From the IMG/VR virus record IMGVR_UViG_3300020203_000070, positions 1-29,433 of that record: 29,433 bases of DNA. One strand, written 5' to 3'. The translations under genes were made by a program, and so were the position numbers. The DNA is from a virus. The stretch's first letter is position 1; each line of letters opens with the position of its first letter. Shown in pieces: positions 1 through 29,433 of the stretch. The notes beneath the pieces are model-generated. The model did not search any database. It had not been told where the DNA came from and worked only from the letters and a program-made list of their open reading frames with translations.

Positions 1-2
1 CC

Positions 3-245
3 CTGCGCAAGGGCGTGACCTATTGGGTTGGGGTGCGGCATTCAGCGGCTCCTACCCTGTCGCTCTTTGGGCAAGCGGCAACCCCGGAACTGACCACCGA
101 CGCCATCACGACCAACCCGCGCAAGGTGTTGCGCAAATCCTTGACATATGCCACCGCCGCAACCGACCCGTGGAGCTATCTGGTCGGTGATGTAAGTAGC
201 GCCACGACCATTCTGGCATGTGCCATCTGGATGCGTTCAGCATAG
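3..245 (+). CDS. C-terminal end of a phage tail or appendage protein (partial)
   Basis: The reading frame is open from base 3, with no stop before the TAG at 243-245, so this is the last 80 or so residues of a gene that begins outside the window. The visible part (around GVTYWVGVRHSAAP, ending AIWMRSA) is rich in small, aromatic and Thr residues with no charged clusters. That fits the beta-rich tip of a tail or fibre protein. Its position just ahead of small accessory genes and the lysis cassette supports a structural role, because late tail genes usually precede lysis genes in siphoviruses. I do not recognise a specific family. An internal ATG at 15 is not a convincing start because the frame continues upstream of it. 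Confidence 0.6.
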   Translation: MRKGVTYWVGVRHSAAPTLSLFGQAATPELTTDAITTNPRKVLRKSLTYATAATDPWSYLVGDVSSATTILACAIWMRSA

Positions 246-262
246 AACAGGAGGACGGGACG

Positions 263-667
263 ATGATTGTCTATATCGAAAAGGGCTATGGTCTGCATGA
301 GGCGATTGCCGCTGCCGGATTGCGCCTGTCACAGGTTGACGGGGTCTGGGAGGCGAATGACGAAAAAGCGGTGCAGGCGATCATCGACGCCTATGCCGAT
401 CCGCTGCCCGATCTGAACCGGGCGCAGTTCGCGTTTCTGCTGGCGCTGTCCGGGTTCGATCTGGTCTGGGATGGGCTGGAGACGGCGCTGCAAAAGGCCG
501 ATCCGCACTCCTATGCCACGCTGAAGGGCCTGCGCGCATCGGACAGTTTCAGGTTCGATACTGTGCTGGAGACGATAGAAATCTATCGGGACCGGTTGCC
601 TCAGGTGCCCGCCCTGACCCGTGACGAAGTGGCCGATGTCTGGCGGTACACGTTTGCGAATTTTTAA
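263..667 (+). CDS. Hypothetical protein, small tail-adjacent protein
   Basis: A 134-residue protein. I chose ATG 263 because an AGGAGG ribosome site lies at 248-253; the frame can be extended to 218 but that would overlap the upstream gene without a ribosome site. The N-terminal third (MIVYIEKGYGLHEAIAAAGL) looks like a small alpha/beta fold. The rest is mostly helical, with a conserved-looking LNRAQFAFLLALSGFD segment. No signal peptide, membrane segment or catalytic motif is visible. Position between a tail-protein end and the lysis genes suggests a tail-associated or chaperone role, but this is inference only. Confidence 0.75.
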   Translation: MIVYIEKGYGLHEAIAAAGLRLSQVDGVWEANDEKAVQAIIDAYADPLPDLNRAQFAFLLALSGFDLVWDGLETALQKADPHSYATLKGLRASDSFRFDTVLETIEIYRDRLPQVPALTRDEVADVWRYTFANF

Positions 668-673
668 GGGAGC

Positions 674-1015
674 ATGACCGTGCAAGCCTGCCCGTGCTGC
701 AAGCAACCTATCACCAATGCTATAGCGTTGAAAACCGTGGCGCACTTCGTGCCGCCGACGCTGGCACAAGTCATCCGCACTCTTGCGCGCGCCGGGGGTG
801 GGCCCCTTCATATCGACGCGCTCGCTGGTGGTGTCTGGAAATACGACCATGCCCGCCCGGTCAACGCCCACGAATGCGTCCGCAATGCCATCCGGCGCGG
901 CAGGGATGACATGAAATTATTGGGATGGGACGTGGTGAATATCCCCCATGCTCACGGATTTGCGCTGGTGTGTCACGAAGAAAAACCGATTTCTAACAGT
1001 GGGGAAACGAAATGA
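674..1015 (+). CDS. Small Cys-rich protein with an OmpR-like winged-helix domain
   Basis: A 113-residue protein. It begins with a CPCC cluster (residues 6-9) that could bind a metal. From about residue 35 it carries what looks like a compact winged helix: a helix (PTLAQVIRTLARAG), a second segment ending LAGGVW, a recognition-helix-like stretch (NAHECVRNAIRRGRDDM), then GWDVVNIPHAHGFALV. The last part has the shape of the C-terminal wing of OmpR/PhoB DNA-binding domains (I.TV.G.GY.L). The match is by eye. It would act as a DNA-binding regulator, although it sits in the late tail/lysis region where regulators are uncommon. The ribosome site is AAGGGAG at 666-672. It overlaps the next gene by four bases (ATGA). 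Confidence 0.8.
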   Translation: MTVQACPCCKQPITNAIALKTVAHFVPPTLAQVIRTLARAGGGPLHIDALAGGVWKYDHARPVNAHECVRNAIRRGRDDMKLLGWDVVNIPHAHGFALVCHEEKPISNSGETK

Positions 1016-1353
1016 CGGTACTAGGCTTTGACCAAAAGATAAATTTCGGCAATCTGTTGGCTGCGGGCGTCTTGTTCGCGACGGTAGTGACTTCTTATAC
1101 CTTCACGCAATCGGACATCAAAGCCAATCGGACCGAGATTGAACGACAGGCTGAAAGGATCAACAGCAATGAAGCTTCCATGCACGAGGCTATGATTGAA
1201 AGAACGGCTTGGCGGTTGCAAAGCGAGGTGCGGACGAGGGCGCTGGAAATCTCGCAAGCCGGGGTCGGAAGCGACATCAGCAATATCCGGTTGGGAATTC
1301 AGGACATCAAGCAGACCTTGGAAAAGTATCTGGATAATAGGGCACTGAAATGA
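1012..1353 (+). CDS. Single-pass membrane coiled-coil protein, spanin-like candidate
   Basis: A 113-residue protein with one N-terminal hydrophobic segment (about residues 12-31, FGNLLAAGVLFATVVTSYTF). The remainder is charged and helical (KANRTEIERQAERINSNEASMHEA and onward), predicted to be a coiled coil. This architecture, one membrane anchor followed by a long helix, matches inner-membrane spanins (Rz type) that span the periplasm during Gram-negative lysis. Position directly upstream of endolysin and holin supports a lysis role. A tail-associated membrane protein is an alternative. No Rz1-like lipoprotein partner was seen nested in or after it. It starts by ATGA overlap with the upstream gene. 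Confidence 0.75.
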   Translation: MTVLGFDQKINFGNLLAAGVLFATVVTSYTFTQSDIKANRTEIERQAERINSNEASMHEAMIERTAWRLQSEVRTRALEISQAGVGSDISNIRLGIQDIKQTLEKYLDNRALK

Positions 1354-1418
1354 GTTTTGTTCTTGGATCGCGCAGCATCAAATTCCTGAAGATCAATGGT
1401 AGGGGAGCACGAAAATGA
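1350..1418 (+). CDS. 22-codon linker ORF, possible relic of an M15-type endolysin start
   Basis: This mini-ORF starts in an ATGA overlap with the end of the coiled-coil gene (1350-1353) and stops in an ATGA overlap with the endolysin start (1415-1418). It therefore bridges the two genes by translational coupling. The peptide starts MSFVLGSRSIKFLKING. From memory, the first ten residues resemble the N-terminus of phage D-Ala-D-Ala carboxypeptidase (M15/VanY) endolysins, which commonly begin MSFxLxxRSL. It may be the leftover start of an ancestral lysin replaced by the present CHAP enzyme, or simply a coupling leader. Confidence 0.4.
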   Translation: MSFVLGSRSIKFLKINGRGARK

Positions 1419-2146
1419 GTCAACAAGTTCCGATGACGTTCACTGAGGAATTGGTGGCGAGTCAACAAGGCCGATTGGCCGATCTCGGCTACTACTCGGG
1501 CCGGATTGATGGCAAACCTTTCGCCGCCACTCAGAACGCCATGAGCCGCTTCAAAGCCGCTAACGGACTGCGAGATCAGCCGTTTCCCGGTCCAGTGACG
1601 ATGAATATGTTGTGGTCCCATAATGCGAAACCTGCGACTCCTCCACAGCCTCGGGGGCACGATCCGGCATGGCTGTCCGAGGCGCGCAATCTTCTGGGAA
1701 CTCGCGAGTCGCCTGGAGAAGCGAACAATCCGATCATCATGAAATGGGCGCGCGATCTGGATCAATGGTATCCTGGTGATGATGTTCCATGGTGCGGACT
1801 GTTTGTCGCTCACTGTATGATTCGCGGTGCGCCACAAGAGCCTCAGGCTTTCAACCGGCTTGGGGCTCGCAACTGGCTAAAGTATGGTGCTCCATGCGAG
1901 GCGCTGATCGGCGCAGTCACAGTTTTCTGGCGCACTCATCCGACGAAAAGCTGGGACGGTCATGTTGCGATATTGACGGCCCAAAATGAAGACGCCGTTC
2001 GCGTCATCGGTGGCAATCAATCCAACAACGTAACTGAGACTTGGATTTCCCGTGATCGGTTGTTGGGATTCCGAGCGCCAACTGGATTCACCGGTGTCCA
2101 AGCACCAGATGCTGAGACTGGAAAACTTTCACAAACTGAAGCGTAA
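1415..2146 (+). CDS. Endolysin: peptidoglycan-binding domain plus CHAP amidase/endopeptidase
   Basis: A 243-residue cell-wall hydrolase that would cut peptidoglycan from the cytoplasmic side once the holin opens the membrane. Residues about 14-66 form a peptidoglycan-binding (PG_binding_1-like) domain: LADLGYYSGRIDG, FKAANGL, GPVT. A Pro-rich linker (about 73-82) follows. Residues about 85-220 form a CHAP-like cysteine hydrolase of the kind annotated as TIGR02594, with the nucleophile in PWCGLFVAHC (Cys127) and the His in DGHVAIL (His183). There is no signal peptide, so export depends on the holin encoded next. The start ATG 1415 follows an AGGGGAG ribosome site and overlaps the stop of the 22-codon ORF. 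Confidence 0.92.
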   Translation: MSQQVPMTFTEELVASQQGRLADLGYYSGRIDGKPFAATQNAMSRFKAANGLRDQPFPGPVTMNMLWSHNAKPATPPQPRGHDPAWLSEARNLLGTRESPGEANNPIIMKWARDLDQWYPGDDVPWCGLFVAHCMIRGAPQEPQAFNRLGARNWLKYGAPCEALIGAVTVFWRTHPTKSWDGHVAILTAQNEDAVRVIGGNQSNNVTETWISRDRLLGFRAPTGFTGVQAPDAETGKLSQTEA

Positions 2147-2165
2147 CCAAAGGATGGAGAACTCT

Positions 2166-2369
2166 ATGAACAACAACCTCGTCTATGTTCGACTGCTGGC
2201 CTATGTCTTGTCTACCGTCGCTGGTCTCATTCCTTCCGCTTGGGCCGGTTGGATCAGTTACAACGCAGTCACACAAATGTTGCAGATCAACATTCTCGGA
2301 GTTGGGACTGCCATTCTTGGCGGTCTCGGTCTTACTGGCGCGATCTTTGCCAAGTGGGGCGTGAAGTGA
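2166..2369 (+). CDS. Holin (two membrane segments)
   Basis: A 67-residue membrane protein: MNNNLVYVRLLAYVLSTVAG begins a first hydrophobic helix (about residues 8-25), and a second (about 39-60, LQINILGVGTAILGGLGL) is followed by a short AKWGVK tail. Size and topology match class II holins. I recall similar short holin-like proteins starting with a charged YVR..AYVL segment in phages of alphaproteobacteria. ATG 2166 is preferred over 2154 because GGATGGAG at 2152-2159 gives proper spacing; longer starts at 2052 would overlap the endolysin. It sits 19 bases after the endolysin, completing the lysis cassette, and is the last gene before a 372-base gene-free region. Confidence 0.85.
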   Translation: MNNNLVYVRLLAYVLSTVAGLIPSAWAGWISYNAVTQMLQINILGVGTAILGGLGLTGAIFAKWGVK

Positions 2370-2555
2370 CTGCCTAGGCGTCAAAGTAAAGCATGTGGAG
2401 CCAGTTTGTGTTACCATAGAAGCGGTCTAACCCATTGGCAACACTAACAAACCTGTTCACGTGCACCCCATGCTTTACTGGCACCCCATTGGCGCAAGTT
2501 ACCGGGTAAACGCCCAAGGGTGGTCCAGCTGGAGGCTGTAGCTTGGTAGAAAAAT

Positions 2556-2582
2556 AAGTAAAGTAAGTAAAGTAAGTAGTGT
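2556..2582 (+). repeat. Tandem 9-bp repeats (AAGTAAAGT x2 plus a degenerate third)
   Basis: AAGTAAAGT occurs at 2556-2564 and 2565-2573, followed by AAGTAGTGT at 2574-2582. The tract abuts the AT-rich stretch at about 2584-2619. The same core appears inverted at 2644 and 2664, which points to protein-binding sites rather than chance low complexity. Confidence 0.7.
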
Positions 2583-2641
2583 CACTATATTTTTTATATA
2601 ATAATAACAATAACTTAACAGGTTACTAGCTGGCTCCCTCT

Positions 2642-2673
2642 GGCTTTACTTTGCCGGTTTTGGCTTTACTTTG
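2642..2673 (+). repeat. Direct repeat GGCTTTACTTTG, two copies 20 bp apart
   Basis: GGCTTTACTTTG is exact at 2642-2653 and 2662-2673. The 20-bp period is close to two helical turns, so a dimeric protein could bind both copies on one face. The second copy ends 12 bases before the -35 element at 2685, so an activator or repressor role at that promoter is plausible. Confidence 0.65.
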
Positions 2674-2684
2674 AAACTCGACGC

Positions 2685-2713
2685 TTGTTCTTGCGCCTCC
2701 CTTGGGCTATAAT
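2685..2713 (+). promoter_or_regulatory. Sigma70-like promoter for the replication block
   Basis: TTGTTC (2685-2690) and a perfect TATAAT (2708-2713) are separated by 17 bases. The gene at 2742 begins 28 bases after the -10 element. The -35 element is weak (three of six), consistent with control by a protein bound to the repeats just upstream. Confidence 0.65.
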
Positions 2714-2741
2714 GGCCTAGACCAGCCGCAGGAGTGCATCA

Positions 2742-3029
2742 ATGTCAGAACCGTTTGAAATCAGCGAAGAAGAACGAAGGAAAATCCTAAACGAAGAGAG
2801 GAAGTTCTCGAATCACGAACCGTTTAAGATCAGCGAGGCCGAACGAAGAAGAGTCCTCGACAAAGTGTCTCCTGTCAAATCAAGAGTGCGAATCAACAAT
2901 ACAGGTTCCGGCCGGTGGACCGTCAAGGTTGATGGAAAGACTATCATTCTTGCAAACGACCATATAGAAGCCTCGGCTATGAAACGAGCGCTTCAATCGT
3001 ATGTAGAGGTGCTTGATGCTGACTCCTGA
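2742..3029 (+). CDS. Small protein with duplicated EPF-IS-ERR motif
   Basis: A 95-residue, charged protein. Its first half contains two copies of a roughly 20-residue unit: EPFEISEEERRKILNE and EPFKISEAERRRVLDK. Its second half (about 48-95) looks like a small beta-rich domain (RVRINNTGSGRWTVKVDGKTI split over strands) ending in a helix. The family is unknown to me. It is the first gene after the control region and is translated just ahead of the SNF2-like helicase, overlapping its start by 14 bases. It may therefore act in early takeover or replication initiation; that is inference. The ribosome site GCAGGAG lies just upstream of ATG 2742. Confidence 0.8.
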   Translation: MSEPFEISEEERRKILNEERKFSNHEPFKISEAERRRVLDKVSPVKSRVRINNTGSGRWTVKVDGKTIILANDHIEASAMKRALQSYVEVLDADS

Positions 3030-4509
3030 GAATTACGAACACGTCGTTGATCCGTTTCAGCATCAGATCGATCATTTGAAAGATCACTGGCAACAGACTG
3101 CATGGGGTCTCTTATGGGAGCAAGGAACAGCCAAGACCAAGCCGATCATCGACACGGCCGCTCTTCTTTACAGCAACGACGTGATTGATGGTCTGCTCGT
3201 CGTCGCTCCTCCCGGAGTCGAGCGCAACTGGCGATCGGACGAATTACCGAAACACATGCCACCAGACATCGCTCTCGAAACTATGGTCGAGGTCTTCCTT
3301 ACAAGCCGAAAGCATACCAAGCCTCATCAACAGTTGATGGATCGTCTTTGCAGACACAAAGGACTTTCAGTTCTGCTGTTCAGCTACAACGCCTTCATGA
3401 CAAAAGAAGGGAAAGACCTCGCTTGGAAATTCCTTCGTCGTCGGCGCTGCATGTATGTTCTTGATGAGGCACACAACATCAAGAATCCCGGAGCAAAGAG
3501 GACCATCAGCATTATCGCTTCTGGAAAGTATGCGACTCATCGGAGAATTCTCACTGGAACTCCGATTGCAGTCGGTCCTTTCGACATGTATTCCCAGATC
3601 AGGTTTCTTGATGAAAACTTCTGGAAACGCAAGGGGATCAATGGTGCTGTAGAGTTTAGAGCCTATTTCGGTGAGTGGCTCACTCGCAACGAATGCAAGA
3701 TGCAGCTTGGTTATGATCCCGGCTTTGACAAGCTGATCAGATATCGTAACCTCGACAAGCTGGAAGTCTGGATCAAGGAGATCACTGATCGGGTTCTGAA
3801 AGACGATGTTCTCGATCTCCCACCAAAACTCTATTCCAAGCGTTACTTTGAGATGACCAAAGAGCAACTCGCAATCTACGAGCGGCTGTCCGAAGAGTTT
3901 ATGGTCGAGTTCGAAGACGGTGCAATCCTCGATGGTGAACTGCCCATTGTTCGCCTGCTCAGGTTCCAGCAGATTCTTTGTAACTATGTTCCGGTCATCG
4001 ATCTTGCAAACCCTGACGAGGCAACCTATCGCCAGATCGGCAAAGTGAATCCTCGCCTTAACGCAATGGAAGAGATTCGCGATGAGATCTTCCAACCGAC
4101 AATCGTATGGGCACGATTCACTCAAGACGTGGATCAGCTTATGGACCTCTTGGGCGATGAGGCCGTTCGCTACGATGGTCGTGTTGATGGTGATCAAGCC
4201 GAGCGGAATAAGATGGCCTTTCAAGCCGGCGATGCAAAATATTTCGTTGGAACAGCCCAAAAGGGAGGACCAGGATTGACTCTCACACAAGCGAAGAACA
4301 TGATCTATTACTCGAACAGCTTCCGATTGATCGATCGGTTGCAATCAGAAGATCGTGCTCATCGTGCTGGTATGGATGAGCATCCAGTGAACTATATCGA
4401 CATCTGCTGTTCCAATGGTCACATAGATTCCAACATAATCGCCAACCTTCGTGACAAGAAGAACATCAGTGCTGGACTGCTCGGAGACGAGCTGAAAGAA
4501 TGGATTTAA
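3016..4509 (+). CDS. SNF2-like superfamily 2 DNA helicase/translocase
   Basis: A 497-residue ATPase with both RecA-like lobes. Lobe 1: motif I LLWEQGTAKTK (residues 32-42), Ia LLVVAPPGVERNW, II DEAH (150-153), III LTGTP (179-183). Lobe 2: GTAQKGGPGLTLTQA (motif V) and QSEDRAHRAG (motif VI with the arginine finger). This is the set seen in SNF2-type phage translocases, which move on duplex DNA and can remodel forks or displace proteins. Motif I reads GTAKT where GxGKT is usual, so Ala replaces a Gly of the P-loop; the Lys and Thr remain. ATG 3016 is preferred to TTG 3013 because GAGGT at 3005-3009 is well spaced. No nuclease domain is fused. Confidence 0.92.
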   Translation: MLTPENYEHVVDPFQHQIDHLKDHWQQTAWGLLWEQGTAKTKPIIDTAALLYSNDVIDGLLVVAPPGVERNWRSDELPKHMPPDIALETMVEVFLTSRKHTKPHQQLMDRLCRHKGLSVLLFSYNAFMTKEGKDLAWKFLRRRRCMYVLDEAHNIKNPGAKRTISIIASGKYATHRRILTGTPIAVGPFDMYSQIRFLDENFWKRKGINGAVEFRAYFGEWLTRNECKMQLGYDPGFDKLIRYRNLDKLEVWIKEITDRVLKDDVLDLPPKLYSKRYFEMTKEQLAIYERLSEEFMVEFEDGAILDGELPIVRLLRFQQILCNYVPVIDLANPDEATYRQIGKVNPRLNAMEEIRDEIFQPTIVWARFTQDVDQLMDLLGDEAVRYDGRVDGDQAERNKMAFQAGDAKYFVGTAQKGGPGLTLTQAKNMIYYSNSFRLIDRLQSEDRAHRAGMDEHPVNYIDICCSNGHIDSNIIANLRDKKNISAGLLGDELKEWI

Positions 4510-4521
4510 GAAACAAATTAC

Positions 4522-4550
4522 TTGTCATTTACCGTGCCCGAGGTTAAGTT
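4522..4550 (+). promoter_or_regulatory. Phage promoter, copy 1 of the CTTGTCATTT family
   Basis: TTGTCA (4522-4527), 17-base spacer, TAAGTT (4545-4550). The -35 region CTTGTCATTTAC differs at one base from three other copies in this window (25539, 26781, 28779). It opens a 178-base leader before the gene at 4688. Apart from this promoter I see no feature in the leader. Confidence 0.7.
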
Positions 4551-4687
4551 GCTAGGGCGGGTGGTCGTTAGCCATAGGGCCACAAGCTACAGTGTTGAGG
4601 GAGTGCTGGAGCATATCCAGGGGCGGTGACTGTTTAAGAAACCCGTCAAACGATAGAGCCCACCGGAGGCCAACGAATGGAGAAAAC

Positions 4688-5248
4688 ATGACCGAAGTTC
4701 CTGATTACTCTGAGTTCAAAGACACGAACGAAGATATGCTGGGAGACAATATGATGACCTCCCTCGTCGCTTTGGCAGATATACTAGAAGCTGCCGAATC
4801 CGAGGTTGAACGTCTCAAGCTGCTGCTTGAAGAAGCAACTGCAAACGTCCGCCGCATGTCTGAAAATGAAATTCCCAAACTGCTCGACGGCCTGGAGGGC
4901 AAGATCAACCTTCCCGACGGCCGAACGATCACTGTTCAGGAGAAGATTCGGACGTCAGTGTCTGGTGATCGCAAGCCTCGTGCTATGCAATGGCTCGAGG
5001 ACAACGGTCATGGTGCAATCGTCAAGCGCCGAATGACCATTGATCTCTCCAAGGATCAAGAAGAATTGGCGGAAAAGATCAGGGACGCGCTTGAAGCCCT
5101 CGACGAAGCTGTTCTCTTCAAGGAGGAAAAGAACGTCGCTTGGCAGACTCTGGACGCTTTCGTGAAGGAACAACTGACCGACGGCGTCGACATTCCGCTG
5201 GAACTGTTCGGCGTCTATCACCAGAAAATCGCCAAGATCAAGCGATAA
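4688..5248 (+). CDS. Coiled-coil phage protein of unknown function, SSB neighbour
   Basis: A 186-residue protein. ATG 4688 follows GGAG at 4679-4682; the open frame reaches back to 4592, but those codons lie in the leader and have no ribosome site. Residues about 25-60 form a strong coiled coil (ALADILEAAESEVERLKLLL). A short beta hairpin follows (GKINLPDGRTITVQEKIRTS), then a GDRKPRAMQWLEDNGHG segment, and a second long helical region. The product is acidic and soluble. It lies directly before the putative SSB in the same orientation and was probably co-transcribed, which suggests a DNA replication or recombination mediator. I do not recognise a named family. Confidence 0.82.
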   Translation: MTEVPDYSEFKDTNEDMLGDNMMTSLVALADILEAAESEVERLKLLLEEATANVRRMSENEIPKLLDGLEGKINLPDGRTITVQEKIRTSVSGDRKPRAMQWLEDNGHGAIVKRRMTIDLSKDQEELAEKIRDALEALDEAVLFKEEKNVAWQTLDAFVKEQLTDGVDIPLELFGVYHQKIAKIKR

Positions 5249-5274
5249 CGAATACCCGAAAGGGTTGATGCGGA

Positions 5275-5292
5275 GCCTCGGTATACAGAGGC
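5275..5292 (+). promoter_or_regulatory. 18-bp near-perfect palindrome, candidate operator
   Basis: GCCTCGGTATACAGAGGC reads GCCTCnGTATACnGAGGC on both strands, with mismatch only at the two n positions. It lies 24 bases upstream of the SSB start in a 67-base gap. A short hairpin, ACCC-GAAA-GGGT, sits at 5254-5265. The palindrome could bind a dimeric repressor or form an mRNA hairpin near the ribosome site. Confidence 0.5.
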
Positions 5293-5315
5293 ATTAACAA
5301 GGAAAGGAGCCTTAG

Positions 5316-6164
5316 ATGGCAAAAACTGATGTAGTGACGGCCGAGGCCAAGACGACAGCGGTGGGCATGGCTTACGATTACGGGAGCGATCAGGGGACTG
5401 GTTTCGAAGACACGAAATCCAGCGACCTTTCAATCCCGTTCATGAACTTGCTCCAGTCCAACTCTCCCCAGGTTGAAGAAGAACTCATTCCTGGTGCGAA
5501 AACTGGCGACATGCTCAACACCGTGACCGGCGAACTTATCAAAGGCGACATTGGCTTCGTGTTCCTGCCTGTTCACAAACAGGAAGCATGGGTCGAGTGG
5601 ATTCCTCGTGTGAAAGGTGGCGGTTTCGTCACCATGCACGATCCTGCTGGCGAACTGGTTCAAGACCTGATCAAAAGCAATGGTGGCACTCGGATTCCTC
5701 CGAAGGGCAACGACGGCAAACGGATCTCGTTCAAGAACGGCCAGAACGACGTGATCGAAACCTACTATGTCTATGGTCTCATGCTGAACCAGGATGGGAC
5801 CGAGGCCGAAGGTTTCTCTGTCATCTCGTTCAGTTCGACCAAGATCAAACCCTATCGCGACTGGCTGACCTCGATGTTCATCATCAAGGGCAAGCCGCCG
5901 ATGTTTGCGAATCGGGCGCTGATCAAATCCGTGAAGCAGAAGAACGAGTCCGGCACCTATGCCAACTTCGCCATCGGGCCGCTTCACGAGACATGGGTGA
6001 AATCGTTGATTAACCCTACCGAGGAAATGCCGCTTCTCCAAGAAGCGCGCGAGTTCCGCGAAATGGTTCTCAACGGCGTTGCACGAGCAGACTTCTCTCA
6101 GCAACAGAACGGCGGCGAAGGTGTCGGTGCTGGTTCTGGTGATGATGGTGCTGCTCCGTTTTAA
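5316..6164 (+). CDS. Putative single-stranded DNA-binding protein
   Basis: A 282-residue protein. It has a central beta-rich region starting near DLSIPFMNLLQSNSPQV (about 37-53) and a Gly-rich, acidic C-terminus ending SGDDGAAPF. An acidic tail ending in a Pro-Phe-type tip is the hallmark of SSB proteins, which use it to recruit replication partners. The conserved GDIGFVFLPVHKQEAWVEW block (about 78-96) resembles large phage proteins annotated as SSB-like, though I cannot place it in the classical OB-fold SSB family by eye. Its place between replication genes fits. AAGGAGCC just before ATG 5316 is a strong ribosome site, as expected for a protein needed in quantity, and two hairpins follow it. 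Confidence 0.7.
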   Translation: MAKTDVVTAEAKTTAVGMAYDYGSDQGTGFEDTKSSDLSIPFMNLLQSNSPQVEEELIPGAKTGDMLNTVTGELIKGDIGFVFLPVHKQEAWVEWIPRVKGGGFVTMHDPAGELVQDLIKSNGGTRIPPKGNDGKRISFKNGQNDVIETYYVYGLMLNQDGTEAEGFSVISFSSTKIKPYRDWLTSMFIIKGKPPMFANRALIKSVKQKNESGTYANFAIGPLHETWVKSLINPTEEMPLLQEAREFREMVLNGVARADFSQQQNGGEGVGAGSGDDGAAPF

Positions 6165-6194
6165 GACAGGGGACCTCCTCCCTAACCTGTCTTA
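6162..6194 (+). other. Hairpin beginning at the SSB stop codon
   Basis: TAAGACAGG (6162-6170) pairs perfectly with CCTGTCTTA (6186-6194). The SSB stop TAA is the first three bases of the stem, and the loop holds a further GGA/TCC pairing. No T-run follows, so alone it would act as an mRNA-protecting or processing hairpin. Confidence 0.65.
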
Positions 6195-6196
6195 GT

Positions 6197-6235
6197 TGGT
6201 CCCGTGCATGATATCCTTTGCACGGGACCAGTTTT
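6197..6235 (+). terminator. Rho-independent terminator after the SSB gene
   Basis: A perfect 12-bp stem, TGGTCCCGTGCA (6197-6208) with TGCACGGGACCA (6219-6230), has a 10-base loop and is followed by GTTTT. It directly follows the first hairpin, giving two stems in tandem. It should limit read-through into the helicase gene at 6256 and keep SSB message abundant and stable. Confidence 0.85.
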
Positions 6236-6255
6236 AATACTTTGGAGTTTATCTC

Positions 6256-7485
6256 ATGCTTTGGTCTCCTCAACAAGAAACAGCCTTGAGGCAAGTCAAT
6301 GACTGGATGAAATCTGGTCACGAACAAGTGTTTCATATGTTTGGATATGCAGGAACTGGCAAGACCACGATGGCTCGTCATCTGGCTGAAGGAGTAGACG
6401 GAAGAGTTCTGTTTGGCGCTTTTACCGGGAAAGCCGCTTACGTCTTGAAGAGCAAAGGTTGTGAGGGTGCAACCACGATTCACTCTTTGATATATCACAG
6501 TCGCGATAAGGGCAAGAAATCTCTTGTTGAGATGGAGCAGCAACTCAACACTCTCATCAGTGAACTCGCCGAAGAAGGCTTGAGCCCTGAGAAGATTGAA
6601 ATGAATCCTCGTGTCCGGGACCTCACCAAAATGGTGAAGGCTGAACGCGAAAACATGAAACAGCCGTTCTTCGTTCTCAACCAAGAGTCTGAAGTGCGAA
6701 GCGCCAAGCTGGTGATCATAGACGAGTGTTCTATGGTGGATGCCAAGATGGGTGAAGATTTGCTTTCGTTTGGGACCAAAGTCCTCGTCTTGGGCGATCC
6801 TGCTCAGCTTCCCCCTGTCGGTGGTGCTGGTTATTTCACCAAGAACATCAACCCTCAGATCATGCTGGATGAAATTCACAGACAAGCAGAAGAATCACCG
6901 ATCATTCGAATGGCTACAGAAGTTCGTAACGAGCGAAGTCTTAAAGTCATGGATTACGGTGATGGTTGCGAGTTTATCGATGGAAAGGTCGATCCAGAAT
7001 TAGCACTCCGATTTGATCAAATTCTTGTTGGCAAGAACGCTACTCGTTTTTCCACAAACAAACGTGTTCGCACATTGAAGGGAATCACTGACATTTATCC
7101 AGTCATTGATGATCGCCTCGTGTGCTTGAACAATAATCACGATACTGGACTTCTGAATGGCGCGATTTACAGCGTCTTGAAAGTCGGAGGGGTTATGGAC
7201 TCGAAAGTGCAGCTTGACATTCTCCCAGAAGGGAAGAAGTTTGCCCAAGAAGTCATGGCTCACGAACAGTATTTCCTCGGTGAAGAACCCTCATGGTATG
7301 AAAAGCGTGAAGCTGAGTGTTTCGATTTCGGCTATGCGCTAACTGTCCACAAAGCGCAAGGCTCTCAGTGGGACAGTGTTCTTCTGTTTGACGAGTCCTT
7401 CTGTTTTCGCCAAGATCGATGGAAATGGCTTTACACCGGAATCACAAGGGCCGCAGATAAACTGACAGTAGTCAAAATGTCATGA
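6256..7485 (+). CDS. RecD2/Dda-like superfamily 1B DNA helicase
   Basis: A 409-residue 5'-3' type helicase. Motif I is HMFGYAGTGKTT (residues 27-38), Ia GAFTGKAAYVLKSKG, II VIIDECSMVD (Asp156-Glu157), III VLGDPAQLPPVGG (about 179-191), and near the C-terminus FGYALTVHKAQGSQWDSV and WLYTGITRA (motifs V and VI). This layout matches Dda of T4 and the helicase core of RecD2, which unwind DNA at forks and assist recombination. An insertion of roughly 60 residues with acidic and basic patches lies between motifs Ia and II (about 79-145). GGAG at 6243-6246 precedes ATG 6256. The next gene begins within its stop codon (ATGA). Confidence 0.93.
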   Translation: MLWSPQQETALRQVNDWMKSGHEQVFHMFGYAGTGKTTMARHLAEGVDGRVLFGAFTGKAAYVLKSKGCEGATTIHSLIYHSRDKGKKSLVEMEQQLNTLISELAEEGLSPEKIEMNPRVRDLTKMVKAERENMKQPFFVLNQESEVRSAKLVIIDECSMVDAKMGEDLLSFGTKVLVLGDPAQLPPVGGAGYFTKNINPQIMLDEIHRQAEESPIIRMATEVRNERSLKVMDYGDGCEFIDGKVDPELALRFDQILVGKNATRFSTNKRVRTLKGITDIYPVIDDRLVCLNNNHDTGLLNGAIYSVLKVGGVMDSKVQLDILPEGKKFAQEVMAHEQYFLGEEPSWYEKREAECFDFGYALTVHKAQGSQWDSVLLFDESFCFRQDRWKWLYTGITRAADKLTVVKMS

Positions 7486-7958
7486 ACAAGATGATGATGA
7501 AGTTTCTCGTGGCTGTCAATGAACACCAGAAAGTCGGTGGCTATCTGAATACGCTGACTGGACTCGATCCGATGGAAACGAATATAGCCATCAGGGTTGG
7601 AGTAGAATATGGTTGGTTGACTGATGACGGCAAGTTGACCGATGCTGGTTCTCTTGTTTTGAGCGAAGTCAACAAGCATCCTCTTCTTCTATCAGAAGTC
7701 AGAACGTCCTATGTGAACCGAATATCCTTTTTCGATTTGTATGAAGATCGCAAGGGTTTTTCCAAATCGCTTTACGAACATGTCCATAGAAACATGCCAT
7801 CGATTATGATGGCTGCTCTTGAGGAAGTCCATTGTAAAGGAACTGGTATTGGAGAGTTTGAAAAGAAAAAAGAGTTGCCTGCACGATCTTGTCGCACGAT
7901 TATCGAGCTCGCCTTGGAAAACTACGATCTAATCATGAAGGAAGCAGGTTTCCGATAA
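7482..7958 (+). CDS. Hypothetical protein with a possible winged-helix N-terminus
   Basis: A 158-residue protein translated from an ATGA overlap with the helicase gene. Residues about 20-60 (LNTLTGLDPMETNIAIRVG, then YGWLTDDGKLTDAGSLVL) have the helix-helix-wing pattern of small winged-helix domains. The C-terminal half is helical and basic. No enzyme motif is visible. Coupling to the helicase suggests a replication accessory or regulatory role. Identity is unknown. Confidence 0.75.
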   Translation: MNKMMMKFLVAVNEHQKVGGYLNTLTGLDPMETNIAIRVGVEYGWLTDDGKLTDAGSLVLSEVNKHPLLLSEVRTSYVNRISFFDLYEDRKGFSKSLYEHVHRNMPSIMMAALEEVHCKGTGIGEFEKKKELPARSCRTIIELALENYDLIMKEAGFR

Positions 7959-8278
7959 TGAACAATCCAACAGAAGAATTCACAGTTCAACTCCAGAAAG
8001 CCTACGTCAAAGCTGGAGAAGATATGGGAAAACAGATGGCTGCGTCTATCGTAGCCATTGTCACTGAGATGACTGCTGGACAAGGTCAACCGTCGTTTTT
8101 CGGTTGGTCAATCGCGGATGCTCCTCTCACTCTCTTGGGCATACTTCCAACCGACAAGACGGAGAATGCTCAATGGGTCATCCTCACAAGCGAGGCGATG
8201 GAAAAGATCCCGTTCGTCACGACACAACCTCTATGGATCGGCCACCTGACCAGCGGTCACTTAATCCTTCTCTTATAG
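7958..8278 (+). CDS. Hypothetical protein
   Basis: A 106-residue protein starting at ATG 7958, whose A is also the last base of the preceding TAA stop. The frame is open further upstream to 7889, but that would overlap the previous gene deeply. The N-terminus is helical (EEFTVQLQKAYVKAGEDMGK). The middle has a hydrophobic, aromatic stretch (SFFGWSIADAPLTLLGI) and the end is leucine-rich (HLILLL). No family recognised. It overlaps the next small gene by about 46 bases, so the exact end of one and start of the other are uncertain. Confidence 0.6.
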   Translation: MNNPTEEFTVQLQKAYVKAGEDMGKQMAASIVAIVTEMTAGQGQPSFFGWSIADAPLTLLGILPTDKTENAQWVILTSEAMEKIPFVTTQPLWIGHLTSGHLILLL

Positions 8279-8454
8279 AGGTTTCGTTGGAAAGCGGCTT
8301 CAAGCATATCTGCAAAGCTTCTTTTCTAATTGTCACAATGCTCGTGAAACGAGTGTTTTGGCGTTCATATCTGGAAGAGGCTATCTGGCATTTGACAGAA
8401 GCCCAAAAGAAACTAGGAGAGATAGATGATAGGTCCAAGCGTTCCAGCAAGTGA
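8233..8454 (+). CDS. Small hypothetical protein overlapping nrdJ start
   Basis: A 73-residue candidate from ATG 8233. The frame is also open upstream to 8104, and no start has a good ribosome site, so the 5' end is uncertain. The clear coding part is the segment HICKASFLIVTMLVKRVFW followed by a helical, charged tail (YLEEAIWHLTEAQKKLGEI), which continues past the stop of the previous gene and would otherwise leave an unexplained gap. It ends 29 bases inside the ribonucleotide reductase gene. The AGGAGAG at 8414-8420 inside it serves as the ribosome site for nrdJ. Confidence 0.55.
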   Translation: MDRPPDQRSLNPSLIEVSLESGFKHICKASFLIVTMLVKRVFWRSYLEEAIWHLTEAQKKLGEIDDRSKRSSK

Positions 8455-10225
8455 CATGGTCCATGCCGAGAAATACCGAGGCAAGGGCGAAACATATCGT
8501 GAAGCCTGTAACCGTGAAAGTTCTGCGCTCCAAGACAATCACGATCACTATATGGCCTATCGCGATGCGAGGCTGCAAATGAGATTCCTTTCCGCTGGCC
8601 GTGTTCAGGCAGCGATGGGTTCTCTGAAGAACATCACCCCTTACAACTGTTTCGTGATGCCGACAATGCACGACAGTTTCACTGATGGCCCGACTCTCCA
8701 GGAACTTTCGGAGTTGTCGATCGGAGAGCATCCTTCGCTGTCGATCATGGACGTCGCGAAAGCTGCTGCAATCACCATGCGCCAAGGTGGCGGCGTCGGT
8801 TATGACATCAGCACTCTGCGTCCGAGGGGTGACCTGATCCGTGGGGTCCAGTCAATCACCGATGGGCCAATGGCTTTCGCTCCGATCTATGACGCTGTCT
8901 GTGGTGCTACTGCGTCCTCTGGCAACCGTCGTGGGGCGCAGATGCTGGTCATACGGGCAGACCACCCCGATGTTGAAATCTTCATTCGTGCGAAACAGGG
9001 CGTGGCTCACATTCCGTATGAGTATCGTCCACTTCGCGGTTTCAATATGTCGATCGCCGTTACCGACGAACTGATGGAGTGTGTCCAGTCCGGCAAGCCG
9101 TTCCCTCTGCGATTTGGCGGCGAAGTTTACCGCGAGGTCGATCCCCATGCTTTGTGGGAAATGATCATGCGAGGAACTTACGATTGGGCCGAGCCGGGTG
9201 TTCTGTTCATTGACACGATCAACCGGCTGAACAATCTCTATTACTGTGAGACGATCGCCGCAACGAATCCGTGTGGCGAACAGCCTCTCCCTCCCTATGG
9301 TGCCTGTCTCTTGGGCTCGTTCAACCTTGTGAAATATCTGGCTTGGAACTCGACCACCAGAGAATGGGAATTCCAGTGGTCGCTTCTCGCCGCTGACATT
9401 CCGCATGTGGTCCGAGCGATGGACAACATTGTCGATCGGGCTCGCTACCCTCTTCCTGAGCAATGGAAGGAAGCCCAAGCGAAGAGGAGAATGGGACTCG
9501 GTGTGACTGGTCTCGCCAACTGCATCGAGGCTATGGGTTTCCCCTATGGCTCTCCGGACTTCCTTCGTGTTGAAGACGACATCTTGCGCTTCATCACTCG
9601 CAACTGTTACATCGCCTCGGCGATGCTGGCGAAAGAAAAGGGCAGCTTTCCCCTTTACGATGAGAAACTATACCTGTCCGGGCAGTTCATCAAATCTCTG
9701 GACAGCGACGTTCGCGACTTGATCAGGAGATACGGCATTCGTAACTCTCACCTGACGAGCATCGCGCCGACCGGAACAATCAGCTTCACAGCTGACAATG
9801 TGTCCAGCGGTATCGAGCCTGTCTTCGGATATGAGCAGGACAGGAACGTGATCATGCCAGAAGGTAAGATCAGGGTCAAAGTTCCTGATTATGGTTTCAG
9901 CGTTCTCGGCGTCAAGGGTCGCCGGATGGCTGATGTCACTGCTGAAGAACATATCAAAGTTCTCTGCACGTCGCAGATTCACATTGACAGTGCTGTCAGC
10001 AAGACGTGCAACGTGCCGACCAACTACCCCTACGAGAAGTTCAAGAATCTCTATATCTCTGCCTACGAGGGCGGAGCAAAGGGATGCACGACGTATCGCC
10101 CGAACGGCAACTACGAAGACGTCATCAGTTCTGCTGACGTTGCCGAAGTCAAAGATATGAAGGAAGGCGAGTCCTGTGGATTCGATTCAACAACGGGTCA
10201 AAAAACTGGACCTTGTGCTGAATAA
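8426..10225 (+). CDS. nrdJ: Class II (adenosylcobalamin-dependent) ribonucleotide reductase
   Basis: A 599-residue reductase that makes deoxynucleotides from ribonucleotides using coenzyme B12, so it needs no small subunit and no oxygen. Visible hallmarks: the substrate cysteine in PYNCFV (Cys75), GGGVGYDIS, the active-site loop NPCGEQ (Asn281, Cys283, Glu285), the phosphate loop in SIAPTGTIS, and a C-terminal cysteine pair (ESCGF...GPCAE) that would pass electrons from thioredoxin. No NrdB or NrdG partner lies nearby and the length suits the compact phage class II enzymes. The N-terminus lacks the ATP-cone regulatory domain found in many large subunits. AGGAGAG at 8414-8420 supports ATG 8426. 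Confidence 0.93.
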   Translation: MIGPSVPASDMVHAEKYRGKGETYREACNRESSALQDNHDHYMAYRDARLQMRFLSAGRVQAAMGSLKNITPYNCFVMPTMHDSFTDGPTLQELSELSIGEHPSLSIMDVAKAAAITMRQGGGVGYDISTLRPRGDLIRGVQSITDGPMAFAPIYDAVCGATASSGNRRGAQMLVIRADHPDVEIFIRAKQGVAHIPYEYRPLRGFNMSIAVTDELMECVQSGKPFPLRFGGEVYREVDPHALWEMIMRGTYDWAEPGVLFIDTINRLNNLYYCETIAATNPCGEQPLPPYGACLLGSFNLVKYLAWNSTTREWEFQWSLLAADIPHVVRAMDNIVDRARYPLPEQWKEAQAKRRMGLGVTGLANCIEAMGFPYGSPDFLRVEDDILRFITRNCYIASAMLAKEKGSFPLYDEKLYLSGQFIKSLDSDVRDLIRRYGIRNSHLTSIAPTGTISFTADNVSSGIEPVFGYEQDRNVIMPEGKIRVKVPDYGFSVLGVKGRRMADVTAEEHIKVLCTSQIHIDSAVSKTCNVPTNYPYEKFKNLYISAYEGGAKGCTTYRPNGNYEDVISSADVAEVKDMKEGESCGFDSTTGQKTGPCAE

Positions 10226-10250
10226 TTCCAAGGCGCGTGAAAAATAACTG

Positions 10251-10279
10251 TTGCTCTGGCCTTGCTGACATGCCATAAC
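10251..10279 (+). promoter_or_regulatory. Weak promoter candidate before the modification block
   Basis: TTGCTC (10251-10256), 17 bases, CATAAC (10274-10279), with a TGC just before the -10 that would make it an extended -10 element. It lies in the 102-base gap after nrdJ and before the gene at 10328. The match is weaker than at the other promoters. Confidence 0.35.
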
Positions 10280-10299
10280 TAAAGGGCTAAGGCAAGGCC
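10258..10299 (+). repeat. 8-bp inverted repeat GGCCTTGC / GCAAGGCC
   Basis: GGCCTTGC (10258-10265) pairs with GCAAGGCC (10292-10299) across 26 bases in the gap after nrdJ. There is no T-run, so it is more likely an mRNA stem or binding site than an intrinsic terminator. Confidence 0.45.
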
Positions 10300-10327
10300 G
10301 AGGCATTGACCAATGAAAGGAAACACA

Positions 10328-11113
10328 ATGACCAAAATCAAGTTCAGCAGCGCAGATTATGACGAGGCCATCCTCAAAAGGATGGAAGACGTCGATCTGC
10401 TGAGTTTGCGCAATCTCGTCGCGACCAACATGGGCGTCTCCTCGATCAAATCGTTCCGCGATCATGATCAGGCCGTCGAAGCGACCTGGAAGGCGCTCAA
10501 CAAGTGGAATGAGCAGGCGAGGGCAGAAGAAAATCAGGCCGCTGGCGAAGCGATCGGGACCGTGTCCGTCAAGACGCCGAAGCCTCCGAAGCCTCCAGCC
10601 GAGCCGAAAGAGCCGGTCGAGGTCAAGGCCGCTCAGCCGAAGACCGTCAAGCGTCCGACCCGGAATATGTTCCGTCGTCTGCAGAAGCTGGTCGAGAAGC
10701 CCGATCGTGGAAGCAAGCGTTGGGACAATTACAAGGATGGCATGACGATCCTGGACACGATCGAGGGCCAAGACATGACGCAAATCGACGTTTCTTTTTT
10801 CGTTCAACACGGCTATATGAAGCTGATCGAGCCGACGACCGAAGAGTTCGAGACCGGTCTGTCTGCATGGTTCGCCCGCAATGGCCAGGAAGACCCGACG
10901 GTCGAGAAGAAGCGCAAGGATGCCGAACGCGCTGCGACGAAGGTCACCAAAGACGTCGAGCGTGATGCCGCCAAGGTCAAGCGCGACGCCGAGAAGACGT
11001 CCAAGGAAGCCGAGCGTGTCGAAGCGAAAGCCAAGCGCGACTCCGAGAAAGCTGCCAAAGACGCTGCTGCTGCGAACGCGGGTGCTACCGCCACCTGGAC
11101 CGCAACGTCCTGA
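10328..11113 (+). CDS. Hypothetical protein with Pro-rich linker and long charged C-terminal helix
   Basis: A 261-residue protein. ATG 10328 has AAGGAA at 10317-10322; the frame extends to 10313 without better support. Three regions are visible: an N-terminal helical domain (about 1-65), a Pro/Lys/Glu linker (TPKPPKPPAEPKEPVE, about 77-92), then a small basic domain (PTRNMFRRLQKLVEKPDRGS). The last 65 residues are an unbroken charged helix built on repeats such as KRDAEK, KDVERDAA and KAKRDSEK. Such single alpha helices often act as rigid spacers or nucleic-acid contacts. It ends by sharing one base with the start of the hypermodification gene (TGATG), so the two are probably translated together. 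Function unknown. Confidence 0.82.
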   Translation: MTKIKFSSADYDEAILKRMEDVDLLSLRNLVATNMGVSSIKSFRDHDQAVEATWKALNKWNEQARAEENQAAGEAIGTVSVKTPKPPKPPAEPKEPVEVKAAQPKTVKRPTRNMFRRLQKLVEKPDRGSKRWDNYKDGMTILDTIEGQDMTQIDVSFFVQHGYMKLIEPTTEEFETGLSAWFARNGQEDPTVEKKRKDAERAATKVTKDVERDAAKVKRDAEKTSKEAERVEAKAKRDSEKAAKDAAAANAGATATWTATS

Positions 11114-12021
11114 TGGACCTGCCGATCGCAACCTCCCGCTTCTTCGACTACATGAAGAAGCGGGAACTGGTCCGTCTCCGGAAGGAGACGGGCCAGTCTC
11201 GCCCTTGGACTGATGATTTCATCCTCCAAGAATACAAATTCACGAACGTTCGTAGACATCACGATTGGACATCGGATATGTTGCGCTCGACGTTCTACAG
11301 CGATCATTTCGACGATGATCCTCGTTCCATCCTGATCAACTGCGCTGTCTATCGCTACTTCGGCACATTCGAATTCGCTGAGGCTGTCGGTTGGTATGAT
11401 TATGATGACTTCGATTTGTGGGAGATCGAAGACTGTGCAACAAATCGCCTCGCAAACGGTGAGCGTGTTTTCACAGGGGCTTATGTCGTTACGAATCAAG
11501 GCATGAGTGCTCCCAAGCCGCAAGTCGTTTGCCATCACTTTCTTTCCGATCTTTATGACGCTGTGCCTGCTCTTTTGGAGCAAGTTCAAAAGACAAGAAG
11601 CTGGCGAGATTTGGCTGGTGCAATGTCCACGATCAAAGGTTTCGGCGGCTCTGGTTTCATGACCAAAGAAGTTCTCCTGGACACAATGATGACAAGTTTC
11701 TGGGGTGGTGAAATCCAATATGTGGACTACCGCAGCTTCACCTATCCAGAAGACTATGACCGCTGGACTCCCGTCGGTCCAGGTGGTGTTCGTGGTGCTG
11801 CTCGCCTTCTTGGGCATGACTCCCCAACGACGGTCAACATTGGCAAGGGCAAGCCGATGGAGATCATAATGCAACTTTACGAAGCCCAAGGAGAGTTCTG
11901 GCCTAAGGAATATGGAAAGCTATTCCCGACAGACATTCAATTCCAGCTTTGTGAGTTCGACAAGTATGAGCGCACTCGTCTGGGACAAGGAAGACCAAGA
12001 AGTCGGTATAAAGGAAGATAA
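11113..12021 (+). CDS. Putative DNA base hypermodification protein (alpha-glutamyl/putrescinyl thymine pyrophosphorylase-like, clade 3)
   Basis: A 302-residue protein with the features I associate with the aGPT-PPlase family. Near the start are RPWTDDFILQEYKFTNVRR (residues 30-48) and later YRYFGTFEFAEAVGW; a helix-hairpin-helix-like IKGFGGSGFMTKE lies at about 174-185; DYDRWTPVGPGGVRGAARLL at 214-233; and a C-terminal LCEFDKYER (279-287). Family members are thought to replace the pyrophosphate (or similar) on activated 5-hydroxymethyluracil in DNA with an amine such as putrescine or an amino acid, giving hypermodified thymine. The fold resembles HhH DNA glycosylases. A TS/hydroxymethylase homologue lies downstream at 15061, which strengthens the case. 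No 5-hydroxymethyl-dU DNA kinase is visible in this window. Confidence 0.85.
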   Translation: MDLPIATSRFFDYMKKRELVRLRKETGQSRPWTDDFILQEYKFTNVRRHHDWTSDMLRSTFYSDHFDDDPRSILINCAVYRYFGTFEFAEAVGWYDYDDFDLWEIEDCATNRLANGERVFTGAYVVTNQGMSAPKPQVVCHHFLSDLYDAVPALLEQVQKTRSWRDLAGAMSTIKGFGGSGFMTKEVLLDTMMTSFWGGEIQYVDYRSFTYPEDYDRWTPVGPGGVRGAARLLGHDSPTTVNIGKGKPMEIIMQLYEAQGEFWPKEYGKLFPTDIQFQLCEFDKYERTRLGQGRPRSRYKGR

Positions 12022-12068
12022 CCAAACGCTTTCTGAAATAAAGATCAAACATGAGATAGGAGACAACT

Positions 12069-12788
12069 ATGACTGAATCAAAAACCGCCAAAATTATAGT
12101 GAATGGCACTGTCGAAGAAAGAGAAATTGAAGTCAAATCAGTAAAAGGATTTTCAACTCCAATCTTTTGCAGAAAAGACACTTATGATCTCTATATCGCA
12201 AAAGAGATTTATCGTTCATACGGAAAATTATCTGTAAAAGATAATGTGGTTCTTGACATCGGTGGAAATATCGGTTTATTTTCAAGATGGGCTTTGGACA
12301 ATAATGCGAAGAAAGTTTATGCTTTCGAGCCTGAGCCCTTCAACTGTGAAATGTTTCAATTGAATTGCCCTGAAGAAGAAATTGTTCTTTGTCAATCGGC
12401 TGTGATTAACGGTGAACAACCGTTTGTTGATTTCTATATTTCTACTTCTGGGAAAAACTCTGGGAATTATACAACCAGAAAGACAAGAGGAAGAACAATC
12501 TCAACAGTATCGGCTGTTTCTATTCAAAAGGTTTTGGAAGAAACGAATCCAGATGTAGCGAAAATTGATTGTGAGGGAGGGGAATACGAAATCTATGAAG
12601 CGATCGCTGATTTTCCGAAATTGAAAGAGGTAGTTTTTGAAATACATCTTACAGTTGGGAGACTTGAGAACGCAAGACATTTGGATGCTTATTTTCTTGA
12701 CAACGGTTGGGAATCATTCATCGCCCCAACTTTAGACAACAGCGGTCTTTGGCAAACAATCGCAGGATACAGAAGGAAAGAATCATGA
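12069..12788 (+). CDS. FkbM-family SAM-dependent methyltransferase
   Basis: A 239-residue methyltransferase. Motif I for S-adenosylmethionine is VVLDIGGNIGLFSRWAL (about residues 61-77), followed by VYAFEPEPFNCEMF (the acidic ribose-binding strand) and AKIDCEGGEYEIYEAI (motif IV region, typical of FkbM). FkbM enzymes methylate hydroxyl groups, often on sugars. The gene is strikingly AT-rich: I count 37 G/C in bases 12121-12240 (31%) against about 52% in a sample of the TS gene, suggesting recent acquisition. AGGAG at 12057-12061 precedes ATG 12069. It overlaps the radical SAM gene by ATGA. Target could be a sugar on modified DNA or a surface glycan. Confidence 0.9.
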   Translation: MTESKTAKIIVNGTVEEREIEVKSVKGFSTPIFCRKDTYDLYIAKEIYRSYGKLSVKDNVVLDIGGNIGLFSRWALDNNAKKVYAFEPEPFNCEMFQLNCPEEEIVLCQSAVINGEQPFVDFYISTSGKNSGNYTTRKTRGRTISTVSAVSIQKVLEETNPDVAKIDCEGGEYEIYEAIADFPKLKEVVFEIHLTVGRLENARHLDAYFLDNGWESFIAPTLDNSGLWQTIAGYRRKES

Positions 12789-13789
12789 ACTATCGCCAAG
12801 GAAATCCATACGTCATTCACATAGAATTTGCAGAGGGCTGCAATCTTCGTTGTGGATTTTGTGGTCTGAACGCTATCAGGGGAAAAGAAAATAACTATAA
12901 GCTGATGACTCGCGAAACTGCGGAATCTGTTTCAAAGCAAATGGCTTCTCTTGGTTGGAATAGTAGAGTTGAAATCGCTATGCACGGCGAGCCGACGATG
13001 AATCCTGACTTCCTGGAATTGATCGCAATCTTCCGACGGCACCTGCCGAAAGCTTACATCTTGCTCGAAAGCAATGGTGGAGGAATCATTGGCGATACTT
13101 CCACAAAGACCGTCCAAGAAATGTTCGGCGCTGGCCTTTCTACTCTGGGCTTGGACGAATACCAGACGATTAAGCTGGTGCCGAAGATCCTGGAGAAAAT
13201 CAAGGAAGAGCAAGGTTGTGGTTTTCTCGAAACCGGCGACAAATTGTTTGATGGCAGCGTTACGTTTTACGATTATCCTTCTTGTGGGGGTGTCGGCAAT
13301 CCTCATAAGCGCAATACGAAGAAGCGGCTTATCTGGATCAGGCCAATCGATGTCAGCACCAGTGGCACTCACAGCAAACTCAGCAATCATGCCGGATCGG
13401 GGGCTCCCAAAAACGATAAAGCTGAGGGAAGAAGGTGTGCAAAACCTTTCAGAGAATTCAATGTTCGGTGGAATGGACAAGTAGCAACCTGCTGCAATGA
13501 TTGGAGAGGAGTCTTTCCTCTTGGATCTATTCATGAACAAGGTCTTGATGAAATTTGGCACTCCGAGGAAATGTATGCTCTTCGTCGAAAACTTTATCAT
13601 GGACAACGTGACTTCGGTGCCTGTGATGGTTGTGACACTTTGTCAATGCGTCCAGGCATTTTGCCGGATCACCTTGGTAAAGAGGAACTCCCAGAACCGA
13701 GTGAAGCAGACTTGGTCCTGATCGCTGAAACCTTGAAGAAGGGACCGCTGACCGCGCCTGTTCTTCGCTCATGGGAAGTCAAAGCATGA
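12785..13789 (+). CDS. Radical SAM enzyme with SPASM-type C-terminal domain
   Basis: A 334-residue enzyme. The CxxxCxxC motif that holds the catalytic 4Fe-4S cluster is CNLRCGFC (Cys19, Cys23, Cys26), followed by the GEP-like SAM contact in AMHGEPTMNPDF (about 66-76). The C-terminal SPASM/twitch region has RCAKPFREFNVRWNGQVATC (Cys218, Cys236 and Cys237), then LGSIHEQGLDEIWHS and CDGC (Cys280, Cys283), enough ligands for one or more auxiliary clusters. These enzymes perform radical chemistry on peptides, sugars or other small substrates. Its substrate is unknown. Coupling by ATGA to FkbM upstream and to the glycosyltransferase downstream argues for one pathway. The 5' part is AT-rich like FkbM, then composition rises. 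Confidence 0.9.
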   Translation: MNYRQGNPYVIHIEFAEGCNLRCGFCGLNAIRGKENNYKLMTRETAESVSKQMASLGWNSRVEIAMHGEPTMNPDFLELIAIFRRHLPKAYILLESNGGGIIGDTSTKTVQEMFGAGLSTLGLDEYQTIKLVPKILEKIKEEQGCGFLETGDKLFDGSVTFYDYPSCGGVGNPHKRNTKKRLIWIRPIDVSTSGTHSKLSNHAGSGAPKNDKAEGRRCAKPFREFNVRWNGQVATCCNDWRGVFPLGSIHEQGLDEIWHSEEMYALRRKLYHGQRDFGACDGCDTLSMRPGILPDHLGKEELPEPSEADLVLIAETLKKGPLTAPVLRSWEVKA

Positions 13790-15051
13790 AAATCGCTGTC
13801 GCCCTTTACAAGATCATGGACCTCGGTGGGATCATCAATCACACTGAGGACCTGATCTATGGCCTCAAAAGGCAAGGCAACGATGTCGATCTGCTTCAAC
13901 TTGTCTACAGCGACAAAGACCAGAAAGATGGAAATCCTCGGACAGGGGACTTCTCGAGGTCTGAGTCCGGACTTCTCTATAACCAGAAAATCGGTTGGGT
14001 CTTCACCAAAGCGAAGAAGGTTCCCTATCAGGGCGGGAAGATGCTGGCCCAAGCGAAGAAGTGGCTGGAAGAATATGACATCATCCTCTGGACGATTCCG
14101 GTTCCATCGACCAATGCTGAGAACGAAGGCAACTGGGAATGGCGCGATCTTTACGATCTCAAGCACCCTGTCCAGATGGCCTTCGTTCACGACGGTGGTG
14201 CCTGCGATCGCTATCCCTATGTCTTGGAAATTCAGGACAAGCTTCATGCTGTTCTGTGTGTCCACCATTCGGCGATCGGCGGCTCCTCGTTCATCAGGAC
14301 ACCGAGGTTCCATGTCCTCAATCCGTTCCGCGATGTCAACCGGGAAGTCCCTTCTTGGGCTGATCGTCGCAAAGGTTTCGTCAGCCTCCAGACTTTCAAA
14401 GGTCTCAAGCACGTCGATGACCTGATCCGTGCGGTCCGTCATATGCCGCCGAAGGAAGACATGGAGTTCAGGGATATCTTCGGAAAGGGTATCGAATATC
14501 AGTATATGACTTCTGCAAACAAATGCAAAGACAAGTATTTTCATGCAGATGGCGAGCGTATCTGGGAAGCGGCCGAAGACAACGGCATGATCCATCACGA
14601 TTACATCGAGCGTGATCAGGTCGACCTTCTTCTGCAAGCGGCGCGGGTTCTTGTCGATCCTTCATGGTCAACTCGTCTCGGTTCTCGCGGCGGGTTCTAT
14701 GGTCGTGTCTTCGTCGAGGCAGCGATCAATGGTGCCATCCCTGTCGGTCGTCCTCTTGGCATTGGAAACTCTTTGTTCCTGCCAGATGTTCATTATGTGT
14801 CCATTCCGATGGACGCAGATGATCAGACCTATGCAGAGATGGTGCATCACGCGAGTTCTGATTCTGCAGACGTGATCAGTATGCGCCAAGAAGTCCGCGA
14901 ACTCGTTCAGTGTTTCGACGCTGACGTTATCGCCAAACGAATTATCGATATCGCTACCGACGATATCGGTGAACCACCTCTGCCTTACGAAGAGGTTCCG
15001 ACCCTCGAGAAAAAGTCCGAGGAAATCATGTTCAATCATTTCGGTTTGTGA
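13786..15051 (+). CDS. GT-B fold glycosyltransferase (GT4-like)
   Basis: A 421-residue protein from ATG 13786, which overlaps the radical SAM stop; an in-frame ATG at 13771 is possible but less likely. The N-terminal Rossmann domain begins MKIAVALYKIMDLGGIINHT, with the glycine-rich turn and GLKRQGNDVDLL typical of GT4 enzymes. The C-terminal donor-binding domain includes VSLQTFKGLKHVDDLIRAVR and GRVFVEAAINGAIPVGRPLG, matching the E-x7-E/EA.A.G.P. region. It would transfer a sugar from a nucleotide donor. Because it sits between a thymine-hypermodification protein and the TS homologue, glycosylation of a modified base is a reasonable idea; surface glycan modification is the alternative. The TS gene follows after nine bases. 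Confidence 0.85.
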   Translation: MKIAVALYKIMDLGGIINHTEDLIYGLKRQGNDVDLLQLVYSDKDQKDGNPRTGDFSRSESGLLYNQKIGWVFTKAKKVPYQGGKMLAQAKKWLEEYDIILWTIPVPSTNAENEGNWEWRDLYDLKHPVQMAFVHDGGACDRYPYVLEIQDKLHAVLCVHHSAIGGSSFIRTPRFHVLNPFRDVNREVPSWADRRKGFVSLQTFKGLKHVDDLIRAVRHMPPKEDMEFRDIFGKGIEYQYMTSANKCKDKYFHADGERIWEAAEDNGMIHHDYIERDQVDLLLQAARVLVDPSWSTRLGSRGGFYGRVFVEAAINGAIPVGRPLGIGNSLFLPDVHYVSIPMDADDQTYAEMVHHASSDSADVISMRQEVRELVQCFDADVIAKRIIDIATDDIGEPPLPYEEVPTLEKKSEEIMFNHFGL

Positions 15052-15060
15052 GGAAATACG

Positions 15061-16128
15061 ATGCACGTTATCGAAGCAAGAAACGTTCATGAGGCGTTGC
15101 CCAAGGGAGTTGCGATGATTCTTGAAAAAGGATTCGATCGTCAGTCCCGTGCCGGCGATGTCAAACTGATCGATGGCCCTGTGACCACGCTCTACCTGAA
15201 TCCTCTCGAGCGGGTCATGTTCCACCCCGATCGCGACTGCAATCCTTTCTTCCACTTCATGGAAGGCTTGTGGATGATCGCTGGTCGCAACGACGTCGCT
15301 TGGATCAGCCAGTTTTCGTCCAACATCGGCCAGTTCAGCGATGATGGCGAAACGTTCCACGGAGCCTATGGCTATCGGTGGGTGAATCACTTCTCCAAAA
15401 AGCAGTTCACTGGCGGAGATGAAAACCCTCATGGCGAAGTCTACATCCCGTTCAATCAGCTGGAATGCGTTGCGGGAATGCTTCGGGAAAACCCTGATGA
15501 ACGTCGCGCCGTTGTGAGCATGTGGTCGGCCGAAGATGACCTCGGTCGTCAGGGGAAAGACCTTCCCTGTAACACGACCATCATGTTTTCGATCAGCGTC
15601 CACGGATCATTGGACATGTCGGTCACCAACCGTTCAAACGACATGGTTTGGGGAACCTACGGCGCGAATGCTGTTCACTTCTCCATGCTCCAAGAATTCA
15701 TGGCGGCATGGATCGGAGTTCCCGTCGGCCGCTACTGGCAGATTTCCAACAACTTTCATTCCTATCTGAAGACGTTGGACCCTATTCGTGAACTGGCCGG
15801 GTTTCTCGACCGCGATCCTCTTCCTTTCGACAATCCCTACGTTCAGATCAAAGGACATGATCCGGTTGTCCCTTTCCAGATGGTGAACAGCGATATCGGC
15901 GAATGGATTCGCGAACTGCAAGTGTTCATGGAATTCGGTCCTGTGACCGGCTTCAAGGACAAGTTCTTCCGCAAGGTCGTGTGTCCCATCTGGCAGGCAT
16001 GGTTCGCCTGGAAGACAGACGAGGGCTCGAAACGTCAGCGGGTCGAAGAAGCGAAGAAACACCTTCGCGGCTGCGCGGCGTTGGATTGGCGGAAAGCCTG
16101 CAACGAATGGCTGGATCGTCGGGCATGA
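15061..16128 (+). CDS. Thymidylate synthase / dUMP(dCMP) hydroxymethylase superfamily enzyme
   Basis: A 355-residue member of the TS fold. The nucleophile is Cys170 in LPCNTTIMFSI, and the phosphate-binding and substrate loop is NRSNDMVWGTYGANAVHFSM (Arg191, Asn203, His206). In classical TS the loop reads QRS.D..LG.PFNIASY. Here TYGANAVHF replaces it, so the Asn that selects uracil is shifted by one position, and the substrate or product may differ. The reaction could be dUMP to dTMP, or to 5-hydroxymethyl-dUMP if water attacks the methylene intermediate. The large N-terminal region with DNPFFH-type text (NPFFHFMEGLWMIAG) is typical of the phage branch. AGGAAA precedes ATG 15061. It overlaps the deoxyribosyltransferase-like gene by ATGA. 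Confidence 0.9.
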   Translation: MHVIEARNVHEALPKGVAMILEKGFDRQSRAGDVKLIDGPVTTLYLNPLERVMFHPDRDCNPFFHFMEGLWMIAGRNDVAWISQFSSNIGQFSDDGETFHGAYGYRWVNHFSKKQFTGGDENPHGEVYIPFNQLECVAGMLRENPDERRAVVSMWSAEDDLGRQGKDLPCNTTIMFSISVHGSLDMSVTNRSNDMVWGTYGANAVHFSMLQEFMAAWIGVPVGRYWQISNNFHSYLKTLDPIRELAGFLDRDPLPFDNPYVQIKGHDPVVPFQMVNSDIGEWIRELQVFMEFGPVTGFKDKFFRKVVCPIWQAWFAWKTDEGSKRQRVEEAKKHLRGCAALDWRKACNEWLDRRA

Positions 16129-16553
16129 AGATTTATATCGCTGCCCGCTATAACAAGAGATATGAACTCTTGGATTTCGCCAAGAGTATCGCCGATCTCG
16201 GCCATACTCTTACTTGTGATTGGCTCTTTGAAGGGGAGGAAGGTAAGACGATAGTTGAAGCAGCGGTCATGGACACTCGGCAAGTAGAAGAGTGTGACTG
16301 CTTGATCTTCATCGGAGAAGCCCAAGGAAGTAAGAACACCGGAGGCGGTCGGTGGTTCGAGATGGGTGTCGCTTGGGCTTGTGGTCACCGCGTCATCGCT
16401 CTTCTCAGTTCGGAAATCGTGGAAGAAGGAAGGGTTCATCTTCCATCCGGACACGAGTCTGTGTTCACAGCACTTAAAGAAGTGGAAATAGCTGAATCAC
16501 AGGAACATGTGTTGTGTCTCTTAGGAGAATCTTATGGAGGAGATAATCAATGA
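16125..16553 (+). CDS. Nucleoside 2-deoxyribosyltransferase-like / deoxynucleotide N-hydrolase
   Basis: A 142-residue protein. It starts MKIYIAARYNKRYELLDFA, continues with GHTLTCDWLF, DTRQVEECDCLIFIGE and GGGRWFEMGVAWACGHRVIAL. These are the segments of the 2-deoxyribosyltransferase/DNPH1 fold, with the catalytic Glu in the GGRxxExG motif. Family members cleave or exchange the base of deoxynucleosides or monophosphates; the animal enzyme DNPH1 hydrolyses 5-hydroxymethyl-dUMP. Translational coupling (ATGA) to the TS/hydroxymethylase gene makes a role in controlling a modified or unwanted deoxynucleotide pool plausible. ATG 16125 was chosen for that overlap; the upstream open frame (to 15903) is inside the TS gene. 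Confidence 0.82.
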   Translation: MKIYIAARYNKRYELLDFAKSIADLGHTLTCDWLFEGEEGKTIVEAAVMDTRQVEECDCLIFIGEAQGSKNTGGGRWFEMGVAWACGHRVIALLSSEIVEEGRVHLPSGHESVFTALKEVEIAESQEHVLCLLGESYGGDNQ

Positions 16554-17140
16554 CGCGTCTTCCAACCTTCGTAGCCCAAGAAGGAGGCGATCACTACCAA
16601 GCTGAATATCAGCATTGGGACTGGGTGCTCGAAGCAGAGATCGGGTATCTCGCTGGCAACGCAACGAAATATATCAGCCGCTGGCGCAAGAAGAACGGCG
16701 TCCCAGATCTGCTGAAAGCATTGTCCTACATCGACAAGATGATCGCCACTCGCAAGACTTCGAAATGGCATTATCATCCAAATCATTGGAAGATCCGTGT
16801 GCTGACCGATCGCTTCATCGCGTCTGCTGGACTGACCGAAGAAGAAGGAAATCTCATCCATCTTCTCGCAGGTCCGTGTCCTCTGGAAATGCTGGAACAC
16901 GCGAGGGACTGTTTGGATAAATTGCTTAGGGACGCTCAGATGGCCGCTAGGGCGCAAGCCATGCCCCCGGCCCCTACAGCACCCGGTACCGGGCCAAGCC
17001 CCGCCCTTGCCCCGCCCTGTGGCGGCGCGGGCCATGCCATAGGGCAGGGGCAAACCGCCACCGCAACCGCAGGGTCACAAGAAAGTGGTCTCACTGGCAT
17101 GGAGCACCCATTCGGGTATGAACAGGAGAGAGAAGTATGA
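16550..17140 (+). CDS. DUF3310 (SaV-like) protein with an unusual GC-rich C-terminal tail
   Basis: A 196-residue protein. Residues 10-70 are a clear DUF3310 domain: EGGDHYQ (11-17), W..VLEAEIGYLAGNATKYI, SRWRKKNGV, DLLKALSYIDKMI. DUF3310 proteins are common in phage nucleotide-metabolism clusters and are sometimes labelled nucleotide kinase, but I see no P-loop, so function is unproven. A second helical region runs to about residue 132. The last 60 or so residues are low-complexity (PPAPTAPGTGPSPALAPP and onward) and are encoded by DNA that I count as 62 G/C of 80 in 16961-17040. This tail looks like intergenic DNA read in frame. It contains a 12-bp palindrome CCCGGTACCGGG (16982-16993) and the first 17-bp direct repeat. 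ATGA overlap with the previous gene. Confidence 0.85.
   Translation: MTRLPTFVAQEGGDHYQAEYQHWDWVLEAEIGYLAGNATKYISRWRKKNGVPDLLKALSYIDKMIATRKTSKWHYHPNHWKIRVLTDRFIASAGLTEEEGNLIHLLAGPCPLEMLEHARDCLDKLLRDAQMAARAQAMPPAPTAPGTGPSPALAPPCGGAGHAIGQGQTATATAGSQESGLTGMEHPFGYEQEREV
16948..16960 (+). repeat. 13-bp repeat TAGGGCGCAAGCC, copy 1
   Basis: TAGGGCGCAAGCC occurs here and again at 24340-24352, both times at the edge of a very GC-rich patch and near a gene end. The two patches share C-rich wording (CCCTG, GCCCC), suggesting a small dispersed element or a recombination site rather than coding constraint. Confidence 0.55.
17105..17121 (+). repeat. 17-bp direct repeat CACCCATTCGGGTATGA, left copy
   Basis: Exact match to 17695-17711. 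The two copies bracket the C5-methyltransferase-like gene. Each includes ACCC-ATTC-GGGT and a TATGAA/TATGAT hexamer that could serve as a -10 element. This copy lies inside the tail of the DUF3310 gene. Confidence 0.8.
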
Positions 17141-17694
17141 GAGTGCTCATCGCCTGCGAATTCTCTGGAATTGTAAGAGATGCCTTTCTTTCCTCGGGTG
17201 TTGACGCCATATCGTGCGATCTCCTGCCGAGCGAGACTCCAGGCCCGCATTACCAAGGTGATGTGATGGAAATGGCGCGGGACGGTTGGGACATGCTCAT
17301 AGCCTTTCCGCCTTGCACCGATCTGTGTGTCAGTGGTGCACGGTGGTTCCCGGCCAAGCGGGCCGACGGGCGGCAACAGGCCAGCATCGCCTTTTTCATG
17401 GCGCTGGCAAACGCACCCATCCCGCGCATTGCGATTGAAAACCCGATTGGCATCATGTCGAGCCATTGGCGCAAGCCTGATCAGATCATTCAGCCCCATC
17501 AGTTCGGCCACGGCGAAACCAAGGCCACATGCCTTTGGCTCAAGGGATTGCCGCTGTTGCAGCCGACCGATCATGTCGCGGGCCGCGAAGCGCGGGTTCA
17601 TCGTATGCCGCCTGGGCCTGACCGCTGGAAGGAGCGTTCGCGCACATATATCGGAATTGCGAAAGCTATGGCTTCCCAATGGCTCACAGCATGA
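17137..17694 (+). CDS. C5-cytosine-methyltransferase-like protein without recognition domain
   Basis: A 185-residue protein. It has an N-terminal SAM-site-like segment (MRVLIACEFSGIVRDAF), SCDLLPSE, an acid residue in GDVMEM, the catalytic-loop PPC in AFPPCTDLCVSG (Cys60), ENP at 101-103 (motif VI, ENV in classical enzymes), then KATCLWLKGLP and a C-terminal RSRTYIGIAKAMASQW. These are the motifs of a short C5-cytosine methyltransferase family frequent in phages. No target-recognition domain is present, so DNA specificity is unclear, and it could act on another cytosine substrate. The gene is GC-rich (41 of 60 in 17341-17400) and flanked by a 17-bp direct repeat. GAGAG just upstream of ATG 17137 is a fair ribosome site. 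Confidence 0.85.
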   Translation: MRVLIACEFSGIVRDAFLSSGVDAISCDLLPSETPGPHYQGDVMEMARDGWDMLIAFPPCTDLCVSGARWFPAKRADGRQQASIAFFMALANAPIPRIAIENPIGIMSSHWRKPDQIIQPHQFGHGETKATCLWLKGLPLLQPTDHVAGREARVHRMPPGPDRWKERSRTYIGIAKAMASQWLTA

Positions 17695-17711
17695 CACCCA
17701 TTCGGGTATGA
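17695..17711 (+). repeat. 17-bp direct repeat CACCCATTCGGGTATGA, right copy
   Basis: Exact match to 17105-17121. It begins one base after the methyltransferase stop codon. TATGAT (17707-17712) lies 15 bases ahead of the polymerase start, so the copy may also supply part of a promoter or a leader. Confidence 0.8.
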
Positions 17712-17726
17712 TGAAAAGGATTAGGA

Positions 17727-19841
17727 ATGGCTCGCCAAACTAAACAGCAAGAGCTGAAAGCTAGAAATGCTGGAAAGTCGCCGTTGCAGATGGGATTCTT
17801 CACGCCCGAAAGCGACTGGCGACCCAGAGCAATCTCTGACCTTCCTTCTTCTTGGGCTGGTATCGATCGTATAGGATTTGATTGCGAAACGAAAGACGTT
17901 CATCTTCGCGAACTAGGTCCTGGCCCAAGACGAGGAGCCTTCACAACTGGATGGGGAATTGCACTCGAAAAAGACGGCAGGGTTGTTGACAGTTTCTACC
18001 TTCCGATGCGTCACGAAGGCGGCGACAACCTTCCGACCGAGGAAGTCCTTCGCTATCTAAAGGGAAACATCAAAGACTTTAAGGGGGAATATGTTGGTGC
18101 AAATCTCAGCTATGACATCGATTATGCGAATTCTGATGGCTTTGAGTTTAATCGGGAAGCCAAGTTTCGCGATGTCCAGATTGCTGACCCGCTCATCTAC
18201 GAACTTCACCAAAGCTACAGCCTTGAGAATATTGGCACTCGATGGGGTGTTGAATCAAAGAACAAAGCCACTCTTGTCCAGGCCGCTCAAGCAATGGGAG
18301 TTGATCCCGGCGCAGGAATGTGGCGTCTCCCAGCGAGATACGTCGGCGACTATGCGACAAGAGACGTGGAATCGCCGCTGGAACTCTACGAGAAGATGAG
18401 GAAGAAACTAGACTCTGATGATCTTTGGCAAGTGTTTGATCTCGAGTCTAGACTTCTTCCAGTTCTCGTTCGTATGCGCCAGCGTGGAGTTCGCATTGAT
18501 CAAGACAGACTCAGGATGATTGAAGATCGGGCTCTACGCGAAGAAGGAGAAGCCTTGGCTTTCATTCGGCACCAGACCGGCGTCAAGATTGACGTCGGTA
18601 ACGTGTGGAAACCAGATGCTCTCGCTCCAGCACTCGAAGCAATCGGAGTCAAGCTTGGAAGAACTACAACTGGTGCTCCCCAGATCGACGCCGATTTGCT
18701 GGATGGTCTCAATCATCCTGTAGCAAAGGCGATTTCTAACGCTCGCAAGGTCAATAAGATCAGGACCACTTTCGCAGCTTCCATGTGGAAATATATGGTC
18801 AACGGAAGAATTCACTGCACCTTCAATCAGATCGCTCGTGAAGATGAAAAGGGTGAGCAAAAGGGAGTTCGTTTTGGAAGACTCTCGGCTGTAGATCCAA
18901 ATCTCCAACAGCAATATTCTCCTGACCGCGTCCAGCCTCACGACCCACAACTCATCTTGGAATGGCGAAAGATATTCATTCCAGAAGAAGGCGCGATTTG
19001 GGGAGTAAACGATTATTCCCAACAAGAGCCAAGATGGACAACTCACTTCGCCGCTGTCATAGATCTTCCTAAAGCCCGTGAAGCAGCGAAGAGATATCGT
19101 GACAATCCAAAAACAGACAACCACGAAATGATGACTCGTCTCATCCACACCGATGAACTTGTTGATTTGTGGCTGAGGATGAAGAAAGATGGTGATAATT
19201 CTTACAAGGTGAACCGTGGCTACTCAAAGAATATCTTCCTCGGTTTATGTTATGGCGAGGGTGGACCGAAACTCTGCGAGGACATTGGCAAGCCTACTCG
19301 TTGGGCTCACATAACGGGATACGGAAGAACCAAAGCAATCGACTTCTTCGATAACCGTCATGACGCGTGGAAAGCCCGAGCCTCTTCTGGACTAGGATTC
19401 ATCAAAGAAATGGCTGGTGAAGAAGGTCAAGCGATTATTGATAACTTCGATGCTGAGGTTCCGTATGTTCGACAGCTTGCCCAAAAAGCAAGTGACAGGG
19501 CCGGAGCAAGCGGTTTCGTGAGAACCATCATGGGTCGTCGTCTTCATTTCCCGACACGCGACGATGGCTCTTATGATTGGACACACAAAGCCTTGAACAG
19601 AGTGATTCAAGGATCGTCAGCAGATCAAGCGAAGAAAGCTGTTACCGACATCGATGCGGCTGGTCATTTCATTCAACTTCAAGTACATGACGAAACTGAC
19701 GGAAGCTACGGCTCAATCGAAGAAGCCAAAGCTGTTGGAGAGATCATGAAGAATTCGATACTGGAGGTCTGTACTCCTCTGGTGCCGTTTAATGTAGATA
19801 CCGAATGTGGTCCAAGTTGGGGAGAATCAATAAGTGTCTAA
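17727..19841 (+). CDS. Family A (PolA-type) DNA polymerase with 3'-5' exonuclease
   Basis: A 704-residue replicative polymerase. Exonuclease motifs: FDCET (Asp52, Glu54), GANLSYDIDY (Exo II) and YATRDVE (Exo III). Polymerase motifs: A, GVNDYSQQEPRW (catalytic Asp429; the usual DYSQIELR is altered but Glu is kept); B, NRGYSKNIFLGLCYGEGG (Arg497, Lys501, Tyr509); C, QVHDE (Asp655). The position equivalent to Phe762 of E. coli Pol I is Leu505. There is no 5' nuclease domain, as in T7-type enzymes. Near the N-terminus QMGFF (21-25) resembles a bacterial sliding-clamp-binding peptide. An AGGATTAGGA stretch precedes ATG 17727. It overlaps the next gene. Confidence 0.95.
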   Translation: MARQTKQQELKARNAGKSPLQMGFFTPESDWRPRAISDLPSSWAGIDRIGFDCETKDVHLRELGPGPRRGAFTTGWGIALEKDGRVVDSFYLPMRHEGGDNLPTEEVLRYLKGNIKDFKGEYVGANLSYDIDYANSDGFEFNREAKFRDVQIADPLIYELHQSYSLENIGTRWGVESKNKATLVQAAQAMGVDPGAGMWRLPARYVGDYATRDVESPLELYEKMRKKLDSDDLWQVFDLESRLLPVLVRMRQRGVRIDQDRLRMIEDRALREEGEALAFIRHQTGVKIDVGNVWKPDALAPALEAIGVKLGRTTTGAPQIDADLLDGLNHPVAKAISNARKVNKIRTTFAASMWKYMVNGRIHCTFNQIAREDEKGEQKGVRFGRLSAVDPNLQQQYSPDRVQPHDPQLILEWRKIFIPEEGAIWGVNDYSQQEPRWTTHFAAVIDLPKAREAAKRYRDNPKTDNHEMMTRLIHTDELVDLWLRMKKDGDNSYKVNRGYSKNIFLGLCYGEGGPKLCEDIGKPTRWAHITGYGRTKAIDFFDNRHDAWKARASSGLGFIKEMAGEEGQAIIDNFDAEVPYVRQLAQKASDRAGASGFVRTIMGRRLHFPTRDDGSYDWTHKALNRVIQGSSADQAKKAVTDIDAAGHFIQLQVHDETDGSYGSIEEAKAVGEIMKNSILEVCTPLVPFNVDTECGPSWGESISV

Positions 19842-20058
19842 CTTCTGGCGACATAAGAAGAGCGGTGGTCTTTATACCATCATCGGAGAAGCTATCATCG
19901 AGTCAACCATGCAGAGGGCTACGATCTATAAGAGCCTGCATGACGACAAAGTATGGATTCGTCCGAAAGACGAATTTCATGATGGCCGCTTCGAAGTCAT
20001 GAACTCGATGGAGTTCCGCGGCGGCTGCGTTCAACTTTCACACTCAGGAGCCTTCTGA
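19834..20058 (+). CDS. DUF1653-like small protein
   Basis: A 74-residue protein starting at GTG 19834, eight bases inside the polymerase gene, with GGGGAG at 19819-19824 as ribosome site. The sequence WRHKKSGGLYTIIGEA, MQRATIYKSLHDDKVWIRP and DEFHDGRFEV matches the DUF1653 pattern (a small SH3-like beta barrel with Y.H.KG..Y and WVRP). Function of the family is unknown. It is followed without a gap by the Zn-ribbon protein. Confidence 0.8.
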   Translation: MSNFWRHKKSGGLYTIIGEAIIESTMQRATIYKSLHDDKVWIRPKDEFHDGRFEVMNSMEFRGGCVQLSHSGAF

Positions 20059-20267
20059 TGTCTGATTTCTGTCAACAGTGTTCTATAGAACTTTTCAGCG
20101 AGGACTACAAGGAACTCGCTGGTCTCGGCGATGGGAGCAAACTCGAGGAAGGGAAGGGTTGGGTTTGTCTCTGTGAAGGGTGCGGTCTAACCGTCGTAGA
20201 CGACAACGGGGCCTGTCTCAGCCTCCATTGCACAATGAATCATGGAGAAGAACATGGCAAAGTATGA
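20058..20267 (+). CDS. Small Cys-rich zinc-ribbon-like protein
   Basis: A 69-residue protein with cysteine pairs CQQC (residues 5-8) and CLCEGC (37-42), then more Cys and His near the end (ACLSLHCTMNH). This would suit one or two bound zinc ions. The A of its ATG is the last base of the preceding stop codon (TGATG). Its 3' end overlaps the start of the MazG/DUF550-like gene, whose ribosome site lies inside it. Probably a nucleic-acid or protein-binding adaptor; function unknown. Confidence 0.78.
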   Translation: MSDFCQQCSIELFSEDYKELAGLGDGSKLEEGKGWVCLCEGCGLTVVDDNGACLSLHCTMNHGEEHGKV

Positions 20268-20637
20268 TCATGGTGGCGGCTGTCCTTGCGGATTGCAGAA
20301 AGTCTGCGACTGCGAGGCTGGAAAACCTGTTCGCTCTGTTCAAGGGCAGGTCTTTGACTGGGCGAAAGTGATGTTCGGGAATCCTTCGCCCCTTGCGCTT
20401 TCCGTTCGTGGGAACAAAGAGATGTCCGAGTTGATTTCGACTCTGATCAACAAGCCAAGTGAAACTGAAGAAATCATCGAAGAATGCGCCGATGTCGCTT
20501 TCTTCCTGCTACAAATATGTGAGATCAATGGCGGCGATCTCATGGAAGCTGTCGCCAAGAAACTAGAAGTCAACAAGAATCGCTCTTGGGAAATCGCTTC
20601 TGACGGATCGTTTCAGCATGTGGGGAAATCTAAATGA
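20254..20637 (+). CDS. MazG/DUF550-like nucleotide pyrophosphohydrolase with N-terminal Cys cluster
   Basis: A 127-residue protein. Residues about 5-20 carry CPCGLQKVCDC, a likely metal site. From about 32 on it follows the all-alpha NTP pyrophosphohydrolase pattern: FDWAKVMFG, KEMSELISTL, then EEIIEECADVAFFLLQI, where the acidic residues would bind magnesium, and KKLEVNKNRSW. Such enzymes convert (d)NTPs to monophosphates plus pyrophosphate; DUF550 relatives act on dATP/dGTP in some phages. Here a pool-cleaning role next to dCTP deaminase is likely. ATG 20254 is preferred to 20242 because GGAGAAG at 20244-20250 gives proper spacing. The next gene starts in its stop codon region (ATGA). Confidence 0.8.
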   Translation: MAKYDHGGGCPCGLQKVCDCEAGKPVRSVQGQVFDWAKVMFGNPSPLALSVRGNKEMSELISTLINKPSETEEIIEECADVAFFLLQICEINGGDLMEAVAKKLEVNKNRSWEIASDGSFQHVGKSK

Positions 20638-21161
20638 TTCTCAGTTCACAAACCATTCGCCGCTACTGTGAAGAGCAGGATTTGATCTCTCCGTTTTACG
20701 AGCGGACGAGACATGAAGGGATGACGTTCGGTCTCAGTCCCGCTGGCTACGACGTTCGGGTCGAGTTTGGCCCGGAATCGCTTTACTCCTATCGCATCCT
20801 CAATCCGGGTGATTTCATTCTGGCTTCTACGGTTGAACGGTTCAAGATGCCGAACGATCTCATCGCTTCTGTTGCCGATAAATCCTCTTGGGCTCGTCGT
20901 GGATTGGCCGTGCAGAACACTATCATCGAGCCGGGATGGGAAGGCTGGTTGACTCTTGAACTGACCAACCATGGAAGGGAAACTCTGCGGATCGAAAAAG
21001 GAATGGCGATCGCTCAAATCGTTTTCCAAAGGTTGGACTTCCCGACCGATCAACCTTACGAAGGGAAATATCAAGACCAGCGACGGGGACCAGTTGGCGC
21101 AATTCGCGACATTTCTGACTTGTCAAATGCACCGGGGCAGGGTAAGGTTAGGGGTTCCTGA
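20634..21161 (+). CDS. dcd: dCTP deaminase (Dcd/dUTPase family)
   Basis: A 175-residue enzyme that deaminates dCTP to dUTP, supplying uracil nucleotides for the TS homologue. Visible family motifs: LSPAGYDVRVEFG (34-46), DKSSWARRGLAVQNT (82-96), IIEPGWEGWLTLELTNHG (97-114). The catalytic Glu of deaminases corresponds to Glu109 in LTLELTN. Some family members also hydrolyse dUTP to dUMP; I cannot tell which here. It is coupled by ATGA to the MazG-like gene. The C-terminal tail (DQRRGPVGAIRD and after) is consistent with the lid segment of this family. Confidence 0.9.
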   Translation: MILSSQTIRRYCEEQDLISPFYERTRHEGMTFGLSPAGYDVRVEFGPESLYSYRILNPGDFILASTVERFKMPNDLIASVADKSSWARRGLAVQNTIIEPGWEGWLTLELTNHGRETLRIEKGMAIAQIVFQRLDFPTDQPYEGKYQDQRRGPVGAIRDISDLSNAPGQGKVRGS

Positions 21162-21162
21162 C

Positions 21163-21579
21163 ATGTCTGAGAATAAAACGACCAGAGCCAATCTGGTCAA
21201 AGCTTTGAAAGTCCTCGGGGCATTCCCAGTTGAGAATCGTGTCAAATCTGGGACACTTGACGTGAATTATATCGGGGGCTGGATCGAGTGCAAATATATG
21301 GGAAGATGGCCTGTTCGAGCAGACGACCAGCCAGTCAGATTCCCTCACCCTTTGCTGCAAACACAGAAGATTTTCATAGCAAAAAGAGCCGCACTCAATG
21401 GCACCGTTCTCGTTTGTGCTCAAGTCGCTCAAGAATGGTTCTTTTGGGATGGCATGTTCGCTGTGTCAAACTTCGAGAAAATGACAAGACCTGAAATGCG
21501 GGAGAATGCTCTTCTTCACATGTATGGCATGGACAAAGAAAGACTTGTAACGTGGCTAAGATCGATCTCAAAAGGCTAA
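21163..21579 (+). CDS. PD-(D/E)xK nuclease, possible Holliday-junction resolvase-like
   Basis: A 138-residue protein starting at ATG 21163 (the open frame upstream is inside dcd). The core SGTLDVNYIGGWIECKYM carries the nuclease signature: Asp33, then Glu42-Cys-Lys44 (ExK). A downstream Gln (PLLQTQKIF) fits the helix after the active site. Small phage nucleases of this type act in recombination, branch resolution or host DNA breakdown. Its position between nucleotide enzymes and the PrimPol-helicase suggests a replication-repair role. AGGGG at 21150-21154 precedes the start. The next gene begins 28 bases before its end. Confidence 0.78.
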   Translation: MSENKTTRANLVKALKVLGAFPVENRVKSGTLDVNYIGGWIECKYMGRWPVRADDQPVRFPHPLLQTQKIFIAKRAALNGTVLVCAQVAQEWFFWDGMFAVSNFEKMTRPEMRENALLHMYGMDKERLVTWLRSISKG

Positions 21580-21905
21580 CGCTGGGAGAGTCTTTGCTGA
21601 TCAGCCGACGCAGGTCAGGACTGTCTCAAGACGAGATGGCGAGAGCCAACGGAGTCACTCGTAACTTCTACGGCGAAGTTGAGCGTGACCAGTCAGAATA
21701 TCAGGGAATGAACTTCTGTGAGGTGGAACCTCTGGAAGTCAACGAGAAGATTATGCTCTGTCGTCGTAGGTCTTCTATGACGCAGGGCGAAATTGCTGAG
21801 CAGATCGGGGTCACTCGGTATTGGCTCAATCAGATGGAAATTGGAACTGCACCAGTTTCTCCTGATCTCGTAAAGTTTTGGGAGGACAACTATGCAGGGG
21901 AATAG
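21552..21905 (+). CDS. Regulator with two helix-turn-helix domains
   Basis: A 117-residue protein from GTG 21552. It contains two XRE/Cro-like helix-turn-helix units in tandem: ISRRRSGLSQDEMARANGVT (about 17-36) and LCRRRSSMTQGEIAEQIGVT (about 69-88). Each is followed by a recognition-helix-like stretch (RNFYGEVER and RYWLNQMEIG). A protein with two such units on one chain could bind a dyad operator as a monomer. Direct targets might be the palindrome at 5275 or the repeats at 2556-2673; this is inference. The start lacks a strong ribosome site and is probably read by coupling from the nuclease gene. It overlaps the primase start. Confidence 0.82.
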   Translation: MAKIDLKRLTLGESLLISRRRSGLSQDEMARANGVTRNFYGEVERDQSEYQGMNFCEVEPLEVNEKIMLCRRRSSMTQGEIAEQIGVTRYWLNQMEIGTAPVSPDLVKFWEDNYAGE

Positions 21906-24264
21906 CGAAGCTTCAATTGACTTCTTGAAGAAGTGGAGCAAAGACTATCCTTGGATTTTAACAGCGATCCAGACTGATCGTAAGAAAATCGAAACAAGAA
22001 CCTTCAAGTCCGACGAAATTGCCGAGTGTCGCAAGTGGATCGAGGCCTACAACGGACATCGCAACGTCTATTTTCATGTCAACTCGTGCATGAAAGACAT
22101 GAAGTCAAAGGCTCACAAAGAAGATATCAAAGCTGCTGGTTGGCTTCACATTGATATTGACCCAGAGCCAGGAGAGACTCTCGAGGAAGGTCGGGAACGC
22201 GCTCTTGGGCTTCTCACCGACAAGATACCGAAGGGAATTCCAAAGCCAACCGTTATCATATTCTCAGGTGGTGGCTATCAAGGCTTCTGGAAACTCTCAA
22301 AAGAGATTGTCGTAGATGGCGACGTCAAGAAATGTGAAGACTTCGAACTCTATAACAAGAGGTTGGAGCAGGTTTTTGGTGGCGATCATTGCCATAACAT
22401 TGATCGTATCATGCGACTCCCAGGAACGATCAACATTCCTAATGAGAAGAAGAAAAAGGCTGGCCGTTTCGAAGAGTTGGCGCTCTGCTTTGAGTTCAAC
22501 AAAAACGAATACGATATATCGGAGTTCAAGAAAGCACAGGGCGTTCAGATCGATTCCCATCAAGGTGGTGAATACGGAGTGAGCGTCAGCGTTCCAGGAA
22601 ACGTGGAGCGTGTTCAAGATCTCAGTGAACTGGACGAGTGGGACGTTCCAGATCGCGTCAAGGTGATCGTAGCCCAAGGGAGACACCCAGACCAACCAAA
22701 AGAAGGAGATAACTCACGGTCGGCATGGCTGTTCGATTGCATTTGTCAGCTTTTCCGCTGTGGTGTTCCGGACGAAGTCGTGTTTGCCATAATCACAGAT
22801 CGTGATTGGGGTATTGCTGAGAGTGTCCTAGAGTCCAAGAATCCCGAGAAGTATGCTGTTCGGCAGATGACTCGTGCCAAAGAACACGCAGAAGATCCAA
22901 ATCTGCGAATGATGAATGAGCGTCACGCAATCATCGGTAACCTTGGAGGGAAATGCCGGGTCATCGAAGAGGTTCAAGACGAAATCATGAACCGTTCTCG
23001 GTTGACCATTTCTTCGTTCGAAGACCTTCGTAATCGGTATTCGCACATCATGGTCGACGTCGGCAGTGATAAAGAGGGAAAGCCTATTCAAGTCCCTCTT
23101 GGGAAATACTGGATCAACCATCGCATGAGACGACAGTTCGATTACATGAGGTTCATGCCTCAAGGTGATCTTCCAGGTGTCTACAATCTATGGCGCGGTT
23201 TCAGCTTTGAGCCTAAACCCGGAGACTGCTCGCTGTATCTGAATCACCTCCGTGATAACGTCTGTGGTGGAGTTGAAGAATATTACGTTTATCTCATAAA
23301 ATGGATGGCTCGTGCTATCCAAGTCCCAGCTTCTCCGGGAGAGGTTGCACTCGTCATGAGGGGTGGCAAAGGAACAGGTAAGTCGTTGATGGCGACTCTG
23401 TTCGGTAAACTCTTCGGAAGACACCATCTCCATGTTGCAAACCCCTCGCATCTTGTTGGTAACTTCAACGCTCATCTTCGTGACGTGATCTGCCTGTTTG
23501 CCGACGAGGCGTTCTTCGCCGGCGACAAGAAGCACGAGTCTGTTCTCAAGATGCTGGTCACCGAGGATAGCATACCGATTGAGCAGAAAGGCGTCGACGT
23601 CGAAACCTATCCCAACTATGTTCACCTGATCATGGCTGCAAACGATCCTCACGTTATCCGGGCCTCTGGTGATGAGAGGAGATATTTCGTTCTCGAGGTA
23701 GCAGACAGCGCGAAACAGAACAAACAATACTTTGGAGATATTGTCAGACAGATGGAGTCTGGCGGATTTGAGGCTCTGCTCTTCCACCTGCAAAACATCA
23801 ACCTAGAAGGTTTCCAGGTTCGTGAAGTTCCACAAACTGATGCTCTCCAAGAGCAGAAGCTTCTGTCCATGTCAGTGGATGAAGAATGGTGGTTTCGTAA
23901 ACTCCAGAATGGCCGCTTGGTTGACAGCGATGCTGAGTGGACCGAAGCTGTCCCTTGTGATACAATCATCAGTGACTTCACGGCTTACGCAGAAAAGTGG
24001 AAGTTCAGTAGGAGAGGCAATGAGACGGCCCTTGGGAGATTCCTCACAAGAGTTTGCTCTCACGTCGAGAGAACTCAGAAGCGTGTTGCTGTTGATGTCT
24101 ATAGCGAAGATGCAAGGCGGAACGAGCGGAAGAAGAAACGTCTATATTTCTATGATTTCAAAGACCTCAAGAAATGCCGAAACTCTTGGGAAAAGATCTA
24201 TGGTCGAGTAGTCTGGGAAACCGAAATTGATGGTGCAGACGAATTGATACAGGATCCATTCTGA
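21892..24264 (+). CDS. Primase-polymerase/helicase fusion (AEP primase plus SF3-type helicase)
   Basis: A 790-residue fusion. The N-terminal archaeo-eukaryotic-type primase has WLHIDIDPEPG (Asp88, Asp90), FSGGGYQGFWKL (124-134) and HNIDRIMRLPGTINIPNEKK (from His168, third acidic residue Asp171). A linker follows. The helicase domain (DUF5906-like) has Walker A MRGGKGTGKS (Lys497), Walker B CLFADEAFF, a sensor-like LIMAANDPHVIRASGDERR with arginine fingers, and a C-terminal winged-helix-like region. This is the plan of NrS-1-type phage PrimPol-helicases, which both prime and unwind. GGGAGG before ATG 21892 is a strong ribosome site. No separate DnaB or T7-type primase is present, so it is likely the replicative helicase. 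Confidence 0.92.
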   Translation: MQGNSEASIDFLKKWSKDYPWILTAIQTDRKKIETRTFKSDEIAECRKWIEAYNGHRNVYFHVNSCMKDMKSKAHKEDIKAAGWLHIDIDPEPGETLEEGRERALGLLTDKIPKGIPKPTVIIFSGGGYQGFWKLSKEIVVDGDVKKCEDFELYNKRLEQVFGGDHCHNIDRIMRLPGTINIPNEKKKKAGRFEELALCFEFNKNEYDISEFKKAQGVQIDSHQGGEYGVSVSVPGNVERVQDLSELDEWDVPDRVKVIVAQGRHPDQPKEGDNSRSAWLFDCICQLFRCGVPDEVVFAIITDRDWGIAESVLESKNPEKYAVRQMTRAKEHAEDPNLRMMNERHAIIGNLGGKCRVIEEVQDEIMNRSRLTISSFEDLRNRYSHIMVDVGSDKEGKPIQVPLGKYWINHRMRRQFDYMRFMPQGDLPGVYNLWRGFSFEPKPGDCSLYLNHLRDNVCGGVEEYYVYLIKWMARAIQVPASPGEVALVMRGGKGTGKSLMATLFGKLFGRHHLHVANPSHLVGNFNAHLRDVICLFADEAFFAGDKKHESVLKMLVTEDSIPIEQKGVDVETYPNYVHLIMAANDPHVIRASGDERRYFVLEVADSAKQNKQYFGDIVRQMESGGFEALLFHLQNINLEGFQVREVPQTDALQEQKLLSMSVDEEWWFRKLQNGRLVDSDAEWTEAVPCDTIISDFTAYAEKWKFSRRGNETALGRFLTRVCSHVERTQKRVAVDVYSEDARRNERKKKRLYFYDFKDLKKCRNSWEKIYGRVVWETEIDGADELIQDPF

Positions 24265-24339
24265 TGAACTTGGCTAAACTGCGACCCTCAGATGGCGCTG
24301 TGGCCCAAGCCCTACCCTGTCCTGCCGTGCCCTTAGCTG

Positions 24340-24352
24340 TAGGGCGCAAGCC
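24340..24352 (+). repeat. 13-bp repeat TAGGGCGCAAGCC, copy 2
   Basis: Second copy of the 16948-16960 sequence. It sits in the 195-base GC-rich gap between primase-helicase and the small CxxC gene, where two imperfect repeats, AAGCCCTACCCTG (24307-24319) and AAGCCTTACCCTG (24348-24360), also occur. Confidence 0.55.
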
Positions 24353-24423
24353 TTACCCTGCCCCCCGCTCCGAGGCGCTCCGACAGCCCCTGAACCTTTG
24401 CCCTATGCCCCTGACCCCGGCCT

Positions 24424-24432
24424 TGCTATACT
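24424..24432 (+). promoter_or_regulatory. Extended -10 promoter candidate before the ligase pair
   Basis: TGC directly before TATACT (24427-24432) is an extended -10 element; no good -35 is seen at 16-18 bases. It lies 27 bases before the start of the CxxC gene and would drive that gene and DNA ligase. Confidence 0.4.
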
Positions 24433-24459
24433 AAACAGGGCAAACAAAAGGAAGATGCG

Positions 24460-24561
24460 ATGACCATGAAACCATGTGATTTCTGTGAGGGCTACACTCC
24501 TGATGACAGGGGAAAAGAGTTCAATTCGGCCGTTGAAAGATGGCTGGGAGAACTGGAATGA
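24460..24561 (+). CDS. 33-residue CxxC protein coupled to DNA ligase
   Basis: A very short gene: ATG 24460, ribosome site AAAGGAAG at 24447-24454, and stop TGA at 24559-24561, which overlaps the ligase ATG (ATGA). The peptide begins MTMKPCDFCEGYTPDDRG and ends with an amphipathic helix (FNSAVERWLGELE). The CDFC pair may bind metal with a partner. Good ribosome site and coupling favour a real gene, but its size makes this uncertain. It may mainly couple translation to ligase. Confidence 0.6.
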   Translation: MTMKPCDFCEGYTPDDRGKEFNSAVERWLGELE

Positions 24562-25520
24562 AACCGATGCTCGCAGGCAAATATGAACCAGACCGGGTTG
24601 CGAGAATGCTTCCCATGTTCGGTCAGCTGAAACTCGATGGTATTCGGGTATTCATCCGCGACGGAGTGGCCTACACTCGCAGTCTCAAGCCTGTTCGGTC
24701 TTCTCAAGTTCAGTCTTTGATCTCTTGGAACAAAGTCCTTCTTGAAGGTCTGGACGGTGAGATGATCTGTGGCGACCCGACGGCGAGACATTGCTATCAT
24801 CGGACGATGTCCAGTGTTATGTCTTTTGATCAAAGCGACCCCGAACTTCATTTCTTCGTGTTCGACCGCTGGGACATGCCAACGACTTTCTCCAATCGCT
24901 TGGGCCTCTTGCGGACAGAAGCAGAATACTGGCCTGAGAATGTCAGTCTGCTGGAAACCGTCAAGTTCTCAACGATGGAAGAACTTCAATCCTGGGAGAT
25001 TCAGCAGATCACTCTTGGGCACGAGGGTATCATTCTCCGTCACCCTGACCGATTCTACAAACATGGTAGAGGGACCGCCGCTCAAGGCGAGTTGATCAAG
25101 GTCAAAGATGCAAGATGGATTGACACCGAAGCGATCATCGTCGATGTGACTGAACTTCGCTCCAACCAGAACGAATCCAAAACGAATGCTCTCTGCCAAC
25201 AAGAGCGTTCTAGTCATCAGGAAAACATGATTCCGATGGGCGTCCTCGGCGCTGTTCAAGTTCGTGGGGTCTTTCCATCAGACGATATTGTCCCTGAACA
25301 TGTCAGAGGAGTCGTTTACGAGGCAAGCATCGGATCGGGATTTGACCAAGCCCAAAGAGAGACCCTGTGGAATGAAGATCTGGTAGGTCGGATCGTGAAG
25401 TTCAAGTTCTTCACTGGTGGTGTCAAAGACAAACCTCGTTTCCCGATATTCATCGGCTTCCGTGATGAAGACGACATGGATTCTCCTCCTCCCACCCCGG
25501 CACAGATGAGCCTGTTCTAA
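24558..25520 (+). CDS. ATP-dependent DNA ligase with clamp-binding tail
   Basis: A 320-residue ligase that seals nicks between Okazaki fragments. Motif I is QLKLDGIR, with Lys25 as the adenylated residue; motif III HFFVFDRW, IV HEGIILRH, V LIKVKDARW. A C-terminal OB-fold follows (about 190-300). The protein ends QMSLF, a near-consensus bacterial sliding-clamp motif (QL[SD]LF), placed after an acidic/Pro linker (DMDSPPPTPA) as a flexible tether. ATG 24558 was chosen because GGGAG at 24545-24549 fits and it overlaps the small upstream gene; an in-frame ATG at 24540 is possible. Size matches T7-like phage ligases. Confidence 0.94.
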   Translation: MKPMLAGKYEPDRVARMLPMFGQLKLDGIRVFIRDGVAYTRSLKPVRSSQVQSLISWNKVLLEGLDGEMICGDPTARHCYHRTMSSVMSFDQSDPELHFFVFDRWDMPTTFSNRLGLLRTEAEYWPENVSLLETVKFSTMEELQSWEIQQITLGHEGIILRHPDRFYKHGRGTAAQGELIKVKDARWIDTEAIIVDVTELRSNQNESKTNALCQQERSSHQENMIPMGVLGAVQVRGVFPSDDIVPEHVRGVVYEASIGSGFDQAQRETLWNEDLVGRIVKFKFFTGGVKDKPRFPIFIGFRDEDDMDSPPPTPAQMSLF

Positions 25521-25539
25521 AGTAGCTGAAACATGAAGC

Positions 25540-25568
25540 TTGTCATTTGCCTCGCTGAGCGTTAGGCT
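25540..25568 (+). promoter_or_regulatory. Phage promoter, copy 2 of the CTTGTCATTT family
   Basis: TTGTCA (25540-25545), 17 bases, TAGGCT (25563-25568). The -35 region CTTGTCATTTGC is identical to copies at 26781 and 28779. It lies in the gap before the GHKL-like gene at 25600. Confidence 0.72.
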
Positions 25569-25599
25569 ATTAATACGGCACAGCTATGGAGTTGAAGCT

Positions 25600-26724
25600 A
25601 TGAAACATCTCGCGTTCGTTACCGATGGAGCGATTGACCTTCGTTCCTTTTCTACCTTTGGTTTCAATTCGAAACCGAACACCACTAGCCCGATCGGTTT
25701 CTTCGGGACCGGTTTGAAGATTTCCACCGCAGTCATTGCTCGCCTCGGCTGCAAGATGACCGTCTTGATCGACGGCGTCCAGCACGAGTTCTATACTAGC
25801 CCCACGGAGTTTCGTGGGAAGTCGTTTGACCTTGTCCGCATGAAGAAGCGCAAGGGCCTGATGTCTCGCTGGCAGTATCAGGAGATGCCCTATACCACGG
25901 AACTCGGCAAGAACTGGGAACCGTGGCAGGTCTTCCGCGAACTGGAGTCCAATACCCGCGACGAGAACGGTCAAACTTCTTTGATCGATGATGAGACTCC
26001 TGCCAGTATGTCGTTTCTGAATGACGACTGGCGCGGCAAAACCGTCATCCTCATCGATGAGCCGTCCATCGTTGCCTGCTACGAAAAGATGGACGACATC
26101 TTCCTCAACCCCGATATTGGCCTTCGCGTTTCGAACGACAAATGTCAGGTCTTCAACGTCGGCTCGAAGTATCTCTTTTACCGTGGGATGCGTGTTCTGG
26201 AACTGCCGAGGCCCTCGGCCTTCACCTACAACATTCTGTCCGAGCAGCGGCTGACGGAAGATCGCACGCTCTACTCATGGCAGGCCATGTGGGAAATTCG
26301 TGACCTGATCATGCAGAGCACCGACCATGACTTCATCGAGCAAGTCGTTCAGCTTGATGAAGAGAAGTTCTGGGAAGGCAAGATCGAGTTTGACGACGTC
26401 TATGCGCCCGCTGGAGCCACCTTCCGGGCCGTGGCCGGGGCTCGCAAAGCGAGGGGCCTGTCGCTGTTGTCTCGTGTCAGCACCTATTACGATCGTTACA
26501 ACGCGCCAGCTGACACTGATCCCAACGTGACTGTCACCTATCGCCGTTCTCAGTGGAGGGCGATCGCTCAGGTCCTCGCGGAAGGCGGCGACTTCGAGGA
26601 GTTGCTTCAGCGCCTCACCTGGGATGAGCAGGACATTCGGTGGCAGACCTTCTTGGGCTTCCGTGACTCTCAGACCAAAGAGTTGGAGCAGAACAGGGTT
26701 CTTGAAGATGGCGATCCGTTCTGA
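25600..26724 (+). CDS. GHKL-like ATPase-domain protein of unknown function
   Basis: A 374-residue protein. Residues 17-47 (FSTFGFNSKP... SPIGFFGTGLKISTAVIARL) resemble the G2 box region of GHKL ATPases (GxxGxGLK), the fold of Hsp90, MutL and histidine kinases. The usual N-box Glu/Asn helix is not obvious before it, so ATP binding is only suggested. The centre is beta-rich, and later text (AGATFRAVAGARKARGLSLL) looks helical. It ends in an acidic EDGDPF. The position near early-type promoters and its size recall RIIA-like phage proteins that counter host functions, but I see no specific match. It has its own promoter and is followed by a terminator, so it forms a single-gene unit. Confidence 0.78.
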   Translation: MKHLAFVTDGAIDLRSFSTFGFNSKPNTTSPIGFFGTGLKISTAVIARLGCKMTVLIDGVQHEFYTSPTEFRGKSFDLVRMKKRKGLMSRWQYQEMPYTTELGKNWEPWQVFRELESNTRDENGQTSLIDDETPASMSFLNDDWRGKTVILIDEPSIVACYEKMDDIFLNPDIGLRVSNDKCQVFNVGSKYLFYRGMRVLELPRPSAFTYNILSEQRLTEDRTLYSWQAMWEIRDLIMQSTDHDFIEQVVQLDEEKFWEGKIEFDDVYAPAGATFRAVAGARKARGLSLLSRVSTYYDRYNAPADTDPNVTVTYRRSQWRAIAQVLAEGGDFEELLQRLTWDEQDIRWQTFLGFRDSQTKELEQNRVLEDGDPF

Positions 26725-26738
26725 CTGAGTGATCCTGA

Positions 26739-26767
26739 GCCGACCGTGATCACCACGGTCGGCGTTT
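26739..26767 (+). terminator. Hairpin terminator after the GHKL-like gene
   Basis: GCCGACCGTG (26739-26748) pairs with CACGGTCGGC (26754-26763) over a five-base loop, followed by GTTTG. The stem is strong but the T-run is short, so efficiency is uncertain. The next promoter begins 18 bases on. Confidence 0.7.
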
Positions 26768-26781
26768 GAGAAACTTAACAC

Positions 26782-26810
26782 TTGTCATTTGCATCCCAGG
26801 GTGCTAGGCT
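26782..26810 (+). promoter_or_regulatory. Phage promoter, copy 3 of the CTTGTCATTT family
   Basis: TTGTCA (26782-26787), 17 bases, TAGGCT (26805-26810). It lies directly after the terminator and 26 bases before the gene at 26836, so it starts the six-gene run that ends at 28776. Confidence 0.75.
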
Positions 26811-26835
26811 AGTGTTGTAATATATGGAGGAAACC

Positions 26836-27090
26836 ATGAGAAATCCCAAAAGATATCTTTCTGCTGAGAACATGACGAACGATGATTTCGAAATTCCGTT
26901 CACCCACGGGATCGGCGAGGTTGTTTATGATGCCAAGACGATCTACGATTCTTGGGCGACGATGACTCAGAAATCGTTCGAGAGTTATGCTCACCAGTCC
27001 GTGCGCGGAAACCTTGGCACCGGTCGCGGACAGAAGTATGTCCGCAACGCAGAAGGTCACCTCGTGTTGACCGAAGGAGGATCGACATGA
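26836..27090 (+). CDS. Small hypothetical early-type protein
   Basis: An 84-residue basic protein. GGAGG at 26826-26830 fits ATG 26836 better than the in-frame ATG 26824. It contains NDDFEIPFTHGIGEVVYDAK and a Gly/Arg-rich segment (VRGNLGTGRGQKYVRN) that could contact nucleic acid. No family recognised. It is first in a run with four-base overlaps. Confidence 0.75.
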   Translation: MRNPKRYLSAENMTNDDFEIPFTHGIGEVVYDAKTIYDSWATMTQKSFESYAHQSVRGNLGTGRGQKYVRNAEGHLVLTEGGST

Positions 27091-27320
27091 TCACATTCGT
27101 TGGAGAGCGGGGAGTCGAAACATTTCGTGCGATCTCCCTCAAAGCTGGCCTCAGAATATTCGCCAGGACCGGTATGAAGCCGAGCCATAGTTGGACACCG
27201 ACTGCCATGCTCAAAGCCGCTGGCACGATCACAGGTAAGGTCTACAAGCGTGGTCAGTATGATCTGGCCGTGGCTGATCTGGATGCCTGGATCAAATCGA
27301 ATGGAACGACCGGCACATGA
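27087..27320 (+). CDS. Small hypothetical protein
   Basis: A 77-residue protein starting at ATG 27087 in an ATGA overlap, with GGAGG at 27077-27081. It is basic, with helical text (FRAISLKAGLRIFARTG) and a repeated-looking AGTITGKVYKRGQYDLAVAD. No recognised domain. Probably a DNA- or protein-binding accessory; the longer frame back to 26952 lies inside the previous gene. Confidence 0.7.
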   Translation: MITFVGERGVETFRAISLKAGLRIFARTGMKPSHSWTPTAMLKAAGTITGKVYKRGQYDLAVADLDAWIKSNGTTGT

Positions 27321-27838
27321 ATCTGTTCGTCTCCAGTTTTTGCCCAAGAGAGAGTGCTCAGTTTCTCGATGACAAGCGCGTCGGGAAACTGCTCATGGAA
27401 GCAAATCAACTGCTTTCGTTGGCGATCAAGCTTCATCATGATCAGCCTTTCCCTCGTGACCATATTGGTCCAGGTCTGGTGTGCGATGGATTCGCACACC
27501 AGAATCATCCGGTCAGCATCTGGGTCCGCAAGACACGATCCAATTTTGACTGGACCTCGCAACATGCTTTCGCTTTGTCCGAGGAGTTCACTCACCGCTT
27601 CGGCAAAGAACATGCCTCTGGACACAGGACCTCGGTCATCCTTGAGTGGAGAGAAAACGTCCCAGAGGGTCCACTCACAGAGTTCCAGAATTCCGCCAAG
27701 AATGCTTCGGTCGGAGTGGACATGTCCCATCATCCTGTTCCAGAATCGTATCGTGCATATCTTGATGCTCGGTGGGAAGGAGACGCTCGCCCTCCCAAGT
27801 GGACAAACCGTGGTCAACCAGAATGGAGTCACTACTGA
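27317..27838 (+). CDS. Conserved phage protein, family often annotated pyrimidine-dimer glycosylase
   Basis: A 173-residue protein. The pattern MNLFVSSFCPRESAQFLDDK, GKLLMEANQLLSLA, HQNHPVSIWVRKT, FALSEEFTHRFGKEHAS recalls a widespread phage family whose members are often labelled pyrimidine-dimer DNA glycosylase. I see the conserved DDKR, NHP and HRFGK-type segments but not the defining residues of T4 DenV, so enzymatic function is doubtful. It starts by ATGA overlap with the previous gene. DNA repair or a regulatory role are both possible. Confidence 0.75.
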   Translation: MNLFVSSFCPRESAQFLDDKRVGKLLMEANQLLSLAIKLHHDQPFPRDHIGPGLVCDGFAHQNHPVSIWVRKTRSNFDWTSQHAFALSEEFTHRFGKEHASGHRTSVILEWRENVPEGPLTEFQNSAKNASVGVDMSHHPVPESYRAYLDARWEGDARPPKWTNRGQPEWSHY

Positions 27839-28095
27839 TGAATGACAGATCACAAAACTTGATCGTTCGGTTGCGTTTCGCTGCTACGGTCGCAGTCGGT
27901 CGTGAGAGCAACCGTTCTCTCATGATCCAAACTTCTAACTGGATGGAAACTGCTATTGCACGAGAAGCGGACCTGACGGATAAGCTGGCGAAAGCCGAGG
28001 CAGCAATAAGCGGGATGGAACAGATGCTCGCCGGTCAACGAATTGAGTTGGCACAAGCCCGCGCTGACAGCCGACATGAGGGAGACTTGCTGTGA
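27838..28095 (+). CDS. Small coiled-coil hypothetical protein
   Basis: An 85-residue protein starting at ATG 27838, sharing one base with the preceding stop (TGATG), ribosome site GGAG at 27824-27827. The C-terminal two thirds form a coiled coil (EADLTDKLAKAEAAISGMEQ and onward). The N-terminus is basic. No family recognised; likely oligomerises or bridges a partner. Confidence 0.7.
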   Translation: MNDRSQNLIVRLRFAATVAVGRESNRSLMIQTSNWMETAIAREADLTDKLAKAEAAISGMEQMLAGQRIELAQARADSRHEGDLL

Positions 28096-28433
28096 TCGTT
28101 CACGTTTTCAATTATAACGAATGGCGTCGGGTTCCTGACGGGATGGGTTGTGTCGACTGGGACTGTGACTTTCATGCGTTGGTCGTCCACCCCGACGGAC
28201 GTGTCGAGATGAGACCGTATAACTCGCAGTCAGAGCAAGATCGGCTGGAGGCAGAGTTCCCTTTCCGTGTCAGGCACACTTGTGATCTGTCCGACCACAA
28301 CGAGACGATGGACGTGAGCCCTGACACCGAGAGGTTGAAAGAGAACTTTCCTCTCGTTTGGGCTTCTCTCAACAAATGGATGCCGTTCAAGGATCGTCGT
28401 ATGAAGTTGAGGGTCCAAGATGATCATTCCTGA
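28092..28433 (+). CDS. Small hypothetical protein, GTG start
   Basis: A 113-residue protein from GTG 28092 in a GTGA overlap, with GGGAG at 28080-28084. The first half is beta-like with aromatic and Cys residues (WRRVPDGMGCVDWDCDFHAL). The second half is helical and charged. I recognise no domain. It overlaps the next gene by 14 bases. Confidence 0.72.
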   Translation: MIVHVFNYNEWRRVPDGMGCVDWDCDFHALVVHPDGRVEMRPYNSQSEQDRLEAEFPFRVRHTCDLSDHNETMDVSPDTERLKENFPLVWASLNKWMPFKDRRMKLRVQDDHS

Positions 28434-28776
28434 TCCTGTCAGCATTGGCTGGCCCGCTCGTGGTGAGCCTCGCTGCGTTGGTCGCCTCGAAAACCACGAT
28501 CTCGCTGGTCAGTTCATTCCTGGTCACAAGATCATATATAACACGTTCGAAGGTCCGGCAGTCTTCCGAGTAGGAGTTTCCTACACTCCTGATAGTGGTA
28601 AATATAAGACCTTGACCGTGATCTTGGTCCCTGATAAAGTCCTTCCAGAAGAAATCTGGGAGTATGATGGTTTCGTTTTGACGGCAAACTTGCCCAAGAA
28701 GAAGCCAGAAATTCAACTGAACTTTGAAACAATGACCGAATATCTGGCTCGTAAGAGGCGAGAGAAAGAAACATGA
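28420..28776 (+). CDS. Small hypothetical protein
   Basis: A 118-residue protein with ribosome site GAGGG just before ATG 28420. It is predicted to be mostly beta (GPAVFRVGVSYTPDSGKYKT, LTVILVPDKVLP) with a basic helical tail (EYLARKRREKET). No family recognised. It is last in the run that starts at 26836; a promoter follows directly. Confidence 0.72.
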   Translation: MIIPDPVSIGWPARGEPRCVGRLENHDLAGQFIPGHKIIYNTFEGPAVFRVGVSYTPDSGKYKTLTVILVPDKVLPEEIWEYDGFVLTANLPKKKPEIQLNFETMTEYLARKRREKET

Positions 28777-28779
28777 CAC

Positions 28780-28808
28780 TTGTCATTTGCATCGGCAACG
28801 GGTAAACT
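28780..28808 (+). promoter_or_regulatory. Phage promoter, copy 4 of the CTTGTCATTT family
   Basis: TTGTCA (28780-28785), 17 bases, TAAACT (28803-28808), with CTTGTCATTTGC exact at 28779-28790. It precedes the KTSC gene by 25 bases. Confidence 0.75.
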
Positions 28809-28833
28809 GGTAAGGTAAACCAAGGAGGCTACA

Positions 28834-29043
28834 ATGACAGACGTTTCTCATCCGATCAATTCCACCGCGATCGAATCCTGTTCTTCCAATGCCGAAGAGC
28901 AGACCCTCACTGTTCGTTTCCACAACGGCAGCTCAGTGACGTATCTCGGTGTCGGTCAGGACACGGTCCAGGAACTGCTGAACGCTCCCAGCGTCGGCAG
29001 GTTCTATAACCAGAATATCCGCGGTCAGTTTCAGGAGGCATGA
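28834..29043 (+). CDS. KTSC-domain protein
   Basis: A 69-residue protein made up almost entirely of a KTSC domain: STAIESCSSNAEEQTLTVRF, NGSSVTYLGV, and LLNAPSVGRFYNQNIRGQF. KTSC is a small beta-rich module also found at the end of some lysyl-tRNA synthetases; a nucleic-acid or peptide-binding role is suspected but unproven. AAGGAGG at 28822-28828 is a strong ribosome site. It leads the unit behind promoter copy 4. Confidence 0.88.
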   Translation: MTDVSHPINSTAIESCSSNAEEQTLTVRFHNGSSVTYLGVGQDTVQELLNAPSVGRFYNQNIRGQFQEA

Positions 29044-29044
29044 C

Positions 29045-29433
29045 ATGAAAGCCGATTTCTATATCAATGGCTTTGGCCGCTTCTGTGGCAGCGTTTCTTC
29101 CGGAACTCACCGGGAAGAAGACCTGATCAAAGCGTTCAGCAACGAACTGGCCAAAATCAACGTCTTGACCCCGGCGCTGGTCCATGAAGCCCGCTCATGG
29201 CTTGCTACCGCTGTAGATTGGCAGTCCACCGTATGGGATTCCCAACCAGAAATCCAGGACCTCTGCGATGACGAACTCGGCTGTTACTGGTTTGATCGCG
29301 GTTACGGGCTGATTCAAGATTTGCAGGAAAGCCTCAGCGATCTGGCCCCTGAGGGATTCTACTTCGGCTCTCACTACAGCGACGGAGCAGACTTCGGATG
29401 GTGGCGCGCCGACAGCGAGACTGACCAGATGGA
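29045..29433 (+). CDS. Hypothetical protein, truncated by the window end
   Basis: An open frame from ATG 29045 runs off the window (129 codons visible), with AGGAGG at 29033-29038 and one base between it and the KTSC stop. It begins MKADFYINGFGRFCGSVSSG. The visible part is acidic and aromatic (CYWFDRGYGLIQDLQESL, FYFGSHYSDGADFGWW), typical of small phage proteins of unknown function. It is co-directional with the KTSC gene and probably in the same transcript. Confidence 0.75.
   Translation, partial: MKADFYINGFGRFCGSVSSGTHREEDLIKAFSNELAKINVLTPALVHEARSWLATAVDWQSTVWDSQPEIQDLCDDELGCYWFDRGYGLIQDLQESLSDLAPEGFYFGSHYSDGADFGWWRADSETDQM

Follow-up and report, generated by a model that had tools for sequence, protein, structure and literature searches.

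The closest described counterparts of the locus studied here are the thymine hypermodification cassettes of M6 (5-NedU), Sonora and PaMx11-like phages, in which a TS-like hydroxymethylase and HMUDK_hel are accompanied by a 5-hmdU DNA kinase, an amino-acid:DNA transferase (ADDT) and a PLP enzyme. A further published phage system combines TS, HMUDK_hel and a glycosyltransferase (GT) near PolA, and its authors suggest a functionality beyond the M6 system; that account contains no mention of "Radical SAM" or "FkbM", and its available portion does not report the exclusion between GT and kinase or transferase described below. In phage systems with TET/JBP and the TET-associated GT, TAGT (PF12851, PF20691), base hydroxymethylation, which there results from hydroxylation on DNA by an oxygenase, is followed by glycosylation. 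Moreover, Bacillus phage SP-15 carries a sugar on a modified thymine in its DNA, a likeness to the product proposed here; however, its dihydroxypentyluracil is made before DNA synthesis and by a different gene cluster, and the available part of the account describes no radical SAM enzyme (rSAM) or HMUDK_hel cassette (PMC5977210).

An M6-like locus with exchanged modification genes

The window, i.e., the whole stretch of 29,433 nucleotides that was analyzed, represents part of the genome of an uncultured phage and is syntenic with Pseudomonas phage M6. It shares with the M6-type phages the TS-like hydroxymethylase, HMUDK_hel, the genomic slot and the flanking order, which in M6 and Sonora runs SNF2, gp33, gp34, Dda-like helicase, RNR, cassette, TS, DUF3310 and PolA. 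Within the slot, however, a GT, a BtrN-like rSAM and an FkbM methyltransferase stand where M6 has its kinase (PF18748) and its amino-acid transferase (PF18724). The window has the same three parts as the published TS/HMUDK_hel/GT system, with a GT of a different family. Compared to the TET/JBP systems, some of which share the rSAM, the proposed hydroxymethylation takes place on dUMP, whereas neither HMUDK_hel nor TS lies near the rSAM of the TET loci. The following features, all on the plus strand, are considered:

10313..11113, +, cassette-flanking gene, left border of the swapped region (M6 gp49 homologue, phmmer 2.4e-7)
11113..12021, +, HMUDK_hel, 302 aa (PF18723, Pfam E=5.5e-32)
12069..12788, +, FkbM-family SAM methyltransferase, 239 aa (PF05050 6e-11; TIGR01444 3e-20)
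12785..13789, +, BtrN-like twitch radical SAM enzyme, 334 aa (PF04055 3e-10; SPASM/twitch PF13186 4e-13)
13786..15051, +, GT-B/GT4-type GT of family C22, 421 aa from the ATG at 13786 (family Pfam, GlgA/GT4 profile)
15061..16128, +, TS-family enzyme, probable pyrimidine hydroxymethylase, 355 aa (TS family 1.5e-20; phrog_5131 1.7e-115)
16125..16553, +, protein resembling the NDT/DNPH1/MilB deoxyribosyltransferase fold, 142 aa (PF05014 0.0012, sub-threshold)
16550..17140, +, DUF3310 protein, right border (PF11753 2.8e-7; order conserved with M6-type phages)
20634..21161, +, dCTP deaminase/dUTPase-like protein (PF22769 2e-26, PF00692 1e-9)

All six cassette genes that a previous sequence-only reading had placed together are present at those positions, and its description of most of them as joined by ATGA overlaps holds for the FkbM/rSAM, rSAM/GT and TS/NDT junctions as well as for NDT/DUF3310, while gaps of 47 nt and 9 nt precede FkbM and TS, respectively. 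The cluster is a genuine cassette and did not come together by chance.

HMUDK_hel and the TS-like hydroxymethylase

The gene at 11113..12021 had been read as encoding an aGPT-PPlase-like protein of clade 3. While the gene itself is confirmed, the identity is not: the protein matches HMUDK_hel, a helical protein that partners the hmdU kinase, with 111.7 bits against a gathering cut-off of 25 (residues 8-290 on profile positions 5-276 of 281). PF18723 corresponds to the former aGPT-PPlase clade 1 and is distinct from the amino-acid transferase family PF18724. An assignment as aGPT-PPlase/ADDT enzyme was therefore rejected, the separate ADDT family being absent from the 26 longer rSAM-bearing records described below. 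The window protein is homologous to M6 gp55 and Sonora gp42, 23 invariant residues are common to kinase-type and GT-type phages, and its predicted model is confident and all-helical. Since neither a fold comparison nor a profile search against PDB returned a neighbor, its role can only be inferred; HMUDK_hel has no kinase domain and, as guesswork, we presume it to be a recognition or scaffold protein for 5-hmdU-DNA.

The TS-family assignment of the sequence-only reading was borne out as well. The TS-like protein is 47% identical to M6 gp58, its best PDB match is CMP 5-hydroxymethylase, with every thymidylate synthase ranking lower, and both the catalytic Cys170 and the pyrimidine-selecting Asn203 are invariant. 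The enzyme probably converts dUMP to hmdUMP. A TS-family sequence by itself is compatible with methylation as well as hydroxymethylation.

Glycosyltransferase, radical SAM enzyme and FkbM methyltransferase

The window GT falls below the Pfam threshold (0.017), and a TAGT (PF20691) match was not found by Pfam. Nevertheless, 9 of the 14 members of the C22 family match Glycos_transf_1, and the family profile matches GlgA/GT4 structures at about 1e-4, in agreement with the earlier GT4-like assignment. In relatives, the GT slot is filled by TAGT PF20691, C11 or C28 GTs. The relatives of TAGT include the T-even beta-glucosyl-HMC-alpha-glucosyltransferases, whose substrate is DNA (PMC13390438).

The rSAM, for which the radical SAM/SPASM assignment was likewise confirmed, carries the CxxxCxxC motif (C19/C23/C26) and auxiliary-cluster cysteines C218/C236/C280/C283. 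Its top PDB profile match is BtrN (1.2e-20), an enzyme that oxidizes a cyclitol alcohol (PMC9012708), and its top Foldseek match is 4m7t (E 7e-16, TM 0.80 by target length), with DesII, SpeY and BlsE among the fold neighbors. All seven cluster cysteines agree with those of BtrN, while the identity of 18% over the model marks a distant homology. The pattern C-x17-CC-x42..44-C-x2-C, or a near variant with x19, is present in 77 of 79 distinct rSAM proteins. With BtrN and SpeY, twitch radical SAM dehydrogenases of aminocyclitol antibiotics, the window rSAM shares the fold, CxxxCxxC and the auxiliary cysteines C-x17-C and C-x2-C; it differs in being phage-borne and linked to DNA modification genes and in its longer C-terminus. 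It is a probable sugar-tailoring enzyme of the dehydrogenase or epimerase type. Twitch enzymes catalyze varied chemistry, which counts against a firm assignment of BtrN-type activity.

The FkbM methyltransferase, also as previously described, scores well above both cut-offs (PF05050, 43.1 vs 22.7 bits; TIGR01444, 73.1 vs 37.7 bits). FkbM relatives are present in 21 of 80 HMUDK_hel loci and often lie 3' of PolA, outside the cassette. Furthermore, a near-identical contig (L006) is devoid of the gene, and its GC3 is 0.31, compared to 0.45-0.73 for its neighbors. FkbM is probably an optional tailoring gene whose product O-methylates the sugar.

Recurrence of the cassette in environmental phages

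Well over 100 IMG/VR contigs carry the rSAM. For neighborhood counts, 53 distinct rSAMs with adequate flanks were used, and TAGT proteins, which the fusion in contig L034 links to the rSAM family, were kept apart from it before counting by means of Pfam and BLAST. The sequence-only reading had proposed a comparison of homologous neighborhoods for co-occurrence of the tailoring genes with the hypermodification protein. A GT was found in 53/53 neighborhoods, HMUDK_hel in 50/53 and the TS-like hydroxymethylase in 49/53, and a kinase or ADDT in none of the 53. These counts are the opposite of the pattern that would have spoken against its idea, in which the tailoring genes never accompany the hypermodification protein, and they support its suggestion of a thymine (5-hmdU) hypermodification cassette with putative GT, rSAM and methyltransferase tailoring.

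Among 80 HMUDK_hel loci, 75 contain a GT and 73 both GT and TS, and many phages with all three genes are devoid of the rSAM. HMUDK_hel, GT and TS form the wider core, and rSAM and FkbM are options. The only HMUDK_hel loci with a kinase (L157) or ADDT (L166) have no GT; with M6 and Sonora added, this exclusion yields a Fisher p=2e-5, uncorrected for phylogeny. Among the cultured phages of the collection searched, no direct relatives of the rSAM, the C22 GT or the C11 GT were found, the sole exception for the rSAM being a 22.7%-identity match to a faecal metagenomic phage record.

The same rSAM also adjoins a TET/JBP oxygenase and a GT in loci without HMUDK_hel or TS nearby (L025, L033, L036, L124 and L207-L214). 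Because it accompanies the GT there as well, the GT is its constant partner. In L034, TAGT and rSAM are fused in a single ORF of 579 aa.

A proposed kinase-independent route and its alternatives

Based on these comparisons, we consider it likely that the cassette hypermodifies phage thymine by a branch that needs no kinase, with direct glycosylation of 5-hmdU followed by tailoring of the sugar. Very probably, the TS-like enzyme would produce 5-hydroxymethyl-dUMP, which the phage would build into its DNA instead of some of the thymine. HMUDK_hel, the partner of the kinase in M6-type phages, could be a shared factor that recognizes 5-hmdU-DNA or recruits to it, and the GT, replacing the kinase, would attach a sugar straight to the hydroxymethyl group. 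The rSAM would then abstract hydrogen from this sugar, most likely for oxidation of a hydroxyl or else for epimerization, acting when the sugar is already on DNA or while it is still on its donor, shortly ahead of transfer; we suggest sugar tailoring for this step because of the co-occurrence, the gene fusion and the homology. Optionally, FkbM would O-methylate the sugar. The result would be a glycosyl-5-hmdU with a decorated sugar, which would shield the DNA from host nucleases. The aGPT-PPlase-type transfer proposed in the sequence-only reading has no place in this scheme, its candidate protein being HMUDK_hel.

A variant that we regard as somewhat unlikely has the rSAM modify a soluble sugar nucleotide, as DesII does with a TDP-sugar, before the GT transfers the altered sugar. 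DesII, SpeY and BlsE as fold neighbors would fit, as would a cytidylyltransferase-cupin protein that resembles sugar-nucleotide synthesis and is carried by some relatives; however, most rSAM loci are without sugar-nucleotide genes, and the TAGT fusion is compatible with either order. It is improbable that the rSAM targets the base or the substituent at position 5, with the GT working independently, for example through a carbon-carbon rearrangement as ascribed to the M6 radical SAM protein. While thymine derivatives reportedly undergo radical SAM steps in M6 (Lee et al. 2022) and the M6 cassette encodes a radical SAM-type protein (gp53, annotated as photolyase), gp53 shows no homology to the window rSAM at phmmer sensitivity. 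The closest relative of the latter is a cyclitol dehydrogenase, its invariable proximity to a GT includes one fusion, and the TET loci contain it without HMUDK_hel or TS.

We consider it very improbable that the cassette follows the kinase/amino-acid branch of M6 or ViI, with the kinase encoded elsewhere and FkbM, rSAM and GT decorating the product, even though a PF18723 protein and a TS-like gene are common to the window and M6. Gene-by-gene scans confirmed the earlier observation that the window lacks a P-loop 5-hmdU DNA kinase (PF18748), and a search for both families in 26 longer records with the rSAM (38-99 kb) detected neither PF18748 (0/26) nor ADDT/aGPT-PPlase2 PF18724 (0/26), while both were found in the two positive controls, M6 and Sonora (2/2 each); in the HMUDK_hel loci, moreover, GT and kinase/ADDT are mutually exclusive. 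A kinase elsewhere in the genome was rejected on this basis, and because of its absence from these long records, we attribute the missing kinase to the GT-type branch and not to incompleteness of the window. Least likely of all is the alternative already raised in the sequence-only reading that FkbM, GT and rSAM act on surface or tail glycans of the host or virion as chance neighbors of nucleotide genes: enzymes of the FkbM and GT4 families are frequent in glycan synthesis, but the linkage to TS and HMUDK_hel is constant across very divergent phages, the alternative GT of the slot belongs to a TET-associated DNA glycosyltransferase family, the rSAM is alternatively linked to TET/JBP oxygenases, and the M6 modification genes are replaced at one locus.

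Within the favored route of direct 5-hmdU glycosylation, we tentatively propose, with slightly less than even confidence, that radical chemistry oxidizes or rebuilds the sugar on phage thymine directly on the DNA polymer, here with additional O-methylation, and that many uncultured phages use this chemistry combinably, starting from either a hydroxymethylase or TET/JBP. We know of no description of a DNA base chemistry with a sugar rebuilt by radicals on the polymer. More generally, the favored route points to a second outcome of 5-hmdU formation in phage DNA, in which direct glycosylation with tailoring by radical and methyl chemistry takes the place of phosphorylation and transfer of an amino acid. 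The protein formerly called aGPT-PPlase clade 1 would be recast as a part common to both routes, and a defined phage-linked radical SAM family would be tied to DNA glycosylation. Such modifications would be candidates for restriction-enzyme escape in abundant environmental phages, and the cassette enzymes might serve as DNA-labeling tools.

Accessory nucleotide genes

The DNPH1-like enzyme of the sequence-only reading is encoded at its expected place, while its family assignment amounts to a likeness, with a PF05014 score of 19.5 bits below the gathering cut-off of 28.8 and no match in NCBIfam or PDB. In relatives, this slot holds an HD 5'-deoxynucleotidase (M6 gp59), and among the relative loci, the HD gene was never found where the NDT/DNPH1-like gene is present. 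The latter, replacing the HD nucleotidase, would probably remove a competing deoxynucleotide such as dTMP. Furthermore, the dCTP deaminase/dUTPase-like gene at 20634..21161 could plausibly supply dUMP to the hydroxymethylase.

Gene content and setting of the cassette

The six genes in which the sequence-only reading saw a candidate thymine hypermodification pathway are all present in the window, the record of which is a linear virus contig of 29,433 bases:

11113-12021, + strand: HMUDK_hel
12069-12788, + strand: FkbM gene
12785-13789, + strand: radical SAM enzyme (rSAM)
13786-15051, + strand: glycosyltransferase (GT)
15061-16128, + strand: thymidylate-synthase-family (TS-like) probable hydroxymethylase
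16125-16553, + strand: NDT/DNPH1-like gene

The description of most of them as joined by ATGA overlaps holds for FkbM/rSAM, rSAM/GT and TS-like/NDT-like, with a further overlap at the NDT-like/DUF3310 junction, but gaps separate HMUDK_hel from FkbM (47 nt) and GT from TS (9 nt).

Gene order in the window is that of phages M6 (Pseudomonas) and Sonora (Stenotrophomonas), running from SNF2 helicase through gp33-like, gp34-like, Dda-like helicase, RNR, variable block, TS-like, DUF3310 and PolA to primase, except that the Sonora stretch lacks RNR. M6 DNA is reported to contain 5-(2-aminoethyl)deoxyuridine (PMC6449724), and the M6 modification genes occupy the variable block equivalent to that of the window.

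HMUDK_hel and its neighbourhoods

The label 'aGPT-PPlase-like' had to be replaced, as the protein is HMUDK_hel (PF18723, E=5.5e-32). Its M6 homologue, gp55, adjoins the 5-hmdU DNA kinase gp54 (PF18748), whereas the M6 amino acid:DNA transferase (ADDT) is a separate gene, gp51 (PF18724). Since GT-type and kinase-type members have 23 invariant residues in common, the core function of HMUDK_hel is probably common to both types of phages; this may be the recognition of 5-hmdU in DNA. AlphaFold predicts its structure with confidence (pLDDT 91.5), and no structural neighbour of the model was found in the PDB.

Among the 80 nearest HMUDK_hel loci, GT occurs in 75, 73 of which also carry TS, while rSAM and FkbM occur in 17 and 21, respectively. 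A kinase was found in one locus (L157) and ADDT in another (L166), both without GT. With M6 and Sonora added, GT is present in 0/4 kinase/ADDT loci compared to 75/78 others (Fisher p=2e-5, phylogeny ignored). On these counts, HMUDK_hel, GT and TS form the wider core, to which rSAM and FkbM can be added as optional genes. A published account of phages with TS, HMUDK_hel and GT near PolA contains neither the words 'radical SAM' nor 'FkbM'.

FkbM, which would add a methylation step, looks like a recent, mobile addition from its sequence: its GC3 is 0.31, compared to 0.45-0.73 in surrounding genes. FkbM and rSAM (12069-13789) are 100/99.7% identical to those of the related locus L004, compared to 92-97% for HMUDK_hel, GT and TS, and L006, which lacks FkbM, shares 95% identity with the window in GT and only 82% in rSAM; FkbM and rSAM thus look like a mobile pair.

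The NDT/DNPH1-like gene is present as proposed, but its family match is sub-threshold. This NDT/DNPH1/MilB-like gene lies beside the probable hydroxymethylase, in the slot of the relatives' HD nucleotidase, and the two were found together in 0/80 HMUDK_hel loci.

Genomic context of the radical SAM enzyme

In IMG/VR, scanning with the single rSAM sequence yielded 34 loci and a profile scan 185 relatives, 80 of which were fetched; removal of identical rSAMs left 79, including 53 with at least 4 kb of flank on both sides. These neighbourhoods went against the refuting condition set by the sequence-only reading and revealed recurrent partners: GT lies within 8 kb of rSAM in 53/53 distinct loci, HMUDK_hel near it in 50, a TS-like gene in 49 and a TET/JBP oxygenase in 2, counts that describe relatives of the window's rSAM family only and ignore relatedness among loci. 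L075, one of the four 'incomplete' loci, has the full gene set under looser listing. An M6-type kinase or ADDT was near rSAM in 0/53, and PF18748 and PF18724 searches of 26 whole rSAM records (38-99 kb) found neither family, while both positive controls, M6 and Sonora, were matched.

A search of 84,980 species genomes from bacteria and archaea yielded a single close rSAM relative, in Actinomadura, which likewise has a TET gene and a GT as neighbours. In the collection searched, no cultured phage carried rSAM; the sole match was weak, and its target was a metagenomic record.

The step probably served by the radical SAM enzyme

The constant partner of rSAM is GT, not HMUDK_hel or TS, because TET/JBP loci pair rSAM with GT in the absence of both: in L024, L025, L026, L033, L036, L124, L207-L214 and L220, members of the family neighbour Tet_JBP oxygenases and GTs, and neither a hydroxymethylase nor HMUDK_hel accompanies them. 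A single ORF of 579 aa (L034:3324-5063) fuses a TET-associated GT (TAGT; PF20691-like) to a BtrN-like rSAM. T-even enzymes that put a second glucose on glucosylated DNA belong to the TAGT family (PMC13390438). Two rSAM-like matches cluster with two TAGT genes in L260 and L263, with no HMUDK_hel or TS found within 8 kb.

BtrN is the best solved relative of the window rSAM by profile (1.2e-20) and tops the fold search (TM 0.80 by target length); anSMEcpe and SpeY come next, and DesII and BlsE rank further down. Three SAM-cluster and four auxiliary-cluster cysteines are kept, the latter with BtrN spacing (C-x17-C and C-x2-C). BtrN oxidises a cyclitol alcohol by two electrons, and four cysteines ligate its auxiliary cluster (PMC9012708). 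Our best guess is that the radical step acts on the transferred sugar, which rSAM would oxidise or epimerise either after its attachment to DNA or while it is still on its donor.

Proposed hydroxymethylation, glycosylation and sugar supply

The closest solved relative of the TS-like protein, ahead of all thymidylate synthases, is a CMP 5-hydroxymethylase, the Asp of which aligns with Asn203. Asn at this position fits a uracil substrate in the TS family, in line with a TS-like enzyme that takes uracil. The cassette would supply hydroxymethylation, and its GT, a GT-B/GT4-like family member, would glycosylate 5-hmdU directly, independently of a kinase. TAGT, C11 or C28 GTs take its role in relatives. 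In or near the cassettes of L015, L016, L018, L023, L171 and L172, a cytidylyltransferase-like and mannose-6-phosphate isomerase/cupin protein suggests a phage-made sugar-nucleotide supply.

Elsewhere in the window, 27317-27838 encodes a T4 DenV-like pyrimidine dimer DNA glycosylase (PF03013). A short protein encoded at 17137-17694 matches phrog_757 (phage DNA methyltransferase family, 4.7e-71) and has a PPC-type motif and no Pfam match; it is possibly a reduced C5-methyltransferase-like protein.
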